Shown: one piece after another, positions 1 to 64,000 of the stretch
Layout of the letters: each line of letters starts with the position of its first letter
Position numbering within the stretch: position 1 is the stretch's first letter
DNA from: Streptococcus sciuri
GTDB taxonomy: Bacteria > Bacillota > Bacilli > Lactobacillales > Streptococcaceae
Assembly (NCBI RefSeq): GCF_024814375.1
Contig: NZ_JANUXX010000003.1
Coordinates: forward strand, 88,382-152,381
Direction: 5' to 3'
DNA: 64,000 nt
The notes under the pieces: generated by a model
Seen by the model: the letters and a program-made list of their open reading frames with translations, nothing else
What the model was told of the DNA's origin: nothing
Database searches by the model: none
Made by a program: the position numbers and the translations under genes

Positions 1-395
1 GGTAACTTCAAAAGAGCGTAAGCTGGTGTCGAATAGATAAAGGAACGTCCTAAACCGTATCCTACAACACTAATAACACTGCCTACTAATAGCGCTAAAA
101 AAATCTGCGTCTTTGAAACATTTCTAGCATCGCCAACCAGTTTGGATACTGTATAAGCTGCAAATCCCTGAACAATCAAGGATACAAACATCGGTGCTGG
201 GTAAAAGAAGAAGTCCCCCAAAAAGCTTCCTGCGCCTGCAATAACAGCTGCTTCTATCGGATTAAACACCAAGGACGCGAGAAAAATAATCACTTTATTA
301 AAGTAAAAATGACCACCTGGAACAGGCACGCTAAAGGAAGATAAGATAATGGTTAGCGCTGTAAAAAGCGCAGCGTAAGTTAATCGTTTTGTCAT
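1..395 (-). CDS. ECF transporter S component (partial, C-terminus off the window)
   Basis: The first 131 codons of a small hydrophobic membrane protein are visible; the gene runs off the left edge. Translation begins MTKRLTYAALFTAL and continues through hydrophobic stretches separated by a short VPVPGGHFYFN segment and the motif GAGSFLGDFFFYP. This pattern is typical of substrate-binding S components of energy-coupling factor vitamin transporters (PF07155-like), which would use a shared EcfAA'T module encoded elsewhere. The start is supported by an AGGAGGT ribosome site ending about 6 bases before the ATG. The substrate cannot be told from the sequence. The family call is recognition of the overall pattern, not of a diagnostic residue. 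Confidence 0.7.
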   Translation of the reverse strand, partial: MTKRLTYAALFTALTIILSSFSVPVPGGHFYFNKVIIFLASLVFNPIEAAVIAGAGSFLGDFFFYPAPMFVSLIVQGFAAYTVSKLVGDARNVSKTQIFLALLVGSVISVVGYGLGRSFIYSTPAYALLKL

Positions 396-513
396 GATGA
401 ACCTCCTAAGACTTTTGTTTAACAGTATATTCCTCTTTAGCGAACCTTTCAAGTTCTAAAAAAGAAAGTTGTCTGGGGACAGTTTTAGAGTCATATTGAC
501 GTCATTAATGCAC

Positions 514-544
514 ATAAAAATCAGACTAATAAAATTAGTCTGAT
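514..544 (-). terminator. Rho-independent terminator
   Basis: There is an 11-bp perfect stem (ATCAGACTAAT with ATTAGTCTGAT) and a 3-base loop, followed on the minus strand by TTTTT. It lies downstream of the two tiny ORFs at 628-874 and upstream of the ECF gene. It would end transcripts arriving from the uvrB side. Confidence 0.7.
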
Positions 545-627
545 ACATTTGCCGTGACCCAATGATAAAATCGCTGATAGACCTCTATAAAAATAATGTC
601 CTATCCACATGCCAACGCTCATCAACC

Positions 628-762
628 TTACACCAAGTCTTTTATCTTTAAACTCATGATTAGTAAGTGTTTTGTAAAATCACTCTCTGAGAGCGACAAT
701 GTGGTATCAAGACACTCACCTAGTAACTGCACCAATTTAGATACTTTTTTATTTCTATTCAT
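628..762 (-). CDS. Small ORF, 44 aa, unknown; possible remnant
   Basis: This short reading frame starts MNRNKKVSKLVQLLGE and ends KIKDLV. A GAAGGAAG ribosome-binding sequence lies just upstream, and the ORF follows the 30-aa ORF at 782-874 after 19 bases. The two sit between uvrB and a terminator, so they could be cotranscribed. I do not recognise the product. It is amphipathic and charged with no membrane segment. A truncated bacteriocin-immunity-type protein is conceivable given the neighbour, but nothing in it is diagnostic. It may simply be decayed DNA. Confidence 0.25.
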   Translation of the reverse strand: MNRNKKVSKLVQLLGECLDTTLSLSESDFTKHLLIMSLKIKDLV

Positions 763-781
763 TTACTATCTTCCTTCTGCA

Positions 782-874
782 TTATAAGAAATGAATTTCC
801 TCCATACTTTTATCTATGGACAACTTTTCCTCATTCAATACTTCAAACGGTTTCGTTAGTTTATTCATCATCAT
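782..874 (-). CDS. Tiny ORF, 30 aa, resembling a degenerate double-glycine leader
   Basis: The ORF begins with three consecutive ATG codons and encodes a peptide containing FEVLNEEKLS, which resembles the leader consensus of class II bacteriocins and related secreted peptides (F-x-x-L-x-x-E-x-L-x-x-I followed by GG). The expected Gly-Gly cleavage site is missing: the sequence continues IDKSMEEIHFL and stops. An AGAAGAA sequence precedes the start. The adjoining 875-1123 region holds no convincing ORF, only short broken frames. The best reading is a degraded bacteriocin-like locus. Confidence 0.25.
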   Translation of the reverse strand: MMMNKLTKPFEVLNEEKLSIDKSMEEIHFL

Positions 875-1123
875 TTCTTCTGTTACTTATTTTTATCTCA
901 AGGTTTCTTCGGTTTAGTACAAAGATGGTAGTATCAATAATTTAATACAAATTTAAGAATTTCCCTTGATTATCAGATTGATTTTTCTTTCTTGCCCCTG
1001 AAAATCATCGCAATCTTGATATTAAGCCATTTTTTCAATATCACCCTATCGCATATCAGTCATCACTGCGCATTGTTTTTTATTGTTGCCGTAACAAATA
1101 CTCCATAGAAAGACTACTTCTTT

Positions 1124-3112
1124 TTATATTGTTTTGAGTTCTAAAATTATATCTCGTAATTGTGCAGCCAACTCAAAATCCAAGAGCTCTGCTGCTTCAT
1201 TCATCTCTTTTTGGAGTTTTTTAATGGTTTCTTGACGCTCTTTTTGAGTCATGGTTGAGACATCAATATTTGTCTCAAGCTCAGTTTCCTCAGCTTTATT
1301 TGTAATGGCGATAAGATCACGAATTTCCTTTTTAATCGTTTGAGGTACAATACCGTATTTTTCATTATATGCCATCTGCAAGTGACGACGACGAGCTGTT
1401 TCATCCATTGCTTTTTGCATAGACTCGGTTATCTTATCAGCATACAAAATCACGTGTCCATTACTATTTCTAGCTGCACGACCAATAGTCTGTATCAGAC
1501 CGCGTTCATTCCGCAAAAAACCTTCTTTGTCTGCATCAAGGATAGCAACAAGACTAACCTCAGGAACATCAATCCCCTCTCGTAAAAGGTTAATTCCAAT
1601 TAAAACATCAAAAATACCAAGACGCAAATCACGAATAATCTCTGTCCGCTCTAATGTTTTTATATCTGAGTGCATGTATTTCACCTTGACACCCATTTCC
1701 TTGAGGTAGTCAGTCAAATCCTCTGCCATTTTTTTGGTCAGCGTTGTGACAAAGGTTCGCTCACCTTTATCAACACGACTGTTAATCTCTCCAAGAAGAT
1801 CATCCATCTGTCCCATAGTTGGTCGCACTTCTACTTCTGGATCTAAGAGACCTGTCGGACGAATAATCTGCTCAACAACAGTATCTGTCTGCTCTAACTC
1901 ATAATCACCAGGTGTCGCCGATACGTAGACAATCTGGTGGACATGACTTTCAAATTCTTCACGGCGAAGAGGGCGATTATCCAGAGCAGAGGGCAGACGA
2001 AAACCGTAATTGACTAACATTTCCTTGCGAGATCGGTCACCATTATACATCCCTTTAATCTGCCCCATAGTCATGTGACTCTCATCAATCATAATCAAAA
2101 AGTCATCTGGGAAAAAATCAAGGAGGGTATAAGGAGGCTCACCCTCACTTCGCCCATCCATGTGACGAGAGTAGTTCTCAACACCATTAGTGTAACCCAT
2201 CTCACGGAGCATTTCAATATCGTATTCGGTTCTTTGGCGAATGCGTTGCGCCTCAATTAGTTTCCCCTCTTTTTCAAAAAGAGTGACTTGCTTTTCCATT
2301 TCCTTTTGAATAGCAGCAATTGCTTCTTCTATGTGATCATCATTTGTCATAAAGTGAGTGGCTGGAAAGACAACCAAATGATCCACATCAGCAATCACAC
2401 GTCCTGTCAACGGATCAATTTCACGAATGCGGTCAATCTCATCTCCAAAAAACTCTATTCTAAAAGCATGTTCATCACGGCTGGCTGGAAAAAGTTCAAC
2501 CACATCACCACGAACACGAAAACGTCCACGCTGAAAATCGATGTCGTTGCGTTCAAATTGAATATCCACCAAATCGTTGAGCAATTTATCACGTGAGATT
2601 TCCTGCATAGGACGTAAACTCACGGCACTATCAGCATACTCTTTTGGTGATCCCAAACCATAAATACAAGATACAGATGCCACAACAATCACATCATTTC
2701 GTTCTAGGAGAGCAGAGGTTGCTGAGTGGCGGAGTTTATCAATCTCATCATTAACTGAACTGTCCTTTTCAATATAAGTGTCACTGGATGGTACATAAGC
2801 CTCAGGCTGATAGTAGTCATAGTAAGACACGAAGTACTCAACCGCATTTTCTGGAAAAAATTCCTTGAACTCACCGTAGAGCTGACCTGCTAAGGTCTTG
2901 TTATGAGCGATGACAAGAGTAGGCTTATTGACCCGAGCGATGACCTGACACATGGTATAGGTTTTCCCTGTCCCCGTCGCTCCTTTTAAAATTTGTGCTT
3001 TTTCTCCACCTTCAATATTATCCACCAAGCTCTCAATAGCCTCAGGTTGGTCTCCTGAAGGCTGATACTTTGATACTAATTTAAAGACATTATCTTCTTT
3101 TCTGTCAATCAT
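1124..3112 (-). CDS. uvrB: UvrABC excinuclease subunit B
   Basis: UvrB is the damage-verifying helicase-like subunit of nucleotide excision repair. It is loaded by UvrA and then recruits UvrC for dual incision. The 662-aa protein has the full family architecture: a Walker A motif GATGTGKT at residues 44-51, the beta-hairpin region [11 protein letters not shown] near 98-108 that grips the DNA strand, a DESH motif near 340, helicase motifs V and VI around 500-545 ([21 protein letters not shown]), and a C-terminal UVR domain from about 622. Its length and N-terminus (MIDRKEDN) match streptococcal orthologs. It stands alone on the minus strand, divergent from the ABC transporter gene at 3316. Confidence 0.98.
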
Positions 3113-3227
3113 GTTATTCTCACTTTCTTCACTTATTGTAATACATTATCCTAAAGTTATCAATTCTAGGCTTTTATCTACCCTTTAGAGTTTATGTTAT
3201 AAAACCTAACATAAGAATATGAAAAAG

Positions 3228-3256
3228 TTGACTTTCCCCTTATAATTTGCTAAAAT
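3228..3256 (+). promoter_or_regulatory. Promoter of the amino-acid ABC transporter operon
   Basis: A TTGACT -35 box (3228-3233), a 17-base spacer and a TAAAAT -10 box (3251-3256) are present, with a TG at 3248-3249 that makes it an extended -10. It lies about 60 bases before the start codon at 3316. Confidence 0.75.
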
Positions 3257-3315
3257 GAAGTTCATAGTGCTAGGACACAGTCGTTCTAGTGATTTTTTTA
3301 GTAAAGGAGACATTC

Positions 3316-5502
3316 ATGAAGAAAACAATTAAGGCAATTGTATTTGCCCTGATGGCTGTATTCATGGTTTTTGGCGAAAAAGCCAGCGCTGACACGATTT
3401 CAATCGTGTCTGATACCGCCTATGCACCGTTTGAATTTAAGGACAGTGATCAAGTTTATAAAGGAATTGATGTCGATATTATCCAAGAAGTGGCAAAGCG
3501 CTCTGGTTGGGATTATAAAATGACTTTTCCAGGATTTGATGCTGCTGTCAATGCTGTTCAATCTGGACAGGCTGATGCTCTTATGGCAGGAACTACTGTC
3601 ACAGAAGCTCGTAAAAAAGTATTTACTTTTTCTGATACTTACTACGATACTTCTATCGTTATTTATACCAAAAAAGAAAATAAAATCAGCAAGTATAGCC
3701 AACTCAAAGGAAAAACAGTTGGAGTTAAAAATGGAACTGCTGCGCAATCTTTCCTTGAAAAAAACAAATCAAAATACGGCTATACTCTCAAAACTTTTGA
3801 TACCAGCGATTTAATGAATAACAGTCTGGACTCTGGTTCTATTGATGCCGCTATGGATGATGAACCCGTCGTCAGATATGCTATCAACCAAGGAAAAGAC
3901 TATGCTATCAATATGAATGGCGAGTCTGTCGGAAGTTTTGCTTTTGGTGTAAAAAAAGGAAGTAAATACGAATACCTCATCGAAGAATTTAACACAGCAC
4001 TTGCTGCTATGAAATCAGATGGTACTTACGATCAAATTATGAGCAAGTGGTTAGAATCAGATGCTACCAAGACTAGTGCTAGTGCAACTGGAGATGCAAA
4101 TGCTAAAGCAACACCTCAAAAAACGACTTATAAAATTGTCTCAGATTCTTCTTTTGCTCCATTTGAGTACCAAAATAGCTCAAACAAATATACTGGTTTT
4201 GACATGGAGCTTATCAAAGCTATTGCTAAACAGCAAGGCTTTAACATCACTATTAGCAACCCAGGATTCGATGCTGCTCTTAATGCCGTTCAATCTGGGC
4301 AAGCAGATGGTGTTATCGCTGGAATGACCATTACTGATGCTAGAAAAGAAATCTTTACTTTCTCAGATTCTTACTATACTGCTAACATCATCTTGGCTGT
4401 CAAAAAAGGATCTTCTATCAAATCCTATGAAAATCTTAAAGGCAAAACTGTCGGTGCCAAAAATGGAACAGCTTCTTATACTTGGTTAGAACAGAATGCC
4501 AATAAATACGGTTTTAAAATCCGTGCTTTTGATGAAGCATCTTCTATGTATGATAGTCTTAATTCAGGCTCTATTGATGCTCTTATGGATGATGAAGCCG
4601 TCCTTGCTTACGCTATCAAACAAGGACGTAACTTTGAAACACCCATCAAAGGAGAAGCTTCAGGCGATATCGGTTTTGCCGTGAAAAAAGGGGCAAATCC
4701 CGAACTCGTTGAAATGTTTAATAACGGTTTAGCTGCCTTAAAGAAAAATGGACAGTATGATAAGCTCGTGAAGAAATACCTATCAACAAGTAACTCTTCT
4801 TCTAGCCAGTCATCTTCAAGCTCTACAGTCGATGAAACAACTATCTGGGGATTGCTGCAAAACAACTACAAACAGCTACTCCAAGGATTGTGGACAACGA
4901 TTAGCTTGACTCTTATCTCATTTGCTATCGCAATGATTATCGGTATTTTCTTTGGTATGCTAAGTGTGGCTCCAAATAGTGTTTTGCGTACTATCGCTGC
5001 TATATTTGTTGATGTTGTCCGTGGTATCCCACTAATGATTGTAGCTGCTTTCATTTTCTGGGGAATTCCAAATCTTATCGAGCAACTTACCGGTCACCAA
5101 AACCCAATCAACGATTTTGTTGCAGCAACTATTGCTCTTTCTCTTAATGCTGGTGCTTATATCGCTGAAATCGTCCGTGGTGGGATTGAAGCCGTACCAA
5201 AAGGGCAAATGGAAGCAAGCCGTAGCTTAGGAATTTCATACGGAAAAACCATGCGAAGGGTTATCTTACCACAAGCAGTTCGCCTTATGCTTCCTAACTT
5301 TATAAATCAATTTGTCATCTCTCTCAAAGATACAACTATCGTCTCAGCAATTGGATTGGTTGAACTCTTCCAAACAGGGAAAATCATTATCGCACGTAAC
5401 TACCAATCATTCCGCATGTATGCTATTCTAGCAATCCTTTACCTCGTGATGATTACCCTATTGACTCGCTTGGCAAAACGCTTAGAAAAGAGGCTTAACT
5501 AA
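3316..5502 (+). CDS. glnP: Glutamine-type ABC transporter: two fused substrate-binding domains plus permease
   Basis: This 728-aa fusion protein carries a signal peptide (residues 1-25, ending KASAD), two tandem periplasmic-binding-protein type 3 domains (about 27-255 and 273-490) and a C-terminal His/Glu/Gln-type permease domain with several membrane helices (about 515-728, including the conserved [16 protein letters not shown] loop). The two binding domains share near-identical segments such as [14 protein letters not shown] and [14 protein letters not shown], so they arose by duplication. A Ser-rich linker ([10 protein letters not shown]) joins the second domain to the membrane part. The start at 3316 is chosen for its AAAGGAG site. 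The stop overlaps the ATPase start by one base (TAATG). Glutamine or another polar amino acid is the expected substrate. Confidence 0.92.
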
Positions 5503-6242
5503 TGGCAGAATTAAAAATTGATGTTCAAGATTTACACAAATCATATGGGCAAAATGAAGTTTTAAAAGGCATTAATGCTCAGTTTTATGAAGGAGATGTT
5601 GTCTGCATCATTGGACCATCTGGTTCTGGAAAGTCTACTTTCCTTAGAACACTGAATCTCCTTGAAACCATTACTAGTGGAAAGGTCACCGTTGATGGTT
5701 ATGAATTATCTGACCCCAAAACAAACCTTGATAAAGCACGTGAAAATATCGGAATGGTATTTCAACACTTCAATCTTTTTCCACACATGTCTGTTCTTGA
5801 TAATATTACCTTTGCTCCAGTTGAACTCGGTAAATACACTCAAGAAGAGGCTGAAAAAATCGGAATGGAGTTGCTTGAAAAAGTTGGCTTAGCTGATAAA
5901 CGTGATGCTAAACCAGAAAGTCTCTCTGGTGGTCAGAAACAACGCGTTGCTATCGCACGAAGTCTAGCCATGAATCCTGATATCATGTTGTTTGATGAAC
6001 CAACATCAGCTCTTGATCCAGAAATGGTTGGAGATGTTTTAGAAGTTATGCGAGACCTAGCTGAGCAAGGCATGACCATGCTAATTGTTACACACGAGAT
6101 GGGGTTTGCCAGAAAAGTAGCTAACCGTGTTATTTTTACAGATGGCGGTCAATTCATAGAAGATGGCACACCTGAGCAAATTTTTGATCATCCAAAACAC
6201 CCACGCTTACAAGATTTCCTAAACAAGGTCTTAAATGCTTAA
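5502..6242 (+). CDS. glnQ: Glutamine-type ABC transporter ATP-binding protein
   Basis: This is the 246-aa ATPase that powers the adjacent binding-protein/permease fusion at the inner face of the membrane. It has Walker [10 protein letters not shown] near residues 38-46, a Q-loop in FQHFNLFPH, the ABC signature LSGGQKQR near 142, Walker [13 protein letters not shown], and the switch histidine in VTHEMGFA. It is translationally coupled to the upstream gene through a one-base overlap and is followed immediately by a terminator, so the two genes form a bicistronic unit. Confidence 0.95.
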
Positions 6243-6269
6243 AAAGAACTCTCATAGAGAGTTCTTTTT
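6241..6269 (+). terminator. Rho-independent terminator of the glnPQ operon
   Basis: The hairpin AAAAAGAACTCTC / GAGAGTTCTTTTT with a 3-base loop ends in a T-run and overlaps the glnQ stop codon. Confidence 0.85.
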
Positions 6270-6317
6270 AATAGCCTAACATTACCTATAAACTCTAAAG
6301 TAAACAGCACATAAATA

Positions 6318-6346
6318 TTGCTCAATAATCTATCTTTTGATATGAT
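6318..6346 (+). promoter_or_regulatory. Promoter placing the transcription start at the ATG of the 6353 gene
   Basis: There is a TTGCTC -35-like box (6318-6323), a 17-base spacer and a TATGAT -10 (6341-6346) with a TG extension. Only six bases separate the -10 box from the ATG at 6353, and there is no Shine-Dalgarno sequence. The predicted transcript would therefore be leaderless. Confidence 0.45.
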
Positions 6347-6352
6347 AATATC

Positions 6353-6721
6353 ATGTTTACATTTATCTCTGTTTTGCTAGCCTATATGGATCGACACATA
6401 CTCATTAATATCAAAACAAGTCAACAAAAAGGATTAGTATTTTGGCGGTCATTTCTTGCTTATTTCTTAGTTTTTACGCTTTCTGTCACAACAATATTCT
6501 TGACCTTTTACTTGTTGCTTCAAGGCTTATTTACTCAACAACTCATCTATTATCTTGGAGCTCTTTTGATTCTTGGAGTCGCCTTTTTCATAACTTATCA
6601 ACTTATCCTCTACACGCCAGCTGTTTTTAAAAACTGTACTTTTATGATAGGATATGCTCTTGTTCGTGTAATCAAATCACATCATCAACGCAAAACAAAG
6701 AAAAAAGCAAAGGTAGATTAA
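6353..6721 (+). CDS. Conserved small membrane protein, unknown function
   Basis: This 122-aa protein has two long hydrophobic segments (about residues 31-54 and 60-84), flanked by a short N-terminal amphipathic part and a very basic C-terminal tail rich in His, Lys and Arg that ends KKAKVD. The topology suggests both termini in the cytoplasm. No ribosome-binding site precedes the ATG, and the -10 box is only six bases upstream, so leaderless translation is likely. Its last codons lie in the stem of a bidirectional terminator shared with the convergent gene at 6726-6881. I do not recognise a function. Confidence 0.7.
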   Translation: MFTFISVLLAYMDRHILINIKTSQQKGLVFWRSFLAYFLVFTLSVTTIFLTFYLLLQGLFTQQLIYYLGALLILGVAFFITYQLILYTPAVFKNCTFMIGYALVRVIKSHHQRKTKKKAKVD

Positions 6722-6747
6722 GTATTCAATCTACCTTTGCTTTTTTC
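6700..6747. terminator. Bidirectional terminator whose stem encodes both C-termini
   Basis: A perfect 20-bp stem (6700-6719 with 6728-6747) and an 8-base loop are flanked by A- and T-runs that allow function in either direction. It serves the convergent genes ending at 6721 (plus) and 6726 (minus). Because the stem is coding on both sides, both proteins end in the same residues, KKAKVD. Confidence 0.8.
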
Positions 6748-6881
6748 TCACGCTCTAACCGCAACTTACGGTTAGGATTTAGCTCATTGAATAAGGCTTC
6801 AAGTTTAGCAGCATTCCAAACATCTGCTGCTGAAACAAAGTTACCATTCTCATCTTTAAATGATATGGGTTTATCTCCCAT
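6726..6881 (-). CDS. Small conserved protein downstream of obg, 51 aa
   Basis: The sequence starts MGDKPISFKDENGNFVSA, contains a VWNAAKLEALFNELNPNR stretch and ends in a basic tail (EREKKAKVD). A strong AAAGGAGGAG ribosome site lies 5 bases before the ATG, and the start is 13 bases beyond the obg stop, so it is cotranscribed with obg. A similar short protein follows obg in other streptococci as far as I recall. It has no membrane segment and no recognisable catalytic motif, and its function is unknown. Confidence 0.7.
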   Translation of the reverse strand: MGDKPISFKDENGNFVSAADVWNAAKLEALFNELNPNRKLRLEREKKAKVD

Positions 6882-6893
6882 AATCTCCTCCTT

Positions 6894-8207
6894 TTAATCA
6901 ACAAACTCAAATTCAAAATGACCTATACGAACCGTATCACCATTTTTAGCACCACGTTCACGGAGAGCTTCATCAACACCCATACCACGCAATTGGCGAG
7001 CAAATTTCATGATAGACTCATCACGTTCCATGTTAGTCATGGCAAAGAGCTTTTCAATCTTTTCACCCGAGAGAATCCAAGACGCATCATCAGCACGTGA
7101 AATGTAAAAGGGTGGCTCATCCTCATTAAAGCCATAGTAGACCTCATCTTGCTCCATATCATTCTCATCATAAAGTAGGAATTCATCAGTTTTGTCAAGC
7201 AATTCTGCTGTAGCTTCTAAAAGATTTGTCAAACCTTGATGAGATAGACTTGATATTGGAAAAATCATTGGAAGCTCAGCAAATTCATCGTATCCAGCTG
7301 CTAGCTTTTTCTTAAATAGGCGCAAATTCTCCTTTGCCTCTGGCATATCCATTTTATTAGCAACAATAATCTGTGGACGTTCCATAAGACGTAAATTATA
7401 GCTTTCTAGTTCATGATTGATGGCGAGGTAGTCTTCGTAAGGATCACGCCCTTCACTTGCCGCCATATCAATAACATGTAGGATGACACGAGTGCGCTCA
7501 ATATGACGCAGAAACTGCGTCCCTAAACCAACACCTTGACTAGCCCCCTCAATGAGCCCAGGAAGATCAGCCATAGCAAAGCTCTCGCCAGACTTGGTTC
7601 TCACCATTCCGAGATTTGGTACAATAGTGGTAAAATGATAGGCACCAATTTTAGGTTTGGCTGCACTGACGACACTAAGCAGTGTAGATTTCCCAACAGA
7701 TGGAAAACCCACTAGGCCAACATCGGCTAAAATTTTCAGCTCCAACTGCAAATCACGCTCTTGACCAGGCTCTCCATTTTCTGCAATTTCAGGAGCTGGA
7801 TTGCGAGGAGTAGCAAAGCGGATATTACCACGTCCTCCACGTCCTCCATTTGCGACGATAAATTCTTGCCCATTTTCAATCATATCAGCGATGACCTTAC
7901 CAGTGTTAGCATCACGAACTGTCGTCCCAGGTGGGATAGGAACAATCAAGTCCTCTGCACCACGACCATGCATGCCTTTGGTCATACCTTTTTCACCTGC
8001 TTTCGCCTTAAAATGACGATTGTATCGAAAATCCATAAGAGTACGTAGACCCTCATCTACTTTAAAAATGACCGATCCACCTCGTCCTCCATCGCCACCC
8101 CAAGGACCACCATTAGGAACATACTTTTCTCTGCGGAAAGCAACCATGCCATCTCCACCACGACCAGCTTTGACACTGACTTTTGCTGTATCTAAAAACA
8201 TACTCAT
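6894..8207 (-). CDS. obg: Obg/CgtA family ribosome-associated GTPase
   Basis: Obg is an essential GTPase involved in late 50S ribosome assembly and stress signalling. The 437-aa protein shows the glycine-rich Obg fold at the N-terminus (about 1-158, with GRGGDG and GGRGGRGN runs), a G domain with GFPSVGKST (G1), DLPG (G3) and NKMD (G4), and the C-terminal OCT domain (about 355-437, including [13 protein letters not shown]) typical of Gram-positive Obg. The N-terminus MSMFLDTAK matches streptococcal orthologs. The ribosome site (AGG, 11 bases upstream) is weak. A terminator separates it from the DUF4044 gene upstream. Confidence 0.97.
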
Positions 8208-8233
8208 TATTATTTACCTATCTTTGTCCGTTT

Positions 8234-8256
8234 AAAAAAACGCTTATTAAGCGCTT
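8234..8256 (-). terminator. Rho-independent terminator after the DUF4044 gene
   Basis: The minus strand reads GCGCTTAATAAGCG followed by seven T residues. It lies between the small gene at 8262 and obg. Confidence 0.65.
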
Positions 8257-8261
8257 TACAG

Positions 8262-8396
8262 TTACATGCCTGTCACTCCAGCAAGTGCTGTGAATAATAT
8301 TCCCCCAATTGTCACAATGATCATCACAATCACGACAATCATAGTTAACTTTTCAAATGGGGTCTTTTTACGTGGTCCATTATCTCCAAATGCCAT
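8262..8396 (-). CDS. DUF4044 family small membrane protein, 44 aa
   Basis: The protein starts MAFGDNGPRKKTPFEK and continues into a single membrane helix (about residues 17-40) ending GVTGM. The MAFGDNG-x-RKKT start followed by one transmembrane helix is characteristic of the DUF4044 family (PF13253) found upstream of obg in lactic acid bacteria. Its function is unknown. The gene is monocistronic by context, with a terminator directly downstream. Confidence 0.75.
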   Translation of the reverse strand: MAFGDNGPRKKTPFEKLTMIVVIVMIIVTIGGILFTALAGVTGM

Positions 8397-8590
8397 GACA
8401 TACTACCTCTTCTTGTTTGTTTCTATTATCTTACCATGAAATCAGCCTTTTCGCAAATATAAAATTCAAGTGCTACATCGAAAATAACTAATGTTTTTAA
8501 CTCTTTTGCTAAAGATATATACTATATACTAAAGCACCGCTATTTGTCAGTAACAAAAGACCTATGTCTCTATCTAACTAGTCACTCAAC

Positions 8591-8626
8591 CAAAAAGGCT
8601 TTCTTACTTGCAGTTTTCCAGTAAAG
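8591..8626 (-). terminator. Terminator-like hairpin after the rsuA remnant
   Basis: The minus strand forms an imperfect hairpin, with GGCTTTACT pairing to AGTAA-GA-AAGCC, followed by TTTTT. It overlaps the broken 3' end of the pseudogene at 8604-8875. Confidence 0.4.
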
Positions 8627-8875
8627 CCACTGTTTTGTGCTGTCTATCCTCCGTTGCAGAGATAGTTCCGGACGGTTTATTGAGTATATCATAAACAAGA
8701 CGTTCATAATGTAAAACCTGATTTTGATAAGTGATCATATCTGTCACCTCATCAATCTAAAATGAGATGATGTAATGATTTTAGGATTAACACTTATTGC
8801 TCTCTTTTTCACCAATACTTTTACTTCTTTTCGTGATTTTAGACTGCACAAAACTAAAATTTATCTATCGCTTTG
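8604..8875 (-). pseudogene. Decayed RsuA/RluB-family 16S rRNA pseudouridine synthase
   Basis: Translating the minus strand across frames recovers an ordered RsuA-type N-terminus. First comes IDKF followed after a frameshift by LVLCSLKSRKEVK, then VKKRAISVNPKIITSSHF (an S4-domain pattern). After another frameshift comes ITYQNQVLHYERLVYDILNKPSGTI and SATEDRQHKTV, the linker and start of the synthase domain. The start codon is lost (the expected ATG-CGA reads AAG-CGA), a GAGGAG ribosome site remains upstream, and everything past HKTV, including the catalytic Asp motif, is gone. Only about 90 of the usual 240 residues remain. The longest open piece (8604-8738) has a good GAGGTG site but cannot encode an active enzyme. 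The rest of the 8400-8927 gap shows nothing else I can support. Confidence 0.75.
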
Positions 8876-8927
8876 AAACTCCTCTATCCTTTTTATTATA
8901 GTATAAAGGTAAAACCAATCAGTATTC

Positions 8928-9878
8928 TTAGTCCTCATTAGGGTGACTGACGATTAACTCGAGTTTTCCTGTTATCGTCCAGCAGTTGACATCATTTGGA
9001 AGGATAAAGTGGTCTCCTTTTCTGATAGGATAAACCTCTCCCTCAATAGTCAATTGCCCCATGCCTTCTAAAACACTAAGGAGGAGATAGGAGGCTGTGC
9101 GTTGAAAATCAACTTGACCTTTGATTTGCCATTTGTAAACAGTGAAAAATGCATTAGCAACGAGCGTTGTCAAATCTAGGTTATCACTTATGATGCGAGC
9201 GGGCGTACTATTAGCAGGTTTGCCAATAGTCAAGACATCGATAGATTGTTTGAGGTGCAAATCACGAGTTCTACCTTTTTTATCCTTGCGTTCAAAATCA
9301 TAAACACGATACGTTGTATCACTAGATTGCTGGGTTTCTAAGATAAGAATTCCCTTCCCGATAGCATGCATAGTCCCACTAGGAACGTAGAAAAAATCAC
9401 CAGCTTTTACAGGAATCTTGGTTAGCAAGTAATCCCAATCACTTTCTTTTATTAACTGCTCAAGCTCTTCTTTAGACTTAGCATTGTGTCCGTAGATAAT
9501 CTCTGCTCCCTTATCTGCGGCAATCACATACCAACACTCCGTCTTACCAAGCTCTCCCTCATGCTCAAGAGCATAGCTATCATTGGGGTGGACTTGAACA
9601 CTCAACCAATCATTCGCATCTAAAATTTTTGTCAATAATGGAAAAACCTCTGACTTTGGATAACCAAATAAATCCTTATGGTCATGATACAGCTGATCCA
9701 AACCATAACCTTTATAGCGACCATTTGCAATAGTCGATACACCATTTGGATGCGCAGAAATTGCCCAGTATTCACCCGTTGTCTCACTTGGAATATCATA
9801 ACCAAAAGTGTCTCGCAACTTTGTCCCACCCCAAATTTTCTCATGCATTTGTGACTTTAGAAATAACGGTTCTGCCAT
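8928..9878 (-). CDS. manA: Mannose-6-phosphate isomerase, class I
   Basis: ManA interconverts mannose-6-phosphate and fructose-6-phosphate and so feeds mannose into glycolysis or supplies mannose precursors. The 316-aa protein has the cupin zinc site in order: QVHPND near residue 95, the glutamate in KTECW near 114, and the histidine in GTMHAIG near 172. The N-terminus contains the family WGG motif (KIWGGTKLRD). The length is that of the short Firmicute form. The start is supported by AGAGGAG 7-8 bases upstream. It is a single gene between the rsuA remnant and hup. Confidence 0.95.
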   Translation of the reverse strand: MAEPLFLKSQMHEKIWGGTKLRDTFGYDIPSETTGEYWAISAHPNGVSTIANGRYKGYGLDQLYHDHKDLFGYPKSEVFPLLTKILDANDWLSVQVHPNDSYALEHEGELGKTECWYVIAADKGAEIIYGHNAKSKEELEQLIKESDWDYLLTKIPVKAGDFFYVPSGTMHAIGKGILILETQQSSDTTYRVYDFERKDKKGRTRDLHLKQSIDVLTIGKPANSTPARIISDNLDLTTLVANAFFTVYKWQIKGQVDFQRTASYLLLSVLEGMGQLTIEGEVYPIRKGDHFILPNDVNCWTITGKLELIVSHPNED

Positions 9879-10032
9879 TTTGATTCTCCTCTTAAAAAAC
9901 TTTCTTGATTTTTACACAGTGCGACTTATTATCGATTAATTCTTTTCTTATTATAACGCAGAGTCTTCTTGTTTGTCTAGCATTGTCAAAAATGAGTAGT
10001 ACAATCTTTTCTTTTTTATTTTTTATAAACAA

Positions 10033-10060
10033 AAAAACTGCCGTTATAACGGCAGTTTTT
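10033..10060. terminator. Rho-independent terminator of hup
   Basis: AAAAACTGCCGTT and AACGGCAGTTTTT form a near-symmetric hairpin with T-runs on both strands, directly after the hup stop. Confidence 0.9.
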
Positions 10061-10065
10061 GCAAG

Positions 10066-10341
10066 TTATTTTACAGCATCTTTAAGAGCTTTACCAGCTT
10101 TAAACGCAGGAACTTTTGAAGCTGCAATTTCAATTTCTTCACCAGTTTGTGGGTTACGACCTTTACGAGAAGCACGTTCACGTACTTCAAAATTACCAAA
10201 ACCGATAAGTTGTACTTTCTCGCCTTCTGAAAGCAATTCAGTTACTGCTGCAAAAACTGCATCAACAGCTACTGCTGAATCTTTCTTTGTCAACTCAGAA
10301 ATTTCTGATACTTTTGCAATCAAATCTTGTTTGTTAGCCAT
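10066..10341 (-). CDS. hup: HU nucleoid-associated DNA-binding protein
   Basis: HU is the main histone-like DNA-bending protein of streptococci. The 91-aa sequence begins [13 protein letters not shown], carries the [22 protein letters not shown] signature of the DNA-clasping beta-arm in the C-terminal half, and ends ALKDAVK. A strong TTGGAGGA site precedes the ATG, and a consensus promoter lies 50-75 bases upstream. A terminator follows at once, so the gene is monocistronic and probably highly expressed. Confidence 0.98.
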
Positions 10342-10388
10342 TTAACAATCCTCCAATAATTTTGTAAGCTTTCGCTTTAACAGAAACT

Positions 10389-10417
10389 ATAATACCTAAA
10401 AATCGCTGTTACGTCAA
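10389..10417 (-). promoter_or_regulatory. Promoter of hup
   Basis: The minus strand has TTGACG (10412-10417), a 17-base spacer and TATTAT (10389-10394), placed correctly for hup. Confidence 0.8.
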
Positions 10418-10421
10418 GTTA

Positions 10422-11036
10422 TTAACGCTTTGAAGCGCTTTTTTTCTTAAAAATATCAAAAGTAAACTGGTCATTGACTAAATCAATGCTGGTAGCTTTG
10501 AGGTAAAGACCCGCATCGTTTTTAAGATTTTGCAGGTTAATTGTGATAGTTGCTTTTTGGGGATCAATTACGACAATATCAGGTAATTTATAACTTGTTT
10601 TGATGTATTGTAGAACTTCTTTTTGAGGAAGAGATAGAGTTCCTACAGAAAAGGAGGTCACTTTTAATTGCACAGCACCATTTGAGAGACGCACTGGCTC
10701 AAAGTAGACATAAAGTGGAACCTCATAGCCAAGCAAGGTATAAGATCCTTCAAATAAGATTGAAGAAGAAGCAACATAGATTTGATAAGAAAAATCCTTG
10801 CTCTGATAATCTTTCAAAAAGGCAGCAATAGTGTTATTAAGTTCCTCTTTATGCATAGTAAAGGTACCAACCTTAACACTGTTTGTGGTGTGTTTGAGAG
10901 TTTGCTGATTATTAGGTTCCCTTGGTTGTATCAAACGACTCATAACAACACTTATAAAACCGATATTGATAGCAAAAAGCAGTAAAAATCCCCATTTCCA
11001 CCAGTTAATCTTTTGTCCAAGAATCTTTTGTTTCAC
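10422..11036 (-). CDS. YpmS family (DUF2140) membrane-anchored protein
   Basis: This 204-aa protein has a basic N-terminus, one membrane helix (about residues 13-35) and an extracytoplasmic domain with the family pattern VGTFTMHKEELN and FSVGTLSLPQKEVLQYI. That domain is characteristic of B. subtilis YpmS/DUF2140 proteins of unknown function. It overlaps the end of the SGNH hydrolase gene by 32 bases and is conserved beside it, as YpmR and YpmS are in Bacillus. The pairing suggests a joint role in lipid or envelope metabolism, which is inference only. Confidence 0.8.
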   Translation of the reverse strand: MKQKILGQKINWWKWGFLLLFAINIGFISVVMSRLIQPREPNNQQTLKHTTNSVKVGTFTMHKEELNNTIAAFLKDYQSKDFSYQIYVASSSILFEGSYTLLGYEVPLYVYFEPVRLSNGAVQLKVTSFSVGTLSLPQKEVLQYIKTSYKLPDIVVIDPQKATITINLQNLKNDAGLYLKATSIDLVNDQFTFDIFKKKSASKR

Positions 11037-11850
11037 TGATTTTCTCCATTACTTGATCTGACATGATTTGATAGCCGATATTATTGGGATGAAAATGATC
11101 TCCCTCAAAAAGTGCATCATTTAAGATGCTGGTCTGATTACCTGACGTTTGTACAACACCTTCTTTTCCTTCAATACCTTTATAAAGTGCGTCATTGATT
11201 GGGACAAAATAGACATTTTGGTAGGCTTTGGTAATCTCTTTCGTTGCTGTATTCCAATTGTCAACAACCTCTTGCATCTGGGTCATATCTGGAAAATTAA
11301 GGTAAAAAGGGTTATAAATACCCAAGATATAGATGGGGAGATTACTGTTATCTTTTCGAGCCAATTCAATAATAGCACGAAGACGCTTTTGGTAAGCTTT
11401 AGCAGGCTTCTTGAAACTATCAACACTAAGCTTAGTTAAATTCTTTCGGATAACCGCCATAACATCATTGCCACCAACAGTCAATGTCATCATCTGTGAT
11501 TGTTTGAGAGCTCTTTGGATTTTAGTCTGCTTCTTCATGCGACTTAAAATCTGAGAGCTGGTATTGCCAGAAATACCATAATTTTCACTATGCACCATAT
11601 AACCATACTTACTCTGTAGCGCTTGTGCTAAGATAGGCACAAAACCACCTTGATTAGTCGTATCTCCAACACCTTGCGTCAGAGAATCACCGATAGCAAC
11701 ATAAGTAAGTGTCTTTTTGTTTTGCCTTAAAAAGTCAGATTTAGTCAATTTAGGATTAGATTTTGGGATAAGTATACTAAATAGCCCAATGGATAAAATA
11801 AGACTCACTAAAAAGAAAGCAAGTCCTGTAAATACTGATTTTCTATTCAT
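11005..11850 (-). CDS. SGNH/GDSL-family lipase or esterase (YpmR-like)
   Basis: The 281-aa product has an N-terminal membrane anchor or signal (about residues 7-30) and a GDSL hydrolase domain. Block I is GDSLTQG, with the nucleophilic Ser. The Gly and Asn oxyanion residues lie in ISGNT and VGGNDVM, and the catalytic Asp/His in DHFHPNN near the C-terminus. The start is set at MNRKSVF, where the ATG overlaps the degV stop by 8 bases (ATGAATAG), which implies translational coupling. An upstream in-frame start would lie deep inside degV. The exact ester or lipid substrate is not known. Confidence 0.85.
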
Positions 11851-12679
11851 AGCGCACCATAACTGCAAAAGCATTTTCACCCGTGTGGGTCTGGATGATA
11901 GATCCTGTCTCAAGTACGGAAATTGGAACGCCTAAAACTTTTAATTTTTCCCTGAAAGTATTTGCCAAATCAGCTGTACCACAATAAGAAATACCAACTT
12001 CTGCGATTTGACGTCCTTTGATATGTTCCATAAACTGCTCAAACCATTTATTAAAAGCTTTAGAACCACGTCCTTTTACAATCGGTACCAATTCATGATT
12101 TTTCATTTCTACAACGACACGGATATTAAGAAGTGATGTCAAAACACCTGTCACACGTCCTATACGACCACCTTTGACAAGGTTTTCCAAAGTAGATACA
12201 CCCATAAAAAGTTCAGATTTTTCTCGCACTTCATTAACACGCTCCACAATAGTAGTGAGTTCGGCACCTTCTTTAGCCAATTTTGCAGCTTCTACTACTT
12301 GAAACTTTTGGCATTGATCGGTGAAAGTTGAGTCAATCACAGTCACCTCAACGCCTGCGAGATTAGCACCCTGACGAGCAGCCTCAATGGTACCTGAAAG
12401 GGTATGTGATAGGTGGATAGAGATAATGTCTGTCGCCCCTTCTTGGTACAAGCGTTCGTAAACTTCAGCAAAGACACCAACCGATGGCTGACTGGTCTTT
12501 GGTAAATTTTTGCTATGGCGCATCAACTCCAAAAATTTTCCTTCTTCTTTTAAATCATTATCTGAATAAAGAACCCCATCAACCATAACAGATAGAGGCA
12601 CCACTGTAATATCAAGTTCTTTTATCAATTTCGGTTCGATTGTAAGGGAAGAATCCGTTACAATTTTTACATTTGCCAT
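11843..12679 (-). CDS. DegV family fatty-acid-binding protein
   Basis: DegV (FakB) proteins bind a fatty acid and present it to the kinase FakA for phosphorylation and incorporation into phospholipid. The 278-aa sequence starts [12 protein letters not shown] and has the family motifs [16 protein letters not shown] (Thr/Ser contact the carboxylate) and the GGRIG loop. The full length is typical. The following genes (SGNH hydrolase, YpmS) overlap it head to tail, so the three likely form one operon with a lipid-related theme. Which FakB class it belongs to cannot be told. Confidence 0.9.
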
Positions 12680-12715
12680 AATCTTTTCCTGTCTAATATA
12701 ATCATTTTCTCCTCC

Positions 12716-12724
12716 ATTATACCA
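12716..12724 (-). promoter_or_regulatory. Probable extended -10 promoter of the degV operon
   Basis: The minus strand reads TGGTATAAT, a consensus -10 with a TG extension, about 37 bases before the degV ATG. There is no good -35 box. Confidence 0.5.
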
Positions 12725-12753
12725 AATTTTAAGGAAAACCGTATTGGTAAAAT

Positions 12754-12774
12754 CAAAAAGATTGGAAATCCAAT
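12754..12774 (-). terminator. Short terminator-like hairpin after recN
   Basis: ATTGGA-TT-TCCAAT is followed by CTTTTTG on the minus strand, just beyond the recN stop. Confidence 0.5.
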
Positions 12775-12778
12775 ATTT

Positions 12779-14440
12779 TTACGATTTTCTTAGGAGTTCT
12801 CTTGCTTGTGTCCTAGCAGCTTCTGTTACGTTACTGCCTGCTAGCATTTTAGCAATTTCTTCGACACGCTCATTCTCATCAAGCAATCGTACTGTTGAAA
12901 CAGTTGAATTATCATCAGAGACTTTTTCAATGAAAAACTGATAATCCGCAATCGCAATGACCTGAGGTAAATGCGAGATTGCCAGTACTTGCGAGTGATT
13001 ACCAATCTTGTAAATTTTTTGGGCGATAGCTTGTGCCACACGTCCAGATACACCTGTATCCACTTCATCAAAAACAATACTCGTTTTATCTTCCTTACGA
13101 GAAAAAGCCGACTTAATGGCAAGCATCAAGCGTGAAATTTCACCACCAGATGCTACTTTAACCAAAGGTTTGAATCCTTCACCTGGGTTTGTTGAGATAT
13201 AAAATTCAATAAGTTCATTTCCATCTTTATTAAATTTACCTTTGGTAAATTTAACCTTAAAATCTGCTTTTTCCATGTAAAGTTCGGTTAATTCTTGCTT
13301 AATCTCTGCTTCTAATAGTTTGGCAAGTTCGTGACGCTTATCACTTAATAACTTAGCTGATTGAATCAACTCTTTTTCTAACTTCTTAAGTTGGTGTTCT
13401 AAATCATTATTTGAACTAATGTTTCCAGTCAGAAGATTATACTCCTTAACACTATTGTCCAAGTACTCTAACACATCATCAACACTACCACCATATTTAC
13501 GCGTGATGACATTAATAGTATCAAGTCGGTTTTCAATAGTTTGGAGATAAGCAACATCAAAGTCCATATTGTCAATAATAGCCTCTAAACGCTTGGTGAC
13601 TTCTTCAAGGATATAGTAACTCTCAGCTAAACTCGCTGAGAGTTCCTTATAGTCAGAGTCAAACTCCTCAAGAGTCATCAAGTCATTCATAGCAGTGCGG
13701 ATATTTGAGAGACTTGAGAACTCCTCATCATCTAGCATGATAAAGGCATCGTGCAATGTATCTGCAATATTTTTATAATTCATGAGCTTTTCACGCTCTT
13801 TTAAGAGTTTTTTATCCTCTTGAGATTTGAGTGAAGCTGCCTCAATTTCTGCTATTTGAAACTCTAGCATCTCAATGCGTTCTTTATGCTCTCTTTCATT
13901 TTTTTGCTTGAGAACGACTTGCTTACGTAAATCTCGGTAAGCCTCAAAAGTTTTTCGATAGCTTGATTTTATCGTTTTGAAAACAGTATCCCCAAAACTA
14001 TCTAGCATGCTAATATGAAGTTGTGGACGCATGAGTTCTTCTTGGTCATGTTGTCCATGAATATCAACCAAATGCTGTCCAACTGCACGTAAAGTCGCTA
14101 GATTGACCATGCGTCCGTTAATGCGACTAACACTGCGCCCATTATGAAAAATTTCTCTACGGATAATTAACTCATCTGAAAATGCAATCCCATTGTCCTC
14201 CAAGATACGAGATAGCATAGGATTATCATTAACCGAAAAAAAACCCTCAATCTCAGCTTTATTGGCACCATGACGAATAACCTCAATACTAGCACGCGCC
14301 CCAAGCATCATATTCATAGCATCAATAATAATCGACTTTCCTGCACCGGTCTCTCCAGTAAGTACTGTCATACCAGTGTCAAAAGTCAAGGAAATCTCCT
14401 CAATGATAGCAAAATTTTTGATGGAAATTTCTAATAACAT
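12779..14440 (-). CDS. recN: DNA repair protein RecN
   Basis: RecN is an SMC-like ATPase that acts early in double-strand break repair and, in naturally competent Gram-positives, in transformation. The 553-aa protein has an N-terminal half-ATPase with Walker A GETGAGKS near residue 29, a central coiled coil (about 150-360, rich in Glu/Lys/Leu), and a C-terminal half with the signature VASGGEISR near 430 and Walker B IVFDEVDTG. It ends a run of close genes from xseA to recN on the minus strand and is followed by a small hairpin. Confidence 0.96.
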   Translation of the reverse strand: MLLEISIKNFAIIEEISLTFDTGMTVLTGETGAGKSIIIDAMNMMLGARASIEVIRHGANKAEIEGFFSVNDNPMLSRILEDNGIAFSDELIIRREIFHNGRSVSRINGRMVNLATLRAVGQHLVDIHGQHDQEELMRPQLHISMLDSFGDTVFKTIKSSYRKTFEAYRDLRKQVVLKQKNEREHKERIEMLEFQIAEIEAASLKSQEDKKLLKEREKLMNYKNIADTLHDAFIMLDDEEFSSLSNIRTAMNDLMTLEEFDSDYKELSASLAESYYILEEVTKRLEAIIDNMDFDVAYLQTIENRLDTINVITRKYGGSVDDVLEYLDNSVKEYNLLTGNISSNNDLEHQLKKLEKELIQSAKLLSDKRHELAKLLEAEIKQELTELYMEKADFKVKFTKGKFNKDGNELIEFYISTNPGEGFKPLVKVASGGEISRLMLAIKSAFSRKEDKTSIVFDEVDTGVSGRVAQAIAQKIYKIGNHSQVLAISHLPQVIAIADYQFFIEKVSDDNSTVSTVRLLDENERVEEIAKMLAGSNVTEAARTQARELLRKS

Positions 14441-14452
14441 GAACGCTCCTCT

Positions 14453-14926
14453 CTAAGATTTGTCCAACATCCACTCAGACAAAGCCTTTTGAACCTTCTC
14501 TACAACCTCTTTTTCTTTTACCAGCAAAAGGAGACTATCATCATCTGCAATAACACTTAATAAATCAGATGTAAAGTGTCTTTTTAGACGTGTTTTGAGC
14601 ACACGACTATTGCCGGGAATAACATCAACCGTCAAAAAGAAAACCTCTCCAGCAATAACATTTGATACTGAGACAATTGGGTTTGTTTCCTTTGTCACTG
14701 CTTGTTCACTAGGTGTCTCTACTTCTTCAGAAAATCCATAAATGTAATGTCCTAAATCCGATGGCACCTTGATAATTCCAATTTCATTCATATCTCGTGA
14801 AATAGTTGCTTGTGTCAGGTGCATACCACGCTTTTCCAACAAGTTCAACAACTCTTGTTGAGTCTCGATAACTTCTGTCGTAATCAACTCCTTAATCATT
14901 TTCAAGCGCTCTTTTTTTCTCATCAT
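14453..14926 (-). CDS. argR: ArgR family arginine repressor
   Basis: ArgR proteins form arginine-responsive hexamers that control arginine synthesis and catabolism. The 157-aa sequence has an N-terminal winged helix with the recognition pattern TQATISRDMNEIGI (about residues 37-50), then the C-terminal oligomerisation and arginine-binding domain, including the GN-S/R-V-L-type segment VIPGNSRVLKTRL and ADDDSLLLLV. Two ATGs (14926 and 14923) are equally possible. The start overlaps the tlyA stop. Streptococci usually encode several ArgR paralogs; this is the one linked to recN. Confidence 0.92.
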   Translation of the reverse strand: MMRKKERLKMIKELITTEVIETQQELLNLLEKRGMHLTQATISRDMNEIGIIKVPSDLGHYIYGFSEEVETPSEQAVTKETNPIVSVSNVIAGEVFFLTVDVIPGNSRVLKTRLKRHFTSDLLSVIADDDSLLLLVKEKEVVEKVQKALSEWMLDKS

Positions 14927-15738
14927 TTTTTAAACTCCTCATGTGCTTTGTCGATAATTGTATCTATATAGTCAGAGGCTAGATTGTGCGGATGCTCCGT
15001 TTTTTTCAAATGTGCCAAAAACTCAATATTACCGTGCCCTCCTTGGATAGGAGAAAAATCTAATCCACAGATTGTGTAGCCAGACTCTAACGCAAACTGA
15101 CATACTTGTTTGACAACCATCTCATGAACCTTTTTATCTTTGATAATGCCATTTTTGCCAACAAATTCCCTGCCTGCCTCAAACTGTGGTTTTATCAGAG
15201 CAACCACATCTCCACTATCAGCTAAAATGCTAGAGAGAGCTGGTAAAATCAAATGAAGCGAGATAAAACTAACATCAATGGAGGCAAATAGTGGCTGACC
15301 AAAAGTAAAGTCACTAGATTTAGCATAGCGAAAATTGTACTGCTCCATACTGATAACACGCTTATCTTGTCGCAACCTCCAAGCAAGCTGATTGGTTCCT
15401 ACATCTACAGCATAGACAAGCTTTGCTCCAGACTGTAACATCACATCTGTAAAACCACCCGTAGATGCTCCAATATCAAGAGTGTTCTTCTCTGCAAGTG
15501 AAATATCAAACACTTCTAACGCTTTTTCAAGCTTAAGCCCACCACGACTAACGTAGCGCAATTTTTTACCTTTCAACTTAAGTTCTGTATCACTAGCAAT
15601 TTTCTCGCCAGGTTTATCAAAACGCTCTCCATTTAAAACAGAAATAACAAGTCCTGCCATGACACCACGCTTAGCCTGCTCTCTGGTTTCAAAAAGCCCT
15701 TGTTTATAGGCAAGAACGTCCACCCTTTCCTTAATCAT
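14923..15738 (-). CDS. tlyA: TlyA family rRNA 2'-O-methyltransferase
   Basis: TlyA-type enzymes methylate ribose in 16S and 23S rRNA; the family was first described as putative haemolysins. The 271-aa protein has an N-terminal S4 RNA-binding domain (about 1-65, with KRGVMAGLV) and an FtsJ-like Rossmann methyltransferase domain with the SAM motif DIGASTGGFTDVML near residue 90, followed by the VYAVDVG acidic loop and the LIKPQFE motif. It overlaps ispA (8 bases) and argR, which argues for a single transcript. The cellular role in streptococci is unproven. Confidence 0.9.
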   Translation of the reverse strand: MIKERVDVLAYKQGLFETREQAKRGVMAGLVISVLNGERFDKPGEKIASDTELKLKGKKLRYVSRGGLKLEKALEVFDISLAEKNTLDIGASTGGFTDVMLQSGAKLVYAVDVGTNQLAWRLRQDKRVISMEQYNFRYAKSSDFTFGQPLFASIDVSFISLHLILPALSSILADSGDVVALIKPQFEAGREFVGKNGIIKDKKVHEMVVKQVCQFALESGYTICGLDFSPIQGGHGNIEFLAHLKKTEHPHNLASDYIDTIIDKAHEEFKK

Positions 15739-16600
15739 CTAGCCGCAACCTTTCCAATAATGCCCTTAGTTTTATAAATTTTCTTGATTGCCTGACTTCT
15801 AACTCTTCCACCAGTGCGAAAGCTCGGTTGAGAGTGTCCTCAAGGATATGATGAGAGTTGTCCAGCCCTAGCAAACTTGGGTAGGTGACTTTTTGTGCTA
15901 CTATATCCTTGTTTGGCGTCTTCCCCAAGGTTGCAAAATCTGCCGTCACATCTAAAATATCATCTCGCACTTGAAAAGAAAGACCAACTAACTCACCTAT
16001 CTGCTTTAACAAAACCAACTCTTTTTGTGAAACATCAGCCAAAATCCCTGCTGCAAAAAAAGGATAAGCAAGAAGACAACCTGTCTTATGGCGATGAATG
16101 GTAGCGAGCTCTTCTATAGAAGGGTGGGAGTGTTCAGCTGCCATATCCAGCATCTGTCCTGCAACCATACCAAAACTACCTGAAGCTTGCGACAAAGACT
16201 GTATCAGATTAACTTTGACACGATCAGCCAAATTTGCTCCAGAAATTAAGCCAAAAGGGTCTAAAAAGAGACTATCTCCAGCTAAAATAGCAGTCGCCTC
16301 ATCAAACTGTTTGTGATTAGTCAAACGTCCACGGCGATAATCATCATTATCCATGGCAGGGAGATCGTCATGAATTAAGCTAGCTGTGTGAATCATCTCA
16401 AGAGCAGCTGCTACATCATAGTGTCCACTATCCAATTTAATTCCTAAATCTTCCAGTAGATCCAGTAGAATAAGTGGTCGAAAACGCTTACCTCCTGCAT
16501 CAACTGAGTACAAAATCGCTTCAATCAATCTCTCTGAAACCGCCCCAGACTGGCAATAATAGGCATGAATAGCCTCATCTACACACTGTTTTTTATTCAT
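15731..16600 (-). CDS. ispA: Farnesyl diphosphate synthase (geranyltranstransferase)
   Basis: This enzyme condenses isopentenyl diphosphate with dimethylallyl and geranyl diphosphate to give farnesyl diphosphate for undecaprenyl and quinone side chains. The 289-aa protein shows the first aspartate-rich motif DDLPAMDNDD (near residue 79), the GKRFRP substrate motif near 33 and the second aspartate motif FQVRDDILD (near 215). Its stop and start overlap xseB by one base and tlyA by eight. Confidence 0.95.
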   Translation of the reverse strand: MNKKQCVDEAIHAYYCQSGAVSERLIEAILYSVDAGGKRFRPLILLDLLEDLGIKLDSGHYDVAAALEMIHTASLIHDDLPAMDNDDYRRGRLTNHKQFDEATAILAGDSLFLDPFGLISGANLADRVKVNLIQSLSQASGSFGMVAGQMLDMAAEHSHPSIEELATIHRHKTGCLLAYPFFAAGILADVSQKELVLLKQIGELVGLSFQVRDDILDVTADFATLGKTPNKDIVAQKVTYPSLLGLDNSHHILEDTLNRAFALVEELEVRQSRKFIKLRALLERLRLDD

Positions 16601-16815
16601 TAACTATCCATCTCTACTTCTGTTCCGTCATCTTGCATGACAGTGACAAGTGTTTTTTCAGCAGCTTGCAACGTTTGTTGCAACTCTTTTGACAGTGCCA
16701 TTCCTTTTTGAAATGCACCGATAGCTTCCTCTAATGCAATATCTCCTGTCTCCAATTTCGCCACAATAGTTTCTAAAGCTTGTAAGTTTTCCTCAAATGT
16801 TTGATTTTTTGACAT
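16600..16815 (-). CDS. xseB: Exodeoxyribonuclease VII small subunit
   Basis: XseB forms, with XseA, the single-strand-specific exonuclease VII. The 71-aa protein has the family pattern [32 protein letters not shown], which folds as a helical hairpin packing against XseA. It overlaps the 3' end of xseA by 23 bases and the start of ispA by one, in the normal streptococcal order. Confidence 0.95.
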
Positions 16816-18133
16816 GTTCTACCTCAACTTCTAGCTGACCATCTCGCATAACAATCTGCAAGAGGCTACTTTTTTCTAGTGCTTCGACACTTGATAATAT
16901 TTGACCATTTTGTTTAACAATAGCATACCCACGCGCCACAATATGCGAAGTATCTAATGATAGCAATGCATCCTGCACTCGCTCAAAACGTGCCAATTTA
17001 CTGTCATATTGATTAGTCATCGTTGTCAATAACAGCCGCTTGAGATAAGCAAGCGTTGTTTGATTTTTTTGAATTTTCCCCATCAATTCAAGCCCTAATA
17101 AACGTTGTTCCAAAAGCTCTGCTTTCTGTTTATTATGGCTATAGATATGACGCATATTACTTGTCATCTCTGTACATAAATAATCAATCTTTTGTACATA
17201 ACTATCATATAAGCGCTCAGGTTGACGAAAAATCACCGACTGACGAGACTTTGCCAAACGCTCCTCTAATGTCTCTATGCGAGCAAGCGTTGCTTGATAA
17301 CTACGTTGCCTGCTCTCTGACAAAAAAGCAAGTACATCTGCCTTGGTCACAGGAGTAGCCAACTCAGCAGCAGCTGTGGGTGTTGCAGCACGCCGATCCG
17401 CAACAAAATCTGATAAGGTCGTATCAGTCTCATGTCCGACACTTGAAATCACAGGCAGATGAGACTCAAAAATTGCCTCCACAACTGATTCTTCATTGAA
17501 TGCCCAGAGATCCTCAATTGTGCCACCACCACGTCCTACAATCAAAACGTCCAAATCCTTGAGCTGATTGGCTCTTTTAATGTTTGCTACAATCTCTTGA
17601 GAGCTTCCATCGCCTTGCACTTTTGTTGGAAAAAGCACAATAGATACGCCAGAAAATCGACGAGAGACAGTCGTAATAATATCTCTAATCACTGCACCAC
17701 TGACACTAGTGATAACACCGATTTTCTTTGGAAAACGTGGAAGTGGTCGTTTGTGTGTATCTTCAAAATAGCCAGCCTTAGCCAGCTTTTCTTTTAACTG
17801 CTCAAATCGAAGCGCCAAGACTCCTACTCCATCTGGATCAGCTCGCTCAATGATAATCGAATAAGAGCCATTGGGTTCATAAAGGTCTATACGTCCCACA
17901 ACATTGATTTTCATTCCCTCTTCAAGCTCAAATCCCAAGGTTTTAAAATCTTTTGCCCACATGGTTGCTTTTATTACCGCATTCTCATCTTTTAGGGAAA
18001 AATACTGATGATTAGGGCGACGTCGAAAGTTTGAAACTTGTCCTGTCACATAGACACGCTCTAAGTAAGGATCTTTATTAAACTTTAACTTGAGATACTT
18101 AGTTAAGCTAGATACTGATAAATAATCCGTCAA
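16793..18133 (-). CDS. xseA: Exodeoxyribonuclease VII large subunit
   Basis: This is the catalytic subunit of exonuclease VII. The 446-aa protein has an N-terminal OB-fold (about 1-100), the conserved catalytic block with [35 protein letters not shown] and [27 protein letters not shown] (about 130-280), then a long coiled coil and a C-terminal segment (VARGYAIV) that carries the small subunits. It leads the xseA-xseB-ispA-tlyA-argR-recN cluster. Confidence 0.97.
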
Positions 18134-18202
18134 TAGATTCTCCCCCTAACATAAAAGACTCATCATACGCTTTTTATTATATCAAATTTAATAAGCTTTT
18201 GA

Positions 18203-19069
18203 CTAAAAAAGAGGGAAAGAAGGGTTTTTGGCAGACAAACTCTCAAATCTTTTCATCACTTTAGGAATTTGCCGACTAATCTGCGTTGGAAGGACAACAT
18301 AAACGTCCTCACTTAGCATATCTGCGATATAAGAATGTAGGTAAGTGGAAGCAACGACGGTCTCAAAAAGATTGTCTCTAAACTGGGCACAAAAACCAGC
18401 TATCATACCCGCCAAAGTATCTCCCATCCCTCCAGTCGCTTGGTAAGGTCCACCAACACCAATCGAACAAACTCTATCCGTAGTATAGACCTTCGTTGCT
18501 TGACTTTTAGCTACTAAAATCGTTCCATTTTGAAAGGAAGCGAGGGCTACTTGAGTGTTTCTGGTAGTTTGTTTATCTATTTTGAGACCCGATAAACGCT
18601 CCCACTCTTTTTGATGTGGTGTGAGAATGATCTTATGTTTTTTTAATGCAATCTTTTTGTTTCTTGCTAGTAAATTCAAAGCAGAACCGTCAATAATAAA
18701 AGTCTGATGATCCGCTATAGTTTCAAAAACAAGCTTAAAAATTGCCTTTGAGAGGGTATCCTCACCTAAACCCGATCCAATAAGAACAACATCAGACTGC
18801 CTAATAGCAGTCACTAAATGCTCTTGATGACTCATATCAAAAGCCATGGCTTCTGGTAGGTGAGCATGCAATGCTGTGATATTCTCTTTATCTGTGGCAA
18901 CGCTCACCAAGCCAGCTCCGCTATTTACACAAGCAATAGCCGCCATAATAATAGCACCACCATAAGGATAATGGCCTCCTATCAAAAGCACACGACCAAG
19001 ACTCCCTTTATGGATATCTCTAGGGCGAGGAGTAATGACTTTTTTGGCAATAGTTTCAGCACTCAACAT
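18203..19069 (-). CDS. nnrD: ADP-dependent NAD(P)H-hydrate dehydratase
   Basis: NnrD (CARKD, YjeF C-terminal domain) repairs hydrated NAD(P)H using ADP. The protein has the ribokinase-like fold markers: [13 protein letters not shown] near the N-terminus, [14 protein letters not shown], and the catalytic loop [13 protein letters not shown]. The start is placed at MLSAET because AAAGGAG lies 8 bases upstream; a GTG three codons earlier is less well placed. It overlaps the folD end by 14 bases. It is a stand-alone dehydratase, without the epimerase domain found fused in many bacteria. Confidence 0.92.
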
Positions 19070-19916
19070 GACGAACACTCCTTTGGGCTACCTGGTAGGT
19101 TTGCTCAAGAAGCATGGTAATAGTCATAGGACCAACACCACCTGGAACTGGAGTGATGTAACTCGCCACATCTTTGACAGCATCGAACTGTACATCACCA
19201 ATTAACTTGCCATCACTGTCACGGTTCATACCAACATCAATTACCACAGCCCCTTTTTTAACATAATCTTTTGTCACAAAGTTGCCTTGACCAATCGCAA
19301 CAATTAAAATATCAGCTGTTTTGGTAACTTCCGAAAGATTTTGTGTACGAGAGTGGGTAAGGGTCACCGTTGCATTTTTAGCCAATAAGAGCTGCGCCAT
19401 AGGCTTTCCAACGATATTGCTACGACCGATGATAACAGCATGCTTGCCGTCAAGATCAATAGCATAAGTAGCAAGCAGTTCCATGATTCCAGCTGGCGTG
19501 CAAGGTACCATAGTAGGACGTCCATTCCAGAGATGCCCAGTATTTATAGGATGAAAACCATCAACATCCTTGTTGGGATCAATCGCCATAATGACTTTTT
19601 TATCATTGATATGCTCTGGAAGTGGTAATTGTACCAAGATACCGTGGATACTGGTATCTTGATTATATTCTTCAATCACCTCTATCAACTCTTCTTCACT
19701 TATGTTATTAGCTACACGCTTAGTGATACTCTTGAAGCCCACTTTTTGCGCTGAACGTTCTTTATTGCGCACATAAACTTGACTGGCTGGATTGCCCCCA
19801 ACCAAAATAACGGCTAAGCCAGGTACAAGTCCATAAGTCTCTTTCATTTTTTGAACCTTATCAGTTAGCTCTTTCTGCATTTTAGCAGCAAGTACTTTTC
19901 CATCTATAAGTGTCAT
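19056..19916 (-). CDS. folD: Methylenetetrahydrofolate dehydrogenase/cyclohydrolase
   Basis: This bifunctional enzyme interconverts 5,10-methylene- and 10-formyl-tetrahydrofolate with NADP. The 286-aa protein contains [14 protein letters not shown] (catalytic Tyr/Lys region near 48), LPLPEH, the [11 protein letters not shown] substrate motif, and the NADP motif [11 protein letters not shown] near 162, ending with [12 protein letters not shown]. The ATG at 19916 is chosen over an upstream in-frame start because AAGGAG lies 7 bases before it and the MTLIDGK start matches the family. Confidence 0.96.
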
Positions 19917-19992
19917 TATATTCTCCTTATCATAGCTCTTTTCTTTCTTATTCATTATATCGAAAAGCCTTGCAAAACGCTATCATAATTTC

Positions 19993-20022
19993 AAAAAATA
20001 CCACTAGAAATCTAGCGGTATT
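19993..20022 (-). terminator. Rho-independent terminator of the PTS gene
   Basis: AATACCGCTAGA and TCTAGTGGTATT form a stem followed by TTTTTTG on the minus strand, just after the PTS stop codon. Confidence 0.85.
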
Positions 20023-20024
20023 CG

Positions 20025-21920
<1,896 letters not shown>

Positions 21921-21940
21921 TTATTTTGTCTGAAAACAAA

Positions 21941-22020
21941 CAAAAAACCTAAACAAATACCAAACGAGACGCTCTACCACACAGTAAAAAGTCACTCATT
22001 TCATATTTATCTAGGTTTTG
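21941..22020 (-). terminator. Conditional leader terminator of bglP
   Basis: In the leader RNA, AAAACCTAGATAAATA can pair with TATTTGTTTAGGTTTT to make a hairpin followed by a T-run. Its 5' arm overlaps the RAT antiterminator, so the two structures are mutually exclusive. This is the classical BglG/LicT attenuation layout. Confidence 0.75.
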
Positions 22021-22041
22021 CCTGCTTATCAGTAACAATCC
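22013..22041 (-). promoter_or_regulatory. RAT (ribonucleic antiterminator) target of a LicT/BglG-family protein
   Basis: The minus strand contains GGATTGTTACTG and, after a short loop, AGGCAAAACCT. These are the two conserved halves of the antiterminator hairpin recognised by LicT-type proteins. It lies between the promoter and the conditional terminator of bglP. Confidence 0.85.
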
Positions 22042-22055
22042 TTTTTGATAATCTT

Positions 22056-22084
22056 ATTATAGCAAACGTTTACATTTAATACAA
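22056..22084 (-). promoter_or_regulatory. bglP promoter with cre site in its spacer
   Basis: The promoter has TTGTAT (22079-22084), 17 bases and TATAAT (22056-22061). The 15-mer at 22061-22075 (ATGTAAACGTTTGCT) fits the CcpA operator consensus WTGNAANCGNWNNCW and fills the spacer, so CcpA bound here would block polymerase directly. Confidence 0.8.
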
Positions 22085-22144
22085 GTGTTTTTTTGGAAAA
22101 ATATTGAATTATTCCTCACAACCTCATCTTTTCCAATAAACTAA

Positions 22145-22192
22145 CAAAAACACCTCAAGAGCAAGATATAAAATCGAACTTTTGAGGTGTTT
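22145..22192 (-). terminator. Terminator of the feo operon
   Basis: AAAACACCTCAA pairs with TTGAGGTGTTTT across a large loop, with a T-run on the minus strand. It lies beyond the small Cys-rich gene that ends the feo operon. Confidence 0.75.
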
Positions 22193-22204
22193 TCTCTTCT
22201 ATAT

Positions 22205-22345
22205 TTACTTTCTAGGGTGTTTCATCTCTTCTTTAATAGGGCAAGAGCAGTTACAATCCCCACAAGAGCCTTTTTGTTTGATATATTGACGAATACCAAA
22301 AACAGCTGCCAATGCAATAAGTAATGCAATGATAATGGTAGACAT
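22205..22345 (-). CDS. FeoB-associated Cys-rich membrane protein
   Basis: This 46-aa protein has one N-terminal membrane helix (about 2-18) and a cysteine cluster, CGDCNCSCP, near residues 29-36, then a short polar tail. The pattern matches the FeoB-associated Cys-rich family (PF12669), found directly after feoB in Firmicutes. It starts 8 bases after the feoB stop with an AGGAGGT site and is followed by a terminator. A role in docking or redox handling of ferrous iron is inferred from position and the cysteines only. Confidence 0.85.
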   Translation of the reverse strand: MSTIIIALLIALAAVFGIRQYIKQKGSCGDCNCSCPIKEEMKHPRK

Positions 22346-22353
22346 AAGACCTC

Positions 22354-24501
22354 CTATTCATTGATAAGTGCAAGATTGTCAAGGCTAATCACCGTTTCTT
22401 TTTGCCTTGGTTTTCGAACAACAAAGTAAGTCATTACTAACACTAACATCGCTGCAACCAGTGTCCACAAAGTAATCGGTTTACCATAAAAGAACACTAA
22501 GCCAAACTGATACAAAACCAAATTCACCACATAAGCTAGCCCAGTCTGAAATCCAATAGCTGCCAATGTCCAACGTAAATCATTCATCTCACGCTTGATA
22601 GCTCCAATTGCCGCAAAACAGGGGGCACACAACAAGTTAAAAGTCATAAAAGAATAAGCGGCTAACGCTGTATAGTCTGTCTGCAGACTATGCCAGAGAG
22701 CTTTGCTGGTTTCTGTAGCATCGGGATTATGGTAGAGGATACCAAAAGTAGCAACCACTGTTTCCTTAGCTGCCAACCCTGTAATGGCTGCGACAGTCGC
22801 TCTCCAATTACCAAAACCAAGTGGGCTAAAAATCCAGGCTAAAGAACGTCCTAAGCTCGCCAAGATACTTTGATTTGTCTCGACAGCTTGTAAGCTAAAA
22901 CTGTAAGAACTGGTAAACCAAATCAAAATCGTCAGACTAAAAATTACAGTTCCTGCACGCTTGGTAAAACTAATCACCTTACTAAAAGCATAACGTAAAA
23001 CCGCCATAGCCTTTGGTAAATGGTAGTTGGGGAGCTCCATGATAAAAGGACTAGCATACCCACCTAAAAAATGCGTTTTTTTCAGTGCAATACCTGAGAG
23101 TACGATAGCTAACATGCCTAAAAAGTAAGTACTAGGTGCTACCAAAGGATTATGTGGGAAAAAGGCTCCTGCAATCAAAGCAATAATGGACAATTTTGCA
23201 GAACAAGGCATAAAAGTCGCCGTCATAATAGTTATCCTGCGATCACGCTCATTTTCAATGGTACGGCTGGACATAATACCTGGAACCCCACAGCCTGTTG
23301 AGATAAGCATTGGGATAAAGGATTTTCCTGAAAGACCAAAACGCCTAAAAATGCGATCCATAACAAAAGCGATACGACTCATATAGCCGACATCTTCTAA
23401 AACACCGAGACAAACAAAAAGTACAAAAATCTGTGGCAAAAAACCAAGAACTGTACCAATTCCAGCAATAATACCATCAACAATCAAGGATTGCAACCAA
23501 GGTGCTACTTTCAAGATTGCTAAGAATTGATTGACAGCATTTGGAATATATTTACCAAAAAGAACGTCATTGACCCAATCTGTTCCCATAGTCCCAACGG
23601 TTTGTATAGACAGATAATATACCAAAAACATAATCAAACCAAAAATCGGTAAAGCCAGCAGACGATTGGTAATAACCTTATCAATCTTGTCTGACAAAGT
23701 CATCTGAAACTCACTTTTATGATTCATTGCCATCTGACAAACTCTCTCAATAAAAGCATAGCGCTCATTGATAACAATAGATTCTGCGTCTTCTGTGAAA
23801 ATCTGCTCTGTGATAGCAATAATCTCATCAATATCAGAACGTTGGAAAGAAGAGAGATTGACTTCTTCTTGGATAAGGGGATCACGCTCAAACAGTTTGA
23901 TAGCATAAAAACGCTGGGAGCGATTGGGAACACTATCACCAAGCACCTCAATAATCTGAGAGAGAGCTGCTTCAAATTTATCATCATAGACAGGCATCAC
24001 TGCCTCATCTACACTTTCCTTCGTCGTTTTCTTAGCTTTGGCTAGCGCCTTAGCAACACCTGTCCCCTGAGTAGCGCTAGTTAAAATAACAGGAACACCC
24101 AGCTGATAGGAAAGCCTATCGGCTGATAAGTTCTTGCCTTGAAGTTGTAATACATCTGCCATATTGAGTGCAAGTGTCACTGGTATCCCTGTCTCGATAA
24201 GCTGTGTTGTCAAGTAGAGACTACGCTCTAGGTTTGTACTGTCTACAACATTTAGAATACTGTCGGCATGAAGACTCAGCAGATAATCTCTAGCTACTTT
24301 TTCTTCTGGTGTATAAGGAGACATTGAATAAATTCCTGGCAAGTCCTGCACCAGAATATTCGCTTGCTTTTTGACAGTACCACTCTTACGCTCAACCGTA
24401 ACGCCTGGCCAGTTTCCTACATGCTGATTAGAGCCTGTTAGGAGATTGAAGAGTGTCGTTTTACCACTATTTGGATTTCCAATCAAAGCTATTTCTGTCA
24501 C
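22354..24501 (-). CDS. feoB: Ferrous iron transporter FeoB
   Basis: FeoB is the membrane GTP-binding permease for Fe(II). The 715-aa protein has the N-terminal G domain with GNPNSGKTT (G1, residues 7-15), the G3 motif DLPGIYSM and the G4-like NMAD, followed by the regulatory helical domain and a membrane domain with duplicated gate segments (CGVPGIMSSRTIENERDRR and LCAPCFAAIGA, each containing conserved cysteines). It overlaps feoA by 4 bases (ATGA-type), so the two are coupled. Confidence 0.97.
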   Translation of the reverse strand: MTEIALIGNPNSGKTTLFNLLTGSNQHVGNWPGVTVERKSGTVKKQANILVQDLPGIYSMSPYTPEEKVARDYLLSLHADSILNVVDSTNLERSLYLTTQLIETGIPVTLALNMADVLQLQGKNLSADRLSYQLGVPVILTSATQGTGVAKALAKAKKTTKESVDEAVMPVYDDKFEAALSQIIEVLGDSVPNRSQRFYAIKLFERDPLIQEEVNLSSFQRSDIDEIIAITEQIFTEDAESIVINERYAFIERVCQMAMNHKSEFQMTLSDKIDKVITNRLLALPIFGLIMFLVYYLSIQTVGTMGTDWVNDVLFGKYIPNAVNQFLAILKVAPWLQSLIVDGIIAGIGTVLGFLPQIFVLFVCLGVLEDVGYMSRIAFVMDRIFRRFGLSGKSFIPMLISTGCGVPGIMSSRTIENERDRRITIMTATFMPCSAKLSIIALIAGAFFPHNPLVAPSTYFLGMLAIVLSGIALKKTHFLGGYASPFIMELPNYHLPKAMAVLRYAFSKVISFTKRAGTVIFSLTILIWFTSSYSFSLQAVETNQSILASLGRSLAWIFSPLGFGNWRATVAAITGLAAKETVVATFGILYHNPDATETSKALWHSLQTDYTALAAYSFMTFNLLCAPCFAAIGAIKREMNDLRWTLAAIGFQTGLAYVVNLVLYQFGLVFFYGKPITLWTLVAAMLVLVMTYFVVRKPRQKETVISLDNLALINE

Positions 24502-24992
24502 TGTTCTTCTCCTTTTTCACTCGGTAGGACTGCGATAAGATTCGCTTCAGATTTCCTAAGTGTCAACTCATAGCCACGAAGAGTTAACTCAAGGGGATCA
24601 CCTAGCGGAGCAACTTTTCTAAGATAAAGCTTTGTGTGACGTGTCAAGCCCATATCCATCAAGCGTCGCCTAGCTTCACTCACTGCATATATCCCCTCAA
24701 CGTAAGCATAAGAACCAATGGGCAATTTCGATAAAGGAATAGCCTTCTGCTTATCTTCTCTACAAACTACAACATCTATGTGACTTGTGATTGAACTATC
24801 AAAAGCTAGACGACTTCCCTTTATCATCATAATGGCACTCCTTTTGGTTTTTGCCACTAAACGTAGACGACTTCCCACAGTCAATCCTAAATGAGAGAGG
24901 TGTTTGACACTCTCAGAAGGAAGATCGATGCCTAGAACTTCATAGTCAATTTCAAGTTTTGCATCTTGTAAAATCAACCTCTTGTCCTCCAT
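24498..24992 (-). CDS. feoA: FeoA, two tandem FeoA domains
   Basis: FeoA is a small SH3-like protein that supports FeoB. Most are about 75-85 residues; this one is 164 residues and holds two copies of the domain (about 17-75 and 86-158). The second copy has the typical AVSEARRRLMDMGLTRHTKLYLRKVAPLGDP pattern in pieces, ending ELTLRGYELTLRKSEA. The first copy is more divergent (LSHLGLTVGSRLRLV). The gene leads the feoAB operon, and a PerR-type box lies upstream. The fused form is known in some streptococci as far as I recall. Confidence 0.9.
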   Translation of the reverse strand: MEDKRLILQDAKLEIDYEVLGIDLPSESVKHLSHLGLTVGSRLRLVAKTKRSAIMMIKGSRLAFDSSITSHIDVVVCREDKQKAIPLSKLPIGSYAYVEGIYAVSEARRRLMDMGLTRHTKLYLRKVAPLGDPLELTLRGYELTLRKSEANLIAVLPSEKGEEQ

Positions 24993-25019
24993 AAATGTAA
25001 ACTACCAATTACCCTGACT

Positions 25020-25028
25020 ATTATATCA
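25020..25028 (-). promoter_or_regulatory. Probable promoter of feoAB
   Basis: The minus strand reads TGATATAAT, an extended -10, about 30 bases before the feoA start. No strong -35 is visible. Confidence 0.45.
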
Positions 25029-25061
25029 CAAAGAAAAGCTAAATTGACTGAAAATTCAATA

Positions 25062-25076
25062 TTATAATGATTATAA
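25062..25076. promoter_or_regulatory. PerR/Fur-family operator (7-1-7 palindrome) upstream of feoAB
   Basis: TTATAATGATTATAA is a perfect 15-base match to the PerR box consensus TTATAATNATTATAA. It lies about 37 bases upstream of the feo -10 box, in an otherwise AT-rich spacer. PerR is the main Fur-family regulator in many streptococci, so metal- or peroxide-dependent control of iron uptake is plausible. Confidence 0.65.
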
Positions 25077-25142
25077 TCAGACCTCTAATAAATAATTAGA
25101 TTGGTTTCAATCAAGTACCAAAATACACTAAAAACCTATCAT

Positions 25143-25168
25143 AAAAAGCTGAACTAAAAAGTTCAGCT
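25143..25168 (-). terminator. Terminator of the amino-acid ABC transporter pair
   Basis: AGCTGAACT / AGTTCAGCT is a perfect 9-bp stem followed by TTTT on the minus strand, placed just after the ATPase stop. Confidence 0.85.
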
Positions 25169-25175
25169 CATACAT

Positions 25176-25910
25176 TTAAAGCACCTTGCTTAGAAAATCC
25201 TTTGTCCTATCTTCTCTGGTGTACTCAAAGACCTCTTTTGGTGTCCCTTCTTCAACAATGTATCCACCATCCATGAATACAACACGATCAGCCACTTCAC
25301 GAGCAAATCCCATCTCATGCGTGACAATAACCATTGTCATTCCAGACTTCGCAAGATCTTGCATAACACTTAACACCTCACCGACCATCTCTGGATCAAG
25401 AGCCGACGTTGGTTCGTCAAATAAAAGCACATCAGGATTCATGGCAAGACCACGTGCAATTGCAATACGTTGTTGCTGACCACCTGATAGGTTCTGTGGA
25501 TGGCTATCTGCCTTATCACGCAGTCCTACTTTTTCAAGTAATTCATAGGCTTTTTGTTCTGCAGTAGCTTTGTCCATTCCCTTTGTCTTAATTGGTGAGA
25601 GAGTAATATTGTCCAAGACCGACATATTTAAAAAGAGATTAAACTGCTGAAAGACCATGCCCATTTTTTCACGCATCTTAAAAATATCATTTGACTTATC
25701 CGTAATCTCCACACCTTCAAAATAGATATGCCCTTTTGTTGGCATTTCTAGTAGATTCATAGTGCGTAAGAATGTGGATTTTCCAGAACCAGACGGACCT
25801 ATAATGGCAATGACTTCACCTTTATGCACATCAAGGTTAACGCCTTTTAGCACCTCATTTTTATCAAATGACTTATGCAAATTTTTGATTGAAAGAATGG
25901 TTTCTGTCAT
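25176..25910 (-). CDS. Polar amino acid ABC transporter ATP-binding protein
   Basis: This 244-aa ATPase belongs to the GlnQ/HisP class, with Walker [10 protein letters not shown] near 36-44, a Q-loop in FQQFNLFLN, the signature LSGGQQQR, Walker [13 protein letters not shown] and the histidine switch THEMGFA. It overlaps the permease stop by 4 bases (ATGA). It is clearly a paralog of GlnQ at 5502. The pair has no binding protein at this locus, so its substrate is unknown; a separately encoded lipoprotein is the likely partner. Confidence 0.93.
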
Positions 25911-26620
25911 GCTTTTCTTTCTCCTTTACTTAGACGATTTTCCATGAATTTTAATAACCAAGTGAGAGCTGTCGTCACAATCAAATAGTAAAAAGCAGCA
26001 AACAAATAGGGAGTTAGGGGAATGTAGGTCTTTGATTGGATTGTAGTTGCACCACCCCAAAGTTCCATAATCCCAATTGTTTGTAGAAGTGAGCTATCCT
26101 TAACGATTGTGATAAACTCATTACCCAAAGCAGGCAAGATATTTTTAAGCGCTTGCGGTAAAATAACATAACGCATAGCTCTTATCGGACGAATACCAAG
26201 AGAATAAGCAGCCTCTAACTGTCCTTTTGGCACAGCATCAATCCCAGCCCGAACAATTTCAGAAACGTAGGCTCCGCTATTGAGAGACAGAATAACAATT
26301 CCTGGCATAATTCGTGAAAAGTCCATATCAATCACACCAAACCCAACTGTTGGAAAACCATTGAAAAAACTCATCCAAGCAAAAGCAATGGCAATTTGCA
26401 CCAGCATAGGTGTTCCTCGAAAGACCCAGACGTAGAAACTTATTAGCCATTTAAATATTTTAATTTCGTGTCCATTGATTACCCAGTGACTACGTTTGAT
26501 AAGGGCTGCTAATACCCCAATAAGCGTCCCGAATAAGACGACGCATACTGAAATCATAATCGTAACAAGCACGCCATAGTTAAAATAGTCAAGATATTGC
26601 GGTAAGAATGAAAAATCCAT
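25907..26620 (-). CDS. Polar amino acid ABC transporter permease
   Basis: This 237-aa membrane protein of the His/Glu/Gln/Arg/opine permease family has about five helices. It carries the conserved EAA-type loop [30 protein letters not shown] and the [13 protein letters not shown] segment. The N-terminus ([13 protein letters not shown]) is short and not a signal peptide. It is the first gene of a two-gene operon with the ATPase downstream. Confidence 0.92.
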
Positions 26621-26756
26621 TAAGCTATCCTCTCCTTTTTGATGATATAGATAGCATTATACTACATAGTGAATAAAAATACAATAATTTTATTTAATTT
26701 TTTATTTATTCTCTCAGTTACAAGTCTCAAAATAAATTTTCATAAGCGTATAAAAT

Positions 26757-26813
26757 TGCAAAAAGCAAGTAGTCAACTTGCTTTTAATCAAAAATCCCAA
26801 GCAAAGCTCAGGA
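26757..26813 (-). terminator. Two tandem terminators after ykuJ
   Basis: The first hairpin (26795-26813, TCCTGAGC with GCTTGGGA, then TTTTTG) is followed on the minus strand by a second (26761-26785, AAAAGCAAGT with ACTTGCTTTT). Together they isolate ykuJ from the ABC transporter. Confidence 0.65.
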
Positions 26814-26823
26814 CTCTATGAAT

Positions 26824-27054
26824 TTAATACAACAAATCGTAAATTTCCATAGCAATCAAATCAATGCTATCAAAAGAATAAGTCTCACGTGCATTGACAT
26901 CGCGAAGGGTGAAAACAGGTCCATTTTCAGCATCATTGCTAAAAGACACCTCTGCAACAACCACACCCTCACGCTCAAAATTACGTTTTAAATTACCACC
27001 ATCTGTTGTCATCAATTCTAAACGATTGATAATTCTCACCAAATGTGATTCCAT
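26824..27054 (-). CDS. YkuJ family protein (DUF1797)
   Basis: This 76-aa protein contains IINRLELM near the start and the C-terminal YSFDSIDLIAMEIYDLL, which corresponds to the NIDMVSIEIFELL segment of B. subtilis YkuJ. The length and all-alpha/beta pattern agree with PF08796. Its function is unknown. It is monocistronic, with its own ribosome site and two terminators. Confidence 0.85.
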   Translation of the reverse strand: MESHLVRIINRLELMTTDGGNLKRNFEREGVVVAEVSFSNDAENGPVFTLRDVNARETYSFDSIDLIAMEIYDLLY

Positions 27055-27148
27055 TTTAATTCTCCTCTAAGTTTTTAGTCGCTTCTATTTTAACATAAAA
27101 GATACTATTACGACAATAAAAAGTGTTATCCTTCTCTCGTTAGCAAGA

Positions 27149-27174
27149 CTAGCACTCTCTTTTAAGAGTGCTAA
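27149..27174. promoter_or_regulatory. CIRCE-like inverted repeat upstream of clpE
   Basis: CTAGCACTC and GAGTGCTAA are separated by 8 bases. The HrcA operator CIRCE is TTAGCACTC-N9-GAGTGCTAA, so this is nearly identical but has one mismatch and a spacer one base short. It lies just upstream of the clpE -35 box. It could also act as a hairpin, since it is followed by TTTT. Confidence 0.45.
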
Positions 27175-27191
27175 TTTTGTAATCTTTTCTC

Positions 27192-27219
27192 TTGCATTCT
27201 CCAAAAGGGGTGCTATAAT
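27192..27219 (+). promoter_or_regulatory. clpE promoter
   Basis: TTGCAT (27192-27197), 16 bases, then TATAAT (27214-27219) with a TG extension. Confidence 0.75.
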
Positions 27220-27231
27220 AAGGATATAAAG

Positions 27232-27248
27232 TTTGACCAATTTTGACT
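27232..27248 (+). promoter_or_regulatory. CtsR operator of clpE
   Basis: TTTGACC-AAT-TTTGACT is the reverse complement of the CtsR heptad repeat (A/GGTCAAA-NNN-A/GGTCAAA). It lies about 13 bases downstream of the -10 box, over the transcription start, where CtsR would block transcription until heat shock. Confidence 0.9.
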
Positions 27249-27324
27249 AATATCTAGGTCAAACATGGCGTTTCTTTCAAATATGCCATATCAATAGTGA
27301 TTAAGAGAAGAAAGGGGTATTTCT

Positions 27325-29604
27325 ATGCTCTGTCAAAATTGTAACTTAAACGAAGCAACTATTCACCTCTATACCAATGTTAATGGTCAACAAAAACAAG
27401 TTGATCTTTGCCAAAGTTGCTATCAAATTATCAAAACAGACCCTAATAATGCCTTTTTTACAGGATTAAACGACAATAAAACACGTAATCGCCAACAAAG
27501 TCAAACAAGTAGTATCAATCCTTTCTTTGACGATTTCTTTGGTGACCTCAATAACTTCCGTGCCTTTAGTGGACAAGATTTACCAAATACGCCACCAACA
27601 CAATCTGGTGGTAATCGTGGCAACGGTGGTAATAACCAACGTCCAAACACACAACAATCCAACCAACCACACGGTCTACTAGAAGAATTTGGTATCAATG
27701 TTACAGACCTTGCTCGTCGTGGCGATATTGATCCTGTTATCGGACGTGATAGCGAGATTGTGCGTGTTATTGAGATTTTAAATCGTAGAACCAAAAACAA
27801 TCCGGTTCTCATCGGAGAGCCAGGTGTCGGCAAAACAGCTGTTGTTGAGGGCTTAGCTCAAAAGATTGTTGATGGAGATGTCCCTCAAAAACTTCAAGCA
27901 AAACAAGTCATCCGTTTAGATGTAGTTAGCCTTGTTCAAGGTACTGGTATTCGTGGACAATTTGAAGAACGTATGCACAAGCTTATGGAAGAAATCCGCG
28001 AACGAAAAGATGTCATTCTCTTCATTGATGAAATTCATGAGATTGTCGGAGCAGGATCTGCTGGGGATGGCAATATGGACGCTGGAAATATCTTAAAGCC
28101 TGCTCTTGCTCGTGGAGAACTACAGCTTGTCGGTGCTACAACGCTCAATGAATACCGTATCATCGAAAAAGATGCTGCGCTTGAACGTCGTATGCAACCT
28201 GTCAAGGTGGACGAACCCAGTATAGATGAAACCATCACTATCCTAAAAGGTATTCAAAAAAAATACGAAGATTATCACCACGTCAAGTACAGTGACGAAG
28301 CTATCAAAGCATCTGCTATCTTATCCAACCGCTATATTCAGGATCGTTTTTTACCCGATAAAGCTATTGATCTTTTGGACGAAGCTGGCTCTAAGATGAA
28401 CTTGACTCTTAATTTTGTAGATCCTAAAGAAATCGATCAACGCTTAGTAGAAGCTGAAAATCTCAAAGCACAAGCCACACGTGATGAAGACTTTGAACGT
28501 GCCGCTTATTTCCGTGATCAAATCGCTAAATACAAACAAGTCCAAAAGCAAAAAATAGATGACCAAGACACACCTGTTATTACTGAAAAGACAATTGAGC
28601 ATATTATCGAAGAAAAAACCAATATTCCTGTCGGTGAGTTAAAGGAAAAAGAACAATCACAATTGATTAACTTATCTGATGACCTGAAAAAACACGTCAT
28701 CGGACAAGATGATGCCGTTGATAAAATCGCTAAAGCCATCCGTAGAAATCGCGTGGGTCTTGGCACACCAAATCGTCCTATTGGAAGCTTTCTTTTTGTC
28801 GGACCGACTGGTGTTGGTAAAACAGAATTGTCTAAACAGCTTGCTATTGAACTCTTTGGCTCAGCTGATAGCATGATTCGATTTGACATGAGTGAATACA
28901 TGGAAAAACATGCCGTAGCAAAGCTCGTCGGTGCACCTCCGGGATATGTGGGATACGATGAGGCGGGACAATTAACTGAAAAAGTTCGTAGAAATCCATA
29001 CTCGCTTATCTTACTTGATGAAGTTGAAAAAGCACACCCTGACGTTATGCATATGTTTCTTCAAGTGCTTGATGATGGGCGTCTAACAGATGGACAAGGA
29101 CGTACCGTTAGTTTTAAAGACACTATTATCATCATGACCTCTAATGCAGGAACAGGCAAAGCCGAAGCTAACGTAGGATTTGGGGCAAGTCGTGAAGGAC
29201 GTACGCACTCTGTTCTAGGTGAGCTAGGTAACTTCTTTAGCCCAGAATTTATGAACCGCTTTGATGGTATTATTGAGTTTAAAGCACTCAGTAAAGATAA
29301 TCTGCTTCGTATCGTTGACTTAATGCTTGATACTGTCAATAAGAGACTAGCTGTCAATGGTATTTTGCTGGATGTAACAGACAAGGTCAAAGAAAAGTTA
29401 GTAGATCTTGGGTACGATCCGAAGATGGGAGCACGTCCATTGCGCCGTACTATCCAAGATCATATTGAAGATGCTATCACTGACTTCTATCTTGAGCATC
29501 CTAGTGAAAAACATTTAAAAGCTGTTCTTAACAGTAAAGGTGATATCTTTGTCAAATCTGCCAAAAAACAAGAACAATCAAAGAAAGAAGTTATCACTGA
29601 TTAA
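27325..29604 (+). CDS. clpE: ATP-dependent Clp protease ATP-binding subunit ClpE
   Basis: ClpE is a Hsp100 unfoldase that works with ClpP in heat-stress proteolysis. The 759-aa protein has the diagnostic N-terminal zinc finger (CQNC at 3-6 and CQSC at 34-37), a low-complexity Asn/Gln-rich linker (about 95-115), AAA module 1 with GEPGVGKT, a UVR-like segment near 390, and AAA module 2 with GPTGVGKTE. It has no ClpB-type long middle domain. An AAAGGGG site precedes the ATG. It is regulated by CtsR and possibly HrcA. Confidence 0.97.
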
Positions 29605-29611
29605 ATTTCTA

Positions 29612-29640
29612 AAGGTAATCTCTATGAGATTACCTTATTT
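29612..29640 (+). terminator. clpE terminator
   Basis: AAGGTAATCTC / GAGATTACCTT with a 3-base loop, followed by a T-rich run. Confidence 0.85.
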
Positions 29641-29719
29641 TTGAGATAAGACTGAAGAATTTTCTTTAAAAATTTAGTACAATAGAATTAAGCATTATTT
29701 TATATTAAAAGGAGATTTT

Positions 29720-30166
29720 ATGAGCATCCCTACCTTTGGATACAAAAAAGACGATATCAACTATACATCCCGCTACGGTGTCTATGCCATTATCCCAAAC
29801 ACGAAAAAAACAAAACTCATCCTCGTTCAAGCTCCTAATGGTTCTTGGTTTTTGCCTGGAGGTGAGATTGAAAGAGGAGAAACTCACCTTCAAGCTCTAG
29901 AACGTGAGTTAATGGAAGAATTGGGATTTACAGCAACCATCGGCTACTATTACGGTCAGGCAGACGAGTATTTCTACTCTAGTCACAGAGACACTCATTT
30001 CTACAATCCTGCATATCTCTATGAAGTGACAAGCTATACTGCTATTGGTAAGCCATTAGAGGATTTTAATACTATTGCTTGGTTTGACATCGAAGAAGCC
30101 AAGGCTAAGTTAAAACGTGGTAGCCACCGCTTTGGAATAGAAGAATGGCAAAAAAAACAGCATTAA
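29720..30166 (+). CDS. NUDIX hydrolase
   Basis: This 148-aa protein has a complete Nudix box, GGEIERGETHLQALERELMEELG (GX5EX7REUXEEXG), centred near residue 60, with the WFLPGGE start typical of (d)NTP or nucleotide-sugar hydrolases. It is preceded by AAAGGAG and reads as a short single-domain enzyme. The substrate is unknown; the family cleaves nucleoside diphosphates linked to other moieties. It stands between the clpE terminator and the DUF1827 gene. Confidence 0.88.
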   Translation: MSIPTFGYKKDDINYTSRYGVYAIIPNTKKTKLILVQAPNGSWFLPGGEIERGETHLQALERELMEELGFTATIGYYYGQADEYFYSSHRDTHFYNPAYLYEVTSYTAIGKPLEDFNTIAWFDIEEAKAKLKRGSHRFGIEEWQKKQH

Positions 30167-30237
30167 AGCTATTAGTTTACAGATTTTCTATCCAATAAGT
30201 GCTATAATAAGAGTGAGAAAACAATCGGAGGTTTCTT

Positions 30238-30540
30238 ATGAGACTCATTAATACAACCAGTAGCCATGCTAAGTTAGTTCAAGGTCAACTCAGCAACACA
30301 GATGCTACTTTGGTCGAAACATACTCTGCTGGCAATACAGACGTGGTCTTTACACAAGCTCCTTACCACTATGAGATTTTGATTTCAAACAAATATCGGG
30401 CTATCAAGGATAGTGAACTTGAAGCCATTCGTGAGTTTTTCCTCAAACGAAAAATTGCTCCTAACATTGCACTTTTAGATAAAATAAAGACTCTACATAC
30501 CGCCAATTTGATTGAAATCTCTATCCCTGCTATGATTTGA
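30238..30540 (+). CDS. DUF1827 family protein
   Basis: This 100-aa protein starts MRLINTTSSHAKLV, contains NTDVVFTQAPYHYEILISNK and ends LIEISIPAMI. The composition and length match the lactic-acid-bacterial DUF1827 family (PF08860), of unknown function. It has a CGGAGGT site 6 bases upstream and an extended -10 (TGCTATAAT, 30200-30208) close by, and ends in a bidirectional terminator shared with tpiA. Confidence 0.75.
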   Translation: MRLINTTSSHAKLVQGQLSNTDATLVETYSAGNTDVVFTQAPYHYEILISNKYRAIKDSELEAIREFFLKRKIAPNIALLDKIKTLHTANLIEISIPAMI

Positions 30541-30565
30541 AAACTTTTTACTTATAACGATAATA

Positions 30566-30600
30566 TAAAAACACTTGGGAACAATCCTCAAGTGTTTTTA
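30566..30600. terminator. Bidirectional terminator between DUF1827 gene and tpiA
   Basis: AAAACACTTGGG and CCTCAAGTGTTTT pair around a short loop, with T-runs on both strands, between convergent genes. Confidence 0.8.
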
Positions 30601-30613
30601 TATTATCTATTAT

Positions 30614-31396
<783 letters not shown>

Positions 31397-31475
31397 TTAC
31401 TTGTTTATTTTATCACATTTTAGAGACAATTTAAAGACATAGTCACTTTTTTATGGAAAATCCTAACTCAAAAAC

Positions 31476-33836
31476 CTACTGTTCTTTCTTAGCTATCAAA
31501 ACTTTCCGTGGTTTAGTTCCCTCGGCTGGACCAATCACACCCGCTATCTCAAGTTCCTCAATGAGACGAGTAGCTCGTGGAAAACCGACAGAAAGTCTTC
31601 GTTGCAACATGGAAGCACTCGCCTTTTGGCTTTCTATCACTAGTTCTTTTGCCTCTTCAAATAAGCCATCACCTTCAGAAACACCTTTTTGCCCAGAAAC
31701 AAAGTCTTGCTCAGAAACCTCACCAGGGTCAAAGCTCTCGTCATAGTTTGCATCTGCTTGTTCCTTGATGAAGCTAACAATGTTTTCCACATCATCATCA
31801 GAGATGAAAGATCCTTGCAAACGAATAGGATGATTCTCATCGATAGGCTTAAAGAGCATGTCTCCCCGTCCTAGAAGTTTTTCTGCTCCATTTTCATCAA
31901 GAATGGTTCTACTGTCCGTACCGCTTGACACGGCAAAGGCAATCCGTGAGGGGACATTAGCCTTAATCAAACCTGAGATAACATCAACCGACGGACGTTG
32001 CGTAGCTAAAATCATATGGATACCTGCCGCACGTGCCTTCTGACCCAAACGAATAATGGCATCCTCAACTTCCTTACTCGCTACCATCATCAAATCCGCT
32101 AATTCATCAACAATGACGACAATAAAGGGAAGTGGAATGTGTTTTTGATCGGACTGTTTATTAAAAGCTTCCACCTTACTATTGTAACCTGCGATATTGC
32201 GCGCTCCAAAGTGACTAAAAAGTTCATAGCGCCTCTCCATCTCATCAACAACTTTCTGCAAAGCACGACTAGCTTTTCGAGGATTAGTAACAACAGGAGT
32301 CAAAAGATGCGGAATATCATTATAGACAGATAGCTCAACCATTTTAGGATCAATCATTAAAAGCTTAACCTGATCGGGACGTGCCTTCATCAAGATACTA
32401 GCAATCATACCATTCACTGCTACAGATTTACCTGAACCTGTTGATCCTGCGACTAGGAGATGAGGCATTTTAGCAAGATTAAAGCTCCTAGCCGATCCAT
32501 TAACTGCCTTTCCGAGTGGCACTTCTAAAAGATTATTTGGGTGAATCTTAGCTTGCTCCCATAGTTCACGAAAAGAAACCGTTGCAATTTCAGAATTTGG
32601 CACTTCAATACCCACTAAAGATTTACCAGGAATCGGTGCCTCTATGCGAACATCCTTAGCAGCTAAGGCTAGAGCCAAATCATCTGCTAGAGTTGAGATA
32701 CGATTGACACGAACACCGACAGCTGGCTTAACTTCATACTTGGTCACTGACGGACCTATCTCAGCACGCTCAACCTTAACATCAATTCCAAAACTTTTAA
32801 AAGTAGACTCCAAAATGGCAATGTTTTTACGCACGATATTTTTTTCTTTAGATTGGTTCTTAGGTTTATCAGATGCAAAGAGTTCAATTGTTGGCAATTG
32901 ATAATCCAAAATCTCTTTAGGAACAAAATCAACACTGACATCCTCTAGCGCATCCATATCATACATTAAATCCTCTTGAAATTCCTCATTGCTCTGTTCA
33001 GATGGCGAAGCTTCTGGTAATTGATAATCCAAAATTTCTGGTAAATCTTGGCTTGTTTCTTCTACCTCCTTATTATCTGATAAAATCTCGCCTGTCTCTA
33101 AGTCAACATCCAGATCCTCTAGGCGTTTTTGTACTTTTTGGGCTTCTTTTTCTGCCTGTTTTAAACGTTTTTGTTCCTCTTTCTTAACGAGATTTTCTTC
33201 TTTTTTGGCAAAGCGTTTTTGCTTATTTTCTTCGTGCTTTTTAGCAAACTTTTGATACATGCCTTGTACGAAATCAACGACATCATAGATGTCCCAAGGA
33301 CTCATCAAAAAAACACCTAATAGGATAAATAAAGCTCCAATCATGAAAGCCCCTATATTTGAAAAGAGAAAATCTGTTGGCTTATACAAAAGAGCTCCAA
33401 TCATCCCTCCACCAACAAAATGCTCAACCTTGAAAGTAAGGAGGTCACTCGTTAAGAGTTTAGCAGTTTGAATAAAAATATCTTTACCACGATTAGCTGA
33501 AAGGGCAAATAAATACGCTTGCCACTCAATTAAAAGCCCTATCATCAGTACCATAAATCCACTGATAATCCCTTCATGCTTTTTAATCCAGCGAAAAGCA
33601 AAAAGATAAACTAAAATCGCAAAAATAACCACATAAGCAAGACTTCCTACTCCAAATCGAATCACATTATAAGTAGTGATGCCAAAAGCACCTAAACGAA
33701 TAATGGCAAAAAAGAGAATCAATGCTGTCCCAAACGCCAACAACATCCGCCTAAACGCCCTTTTCTTTTCTTGCTCTGCCTTTGTTGGACGTCGTGTTTT
33801 TCGTCCTTTTTTTCCAGACTTTGTTCCTCTTGCCAT
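31476..33836 (-). CDS. ftsK: DNA translocase FtsK/SpoIIIE
   Basis: This is a septal DNA pump for chromosome segregation. The 786-aa protein has a basic N-terminus, four membrane helices (about 28-185), a long charged Lys/Glu linker, the motor domain with Walker [10 protein letters not shown] near 447 and Walker [12 protein letters not shown], and a C-terminal winged-helix gamma domain (about 720-780, with [15 protein letters not shown]) that reads KOPS/SRS-type polarity sequences. The start has an AGGAGGG site. Confidence 0.95.
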
Positions 33837-33996
33837 ATGACCCTCCTAGTCATTTTCAGATAATCACAATCCCTATTGTACCACATTTTGAACACTTAGA
33901 AAAATCACATAAGAGGAGTTTTTGATAGAATTTTCATAGCGAAAGCTAAGGTTCTGTGTTACAATAGAGAAAAACGTTTTGGAAGGATTTCAATTA

Positions 33997-34800
33997 ATGA
34001 AAAAATGGGGAGTTCTATCACTACTATTTGTTCTTCTCCTCACCCTAGCAGGGTGTGAAAGCATTGAGCGTACCTTGAGGGGAGATGATTACGTGAATCA
34101 ACAAATAGCTGCTAGCTCTAGCCAAGCTGAAAAAGAAAAGGCTACTAAAGAATTGCATACAGCCCTTAAAGCCAAAGCTAGTTCTTTTCCTCAATTAACT
34201 GATACCGTCTCAAAAAATGAGGCAGAGATCCTCATGACAACGTCTTTGGGAGACATCACCATTAAGCTTTTTCCTAAATATGCCCCTCTTGCTGTAGAAA
34301 ACTTTCTCACTCACGCCAAGGAAGGCTACTATGATAACTTAACTTTCCACCGTGTCATCAACAATTTTATCATCCAATCAGGAGATCCAAATGGCGATGG
34401 TACAGGTGGAAAATCCATCTGGAAGGGAAAAGACAAAAGCATTGATTCTGGAAATGGCTTTAAAAATGAGATTAGCCCTTATCTCTACAATATCCGTGGT
34501 AGCTTAGCAATGGCAAATAGAGGGGAAAACACCAATGGTAGCCAGTTTTACATCAATCAAAATAGTACAAACAATGCCAGCACATTAAAGACTAATCAAT
34601 ATCCTAAAGCTATCATTGATGCTTATAAAAAAGGAGGAAATCCTGATCTCGATGGGCAATACACTGTCTTTGGACAAGTCATCAGTGGCATGGACGTTGT
34701 GGACAAAATCGCCCAAGTCGAAACAGACGACAGCAATAAACCTAAGACAGATGTCACTATTAAAACTATAAAAATCCTAAAAGACTATCAGTTTGATTAA
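33997..34800 (+). CDS. Lipoprotein cyclophilin-type peptidyl-prolyl isomerase
   Basis: This surface-anchored prolyl isomerase is 267 aa long. The start MKKWGVL is chosen because GGAAGGA precedes it and gives a correct signal peptide ending in a lipobox, LTLAGC, with Cys near residue 20. The cyclophilin domain (about 70-265) contains FHRVINNFIIQSGDP (catalytic Arg) and GSLAMANRGENTNGSQFYI. It carries an insertion relative to small cyclophilins. It probably folds secreted proteins at the membrane and resembles pneumococcal SlrA-type proteins. Confidence 0.9.
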   Translation: MKKWGVLSLLFVLLLTLAGCESIERTLRGDDYVNQQIAASSSQAEKEKATKELHTALKAKASSFPQLTDTVSKNEAEILMTTSLGDITIKLFPKYAPLAVENFLTHAKEGYYDNLTFHRVINNFIIQSGDPNGDGTGGKSIWKGKDKSIDSGNGFKNEISPYLYNIRGSLAMANRGENTNGSQFYINQNSTNNASTLKTNQYPKAIIDAYKKGGNPDLDGQYTVFGQVISGMDVVDKIAQVETDDSNKPKTDVTIKTIKILKDYQFD

Positions 34801-34812
34801 GGGATGGTGTAT

Positions 34813-34836
34813 AAAAAACGGCAAAAGCCGTTTTTT
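34813..34836. terminator. Bidirectional terminator between cyclophilin and DpnII genes
   Basis: AAAAAACGGC-AAAA-GCCGTTTTTT is a perfect 10-bp stem with T-runs on both strands. It abuts the stop of the endonuclease gene. Confidence 0.9.
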
Positions 34837-35739
34837 ATTTGTTGAGTAAATCAGACAAAAAGTTTTCTTTTAACATGTGAAGATTAAAGATATTAGTCAT
34901 GTGACCAAAAGCTTCAGATAATGGTAAATGCGCTGTTTTCCATCCTTGACCATCAGTGACCCAAATAAATGCAACATCATTTTTTGAAGTTGTGACAAAT
35001 TGATTGAGTTCTGTAAACTCACCCGCTACTGCCTTTAGCTTACTGCTACCACCGCCGTAGTAGTTGGTTTCAATCAACCAAACTTTATGCTGTTCTTTGG
35101 AGTAAATTGCCACATCGAAACGACGCTCAGATTTATCAACGGGAACTTCTATATTCCATTTTTCTTTTATGAAAGGTGCGGTTGCTTGAGTTTTCCACTC
35201 TAGACCCAGTAGGTCAGAAATTTTAGAAACATGACGCTCTAAAATGCCTTCCATAGTTGTTCCGCTACGATTTTTTCGTGCATTGCTGTCTAAACCAGCC
35301 TCAACTCCGTAAACATAGTCAACTAAGGAACGATTTGCTTTATTCTGCAAGAAATCTAGCAAACCAGACTTTTCAATGAAGTCTACATAGTCTTTGATAA
35401 TATCTGTATCAATTTTCGAAAAGTTGAGTTGTTCGAAACTCATGTTATCTTGTTCATCTATAGAAAGAACATCTAAAATTTTATCACGACTGGCAATTAG
35501 GCTTGGGATCGCACGCAACAAGTTTGGTTGCTTCGCAAATAGCGACAAAGCTTCATCATAGATTGACTCTTTGCCTATTAAGTAATTGAGCGTATTTAAT
35601 TCTAGTTCAAATTGTTTAGTTTCTCGCTCAACTTTATCCCAGTTGACGTAATATTCAGGCGTGCGGTTTGTTACAGATAAAGTTGATAAAAACTCTTTAA
35701 GCCTATCTTCTGGCGAGAGTTGCAAATATTCATTTAATT

Positions 35740-35743
<4 letters not shown>
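34835..35743 (-). CDS. dpnB: Type II restriction endonuclease DpnII/MboI family (GATC)
   Basis: This nuclease cleaves unmethylated GATC. The 302-aa protein has the DpnII-family layout, with a C-terminal catalytic region containing ERRFDVAIYS and VWLIETNYYGGGSSK, where D-x(n)-E-x-N/K residues form the active site. It appears intact and full length. Its ATG overlaps the old stop of the second methylase (ATGA), the arrangement of the pneumococcal dpnM-dpnA-dpnB operon. A segment of its N-terminal coding region (LNTLNYLIGKESIYDEALSL) has a diverged copy inside the upstream methylase gene. Confidence 0.95.
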
Positions 35744-37408
<1,665 letters not shown>

Positions 37409-37437
37409 CAAGTCCTGTTTTATCATTGTTAAACAAA

Positions 37438-37463
37438 AACAAGCTAAGAAAAACTAGCTTGCT
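37438..37463 (-). terminator. Terminator of the glmU-mtnN operon
   Basis: CAAGCTAG and CTTAGCTTG pair around a T-rich loop, followed on the minus strand by TTTTTG, about 25 bases after mtnN. Confidence 0.65.
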
Positions 37464-37488
37464 CTGTGTTTAACTGCCGTCTTTTTAT

Positions 37489-38178
37489 TTATAATTTCTC
37501 CAAAAAAGCAATTAGCATTTGAGCGGAGCGTTTACCGGCTTCTATGATGAACTCATCAAAGGTGATGTTGGCATCATGGCTAGCGGTATCGCTCATCGCT
37601 CTGACCACGATGAAAGGACGCTTTGTTGCATACGCAGCTTGCGCAATCGCAGCTCCCTCCATCTCAACAGCTAGAACATCTGGAAAAGCTTTTTTTATAC
37701 TATCGTTCTTATCTTGACAAGCAATAAAGCTATCACCTGTTGCAATCAGTCCGATATGACTGTCTATATCTTGTTCTTTTAGAATTTCCTCAAAGACGGC
37801 GATGAAGTGCTCATCAGACTCGAAATAAAGAGGCTGTGTAGCCATCTGTCCATAAGCATAACCAAAAGCTGTCACATCTACATCATAATAAACCAAGCGA
37901 GTGGCTACCACAACATCACCGATGGCAATCCCTTTTCCCACAGCACCTGCTGATCCTGTATTGATAATAGCGTCTACGTCAAAGAAATCCACCAAAACGG
38001 CAACACTCATGGCAGATATGACTTTACCAATACCAGATTGCACAAGCACTACTTCATGTTTTCCAAGTTTTCCGCTATAGTAAGTCTTTCCTAAACGTGT
38101 CGTTATTCTTTTTGTGTCTAATTTATCTACTAAAAGCTGCAATTCCTGATCCATAGCAGCAATAATTCCAATTTTCAT
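37489..38178 (-). CDS. mtnN: 5'-methylthioadenosine/S-adenosylhomocysteine nucleosidase
   Basis: This enzyme (Pfs) cleaves MTA and SAH to release adenine, in SAM recycling and upstream of LuxS. The 229-aa protein starts MKIGIIAAMDQELQLL and carries GSAGAVG, the substrate Glu in VEMEGAAIAQ near 172 and the catalytic Asp in RAMSDTAS near 196. It is the last gene of the glmU-NUDIX-macP-mtnN run, the same order as in S. pneumoniae. Confidence 0.96.
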   Translation of the reverse strand: MKIGIIAAMDQELQLLVDKLDTKRITTRLGKTYYSGKLGKHEVVLVQSGIGKVISAMSVAVLVDFFDVDAIINTGSAGAVGKGIAIGDVVVATRLVYYDVDVTAFGYAYGQMATQPLYFESDEHFIAVFEEILKEQDIDSHIGLIATGDSFIACQDKNDSIKKAFPDVLAVEMEGAAIAQAAYATKRPFIVVRAMSDTASHDANITFDEFIIEAGKRSAQMLIAFLEKL

Positions 38179-38184
38179 CTTACC

Positions 38185-38403
38185 TCACCAATTAAAAACA
38201 GCGTAAACGAGTGCTACAATCAATAGTAACACAATCCCAAGTATAATATTCAACTTACGTCTAAAAGCTTTACGCCTTTCCTGCTCCATTTTACGGCTCT
38301 TATAAATAGGACGAGAGGCGTCATCAATCTGAAAGTCCTCATCATCTAGGTTGTTGTGTTTTGCTTTTTCAATGATATCATCTGTAAGTAGAGGAGTTCC
38401 CAC
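38185..38403 (-). CDS. macP: MacP-like membrane activator of class A PBP
   Basis: This 72-aa protein has an acidic N-terminus starting MGTPLLTDDIIEKAK, a basic segment (SRKMEQERRKAFRRK) and one C-terminal membrane helix (about 50-70). Position and layout match pneumococcal MacP, the substrate of StkP that activates PBP2a: there too it lies between mtnN and the NUDIX gene next to glmU. The symbol rests mainly on this synteny and on the N-terminal PLLTD motif. It overlaps the NUDIX gene by one base. Confidence 0.7.
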   Translation of the reverse strand: MGTPLLTDDIIEKAKHNNLDDEDFQIDDASRPIYKSRKMEQERRKAFRRKLNIILGIVLLLIVALVYAVFNW

Positions 38404-38957
38404 TAGATATCACCTCCGTAATGAAGCGCATAATATTGCAGAGCAATGAGGGTCTTGGCATCGCAAATCTCCCCTGATTTGACCAAGTCCATACACTCTT
38501 TATAACTAAGCTCAAATAGCTCAATAACTTCATCATCATCTTGAGGACGAGGATGTTCCACTTTTTTCAGTTCCCTAGCCAAATAAAGTCTAATTTTTTC
38601 ATTTGAAAAACCAATCGCTGTGTAAAAAGTGTAGAGAGGAGTGAGTTTTCCTTGATATCCTGTTTCTTCCTCTAGTTCACGACTAGCTGCATCCGTTTCA
38701 AAACCCGTTTCGCCTTCTTCTAGTTTGCCTGCTGGAATCTCATAGGAGACTTGCTCGATGGCTTTACGGTATTGTTTGACAAGGATAATTTTTCTCTCCG
38801 CAGTGATTGCTAAAATAGCGACGGCACCTTTGTGAAAAACAAGCTCCCGCTTTGATGTACCTAAGTTATTTGGCAGTTTGACCTCGTCAACAGCGACCTT
38901 AAAAATCCTACCATCAAAAATCTCTGTACGTTTCAATGTTTTTTCTTCAAAATCCAT
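38403..38957 (-). CDS. ADP-ribose pyrophosphatase-type NUDIX hydrolase
   Basis: This 184-aa protein of the ADP-sugar pyrophosphatase group (NudF/YqkG) has a Nudix box GKLEEGETGFETDAASRELEEETGY near residue 75 and the preceding EIPAGKLEEGE signature. The N-terminal FEEKTLKRTEIFDGRIFKV beta-sheet region is typical of the domain-swapped dimer. It follows glmU by 8 bases. It likely hydrolyses ADP-ribose to AMP and ribose-5-phosphate. Confidence 0.9.
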   Translation of the reverse strand: MDFEEKTLKRTEIFDGRIFKVAVDEVKLPNNLGTSKRELVFHKGAVAILAITAERKIILVKQYRKAIEQVSYEIPAGKLEEGETGFETDAASRELEEETGYQGKLTPLYTFYTAIGFSNEKIRLYLARELKKVEHPRPQDDDEVIELFELSYKECMDLVKSGEICDAKTLIALQYYALHYGGDI

Positions 38958-38965
38958 AACTTACC

Positions 38966-40357
<1,392 letters not shown>

Positions 40358-40412
40358 TTATCTATAAGTAAACTGCTACTATTATATCATAAAATTGCAC
40401 ATTATAGGCAGG

Positions 40413-41378
40413 CTATTTCATATACTCTCGTGCATTATCTAATACTGCCATCACTGCTAAGCTATGTTCTAACGCTTTTTGAGCTGATTTGCTATCTCTA
40501 GTCGCTAAAATACGCTCAAAGTTCTCAAACTCTGCTTGCATACGGTGTTTATTGGCATTATGATCGATGAGATGGCTTTTCTCCTTATTCAAGGTTACTT
40601 GGATGACTGGTAAGCTGTTTGTTGCTCCTAATATAGCAATAGACCCTTTATTACCTTGGATAGTGGAGCGTGCTTCTGCTTCACAATCTTTTGCAGCGAT
40701 ACAAACACACTTAAACCGATCAAAGTCCATAACCAATACTCCAGAGGTATCCACATCTTTTTCCTTATTTGCCAAATAATACACAGACTTTGGCTGACCA
40801 AAAAGACCTACGATGAGATGGATATTATAGATATTAAGATCATATAAGGCTCCTCCTCCCATCTCTGGATCAAAAGCTGGAGCTACTTCACCTTTCTTAA
40901 AAGCATCATAGCGTGAAGAATACTGTGAATAATTGCACTCCACAATCTTAATCTCACCAATGGAGGGGAGCGCCTCCTTAATCACGGCAAAGTTTGGCAG
41001 ATACTGATTTGTAATAGCTTCTAGTAAAAAGACCTGTTTTTGCTTTGCAATAGTTGCCAAGTCCTCTAAATCTGATTTTTTAAGCGTAAAAGGCTTTTCA
41101 CAAATGACGTTTTTTCCAGCTTGCAAAGCTTTTTTAGCATAGGTATAGTGAGTGTTGTTGGGTGTTGCGATATAGATTGTATCAATCGCATCACTTGCTA
41201 ACAAATCTTCATACCGATTCGTTGCAATCGGTATCGCATAGCGATGAGCCAACTCTTGTGCCTTACTAAGACTGCGTGGGGTGGATAAAATCCCTACTAA
41301 CGCTATGCCTGTTATATTCTCCAAAATAGGTAACACTTCTTGAACAATTTTACCTGTTCCTAACACTGCTAACTTCAT
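40413..41378 (-). CDS. Gfo/Idh/MocA family oxidoreductase
   Basis: This 321-aa NAD(P)-dependent dehydrogenase has a Rossmann N-terminus (AVLGTGKIVQEVLP), the family motif CEKPFTLKK near residue 95 (catalytic Lys) and the DP-x-MGGGALYDLNIYNIHL segment with the conserved HL histidine. Sugar or inositol derivatives are usual substrates, but the specific one is not evident. Its ATG overlaps the original stop of the upstream ASCH gene (ATGA), so the two were cotranscribed. Confidence 0.9.
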   Translation of the reverse strand: MKLAVLGTGKIVQEVLPILENITGIALVGILSTPRSLSKAQELAHRYAIPIATNRYEDLLASDAIDTIYIATPNNTHYTYAKKALQAGKNVICEKPFTLKKSDLEDLATIAKQKQVFLLEAITNQYLPNFAVIKEALPSIGEIKIVECNYSQYSSRYDAFKKGEVAPAFDPEMGGGALYDLNIYNIHLIVGLFGQPKSVYYLANKEKDVDTSGVLVMDFDRFKCVCIAAKDCEAEARSTIQGNKGSIAILGATNSLPVIQVTLNKEKSHLIDHNANKHRMQAEFENFERILATRDSKSAQKALEHSLAVMAVLDNAREYMK

Positions 41379-41818
41379 TTTATGTCCTCTTTCTTAGGAT
41401 AAATCATTTCAAACTCTTCTAAAAAACTCAAACTGTCCTCACTAAAAGTCAAACCACACTTCGTAAACCATTTATTGAAAAGTTTTTCGTGTTCTTTTTA
41501 CCACCATAAAAGACTCCTATCGTCCTCGCCTTCTTTGTAGGCATGCTGAGCTGATACTTGATAAAAAGGCACTAGACTAACTTTCTTGATTTCAATAATG
41601 CAGACGACTTTATCCTGACTATCTAAAAAATCTCCCTGTAGCAATGGTGCTTCTGTCTCGTATAATTCGTAAGCAAATGATGTCGCTGTTTTAATACCCT
41701 TTAGAACCAAGTTAGCTATCGTATCTGCCACCGCACCAAAAGACAAAGTATCCATGTCTTGAGTGATTTCAGAATGAGTAGCGAGAAAATCTTGACACAT
41801 GATTTTGGCTTTTACCAT
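41375..41818 (-). pseudogene. ASCH-domain protein interrupted by an in-frame stop
   Basis: The open part (41498-41818) encodes 106 residues of an ASCH protein: KGIKTATSFAYELYE, VVCIIEIKKV and HAYKEGEDDRSLLWW. The frame then meets TAA (41498-41500) and, without any shift, continues KEHEKLFNKWFTKCG to IYPKKEDIK and a TGA that overlaps the oxidoreductase ATG. The joined length (147 residues) is that of intact ASCH proteins. So this is a point nonsense mutation, recent enough that the downstream frame is clean. The C-terminal third, part of the beta-barrel, is lost unless readthrough occurs. ASCH proteins bind modified RNA or nucleosides. Confidence 0.85.
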
Positions 41819-41836
41819 ATCATCTCTGTAATTTTC

Positions 41837-42073
41837 TTAATGTTCTCCGAAAAGGAACGTGGCAACAGCGATGACAATGATGGCACCCAAAATAGAGGGA
41901 AAGATAGCCATGCCTGCAAGATGTACTCCCCAAGCGCCAAAAAGACGCTGTCCAACAAAAGCACCGAGTAATCCTGCAACAGTGTTCCAGATACAGCCCA
42001 TTGAGCGATTTTTTCCTGTTATAATACTAGCTATCCATCCGACAAAAGCGCCAACGATAAGTGCGCCAATCAT
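41837..42073 (-). CDS. GlsB/YeaQ/YmgE family stress-response membrane protein
   Basis: This 78-aa protein of three glycine-rich membrane helices starts MIGALIVGAFVGWIAS, contains NTVAGLLGAFVG and ends VATFLFGEH. It belongs to the transglycosylase-associated (Tgl) small-membrane-protein family. In Gram-positives such proteins (GlsB) pair with Asp23/Gls24 envelope stress proteins. There is no Gls24 gene here. The start has an AAGGAGA site. Confidence 0.88.
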   Translation of the reverse strand: MIGALIVGAFVGWIASIITGKNRSMGCIWNTVAGLLGAFVGQRLFGAWGVHLAGMAIFPSILGAIIVIAVATFLFGEH

Positions 42074-42154
42074 AGATATTCTCCTTTTTCGTTTGTACTA
42101 GTTTGATTATAGCATGATTAAAAGGCTTTGACAAAAATCCATCAATCTAAAAAT

Positions 42155-42180
42155 AAAAAAGCTAGTCTAGCTAGCTTTTT
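42155..42180 (-). terminator. Terminator of the LysM gene
   Basis: AAAAGCTAG / CTAGCTTTT is a stem followed by TTTT on the minus strand, directly after the LysM gene stop. Confidence 0.8.
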
Positions 42181-42185
42181 AGATA

Positions 42186-42734
42186 TTACAAGCCCCAAGC
42201 CCCAAAACCTGAAGATTGGTAAGCACGAATAGCGGCTTGGATTTGAGCATCAACGCTTGAAGTATCGCCCCATATTGGCATTGTTTGGAAAAGACCAGAG
42301 GCACCTGAAGGGTTGTAAGCATTAACATTACCGTTTGATTCTTTAGCAATAATATATTCCCAAGTGCTTGCACTTGTTCCGGTTGCAGCAGCTACTTGAG
42401 CAGCAGCATAAGCTCCTACGGATCCTGCAGTATTGCCATTTGCTAACACAACGCTAGATTGGTAAGTTGCTGTCTCAGCAGGTGCTGCTGATGCTGTTTC
42501 TACTGCTGTAGAGGCATCAAGCTCTAAAACCTGACCAACGTGGATAAGGTTGCTATCTGCAATATGATTTAGGCGAACGAGTTCGTCAACCGTTGTATTG
42601 TGGTTTGTGGCGATGGCTGATAAAGTATCTCCAGCTTGAACAGTATAGCTATCTGCATGAGCTACAACACCTGCTATAGCCAATCCAAGTGTTGCCAAAA
42701 CCATCACTAACTGCATTTTTATTTTGTTTGTCAT
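42186..42734 (-). CDS. Secreted LysM protein with lytic-transglycosylase-like C-terminus
   Basis: This 182-aa exported cell-wall protein starts MTNKIKM, with AAGGAGA 6 bases upstream, and has a signal peptide ending AHADS near residue 29. One LysM domain follows (about 30-73: [27 protein letters not shown]), then an Ala/Thr-rich linker and a C-terminal domain with [28 protein letters not shown], whose Glu lies in the SLT-like position. The layout matches streptococcal LysM/transglycosylase (IsaA/SceD-like) wall hydrolases. It is single-gene, with a terminator. Confidence 0.88.
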
Positions 42735-42923
42735 ATATCTTCTCCTTGATATGATATTACTCCTTCTCAAAAGGGAGTTAACTTGTTGAATCTCTCAACA
42801 ACGTTATTTATCATACACACTTAAGGTGACAAACAGATTGGCTTTGTGTAACATTGATAACAAAGAGATTGACTTTTATCAACGAAAGCTTAAATAAATC
42901 TTAAAAAAGAGCAGTTTTCTTTT

Positions 42924-43622
42924 TTATTTTAAACTCCAACCACCATCTATCTTAACAATAGTGCCTTGCATAGCACTTGCTTTCCCAGATGCTAAAAAAA
43001 GAGTTAGCTCCGCAATTTCCTCTGGCAACGTCCAGCGCTTAATCGGAGTCTGTGCCGCTACCCAATCAGCCAAACCGCCTGGCTCAAAGTCAGTTGCTGT
43101 CATTCCCGTTTTGACCGCACCAGGAGCGATGCCAAAGACCTGAATACCTTTATCAGCGTAGTCCAGAGCGACTTGCTTAGTCAAACCAGCAAGAGCATGC
43201 TTGCTGGCGGTATAGCTAGATCCGCCACCGCCTGCCAAAAAAGAAGCAATAGAGCACATATTGATGATGATACCTTGCTGACGTAATAACATCTTAGGCA
43301 GATAGTGGTGCATTAGATGAGTAGGTGCATAGAGATTGATAGCAAATAGTCGCTCCATATCTGCCATACTTTGCTCAAGAAGTGGCTGATAATTATCCAA
43401 GATACCTGCGGTATTACAAAGAATATCGACATCTGCTACTTGCTCAAACAAACTCTCTAAATCTGCCGTTAGATCCAGTTGAAACGTGTGCAAGTGTTCA
43501 TCTTGCTTATCAATTGCTGACTTATCTACTGCAAAAACCTCGTAGCCTGCCTCTAAAAAGGCACACATCTGAGCTCGTCCGATACCGCTAGCTGCCCCAG
43601 TGATAAGTACACGCTTAGTCAT
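42924..43622 (-). CDS. Short-chain dehydrogenase/reductase
   Basis: This 232-aa classical SDR has the cofactor motif TGAASGIGRA (residues 8-17), the structural NTAG near 90, and the catalytic Ser-Tyr-Lys triad in CSIASFLAGGGGSSYTASKHA. The C-terminus ends KIDGGWSLK, as in FabG-type 3-oxoacyl-ACP reductases, but fab genes are not nearby, so the substrate is open. Its ATG overlaps the stop of the DUF2829 gene by 8 bases. Confidence 0.88.
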   Translation of the reverse strand: MTKRVLITGAASGIGRAQMCAFLEAGYEVFAVDKSAIDKQDEHLHTFQLDLTADLESLFEQVADVDILCNTAGILDNYQPLLEQSMADMERLFAINLYAPTHLMHHYLPKMLLRQQGIIINMCSIASFLAGGGGSSYTASKHALAGLTKQVALDYADKGIQVFGIAPGAVKTGMTATDFEPGGLADWVAAQTPIKRWTLPEEIAELTLFLASGKASAMQGTIVKIDGGWSLK

Positions 43623-43851
43623 CTACTGATACCCAGTCTGTCGCTAAAACATCACAGGGTGTTGGACTCCACATCGAAAATCCTTCTCCTTCACCAGAGA
43701 CGTTGATGAGAAAATAAGGTGTAACCTTAAGCGACTGACCACCAACTTCAAGCCTATCAAAAAGCTGGACGTAATTTTCAGCGCCACCCCAACCAGTTCG
43801 GACGTATTTTTTCTTGGCTTTCAAGCCCGGTAAAATCTCTTCAAATGTCAT
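43615..43851 (-). CDS. DUF2829 (Tad2-family) small protein
   Basis: This 78-aa protein starts MTFEEILPGLKAKKKYVRTGW, contains WGGAENYVQLFDR and ends FSMWSPTPCDVLATDWVSVDD. The pattern (an N-terminal GLK-x-G/K-K-R/Y-x-W core and a C-terminal W-x-P-T-x-x-D-x-x-A-x-DW) is DUF2829. Phage members of this family include Tad2, which sequesters the signal molecule of Thoeris immunity; chromosomal members are common and mostly uncharacterised. It is coupled to an SDR gene here, and no phage genes surround it. Confidence 0.8.
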   Translation of the reverse strand: MTFEEILPGLKAKKKYVRTGWGGAENYVQLFDRLEVGGQSLKVTPYFLINVSGEGEGFSMWSPTPCDVLATDWVSVDD

Positions 43852-43917
43852 TGTGATACCTCTTTTTTCTTTTACTCTTATTGTAACAAAAAGGTAAAAA
43901 GAAATATAGAGGGATAT

Positions 43918-46900
43918 TTAATCATTCACTTTTTCCATCAACTCTGTAAAATCACTCACCACGTCATAATGACAACCCTTCTCTAGGTGACCTGCTGTCT
44001 GCAACTCTCTAAAATGTGCCTTCGCACAGTTTATCTTGTCCTTTTCCTTACCTCTCAAATCAGTTTCTTTGCTAGAACCTTTTGTCTCGGCGACAAAATA
44101 AATATGCTTGACGTGGTCTTTTTTAAAGGCTATCGCCCAGTCAGGATTGTAGTTCCCAAAAGGGGTTGGAATATGAAACCAAGTCGGCAATTTAGCATAG
44201 ACCCTGACGTCACCAGAGCTATCCAGTTGCTGTTGAAAATTTGCTTCGGTGTTTGAGTCGACTTTGACATAGTTGTAAATTGAACAATTAGCACTGAGGA
44301 CATGACTATCATAGGCAGGAAACTTGGCACGCTCAGTAGTTTGATAAAAGAGAGCACTATCGTAGTTATCGCCTGTCAGTCTATACTCGATGTCTTGTCC
44401 CATACTGATAGCTTTTTGTTCATTGATGAGACTGGCTGTTTTTCGAATAAAGTCCTCTGGGTTTTGCTTAAAGGTGTCAAACTTGCTAGGACTAATCTGT
44501 GTCAGTATCTTTGCTATTGTCTTGCGAGTGAGATTTGTTTCTTGGCTCAATCGATCAAGCAAGTCATAGCGCTCAGTGATAGGAGACGGTTGCATTTTTT
44601 CCTCAAAATGCTGCATAAGTGTCGCCTCCAGCCTATCTGTCTCTAGTCTGGTGACTTCCGTTTCTTGTACACTATAGGTCAATGGTCTGATGTAAAGACT
44701 CGTATTAATCGCCTGTATCGCATCTGTTATCAGTTTGTCTTCGTCAAGGTGAATGCGATAAACGGACTTTTGATTGATACATTTCCAGAGCTCTTTAAAG
44801 GCTTGGAATTTCTCGGTATTGACTTCATCTCTAAAAGCAAAGTCTTCTTGGTTGGCGTTTTCAACAGGGACATGCAGACTGACTTTGTCTAGCAAGTCTG
44901 CCATAGACGCTTCAAAGCCCTCTAATGCTCTGTCAAAGACTAGCTGATCTATCTCTTTTGCCACGTAGTAGCGTTCGGTGAGAAAGCCCTCTTCATCCAG
45001 ATAACCTTGTTGTGTGAGCTGATAGAGGATTTGACCTGCCAAATTCCTCTTCGATAACTAGTTCTTGTCCTGTCTCATTTCTCAAAATCTTCCTCTTTAA
45101 AAAACTAGAGCTGACTTGATAGGCTCTATCCTTGAGTTCCTCACGCAACTCTCCTTGCAAGCCTCTAGCAAAGCTATCATAACTTTCATTGGCGATGATG
45201 GTGAGCTTATTGATGTCATGGACTTTCTTGTCCCCGAGAAGTTCTGCGTCTTGGCGGTTACCATTTTGATTGACACACAGACGCATGCCTCGTCCAATCT
45301 CCTGACGTTTGCGTATTTCGGATTTGCTCTTATTGAGGGTACAAATCTGAAAGACATTGGGATTATCCCAGCCTTCTCTGAGAGCAGTATGCGAAAAGAT
45401 AAAGCGTACGGGCTCTTCAAAGGACAGCAGACGTGCCTTGTCTCGCATGATGAGGTCGTAGGCTTCCTTGTCAGAGGAGTCCTTTCCTTCCTCAGACTCT
45501 GTCTTGTAGTCGATAAGGATGGTCTTAGCAGGCCTTTTATCGACTTTTTTCTTCGAAAAGTAGCCTGCATGAACAGTACTGGAGTCTTGGTAGCGCTCCA
45601 GATAGCGATAATAAGCATCTGGCTCTTTTTTATGCTCTCGGAGATAAGAGCTGACTTGCTTGTGGTATTCCTCCTCAAAGAGAGTCGCATAGTCGCCGTT
45701 GTGCGCATGATGTTGCTCATCGTACTGCTTGTAGCGTGCGACTTGGTCGATGAAAAAGAGAGATAACACCTTGATTCCACGCTGATAAAGCATAGCTTCT
45801 TTTTGCAAGTGCGTTTTGATAGTCTCTCGTATCTGCAAGCGACGCATATCAAGATCGGCAATCTCTCCGATGACCTCACCTACAGCTAGGCGATAGCTAG
45901 CGCCTACCTGAATGCTATTGGTAAACGGTCTAGCATCAAAATCCTGCAAGGTCATCCCCTCATAGGCTGACAGCCCGCCTGATGCCTGATAGAGGTCAAA
46001 AGGAGCTGATATGAGCTTATTAACACGCTTGATACCAGACTTTGTCCTCCTCTCAAACTCTATTCTCGCTTTTGGGGCACCTGTTGGCTGAGGGATGATC
46101 GCTTGCAGATAGAGGTAGCCTGTCGTTCCCGTGCTTGTGGTCTGTGCAATACTTTTGACCGCTATCTTTTTGACCAAGTGCTTGTTATAAGCATCCATAG
46201 CGTCTAGGCGGTAGAGCATGTCGTGCTTTTCCTTATGCGTAGCTGAGTAACGCAAGGTAAATAGGGGCTTGAAGTCTCGTAGATTCTTTTTGGTTTGCTC
46301 CCCCTCAACAGACTGTGGCTCGTCGATGATAAGGATCGGCCTCGTCTTTGCGATGATCTCCATCGGCACTTGATTGCGGATGCTCTCGTGTGCTTTGTAT
46401 ATCCGCTTGGTGCGTGTGCTAAAGGCTTGGCTATTGATAATCATGACCTCAATGTCGGCACTTGTGGCAAAGTTGTCAACAGCGGTGATAGTGTTAGAGT
46501 CATAGACAAAGCTCCGTGGGCTCTTGCCATAGTAAAGGCGAAAATGATCGCGCATAGCCTCAAAGGACGTCCATACCCCCTCACGAATAGCAACACTCGG
46601 CACAACGATGACAAACTTGAGCCAGCCATAGCGTTTATTAAGCTCCATGATGGTACGGATATAGGTATAGGTCTTGCCTGTGCCTGTCTCCATCTCGATG
46701 GAGAAGTTATAGCTGTCTCTACCGTCAAACTGACTGATAGAGAGGGAGCTTGATGGAGGGAGGTGATGATTGATTTGGGTTTGTTGGACACGCTTTTGGA
46801 TAGTCTCCTTTCCCAGTCTGATGGGAGCGTTGAGGTGATAGGCGAGCAAGTCCTCTCGCTGTGTGATTTCGGTCAGCTCTTTTTGTCCCTCAAAGAGGTC

Positions 46901-46957
46901 GCAGACACTAGAGACCGCCTCTAGTTGAAAGTCCTGCTCTTTAAACTGTAGTTTCAT
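43918..46957 (-). pseudogene. res: Type III restriction enzyme (Res), frameshifted
   Basis: The N-terminal frame (to 44993) has superfamily 2 helicase motifs: [11 protein letters not shown] near 95 (Walker A), IIDEPQSVEG (DEPQ box) and EIGRGMRLCV (motif VI). The C-terminal frame (from about 45042 to 43918) carries the nuclease site NPDWAIAFKK...VAETKGSS (PD-ExK). In the first frame EEEFG runs on to a stop after 16 foreign codons; the other frame continues directly with GQILYQLTQQGYLDEEG. The total of 3040 bases is one more than a multiple of three, so one extra base (probably a G at the CC of 45039-45040) splits a normal protein of about 1012 residues. The helicase half lacks the nuclease, so restriction should be lost. 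Confidence 0.88.
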
Positions 46958-47117
46958 GGGCTACCTCGTTTATCTTACTCCTTTTACACTTTTTGTAGCG
47001 TGAACACATGATGCTAATCGCCTTGTGGAGGGCGATGATGTCTGTCATGAGCTGATAAAAGCTGACCTTATCCAGCTCTATTGCGGATAAAGGTTGGGTA
47101 TTGTAAGTGTTTACCAT
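46941..47117 (-). CDS. Small ORF between mod and res, 58 aa, unknown
   Basis: The frame starts MVNTYNTQPLSAIELDKVS behind an AAAGGAG site 7 bases upstream and ends 17 bases inside the res start, implying coupled translation. The product has a central hydrophobic helix (FYQLMTDIIALHKAI) and a basic Cys-containing tail (CSRYKKCKRSK). I do not recognise it. Its position between mod and res, a good ribosome site and the overlap argue that it is real. Confidence 0.5.
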   Translation of the reverse strand: MVNTYNTQPLSAIELDKVSFYQLMTDIIALHKAISIMCSRYKKCKRSKINEVAHETTV

Positions 47118-47155
47118 AGGGGGCTCCTTTCTTGATAGGGTGTCTTCTGCACTTT

Positions 47156-49200
47156 TTACACCACCTTGACTTGTGTTTCTGGGCTGAGTTCTTTGAAGAT
47201 TTGGATAAGGTTGATTTTATCGGAGGAGTTGGCAAAGCTAGCATCCCAAAAGACGGCACGCTCTGGCTGCGCCTTTGCGACTGATCGGATAGTGTCTTCT
47301 CCGATGACCTCGTCAAAGCAGGCGATGAGTTCGCCATCAGCGACGGTATAGATGGTGTTATCCCCCTGCTTTTGCTGGGTGATGGCTAGGGAGAGCTGGC
47401 TGCCCCAAGAGAGCATGACCTGAAAGAGGAGGTCAAGGGCACTAGTTCCCTCACGGAGATGATTCACACTAGCCAGCAAGTCGCCCTGCACGGTATCGCC
47501 AGGTGTCAAAGCTACGTCTCGGAAATTAGACTCTGCTAGCCTAAAGGCACGAAAACCAAGGTCAAGGCTGTCAGCCTTATCTGCTTGCTCGGTACGAATC
47601 TTATTCGCTGCACGTCTGATGCGCTCACGCGCAATCTGATCAATGGTATCAAAGCCTGCTTTTTTAGCAGCGGAGCTTTCCGCCACCTCGTCTAGAGTAC
47701 AAAGGATATACTTTCGCTTACCTCCATCCTCGGCATTCAACTGCATCACCGCATCTGCCGTGGTCGCTGAACCAGCGAAGAAGTCCATAAATAATGAGTC
47801 ATTTTCAAATATGCTCAGTATTCTACTCATAAATGTCAGTTGCTTCGGATTATCAAAATCCAGTCCAAAATCTTTTAACCGCTTGTTGTCTGGACGTTGG
47901 TCATCACTCATAATTGATTTAGGCCTTTGCTTTGAATTTTCATCCAAATATCTTTTTATCCTAGGTAGACTCCCATCAGTATGAAAGTGTATTCTGTTAT
48001 CGTTTATTAACTCCAATAATTTTTCTGTTTTATATCTAAATCCTCCAGGAGGGACAGGATCTTCCTTGTTTGTTAATGGATTGATAATTGGTTGCATACT
48101 CCCATTTTTCACTCCACCTAAGTCACCTTTCATATATACTCCCCTTTTATCAACATACCAATAATTTGTAAAATCAATAAATCTCGGATATTTTGTTAAT
48201 TCTTTTAACTCTGCTGTAATCTCATCAGATGAAAGCCCCATTTTTTGTAACTTAACTATTCTTTTTTTATACTCAGCTATATTATTTTTATTTACTTCCC
48301 ATTTATTTCCAGCATGCTTTTGATTCAATGAAAGAATATCTTTTGAATAGACTAAACAATATTCGTGACTTACGGAAATATACAAACTTTGATTTTTAGA
48401 ACTGTTTGTATTTCTAGTTATGCTTGCAATAAAATTCTCCTGTCCAAACACTTCATCGCAGACTTGTTTGAGGTTGGCTTGTTCATTGTCATCAATGGAG
48501 ATAAAGATCACGCCACTGTCCTTGAGGAGGTTGCGAGCAAGCAGAAGCCTAGGATAGATCATGTTGAGCCAATCGCTGTGATAGCGTGAGTTGGTCTTGG
48601 TATTTTTTCTGAGACGCTGTCCCTTCTCATCGAGATTGCCTTCGCGTGCGTCTTGCTCCGCTTTTGTCTGATGATAGTTGTCCCGATAGACGAGATCATC
48701 ACCCCTATTGTAGGGTGGGTCGATATAGATCATATCCACCGCTCCCAGATAGGACTCTTGGAGGATTTTCAAAACCTCCAGATTGTCACCTGTGATAAAG
48801 ACGTTTTCACTCCCTTCAAAGTTCACACTCTCATCAAGGTCAGGGCGTAAGGTCTTGGTCGTGCGGCGACCAGCTTGGCGCAAGGAAGAAGTCTTGCCCA
48901 CCCAGCGAAACTCATAGGTCTCAGGGCTAGTCGCTAGAGTCGGTGCGAGAAAGTCTCGCAGTCTCTCAAAGTCCACGCTCCGACGCAAAAAGCCGTCCTC
49001 TCCCCTGTCCTCTGTCAGACATGTAGGAAAAAGACGACCAATCTGCTCTATCAACTGCTCACGCAAGCACACTGAAGACAGGTCTAGCTTGTCAAGACCT
49101 GTGTAGGTGCCTACTTTTCGTTCGTTCGTTCGTTCGTTCGTTCGTTCGTTCGTTCGTTCGTTCGTTCGTTCGTTCGTTCGTTCGTTCGTTCGTTGCTCAT
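47156..49200 (-). CDS. mod: Type III DNA methyltransferase (Mod), phase-variable, OFF in this sequence
   Basis: This is an N6-adenine methyltransferase of the beta class: catalytic DPPYNRGDDL, the upstream FITGDNLEVLK, and the SAM motif MDFFAGSATTADAV in the C-terminal half. A less conserved middle (about 48440-47810) is the target-recognition region. The natural start is ATG at 49200, with AAAGGAG 9 bases upstream. It enters a tract of 19 CGAA units (49192-49117). From that ATG the frame meets TAG right after the tract; with 20 (or 17, 23) units it joins the long frame and gives about 682 residues starting with repeated N-E-R-T. With 19 units only a weak GTG at 49072 could start the frame, so the gene is in the OFF state. 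Confidence 0.9.
49117..49192. repeat. Tetranucleotide tract (TTCG)19 in the mod 5' coding region
   Basis: There are nineteen exact TTCG units on the plus strand (CGAA on the coding strand), 76 bases in all, starting 8 bases after the mod ATG. Changing the unit number by slipped-strand mispairing moves mod in and out of frame. Confidence 0.97.
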
Positions 49201-49265
49201 GGTATCATCTCCTTTGTTGTGTTGTCAAGAGGTCACATTCATTTTATCATATTTTGACCTAAAAG

Positions 49266-49294
49266 AAAAACAGCTGTTGACTCAACAGACTGTT
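49266..49294 (-). terminator. rlmN terminator
   Basis: ACAG-(T)-CTGTTGA and TCAACAGCTGT form a strong hairpin followed by TTTTTC on the minus strand. It separates rlmN from mod. Confidence 0.85.
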
Positions 49295-49301
49295 TGCGTG
49301 C

Positions 49302-50387
49302 TTACTGCTTCTTTGCTAGCCTTGCTTTTTGGCGGTCACGCTTCATGGTATTGGAGCGTAGCTGTCCACAGGCTGCATCGATATCTGTCCCATGCTCCTG
49401 ACGTACGACACAATTGACACCGTTTTTCTTGAGCACATCATAGAAAGCATCAACACGCTCCTTTGGACTGCGGCTATACTGGTCATGTTCACTGACAGGG
49501 TTGTAGGGGATGAGATTAACATAGGAGAGCTTACGGATGTTCTTGGTCAGATCTGCTAGCTCTTGTGCTTGCTCGATATTATCATTGACCTGATTGAGCA
49601 TGATATACTCAAAGGTCACACGCCGATTGGTTCTCTCGATGTAGTAAGAGATAGCATCAAAGAGCTTTTCTAGTGGAAATGATCGATTGATGCGCATGAT
49701 ACTAGATCGTAGGTCATTGTTTGGCGCGTGCAATGACACTGCTAAATTTACTTGAATCCCTTCATTAGCAAAGTCACGAATCTTGTGCGCAAGCCCTGAC
49801 GTTGACACCGTGATATGACGAGCACCGATAGCCAGACCGTTATCATCATTGATGGTTCGTAAAAAGGTCATGACATTATCATAGTTATCAAAAGGCTCTC
49901 CGATACCCATGACGACCACATGACTGACACGCTCATCTTGACCACGCTCATCAAAATAGCGTTGCACGAGCATGATTTGGGCAGTGATTTCACCACTGTT
50001 GAGATCACGTTGTTTTTTAATCAAGCCACTCGCACAAAAAGTACAGCCGATATTGCAGCCGACCTGTGTCGTCACGCAGACAGACAGACCATAGTGCTGA
50101 CGCATAAGCACCGTCTCAATTAACATACCATCTGGCAATTCAAAAAGGTACTTGACCGTACCATCAAAAGACTCCTGCACGATGCGTTGCTTTAGAGGAT
50201 TGACACAAAAATTATCCTTTAAAAGAGCGATAAAGTCCTTTGAGATATTGGTCATCTCATCAAAAGACTGGATACGCTTACGGTACAGCCAATCCCAAAT
50301 CTGCCCAGCTCTAAACTTCTTTTCACCGTGCGCTATCGCCCACTCAATCAGCTCATCTCGTGTTAAACTATAAATCGATGGTTTCAT
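49302..50387 (-). CDS. rlmN: 23S rRNA (adenine-2503-C2) methyltransferase
   Basis: RlmN is a radical-SAM enzyme that methylates A2503 in 23S rRNA and A37 in some tRNAs. The 361-aa protein has the cluster motif [11 protein letters not shown] near residue 108 (CxxxCxxC), [10 protein letters not shown] and the C-terminal catalytic Cys in DIDAACGQL. The start MKPSIYSL is chosen because it matches the family and leaves the upstream region non-homologous. It lies 37 bases after yutD. Confidence 0.96.
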
Positions 50388-50424
50388 ATCATTCTCAAGC
50401 AACTTGACGTTGCTCTCCTCCTTT

Positions 50425-50967
50425 TTATCTCTCTTTCTTGCGAATGACAAACTGCGCTCTAGCATCCTTTATCGCACGCTCTTCCTGGCGACGTCTACGC
50501 TTATTGTCTCGGCGGATACTATCCGTTCGTTTCCTATCCTTAAAGTGATAATTTTGCCGCTCCTTTTTGGTCGTTTTCGTTTTCTTTTTACTGAAAATCT
50601 CTTCTTCAAAAAAGATTTCCTGTGGTGCTGGATTTTCTAAGATAAAATAGGCGCAGCCAAAGCTACAATATTCATTGAGGTAATCCTCAAGTCTTGTGAT
50701 ACTTTTATCTTCTTTACCTTTTTTGACGTCCTTATAAAAACCACGCAAACGCAACTGCTCATTACTCCAGTCGCCAACGATATAGTCATATTTGAGAAGC
50801 ACTTCTGAAAAGCGTTGCGTAAACTTTATCACATCAAAGGCTGATTTTTCATTGACAGTCAAGGTAAATTGGTAGTCATCACTCCATACCTTATCATCTA
50901 CTAGCATAAACTGTGGACCAGGAAACCGATTGTAATTGTACATCTCTGCTGAAATTTCCTTACGCAT
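50425..50967 (-). CDS. YutD family protein (DUF1027)
   Basis: This 180-aa protein starts [13 protein letters not shown] behind a GGAGAGGAG site. The conserved part (residues 1-120) contains [47 protein letters not shown] and the [10 protein letters not shown] end, as in B. subtilis YutD (PF06265). The C-terminal third is a low-complexity basic tail rich in Lys and Arg, likely nucleic-acid binding. It sits directly upstream of rlmN, as in other streptococci. Its function is unknown. Confidence 0.88.
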
Positions 50968-51088
50968 GAAACTCCTCTCCAATATGATTTTTTTCAAATA
51001 GTTTGATGCTGCCCTTTTTGGCAGTAGGACTATTATACACTATTTTATTCATTTTGAAAGTAAAATCTTTTATGCCAAATGAGAACAA

Positions 51089-51892
51089 CTAGACTTCTTT
51101 ACCCTTGTAGACAAAACGAATATGGGAAAAGTCCTTGTCAGATGGCTTATCCGCCAAAAAAGCAGTCGCTTCTTTTTTGACTTTCACCAAATCAATGCCT
51201 TGTGCTGTCGCTCCATATACACAACCACAGTAGCACTGACGATAGATGTCATATTCTTCGCACATCTCAACCGAGCGCAGATAGCCTTTGTTTTTCTTGA
51301 AATCACTGGGCAAATACTTGGTTGCATAGACTTTTTGGACATCAAGACCGATTGCATTGATGACCTGCGCATTTTTGTGTGGGCTAATCGTAAGTGCAGA
51401 GCCAAAGTAATCAAAATCAAGATCTACAGCCTTTTGGGCTGTCTTATCCAGACGATAGTCAAAGCAAACTTTGCAACGGTCACCTCCCTCAGGCTCCTGC
51501 TCCAAACCACGCACTTTTTTGATAAATTCACTTGGCTGATACGCTTCTGCTAAAAACTGCACATGGTTACCTGTACGCTCATTAAAATCACTAACAAACT
51601 GCTTTGTGACGTATTCACGCTTTTCATACTCAGCTTTAGGATGAATGTTAGAATTGGCAAAATAAACCGTCACATCAGCGTATTGTGTCAGGTATTCTAA
51701 AGTATAGGTAGAACACGGTGCACAGCACACATGCATCAAAATCTTGGGTCTTACAGTTTCTCTTTGCCAAACCTTAACCATTTGCTGCATAACACGATCA
51801 TAATTTATCTTTTGATTGGGGTTCATCTTTGATAAGACCTCGGTCACATCAATCATCGCCGAACCCTCAATAGAACTTCGTCCTTTCATCAT
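51089..51892 (-). CDS. queH: Epoxyqueuosine reductase QueH
   Basis: QueH performs the last step of queuosine tRNA modification in bacteria lacking QueG. The 267-aa protein has the DUF208 cysteine set HVCCAPCS (near 54), DRCKVCFDYRL (near 137) and the CYCGC cluster (near 220) that binds an iron-sulfur centre. Two starts are possible, 51892 (AAAGGA site) and MIDVTEV at 51856 (GAGGG site). No other queuosine genes are in the window. Confidence 0.92.
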   Translation of the reverse strand: MMKGRSSIEGSAMIDVTEVLSKMNPNQKINYDRVMQQMVKVWQRETVRPKILMHVCCAPCSTYTLEYLTQYADVTVYFANSNIHPKAEYEKREYVTKQFVSDFNERTGNHVQFLAEAYQPSEFIKKVRGLEQEPEGGDRCKVCFDYRLDKTAQKAVDLDFDYFGSALTISPHKNAQVINAIGLDVQKVYATKYLPSDFKKNKGYLRSVEMCEEYDIYRQCYCGCVYGATAQGIDLVKVKKEATAFLADKPSDKDFSHIRFVYKGKEV

Positions 51893-51902
51893 CTCAATCC
51901 TT

Positions 51903-52979
51903 TTATTTGGTTTTCTTTAGATAATCAATTGCTTCTTTGAGAGTGGTAACAGGTACAATCTTCATATCCGTACCTATCCTTTTAGCCGCTTGTTTAGCTT
52001 CTTCATAGTTGGTTTTAGCGGTTGGGTCTTTCTTTTTCACAGCTTTATCAACAGGATTGTTAGGTACAAAGAAAATCTTTGCTCCAGCTTGTGCCGCTGA
52101 GATGACCTTGAGACCTGCCCCGCCAATGTCACCGATAGAGCCATCTGGCTCTATCGTTCCAGTTCCTGCAATCACACGACCTGCACGCAGATCATCACCA
52201 GATACTTGGTCATAGATTGCTAATGTAAACATCAAGCCGGCACTTGGACCTCCAAAACCATCCGTGGAAAACTTCACTTTAATAGATGAGTTGACCTCTG
52301 TATGATCTGTCAGACCAATACCAATACCGTGCTTTCCATTACTCAGTTCGATAATAGAGCCTTTAGCTGTTTTATGCTTACCATCAGAAGTATAGCCAAT
52401 CGTCACTTCATCTCCTAACTGAAGACCAGCCACATAGTCAATCAACTCTTTAGAATTCTTAAACGTTTTACCGTTGACAGCTGTCACAGTATCAGCGATT
52501 TGTAAGACTTTTCGGAATGTTGAGTTGTGCGCAACATTCAGCACATAAACCCCTTTATATTCCATTGTGACTTCTTTACCAGCCAATTTCAAAGCTTGAT
52601 AAATAGCAGTGTTTTGCGAACTCTCCATATAAAAACGATTGATACGGATATAGTCATCGTTGCTATAGCCACCTGTCATCGTCTGTTCTGTCTCAATCAC
52701 CGCATCTGGTGTAGCCAAAGCATAAAGCAATTGTGCTAGAGTAGCTTGACTGACACCCACTGCTACAAAATTATAAGAACCTTTTTTATGATCTTCTTTG
52801 CCATTGACCGTCAAAACAGACTTGATATCAAAAGCACCACCTGGCATCTCCACATAATAAGGTAGTGGTACAAACAAACTAAATAGCATAAAAACGACCG
52901 CTAAAAGCCCCAAGAACCACCACTTAAATCGTTGCCAAAATGACTTCTTGGTTGATTGATTACTCGCCATAGCTCTCAT
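51903..52979 (-). CDS. SepM-like PDZ/Lon-type membrane protease
   Basis: This 358-aa membrane protease has an N-terminal signal anchor (about 17-40), a PDZ domain (about 130-200) and a C-terminal Lon-type serine protease domain with Ser in FGGPSAGLMF near 247 and Lys in GGAGLKVISA near 291 (Ser-Lys dyad). In S. mutans the ortholog SepM trims competence-stimulating peptide. The gene order coaD then protease matches streptococci. Two close start codons exist (52979 and 52970). Confidence 0.88.
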   Translation of the reverse strand: MRAMASNQSTKKSFWQRFKWWFLGLLAVVFMLFSLFVPLPYYVEMPGGAFDIKSVLTVNGKEDHKKGSYNFVAVGVSQATLAQLLYALATPDAVIETEQTMTGGYSNDDYIRINRFYMESSQNTAIYQALKLAGKEVTMEYKGVYVLNVAHNSTFRKVLQIADTVTAVNGKTFKNSKELIDYVAGLQLGDEVTIGYTSDGKHKTAKGSIIELSNGKHGIGIGLTDHTEVNSSIKVKFSTDGFGGPSAGLMFTLAIYDQVSGDDLRAGRVIAGTGTIEPDGSIGDIGGAGLKVISAAQAGAKIFFVPNNPVDKAVKKKDPTAKTNYEEAKQAAKRIGTDMKIVPVTTLKEAIDYLKKTK

Positions 52980-53454
52980 TACTCTCCATTTCTACTAGGA
53001 CACTCTCTGGCACAAACGGTGTAATATCTGCCCCAAAATGTATCATCTCTCGAACACGACTCGAACTCACATAAACAAATTCAGGATTTGCCAATAAAAA
53101 AACACTCTCAAGGGTATCATCTAAATGATGATTAAAAAAAGCTAGCTCAGCTTCATAATCCAAGTCCTTGCTACTACGTAGACCGCGCACCAAATGCGTA
53201 ACACCAAGTTCTTTTGCCACATCAACTGCTAACACACCTGTAGCTGTAACCACCTCTACATTTGTCAAAGGTATCAAGGCTTTTTTTAGCATTCGAGAGC
53301 GCACCTCTATAGGAAAGAAACTTACCTTTGCCACATTGTCAAAAAGCCCAACATAGAGCTTGTCAAATAAAGCGCTACTACGTGTCAACAAGTCAATGTG
53401 TCCCAGTGTTACAGGATCAAAAGAGCCTGTAAAGAGACCTATTTTTTCAGTCAT
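52960..53454 (-). CDS. coaD: Phosphopantetheine adenylyltransferase
   Basis: CoaD converts 4'-phosphopantetheine and ATP into dephospho-CoA. The 164-aa protein has the nucleotidyltransferase motif GSFDPVTLGHIDLL (residues 9-22, TxGH), the LVRGLRSSKDLDYE loop near 88 and YVSSSRVREM near 128. It overlaps the protease gene by 20 bases and the preceding membrane-protein gene by 4. Confidence 0.97.
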   Translation of the reverse strand: MTEKIGLFTGSFDPVTLGHIDLLTRSSALFDKLYVGLFDNVAKVSFFPIEVRSRMLKKALIPLTNVEVVTATGVLAVDVAKELGVTHLVRGLRSSKDLDYEAELAFFNHHLDDTLESVFLLANPEFVYVSSSRVREMIHFGADITPFVPESVLVEMESNESYGE

Positions 53455-53744
53455 TTATTATCTCCGTCACAATACAAGTACAAAAACATGACAATGATGA
53501 AAAGACCAGTCAACTGACTAGACTTAAAACCATTGGCTACAAAATCCATTAGGAAAGGTAGAATAAGAAGCGTAGCTATCAACAAATAGATAGGATCTTT
53601 GCTATGAGATAGAGCTCCCACTCCTTCTTGATTTTTCAAATGAAAATGTCTCAGATATTTTTCCAAACGATTGAGGCGATACAAGAGATAAAGCAGTATC
53701 ATCCCTATCGCTACCAATACAAACACAAGTACTCTTGTATCCAC
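53451..53744 (-). CDS. Small membrane protein between rsmD and coaD, unknown
   Basis: This 97-aa protein has three hydrophobic segments (about 4-21, 51-68 and 76-92), a short basic patch (RLNRLEKYLRHFHLKNQ) after the first helix and an acidic C-terminus, YCDGDNK. It overlaps the coaD start by 4 bases (ATGA-type) and follows rsmD by 9 bases, so it belongs to the operon. I do not recognise the family. rsmD and coaD are usually adjacent, so this gene looks like an insertion particular to some lineages. Confidence 0.65.
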   Translation of the reverse strand: MDTRVLVFVLVAIGMILLYLLYRLNRLEKYLRHFHLKNQEGVGALSHSKDPIYLLIATLLILPFLMDFVANGFKSSQLTGLFIIVMFLYLYCDGDNK

Positions 53745-53753
53745 AACTCTCTC

Positions 53754-54293
53754 CTATCTCACATAAACACTGACCTTGCTGATGCCATAAACTTTTTGCT
53801 TCCACAACTCCACTGTGACTATCTTCTCAGGTAAAGCCACAGCCTTATCTGTCTCACAGACAAGCATAGCATCTGTTGCAAGAAGATTTTTTTTCTCTAA
53901 GTGTTCAATGGTACTGACAATCTCTTCTCTGGCATAAGGTGGGTCTAGTAGCACCAAGTCAAAGGTCCCCTCTAAGCGCTCTATGGCTTTATCTGCCTCC
54001 ATTTTTAAAAGTTGAAACTGACTTGGAGCCTTCGTCATCTTGATATTTTCTTGGATAATAGCTTGCGCCTTACGATGTCGCTCCACTAAGATAGCCTCTG
54101 TCATTCCTCGAGAAATGGCCTCAATAGCAAGGCTACCACTACCAGCGTACAAATCTAAAACACGACCTCCCTCAAAGTAAGGACCAATCATATTAAAAAT
54201 AGCACCCTTAACCTTATCTGTCGTTGGACGTGTCGTCTGACCAGCCAAAGTCCTTAAAGGACGACCACCAAATGTTCCTGCTACTACTCTCAT
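53754..54293 (-). CDS. rsmD: 16S rRNA (guanine-966-N2) methyltransferase
   Basis: RsmD methylates G966 of 16S rRNA during 30S assembly. The 179-aa protein shows RVVAGTFGGRPL at the N-terminus, the SAM motif VLDLYAGSGSLAIEA near 45 and the catalytic LLDPPYA near 119 (NPPY-like). It starts the rsmD-97aa-coaD-sepM-queH-yutD-rlmN run of close genes. Confidence 0.95.
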   Translation of the reverse strand: MRVVAGTFGGRPLRTLAGQTTRPTTDKVKGAIFNMIGPYFEGGRVLDLYAGSGSLAIEAISRGMTEAILVERHRKAQAIIQENIKMTKAPSQFQLLKMEADKAIERLEGTFDLVLLDPPYAREEIVSTIEHLEKKNLLATDAMLVCETDKAVALPEKIVTVELWKQKVYGISKVSVYVR

Positions 54294-54376
54294 GCTATCT
54301 ATTATAACATAAAATAGATGGCATGTGAGTCTGTTATCTTGCCTTATATGAATTTATCACCTTTTCATATACATTA

Positions 54377-54410
54377 GAAAAACAGCAGACTTTTCAGCTA
54401 CTGTTTTTTC
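54377..54410 (-). terminator. Terminator of the histidine operon
   Basis: AACAGTAG pairs with CTGCTGTT around a short loop, flanked by A- and T-runs, about 35 bases after hisE. Confidence 0.65.
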
Positions 54411-54442
54411 TCAATCATATGAGCTATCAACTATAACTTCTC

Positions 54443-54757
54443 TCAATAATCTGTGATTTCAGCTCGATCATGAACACGACTTTTTTTACCTTGACGTTTG
54501 TTGAGAATAGTTTCAACATCATCTGGTGTAACTCCAGTCTCAACAAGCATAACTGCCAAATGGTATAGCAAATCAGCTGTTTCATTGGCAATCTCGTCTT
54601 TATCAGCATTTTTAGCAGCGATGATGACTTCGCTACTTTCCTCACCAATTTTTTTCAAGATTTTATCCAAACCTTTGTCAAATAAATAGTTGGTATAAGA
54701 GCCTTCTTTAGGACAATTTTTACGTTGTTTAGCTGCTCTATAGAGTGTCTCTAACAT
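54443..54757 (-). CDS. hisE: Phosphoribosyl-ATP pyrophosphatase
   Basis: HisE removes pyrophosphate from phosphoribosyl-ATP, the second step of histidine synthesis. The 104-aa protein shows the MazG-like metal site KIGEESSEVIIAAKN and ETADLLYHLAVML. It is separate from HisI here. Last gene of the ten-gene operon. Confidence 0.95.
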   Translation of the reverse strand: MLETLYRAAKQRKNCPKEGSYTNYLFDKGLDKILKKIGEESSEVIIAAKNADKDEIANETADLLYHLAVMLVETGVTPDDVETILNKRQGKKSRVHDRAEITDY

Positions 54758-54766
54758 AATCTCTCC

Positions 54767-55084
54767 TTATAAAATCTGATTAAAAAAACATGACCTTGCG
54801 CCTGTGTGACAGGCAGTTCCTGCCACCTGCTCAACCTCAATAAGTAACGTATCACAATCACAATCTGTCTTAATGGACTTGACATTTTGAAAATGCCCAC
54901 TGGTGGCACCCTTGTGCCATAGCTCATCACGACTGCGACTATAATACCACATCTGACCTGTTTCCAAAGTCTTTTGATAACTGGCTTCGTTGAGATACGC
55001 TAACATCAAAACTTCCTTTGTCTCATAGTCTAGAATGATGGCTGGAATCAAGCCAGCTTGCTTCTCAAAATCAAGTGTTATCAC
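54767..55084 (-). CDS. hisI: Phosphoribosyl-AMP cyclohydrolase
   Basis: HisI opens the purine ring of phosphoribosyl-AMP. The 105-aa protein carries the zinc and catalytic residues in [15 protein letters not shown] and [13 protein letters not shown], plus the start-side [14 protein letters not shown] substrate region. It overlaps hisF by 4 bases and precedes hisE by 9. Confidence 0.95.
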
Positions 55085-55839
55085 TGTCTCACCTCCACAC
55101 CTGCTTGCATCAATCTTTCTTTTAAGCTAGCAATTTCTATCTCTCCGTAGTGAAAGACAGAGGCTGCTAAAGCTCCTGTGACGCTTGTCTTTTTAAAAAT
55201 ATCTATAAAGTCGGAGATGTTTCCCACACCACCTGAAGCAATAATAGGAAGTTGAGTCACTTCGCTCACAGCTTGATAAAGTTCAAGATCAAAACCTGAT
55301 TTAGTACCATCCTTATCCATAGAAGTAATGAGAAGCTCCCCTGCTCCTAATGACGTTACTTCCTTTACCCACTCAATAAGATCTAAGTCTGTATCCTTAC
55401 GACCACCTGATACATAAACATGCCAAGTCCCATCTGACTGTCGTTTACCATCAATAGCAACAACCACGCACTGGTTGCCAAATTTTTTAGCACATTCAGT
55501 AATGAGTTGGGGATTATAAACTGCTGAGGAGTTGATAGCAACCTTATCAGCACCTGCTTTTAGCATTGCCTGCATGTCAGCTACACTGCGAATGCCGCCG
55601 CCTACTGTAAAAGGAATGAACACTTGACTAGCAACATGTGCCACAACATCCACCATAGTAGATCGATTGTCACTAGTTGCTGTAATATCCAGAAAAACCA
55701 ACTCATCACAACCTGCTTCATAGTAAGCACGAGCGCTATTCACTGGATTGCCTACATCTATCAAATCAACAAAGTTGACTCCCTTGACCACACGACCATC
55801 CTTGACATCAAGGCAGGGAATAATGCGCTTTGCTAACAC
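55081..55839 (-). CDS. hisF: Imidazole glycerol phosphate synthase, cyclase subunit
   Basis: HisF uses ammonia from HisH to form imidazole glycerol phosphate and AICAR. The 252-aa (beta/alpha)8 barrel has the catalytic aspartates in [16 protein letters not shown] (first half, residues 5-20) and [12 protein letters not shown] (second half), with phosphate loops VGGGI and ASGGVG. It overlaps hisA by 7 bases. Confidence 0.97.
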
Positions 55840-56555
55840 GACATCACCTCCTTGAGTTCTTCTAGACTGATATTACCATTATAATAAGCTTTACCAACTA
55901 TAGTACCTGCTACACCAAGACTAGCTAGCCTTTCAAGATCTCTTTTAGTATGAATACCACCTGAAGCAATAACATGCGCTGTAGTTAGTTTGCTCATAAG
56001 CTGATTATAATGAGCAAAGTTAGGTCCTGTTAGTGTGCCATCTCTATCCACATCGGTGTAAACAAACAAGGTCACACCTAACTTTTCCATCTCAAGAGCA
56101 AGATCAATAAAGTGGATATGACTGGTTTCTAGCCAACCCTCTGTAATAACTCGCTCATCTTTAGCATCAATTCCCACAACAATCCTATCAGATCCAAAAC
56201 GCTCTAGCGCTTGCTTTATAAAATCAGGATTTTTAACTGCCATAGAACCAATGATTACTCGGTCAATACCAACTCTCAGATAGTCCTCAATCTGCGCAAG
56301 CGTACGAATACCTCCGCCAACTTCAATCCCAAGCCCTGTCTCACGCTTGATTTTAGCAATCAAATCACGACTACTCGAACATCCAGCCACAGCACCATCC
56401 AAGTCCACCACATGAATAAACTGAATACCTCCCTTCTGAAAAATCTTGGCTTGCGCTAAAACATCTTGATTAACTACTGTTTCTTGGGCAAAATCTCCTC
56501 TAACCAAGCGTACAGCACGTCCATCTCTAATATCAATCGCTGGTAAAACTTGCAT
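55833..56555 (-). CDS. hisA: ProFAR isomerase
   Basis: HisA isomerises ProFAR to PRFAR. The 240-aa barrel is a paralog of HisF, with catalytic Asp in [15 protein letters not shown] near 8 and [14 protein letters not shown] near 130, and phosphate loops EVGGGIRT and IASGGI. It overlaps the end of hisH by 23 bases. Confidence 0.97.
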
Positions 56556-57153
56556 CTACAACCTCCTTAAATCGTCTCAATATCATCAAACCACACTCGC
56601 CAGACTTCTCAGGGTGAAATTGAACGCCGTAAACCTTGCCATGTGAAATCATAGCTGGGACTTCTATACTGTACGAACTAGTCGCATTTAAAAACACATC
56701 TGCTACATCTGCATAGTAACTATGAACAAAATAGACAGACTGAGCTTCCACATCTTTTGTCAATGCGTTATCCTGTCTGATTGTCAGCTTATTCCATCCC
56801 ATATGGGGTACAGGATAGCCATCTTGTCTAGGAATCGGGCGACAAGTACCTGCAATCAAACCCAAACCCTTAGTGGGGGTGTGTTCCAATCCTTTATCTA
56901 AAAGCAACTGCATGCCCAGACAAATCCCAAGAAGCGGTATTCCTTGTGCTACAGCCTGCTTGATAACCTCTACCAATCCCCAATCAACAAGCTTTGCCAT
57001 AGCTGTAGGAAAAGCACCCACCCCAGGCAAAACCAAGCCATCTGCCTGTAAAATCTCCTTTGGGTCTCTTGAAAGCTTAGCATTAACACCAATCTTCCCC
57101 AAAGCACGTAGGACATTAGCAGTATTACCTGCATCATAATCAATCACAATCAT
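56533..57153 (-). CDS. hisH: Imidazole glycerol phosphate synthase, glutaminase subunit
   Basis: HisH is the class I glutamine amidotransferase that feeds ammonia to HisF. The 206-aa protein has the nucleophile in [12 protein letters not shown] near residue 80 and the His/Glu pair in VQFHPEKSG near 180, plus the N-terminal VIDYDAGNT. It overlaps hisB by one base. Confidence 0.97.
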
Positions 57154-57737
57154 TATAATAGTCCTTTCGTCGAATTCACCCCATGTATATCTGGATTAAT
57201 AGTGATAGCTTCTCTCAGAGCGCGCCCTGTTGCCTTGAAGAGACTTTCTGATTTGTGGTGATTGTTCTTTCCGTGCAAGATTTTCAAATGCAGATTCATC
57301 TGAAGATTAAAAGCCAAGGATTGAAAAAATTCCTCCACCAGCTCAGTATCAAAATTGCCCAATCGAGGGTTCGTAAAGTCACAATCAAAGACTAGATAAC
57401 TACGTCCAGACAAATCAAGGCTCGCCATACCTAAGGTCTCATCCATAGGTACAAAACTCGTACCATAGCGATTAATACCCATTTTATCTCCCAGAGCTTC
57501 TCGTAGCGCTTGTCCTAAGACAATCCCTACATCCTCAACGGTATGGTGGCTATCCACCCAAAGATCTCCTTCTGCTATCACTTCAAGGCTCAAGCGACCG
57601 TGCCTAGCAAATAGTGTCAGCATGTGATCAAAAAAACCAATGCCCGTCTGGATAGATACAGGTTCTTGACAATCTAAATTGACTTTCAAGTTAATTTTAG
57701 TTTCTGCAGTGTGACGTTCGATACTCGCTTGTCTCAT
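57153..57737 (-). CDS. hisB: Imidazoleglycerol-phosphate dehydratase
   Basis: HisB dehydrates imidazole glycerol phosphate. The 194-aa monofunctional form (no phosphatase domain) has the manganese-binding motifs [24 protein letters not shown] and [13 protein letters not shown]. Since the phosphatase is absent and no hisK lies in the window, histidinol-phosphatase must be encoded elsewhere. Confidence 0.97.
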
Positions 57738-59023
57738 GATTTTTCTCCTTCCTGTCTGATTTCAATAGCACGAGCATGGGCAGATAGCCCCTCTGCGTAG
57801 GCAAGGGTCATAATATCTGTGCTTGCTTTAGCAACAGCTGGTTTGTTGTATTGAATGTACTGCATGCGTTTAACAAAGTCATGCACTCCAAGTGCTGAGT
57901 AAAAGCGAGCAGTGCCTGATGTTGGAAGAATATGGTTGGTTCCTGCATAATAGTCTCCGATTGGCTCACTGGTGTAGTGCCCAAGAAAGATAGAGCCCGC
58001 ATTCTCAATCAAATCCAGATAAGCATAAGGTTCATCCAATGCCACCTCCAAGTGCTCAGGGGCTACTTCATTCATTAAAGCAAACATTTCTTCCACCGTC
58101 TCTGCGATGATGATGCATCCGTGATTATTTAGAGCTTTTTGAGCAATATCCTTACGTGGTAATCTTTCTAATTGATAAGCGAGTTCTTTTTCCACTTCAT
58201 CTGCCAATCTTTTTGAATTGGTTACCAAAATCGTACGAGCTAACACATCATGTTCGGCTTGAGATAGCAAGTCCGCTGCCACAAAACGAGCATTTGCAGA
58301 ATCATCTGCGATGATTCCAATCTCAGAAGGTCCTGCAATCATATCAATCCCTACTAGACCAAATACTTGTTTTTTAGCCGTTGCTACATAGATATTTCCA
58401 GGACCAGTGATTTTATCCACTTTAGGAATGGTTTGTGTCCCATAAGCCAGTGCTGCGATACCTTGCGCTCCACCGATTTGGAAAATCTTATCCACACCAG
58501 AAAGACTTGCTGCTACCAAAATAGCAGGATTAAAGTGTTCTTGCGGTGGCGTTATCATAATAACTTCCTTGACACCTGCAATCTTAGCAGGCAGAACATT
58601 CATCAAGACAGATGAAGGGTAAGCAGCCGTACCACCTGGTACATAAACCCCTACACGTGACAACGGACGTACCAGCTGACCACGAATAACACCTTCACTT
58701 GGTTTGTCCTCAAAACCTGTCTCCAACTGCTGACGGTGATATGTCTCAATGTTTATCTTAGCATTTTTTAAAGCAAGCAAAACAGTTGAATCAATCTCAT
58801 CAAACGCTTTAGCGATTTGCTCTTGCCCTATCTCAAGACTCGTCAAAGTCATCTTATCAAATTGTTGACTGTAAGCAAAAAGTGCATCATCTCCCTTTTT
58901 GCGCACATTAGCAATGATTTCTGCTACTGCAGTATCCACTGTTTTTTGATTCACCTGGTTTGTTAGGCGCTCTTCAACCAATTGTTTAACAATAATTTCC
59001 TGTGTTCCTACTAAACGTTTCAT
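57734..59023 (-). CDS. hisD: Histidinol dehydrogenase
   Basis: HisD oxidises histidinol to histidine in two NAD-dependent steps with zinc. The 429-aa protein contains [17 protein letters not shown] near 110, the [10 protein letters not shown] segment, the catalytic Glu-His in [10 protein letters not shown] near 325 and the [14 protein letters not shown] motif. The ATG at 59023 is preferred over a GTG one codon earlier; it overlaps the hisG stop as TGATG. Confidence 0.97.
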
Positions 59024-59661
59024 CACAATGACTTCTCCTTTCTGCCGACAATATGCTCGATTTTTTGAATAAAATCAATCACTTCCACCTTGTTCTTTAG
59101 CGCAGCTTGATTAACTATGAGACGTGCTGATATACGACAAATATCCTCAAACTCAATCAATCCGTTAGCTACAAGTGTTGCTCCTGTTTCCACAATATCC
59201 ACAATAGCATCTGCTAAACCTAGAACAGGAGCAATTTCCACAGAACCTTGTATAGCTATAATTTCTACATCTTCACCTTTCTTATGAAAATGCTGACGTG
59301 CTATCTCAGGGTATTTCGTAGCAATACACTTACGCTTGTGATCTTGCGGATTATAACTAGGTACTGAAGCCACAACAAACTTGCACAAGCCAAAATTCAA
59401 ATCCAATATCTCCAAGACATCTGTCGCATACTCGATAAGCAAATCCTTGCCCACGATACCCACATCAGCAACTCCATGTTGGACATACGTCGCTACATCA
59501 GGCGCTTTCACAAGAAGAAAGCGAAAAGCTTTATCAGGGCTTTCAAAGATGAGGTGTCGTCCCTTATCTTTCATAAAGGACATATCAAATCCTGCCTTTA
59601 CCAATAAATCCACCGTACTTTTTTCGATACGTCCTTTAGTTAGAGCAATGGTAATAGTCAT
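59023..59661 (-). CDS. hisG: ATP phosphoribosyltransferase, short form
   Basis: HisG catalyses the first, feedback-controlled step of the pathway. The 212-aa protein is the short form lacking the C-terminal regulatory domain, so it needs HisZ for activity and histidine inhibition. It has [11 protein letters not shown] near the start, [11 protein letters not shown] near 75 and the PRPP loop [19 protein letters not shown] near 150. The start MTITIAL has AAAGGAG upstream; hisZ ends just before it. Confidence 0.96.
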
Positions 59662-59662
59662 C

Positions 59663-60637
59663 TCAATCTCCTTTCTCAAAAGTCAGCTTATCATGAATAG
59701 ATTGGTACACAGCATCAATATCAATCGCCCAGCCCACCGCTGTCAACTCCATCGCACCAAACCGCTCAAAAAGATGATCATACCTGCCCCCAGACAGAAA
59801 AGCATGAGGTACATGAGCATCAAAAACACGAAACATCAAACCGTTATAATAAGGCATGCTAGCAACCTGTCCCAAATCAAGAGCCAAACCTACCAAGTGC
59901 GATTCCTGTGTTAAAATAAGTTCTAACTCATCAAAAACTGCTAGTAAAACAGCGTCATCTGTCAACTGTCGTGCTTTCTCTAGCACAACATCCCCTCGCC
60001 CAAAAAGATAAGGCAACTCCCGAATAAATGCATCAAAACGACTAGAATGGTCCTCTGTAAAACGGTATAGTCCTGTAATATTTTTATTAGCAATCAAATC
60101 TTTCAATACTACTGTTTCTGGTGGATTTAAATCAAAGTAATCAAAAAGATGATTTAAAATCTCAGCATGGGAAAATTCAAAAGTATAATCTGTAACTCCT
60201 GTTGCAGATAGAGCAGCAGTAGCTGTCTCAACAGCCTCACGCACAGCCAAATCTGCTTCATACCCAACAAGCTCAATACCCGCTTGCGTACTCTCATTAT
60301 CAAGCCCACGCAAATCCTCATGACGTCTAAAAACTTTTCCTGAATAAGAAAACTTAATCGGAGGTTGTACCTGTGTAGATGCAATAACACGACCAATTTG
60401 ACTAGTCACATCTGGACGTAGGGTCAAGAGTGCTCCATTTGCACCAAAAAAATTGTACTGATCCGTCGCTACATGGTCTGAAAAAACTTCAAAATGCTCA
60501 ATAGTAGGCGTCTCAATTCGATTAAATCCATAACTAATCAGCAAATCACTAATCGTCCGCTCAATCTCATAAGACGCTCTTGCGCGTTTAAACAGTTTGT
60601 CATGCATGCCTATTGGTAAAGCTGTTTTATTCATCAC
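59663..60637 (-). CDS. hisZ: ATP phosphoribosyltransferase regulatory subunit HisZ
   Basis: HisZ is a histidyl-tRNA-synthetase-like protein that has lost aminoacylation and acts as the regulatory partner of short HisG. The 324-aa protein has class II motif-2-like [25 protein letters not shown] and motif-3-like [16 protein letters not shown], and no anticodon-binding domain. This distinguishes it from a true HisS (about 420 aa). It overlaps hisC by 11 bases. Confidence 0.95.
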
Positions 60638-61691
60638 ATCCTCCTTCTAACTGACTTAGTACAGCTAAAACCTGCTTCATTTCCTCATCTGTACCGATAG
60701 TAATCCTCAAATAATCTCGAAGACGATCTACTTTAGGAAAATATCGAACATAAATATGCTGATTTTCTAATATTTCAAAAACAGACTGCGCTGTTTGTAG
60801 CGGTTTTGCTAGAATAAAATTTGCCTTACTAGAAATAACTGACCAACCCAAGTCTATCAAACTTTGACTAAACCAGTCTCTAGTCTTTGCTATCTGTTGA
60901 CAAATCTTCTCATAATAGCCCCAATCTTCCACGGCAGCTCTTGCTAAATGCTCTGCTAAACTGTCTACCGCATAAGGATTGACGGAATTTTTAACCGCCT
61001 CCATAACTGCTATTAACTGTGGACTGCCTATTCCATAGCCCACACGCAAACCAGCTAGACTCGCATCCTTTGAAAAAGTGCGTGTAATAAAGAGATTATC
61101 GTACTTATCCAACAGAGGAATCGCCGTCTGTCCACCAAAATTGATATAAGCCTCATCCACAATGACTACTACATCTGAATGAACTTGTAGTAAACTCTCT
61201 AAATCAGCTTGCTCCATCAAACGTCCAGTTGGAGCATTAGGATTGGCAATAATAATACCTCCACAACCTCTTTCGTAATCTGTGAAATCAATCTCAAAAT
61301 TTTCTGTTAAAGCAACCTCTTTATAAGGAACATGGTAGAGTTCAGCCCAGACTTTGTAAAAACCATAAGTCAAATCTGGAAACTGGATGGGTAAACCGCT
61401 ATTGAAAAAAGCTAGAAAAGCCTGTGACAAGATATCATCTGATCCATTTCCTATAATGAGTTGCTTACTAGACACCCCTAATCGTTGAGCCAAAATTACC
61501 TTAAGATCAACTTGATCTAAGCTAGGGTAGCGAACTAAAGACTCTGCAGCAAAAAAACGTAAACTATCAATCACTCTTGGACTTGGTGGATAGGCATTTT
61601 CGTTCGTATTCAGCTTTATCATTTTTTTATCAGTAGGCTGTTTTCCAGCCACGTAAGGTACAATATTCCGTAGTCCTTTTATCTCTGCCAT
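60627..61691 (-). CDS. hisC: Histidinol-phosphate aminotransferase
   Basis: HisC transaminates imidazole acetol phosphate. The 354-aa PLP enzyme shows [15 protein letters not shown] near 28, [15 protein letters not shown] near 83, ANPNAPTG near 150, the [10 protein letters not shown] aspartate and the PLP Lys in [15 protein letters not shown] near 216. The ATG at 61691 is preferred (GAGGAA site) to an upstream TTG. It is the first gene of the operon, behind a T-box leader. Confidence 0.96.
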
Positions 61692-61742
61692 GAACAATTC
61701 CTCTTTCTTCTCTTAATTCAGCGATAGTTTGAAAAAATAAAC

Positions 61743-61995
61743 AAAAAACGCCCTCGCAAAAAAACATTGCAAGGACGTTTCCACGTGGTCCCACCTCAAT
61801 TCAGCCAACTGTCACCAACTGACCCTCTGGAAGTCTATTGACTTCTAGCGCAATAACGACCGCCAACCGTCAGACACTACTTGTTTCCTTTTGCATCTGC
61901 ACTCAAGAATGTGTATCTAAAACCTTTATGCACTCTCAGCCTTTGTGCACTCTCTGTCTCTATCGTTTCAGACGTTTTTCTCTCTACGCTTTAAT
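61743..61995 (-). promoter_or_regulatory. T-box riboswitch leader of the histidine operon
   Basis: The minus strand carries the T-box sequence GAGGTGGGACCACG (61781-61799), complementary to the tRNA acceptor end. Its antiterminator arm is followed by a terminator: AACGTCCTTGCAA (61767-61779) with TTGCGAGGGCGTT (61747-61759), then a T-run. The 5' portion (about 61870-61995) has the long stem I region, with a tandem pair of GAGAGTGCA-C/T-AAAGG segments that include CAC and CAT triplets suitable for a histidine specifier. I did not fold it and do not assign the specifier. Position argues that uncharged tRNA-His is the signal. Confidence 0.85.
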
Positions 61996-62004
61996 TTAAA
62001 TAAT

Positions 62005-62032
62005 ATTTTACCGAAATTTCTGAAAAATACAA
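62005..62032 (-). promoter_or_regulatory. Histidine operon promoter with CodY-like box in its spacer
   Basis: The promoter is TTGTAT (62027-62032), 16 bases, then TAAAAT (62005-62010). The 15-mer ATTTTTCAGAAATTT (62014-62028 on the minus strand) matches the CodY consensus AATTTTCWGAAAATT at 13 of 15 positions. It overlaps the -35 and spacer, as expected for repression. Confidence 0.6.
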
Positions 62033-62080
62033 GTAAAAAATAGAATTTTCATAAAAAATATTATCTTTTTTCATGCACAA

Positions 62081-62114
62081 GAAAAAACCAAGAGTATATC
62101 ACTCCTGGTTCTTG
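62081..62114 (-). terminator. asnA terminator
   Basis: AACCAGGAGT pairs with TACTCTTGGTT, followed by TTTTTTC on the minus strand. It is immediately after asnA. Confidence 0.8.
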
Positions 62115-62120
62115 TTATTT

Positions 62121-63113
62121 TTAGAGAATGTTACTAAATTTTTCAACAACATCTTTTGGCCAAACACTTGACTGTACCTCGCCAATATGTTTCTTACGAA
62201 GTAAAAACATAGCTAAACGAGACTGACCAATACCACCACCAATAGTTAATGGGAAGAAACCTCTAAGAAGTGTTCTATGCCACTCCAATTCCAGTCTATC
62301 CTCATCACCTGTTATAGCGACTTGGCGACGTAGCGCATCCTCGTCTACACGGATTCCCATCGAAGAAATCTCAAAGGCCGCTCCTAGTTGGTCATTCCAA
62401 ACAAGAATATCTCCGTTCAGACCTTTATATCCATTTTCAGATTCGCTAGTCCAATCATCGTAGTCCGGTGCACGACCATCGTGAGGTTTACCATCAGCAA
62501 GCTCCCCTCCAATGCCAATCAAAAATACCGCTCCATACTCTTTACAAATAGCATTTTCACGTTCCTTAGGAGTCAAGTCAGGATAACGTTCAACAAGATC
62601 CTCAGTGTGGATAAAAGTAATCTGCTTTGGTAAAACGGATTCAATATCAAAACGTGCTTCTACAGCTAACTCCGTAAGACGAATAGCCTTATAAATCTTC
62701 TCAACAGTTTCTTTCAAATAATTAATATCACGTCTACCATCAGGAATAACTTTTTCCCAATCCCACTGATCAACATAAACAGAGTGCGTTTGATCCAGAG
62801 AATCCTCATCTGGGCGAAGAGCTTTCATATGCACAAACAGCCCCTCTCCCTCATTAAAACCAAAACGTGCTAAGGTATGACGTTTCCACTTAGCAAGTGA
62901 ATGCACAACTTCAAACTCAGCATCTGGAATTTGTAAAACCTTGACAGATACTGGATGCTCAACACCTGAAAGATTATCTTGCATACCATCTCCAACTTGG
63001 CTAAGAATCGGTCCTTGTACTTCAACTAACTCGAGTTTATCAATCAAATACTGCGTAAACGTATTTTTGACAAAAGAAATCTCCTGTTGCTGATGAATGA
63101 AACTTTTTTTCAT
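62121..63113 (-). CDS. asnA: Aspartate--ammonia ligase (AsnA-type asparagine synthetase)
   Basis: AsnA makes asparagine from aspartate, ammonia and ATP. The 330-aa class II-synthetase-like enzyme has [15 protein letters not shown] near 10, the [13 protein letters not shown] region near 116, [25 protein letters not shown] near 205 and [25 protein letters not shown] near 293. The length is typical. It has a GGAGC site and its own terminator. Between it and the tRNA block (63114-63344) I see only an extended AT-rich promoter region, with a TATAAT at 63171-63176. Confidence 0.97.
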
Positions 63114-63344
63114 GCTTTCTGCTCCTTTTCTATCAAGATTCTTATCATATTACTAAAGTAAGATAGAACTATTATACACTTATTTTGAAAGAATGAAAAG
63201 ATGTTTTTGTTATTTTTTGAAAATTTTACATAAACGAATATTAAACATAATCACTCTTATTGTACGAAAAACAATTTTAATTCATTTTTCGCTTTTTTAC
63301 TCCATACTCACTTCTTAAAACTGACTAATAATTTATTCAATTAT

Positions 63345-63373
63345 AAAAGCGAAGTCAAATTGACCTCGCTTTT
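63345..63373 (-). terminator. Terminator of the rRNA/tRNA operon
   Basis: AAAAGCGAGGTCAA pairs with TTGACTTCGCTTTT (one G-T) and is followed by a T-rich stretch on the minus strand. It ends the tRNA run after tRNA-Gly. Confidence 0.8.
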
Positions 63374-63380
63374 AAATATA

Positions 63381-63452
63381 TAGTCCGCACGGGGTTCGAA
63401 CCCGCGACCCCCACCTTGGCAAGGTGATGTTCTACCACTGAACTACGTTCGC
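63381..63452 (-). tRNA. tRNA-Gly(GCC) with non-pairing acceptor stem (probable chimeric pseudogene)
   Basis: D-arm, anticodon arm (CTTGCCAAG, anticodon GCC) and T-arm (GCGGG-TTCGAAC-CCCGT) are normal for tRNA-Gly. The 5' acceptor strand is GCGAACG, so the 3' strand should be CGTTCGC; instead it reads GCGGACT followed by A. Only one G-T pair can form. That 3' end resembles the 3' end of Gram-positive tRNA-Glu (CGGACTA). The gene therefore looks like a recombinant of tRNA-Gly with another tRNA at the conserved T-arm. Confidence 0.75.
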
Positions 63453-63454
63453 AA

Positions 63455-63527
63455 TGCCGGCTACATGACTTGAACACGCGACCCTCTGATTACAAATCAG
63501 ATGCTCTACCAACTGAGCTAAGCCGGC
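63455..63527 (-). tRNA. tRNA-Thr(TGT)
   Basis: The acceptor GCCGGCT pairs with AGCCGGC, the anticodon loop reads TTTGTAA, and the T-loop is intact. 73 bases, no encoded CCA. Confidence 0.95.
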
Positions 63528-63537
63528 TACTCTCTTA

Positions 63538-63619
63538 TGCGGGTGAAGGGACTTGAACCCCCACGCCGTTAAGCGCCAGATCCTAAATCTGGTGCGTCTG
63601 CCAATTCCGCCACACCCGC
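63538..63619 (-). tRNA. tRNA-Leu(TAG)
   Basis: Class II tRNA of 82 bases with a variable arm. The acceptor GCGGGTG pairs with CACCCGC, the anticodon loop contains TAG, and the T-arm is GGGGGTTCAAGTCCCT. Confidence 0.95.
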
Positions 63620-63625
63620 ATATCA

Positions 63626-63698
63626 TGACCCGTACTGGGCTCGAACCAGTGACCCTCTGATTAAAAGTCAGATGCTCTACCAACTGAGCTAACGAGTC
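63626..63698 (-). tRNA. tRNA-Lys(TTT)
   Basis: The acceptor GACTCGT pairs with ACGGGTC (one T-G), the anticodon is TTT in the CTTTTAA loop, and the T-arm is standard. Confidence 0.95.
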
Positions 63699-63707
63699 GA
63701 ATCGCTA

Positions 63708-63780
63708 CGGTCCCGACGGGAATCGAACCCGCGATCTTCGCCGTGACAGGGCGACGTGATAACCGCTACACCACGGGACC
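63708..63780 (-). tRNA. tRNA-Asp(GTC)
   Basis: The acceptor GGTCCCG pairs with CGGGACC, the anticodon GTC sits in CTGTCAC, and discriminator base G is present as usual for tRNA-Asp. Confidence 0.95.
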
Positions 63781-63796
63781 TAAGTAACACTTTATA

Positions 63797-63869
63797 TGGG
63801 AGTTAACGGGTTCGAACCGCTGACCCTCTGCTTGTAAGGCAGATGCTCTCCCAGCTGAGCTAAACTCCC
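63797..63869 (-). tRNA. tRNA-Val(TAC)
   Basis: The acceptor GGGAGTT pairs with AACTCCC, and the anticodon TAC sits in TTACAA. It lies just downstream of 5S rRNA, the usual streptococcal order (5S, Val, Asp, Lys, Leu, Thr, Gly). Confidence 0.95.
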
Positions 63870-63873
63870 TTTT

Positions 63874-63989
63874 GCCAAGCGACTACCCTATCTAACAGGG
63901 GGCAACCCCCAACTACTTCAGGCGTGCTAGGACTTAACTGCTGTGTTCGGCATGGGTACAGGTGTATCTCCTAGGCTATCGTCACTTAA
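63874..63989 (-). rRNA. rrf: 5S ribosomal RNA
   Basis: The minus strand begins TTAAGTGACGATAGCCTAGG, contains CATGCCGAACACAGCAGTTAAG and the GGGGGTTGCCCCC stem, and ends GTAGTCGCTTGGC. This is a complete streptococcal 5S of about 116 bases. The 23S gene lies beyond the right edge. Confidence 0.95.
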
Positions 63990-64000
63990 CTGCTGAATAG

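What the first reader, a model, noticed from the sequence alone, without database searches (positions are those of the whole stretch)
49117..49200. Phase-variable type III methyltransferase, OFF by one repeat unit
The only ATG with a good ribosome site (49200) leads into 19 exact CGAA units. From it the frame ends at TAG straight after the tract, while the 638-codon methyltransferase frame lies open in another phase, with no stop between tract and conserved domains. Arithmetic: 128 bases from the ATG to the first codon of the recognised frame at 49072 leaves remainder 2, and each unit adds 4, so 20 units gives ON, 19 and 18 give OFF. ON protein would start with N-E-R-T repeats. Phase-variable type III mod genes (phasevarions) are known in other species, including S. 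suis; whether this tract and allele are described I cannot tell.
Basis: partly seen in the sequence, partly recalled or inferred. Interest (0 to 1): 0.85.

Follow-up and report, generated by a model that had tools for sequence, protein, structure and literature searches.

The report
Repeat-length switch on Streptococcus DNA methylase
A DNA-methylating enzyme gene of a Streptococcus carries 19 exact copies of CGAA right after its start codon and reads out of frame, so gain or loss of copies would likely switch the enzyme on and off; a likely sister species has a different four-base repeat at the same spot, so the switch seems to have been kept while its repeat was replaced.

Summary
Nineteen exact CGAA units (49192-49117, minus strand) follow an ATG (49200) with a Shine-Dalgarno. 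From that ATG the frame ends after 29 codons; 17 or 20 units would give 678- or 682-residue Mod. The mod frame has no start-type codon between 49204 and 49082, although its last part holds conserved Mod sequence. The gene is a type III Mod with an exchanged recognition domain, laid out like S. suis ModS: a new member of a known kind. New: CGAA x5 occurs in 1 of 284 Streptococcus species genomes. A likely sister species has mod-res at the orthologous site with AAGA x13. Other relatives have AGCAC, GAGCA, AGAAC or poly-G: the switch persists, the unit turns over. Res is split into two frames here, but whole in 14 of 15 named relatives, the other being cut, and in the sister. In passing, two further mods of this genome carry repeats; in one family the repeat lies in a short upstream ORF that in one phase of three ends on the mod start. 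Switching, methylation and regulon are untested.

The parts
49274..49288 (-). Terminator-like hairpin with T tail after rlmN; separates rlmN (49302-50465) from mod
   Evidence: 1 found, 0.6 expected in shuffles, so weak on its own
49241..49249 (-). Extended -10-like TGATAAAAT upstream of the ATG; would start the message about 34 bases 5' of the ATG (inferred)
   Evidence: read by eye from the sequence, not reported by the scan; the sister locus L169 has TGGTAAAAT at the same place
49199..49228 (-). TTGACA-18-TACCAT, promoter-like, overlapping the start codon; conserved with tract-bearing relatives
   Evidence: 2 promoter-like sites found on both strands, 0.3 expected; 19 of 19 loci with 4-5 base units, window included; L061 has TTGTCA
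49209..49215 (-). Shine-Dalgarno AAAGGAG
   Evidence: sequence
49198..49200 (-). ATG start codon
   Evidence: same context ACCATGAGC in ModS-type relatives
49117..49192 (-). Switching tract, 19 exact CGAA units
49111..49113 (-). TAG that ends the 29-codon OFF frame at 19 units
48985..49114 (-). Conserved Mod N-terminus in the mod frame, from directly after the tract; no start codon upstream of it in that frame
47156..49204 (-). mod frame, open; type III DNA methyltransferase, N6-adenine by family (DPPY 48721-48710, FFAGS 47782-47768)
47785..48424 (-). Target-recognition domain, exchanged cassette: no DNA match to the likely sister species, low GC
43918..46957 (-). res, split into two overlapping frames (46957-44993 and 45042-43918); one ORF in relatives

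Best explanation
Nineteen CGAA units lie between the start codon and the body of a type III DNA methyltransferase gene and put it out of frame, so the gene is predicted to be OFF in this assembly, and slipped-strand gain or loss of units would likely turn it ON and OFF. Shown here: the tract, the frames, the lack of any other start at the conserved N-terminus, the conserved protein sequence up to the tract edge, and the homologous frame-breaking tracts in relatives. Inferred: slippage in vivo, expression at 17, 20, 23 ... units, and N6-adenine methylation at a motif set by the exchanged recognition domain. Also inferred: a phase-variable regulon. With Res split, a Mod made in the ON state would likely act without its own restriction enzyme, that is as a regulator rather than a defence.
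For: Frames. No start-type codon in the mod frame from 49204 to 49082. The 33 codons after the tract are conserved with the likely sister species in the mod frame, with differences by codon position 7, 5 and 13, so they are likely translated and need a start at or before the tract. Type III Mod profile 4.1e-197; EcoP15I Mod structure 6.2e-65. Tracts just after the start in 20 relatives with a visible start, window excluded: AGCAC 14, AGAAC 2, poly-G 2 (about ten codons in), GAGCA 1, AAGA 1; 5 of 21 in frame with the window counted. Orthologous site in the likely sister species, between rlmN and the dehydrogenase gene, with AAGA x13. S. suis ModS, same layout: protein and methylation only at in-frame tract lengths (PMC8125046 passages); GAGCA x6 in frame in LSS66 (PMC6265453 passage).
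Against: No second genome with this tract was found, so CGAA length variation is not shown. All 11 Mod proteins (542-638 aa) of the cluster that contains S. hyointestinalis, as listed, begin at internal codons and none with a repeat peptide: 0 of 11 look ON where a third would be expected; gene-calling on draft contigs may explain part of it. Against the more distant L104 the codon-position pattern is not informative (18, 11, 18). A promoter-like TTGACA-18-TACCAT overlaps the ATG and is conserved; if it were the only promoter the message would lack the ATG. The unit count comes from a draft assembly of 21 contigs.
Confidence: 0.88

Rival explanations
1. The methyltransferase is made all the time from an internal start (GTG 49072 or TTG 49066), and the repeat is a passenger upstream.
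For: GTG 49072 opens the 638-residue ORF; a promoter-like element overlaps the ATG; databases give 11 of 11 close cluster members from internal starts.
Against: No Shine-Dalgarno before these codons; protein sequence upstream of GTG 49072 is conserved in the mod frame (VG..TGL.KLDLSS); S. suis ModS protein is absent at out-of-frame lengths (PMC8125046 passages).
Confidence: 0.06
2. The gene is a decaying pseudogene: Mod stuck out of frame, Res split.
For: Res is two frames here and one ORF of 1026-1050 codons in 14 of 15 named relatives, the other being cut by its contig end, and of 1016 in the likely sister species; the ORF between mod and res has 58 codons here and 250 in that species.
Against: The mod frame is intact over 638 codons with DPPY and FFAGS motifs; the tract is perfect; frame-breaking repeats of non-triplet unit recur at the same place in relatives. 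Loss of Res with an intact Mod fits a Mod kept for regulation.
Confidence: 0.06
3. The repeat acts on transcription (promoter spacing or initially transcribed sequence) rather than on the reading frame.
For: TTGACA (TTGTCA in L061), 16-18 bases and TACCAT or TATAAT directly before the tract in 19 of 19 loci with 4-5 base units, in 0 of 2 with poly-G and in 1 of 6 without tract.
Against: No unit found at this place is a multiple of three; in-frame rule shown in S. suis (PMC8125046 passages); an upstream extended -10 shared with the likely sister species could transcribe the ATG.
Confidence: 0.05

Closest known systems
ModS of Streptococcus suis (GAGCA(n) type III mod; PMC6265453, PMC8125046)
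   Same: Same Mod family (50-71% identity in each flanking segment to three S. suis loci L007, L008, L033), tract right after ATGAGC or ATG in the same context, exchanged recognition domain, two OFF phases and one ON
   Different: Unit CGAA (4) not GAGCA or AGCAC (5); different surroundings (no rlmN match in the held flanks of 15 named relatives); Res split here; switching not shown. Whether L007, L008 and L033 are ModS1, 2 or 3 is not known
Type III mod of the likely sister species (G227 = L138/L169, likely S. hyointestinalis)
   Same: Orthologous site between rlmN and the dehydrogenase gene, Mod 71% identical over the first 240 residues, frame-breaking tetranucleotide after the start
   Different: Unit AAGA x13, different recognition domain, Res in one ORF (1016 codons), ORFs of 578 and 580 codons (ABC-transporter-like by eye, not searched) between rlmN and mod
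ModA, ModB, ModD of Neisseria, ModA of Haemophilus, ModM of Moraxella (recalled, plus search listings)
   Same: Tetra- or pentanucleotide tract in the mod coding region; exchanged recognition domains
   Different: Other genera and other units; not compared by sequence here

Membership tests
Type III methyltransferase (Mod) | N6/N4 DNA methylase domain with DPPY before FxGxG-like motif, type III profile | tested here: met
   PF01555 9.8e-28; PADLOC MTase_III 4.1e-197; DPPY 118-121, FFAGS 431-435
Type III methyltransferase (Mod) | Adjacent res with helicase and PD-ExK nuclease | tested here: inconclusive
   Both halves match REase_III and keep TGTGKT, DEPQ, NPDW and ETKG, but in two frames
SSR phase-variable mod (phasevarion controller) | Non-triplet tandem repeat between start codon and domains that shifts the frame | tested here: met
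SSR phase-variable mod (phasevarion controller) | Tract length varies between isolates or cells | not testable with these tools
   one genome with this tract found; length and phase vary among relatives
SSR phase-variable mod (phasevarion controller) | Methylation and regulon change with phase | not testable with these tools
   needs methylomes and RNA-seq
ModS of Streptococcus suis | High identity of flanks between alleles of one gene (>95% DNA in S. suis, PMC6265453 passage) | tested here: not met
   flank segments 50-71% protein identity to three S. suis loci, 45-79% to 15 named streptococcal loci; so a homologue that works like ModS, not a ModS allele
Mod allele family with exchanged recognition domain | Conserved flanks, unrelated central domain shared with other lineages | tested here: met

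The most novel reading that the evidence does not exclude
This genome runs three independent repeat-driven methylation switches with units of 4, 5 and 7 bases: CGAA x19 and AAGAG x5 inside two mod genes, and TCATCAG x3 in a short ORF ahead of a third. All three are in an OFF phase in this assembly, so up to eight methylation states. The third belongs to a streptococcal family with a new kind of switch: the repeat sets the frame of a leader ORF which, in one phase of three, ends on the TAATG of mod and opens a hairpin over its ribosome site. At the mod of this window the repeat unit itself is replaced between sister species while the switch is kept.
Probability: 0.4. Interest if true: 0.8.

Novelty: new member of a known kind. 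Interest (0 to 1): 0.52.

Why it matters
It extends repeat-switched methylation to a Streptococcus near S. hyointestinalis for which my searches found no such report. It also suggests that the switch is conserved as a function, not as a sequence: the N-terminal edge of this mod carries CGAA, AAGA, AGCAC, GAGCA, AGAAC or poly-G in different species, none a multiple of three. That gives a natural series for asking how repeat unit and length set switching rates. With Res split and Mod kept, it is also a clean case for a type III Mod kept as a regulator. The leader-ORF family found beside it would be a switch that needs no repeat inside the switched gene, and annotation by ORF scanning would miss it.

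Tried and rejected
Considered and rejected: an internal start as the main start (conserved in-frame codons upstream, no Shine-Dalgarno); a pseudogene (intact mod frame); a purely transcriptional role of the tract (units not multiples of three; the S. suis data).

Led nowhere: Atack et al. 2018 survey of type III SSRs (PMC5909438) is not held, so whether CGAA is listed there is unknown to me. No paper was found on a S. hyointestinalis restriction-modification system (0 papers; 1 unrelated). One search joined Glaesserella, phase-variable and type III (0 papers). The methylation motif of this recognition domain could not be named: P0002-P0004, P0016, P0056 and P0099 share the domain but nothing I saw gives their motif. 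Whether it equals ModS1, 2 or 3 could not be checked, as those sequences were not at hand. No structure was predicted.

Rows left out of counts: L005 and L113 (contig begins inside the tract; L113 is nearer to the second mod family of L100); P0248 (375-residue piece). In one search, L144 has no visible leader start and L141 no scored start; L146, which has no tract, and the 11 loci without an N-terminal match were not carried into. In some searches L142 was left out as the same as L143 after the tract; L144 was trimmed by six bases.

Full report
The observation. On the minus strand an ATG (49200) with AAAGGAG eight bases upstream is followed by AGCAA and nineteen exact CGAA units, 49192-49117. 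From the ATG the frame stops at TAG 49113-49111 after 29 codons. The frame lengths are 678 aa with 17 units, 34 with 18, 29 with 19, 682 with 20 and 38 with 21. The tract is the only simple repeat found in the window at the thresholds, and the only CGAA x4 place in the genome, with no hit for the backwards control. Five CGAA units in a row occur in 1 of 284 Streptococcus species genomes, which is this one (the backwards control hits 2 of 284).

Why the frame matters. The mod frame is open from 49204 to 47156. Between 49204 and 49082 it has none of ATG, GTG, TTG, CTG, ATT, ATA or ATC. The codons right after the tract are nevertheless conserved Mod sequence in that frame. Against the likely sister species, 33 codons differ 7, 5 and 13 times at codon positions 1, 2 and 3; against the more distant L104 the counts are 18, 11 and 18, which decide nothing. 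Translation likely comes through the tract, and at 19 units it cannot do so from the ATG. This follows from the sequence; expression is not shown.

What the gene is. The 638 codons give N6_N4_Mtase (9.8e-28), PADLOC MTase_III (4.1e-197) and the EcoP15I modification subunit among solved structures (6.2e-65). DPPY comes before FFAGS. The downstream res has the type III profile in two pieces, 46957-44993 and 45042-43918, in different frames. It is a single ORF of 1026-1050 codons in 14 of 15 named relatives, the fifteenth (L010) being cut by its contig end, and has 1016 codons in the likely sister species. The break is not at a simple repeat found by the scan. The split may be real or an assembly error; if real, Mod stands without its nuclease.

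Recognition domain. In four segments over residues 206-410 the Mod is 0-44% identical to 15 named streptococcal loci, while all six flanking segments are 45-79%. The same four segments are 58-87% identical to P0002-P0004 (P0003 and P0004 named S. suis), P0056 (named Flavonifractor) and P0099 (Glaesserella parasuis). In 40-residue segments P0016 (Gemella) has 57-82% from 201 to 400, and P0099 47-80%. The domain has 31% GC against 50% on both sides. DNA similarity to the likely sister species stops at about 48424 and resumes at about 47785. So the domain is an exchanged cassette, as in known mod allele families. Among the 120 proteins listed (542-638 aa; 4 named S. hyointestinalis) match the Mod of L169 at near 90-100% in most flanking segments and at 2-60% in the five segments over the domain. 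The motif is unknown.

Relatives and their tracts. I examined 28 loci and the window, duplicates removed, taken; this is a sample, not all of the 51 of 197 genomes with any match, many of which are distant methylases. In 21 of 29 a tract and its start are visible: AGCAC 14, AGAAC 2, poly-G 2, GAGCA 1, AAGA 1, CGAA 1. Six of 29 have no tract, and 2 of 29 begin inside it. Of the 21, 5 are in frame and 16 out, close to chance for three phases. One of the 16 (L063) has a mod in pieces. Among 12 same-genus genomes drawn as relatives of the window, 1 has a strong match (G006) and 1 a weak one (G004), so the gene is patchy. The databases give no ON form among the 11 proteins (a third would be expected); I count this against the reading.

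The likely sister species. The window's SepM is 85% identical to one named S. hyointestinalis. Genome G227 has a SepM 99.4% identical to that protein, so it likely belongs to that species. G227 has mod-res at the same place, with rlmN on one side (96% over 254 residues) and the dehydrogenase gene on the other (82%); ORFs of 578 and 580 codons, ABC-transporter-like by eye, lie between rlmN and mod. Its tract is AAGA x13, out of frame. The same switch position thus holds different tetranucleotides in two close species.

Promoter. Two readings exist. TTGACA-18-TACCAT overlaps the ATG, and the like (16-18 bases; TTGTCA in L061; TATAAT in L138) is found in 19 of 19 loci with 4-5 base units, 0 of 2 with poly-G and 1 of 6 without tract. 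Taken alone it would start the message inside the tract. An extended -10, TGATAAAAT (49249-49241), seen by eye and matched by TGGTAAAAT in the sister locus, would start it about 34 bases before the ATG. The S. suis data (passages of PMC8125046) show that the ATG frame decides there. I leave the overlap unexplained.

Comparison with what is known. S. suis ModS has a GAGCA tract with protein and methylation only in one of three consecutive lengths (PMC8125046 passages). Its alleles have >95% identical flanks and different recognition domains (PMC6265453 passages). The window gene works by the same layout but fails the identity that makes alleles of one gene, so I call it a homologue. About 17.4% of type III mods in REBASE carry SSRs (PMC7394358 passage). 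The survey behind that number is not held, so I cannot say whether a CGAA streptococcal mod is listed. Searches for print on S. hyointestinalis restriction-modification gave nothing.

More switches in the same genome. A second mod (L100, 671 aa, with a 960-aa res) has AAGAG x5 after AAAGGAGG and GTG; it is in frame at 3 or 6 units and out at 5. A third (L101 = L139, 539 aa) has TCATCAG x3 ahead of it. Of 12 leaders of its family with an N-terminal match, 11 have tracts, of 4, 5, 7 or 8 bases. In 9 of 9 leaders with a scored upstream start, one of three phases ends the leader ORF on the TAATG of mod; the other phases stop just after the tract, apart from one phase in L142, L143 and L145 that runs on to +8. 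As assembled, 1 of 9 (L148) is in the coupled phase. In 10 of 10 leaders taken further the TAATG frame is open after the tract, and in 7 of 10 both other frames are closed more than 40 bases before it; single-base shuffles give 18-30% and about 5-7% per leader. The leaders are related, so these are not independent. A hairpin over the G-rich site before TAATG is conserved, with 4 of 19 pairs changed on both sides and kept in at least one sequence. This looks like a repeat-framed leader ORF coupled to mod. One full-text search for such a mechanism gave 3 papers, none on it by title and abstract (listing only).

Verdict. It is a new member of a known kind with a repeat unit found nowhere else in the genus sample. 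The broader points, unit turnover at a kept switch and a leader-ORF switch next door, raise its interest.

Noticed in passing
L101:3636-5255 with tract 5327-5347 (G000:C18); relatives L140-L150: Second mod family whose repeats (4, 5, 7, 8 bases) lie in an upstream ORF; one phase in three ends on TAATG of mod, with a conserved hairpin over its ribosome site. Possibly a new kind of phase variation.
   Followed up: partly
L100:3526-5582 (G000:C18): Another type III mod of the same genome with AAGAG x5 after a GTG start, out of frame at 5 units; a 960-codon res beside it.
   Followed up: partly
L102:3140-5071 and L103:3758-5716 (G000:C2, C17): Two more type II/III-like methylases without repeats at the thresholds: five such genes seen in a 1.69 Mb genome.
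   Followed up: no
L052 (9 G) and L053 (10 G): Homologous mods with a poly-G run about ten codons after the start, one out of frame and one in frame; L053 lies on a contig of the same length as one behind a protein named S. pneumoniae.
   Followed up: no
window 46941-47117: ORF between mod and res with 58 codons, 250 codons in the likely sister species.
   Followed up: no
window 49199-49228: TTGACA-18-TACCAT overlapping the ATG, conserved with tract-bearing relatives; unexplained.
   Followed up: partly
L063 (G022): GAGCA x36 ahead of a mod in pieces.
   Followed up: no
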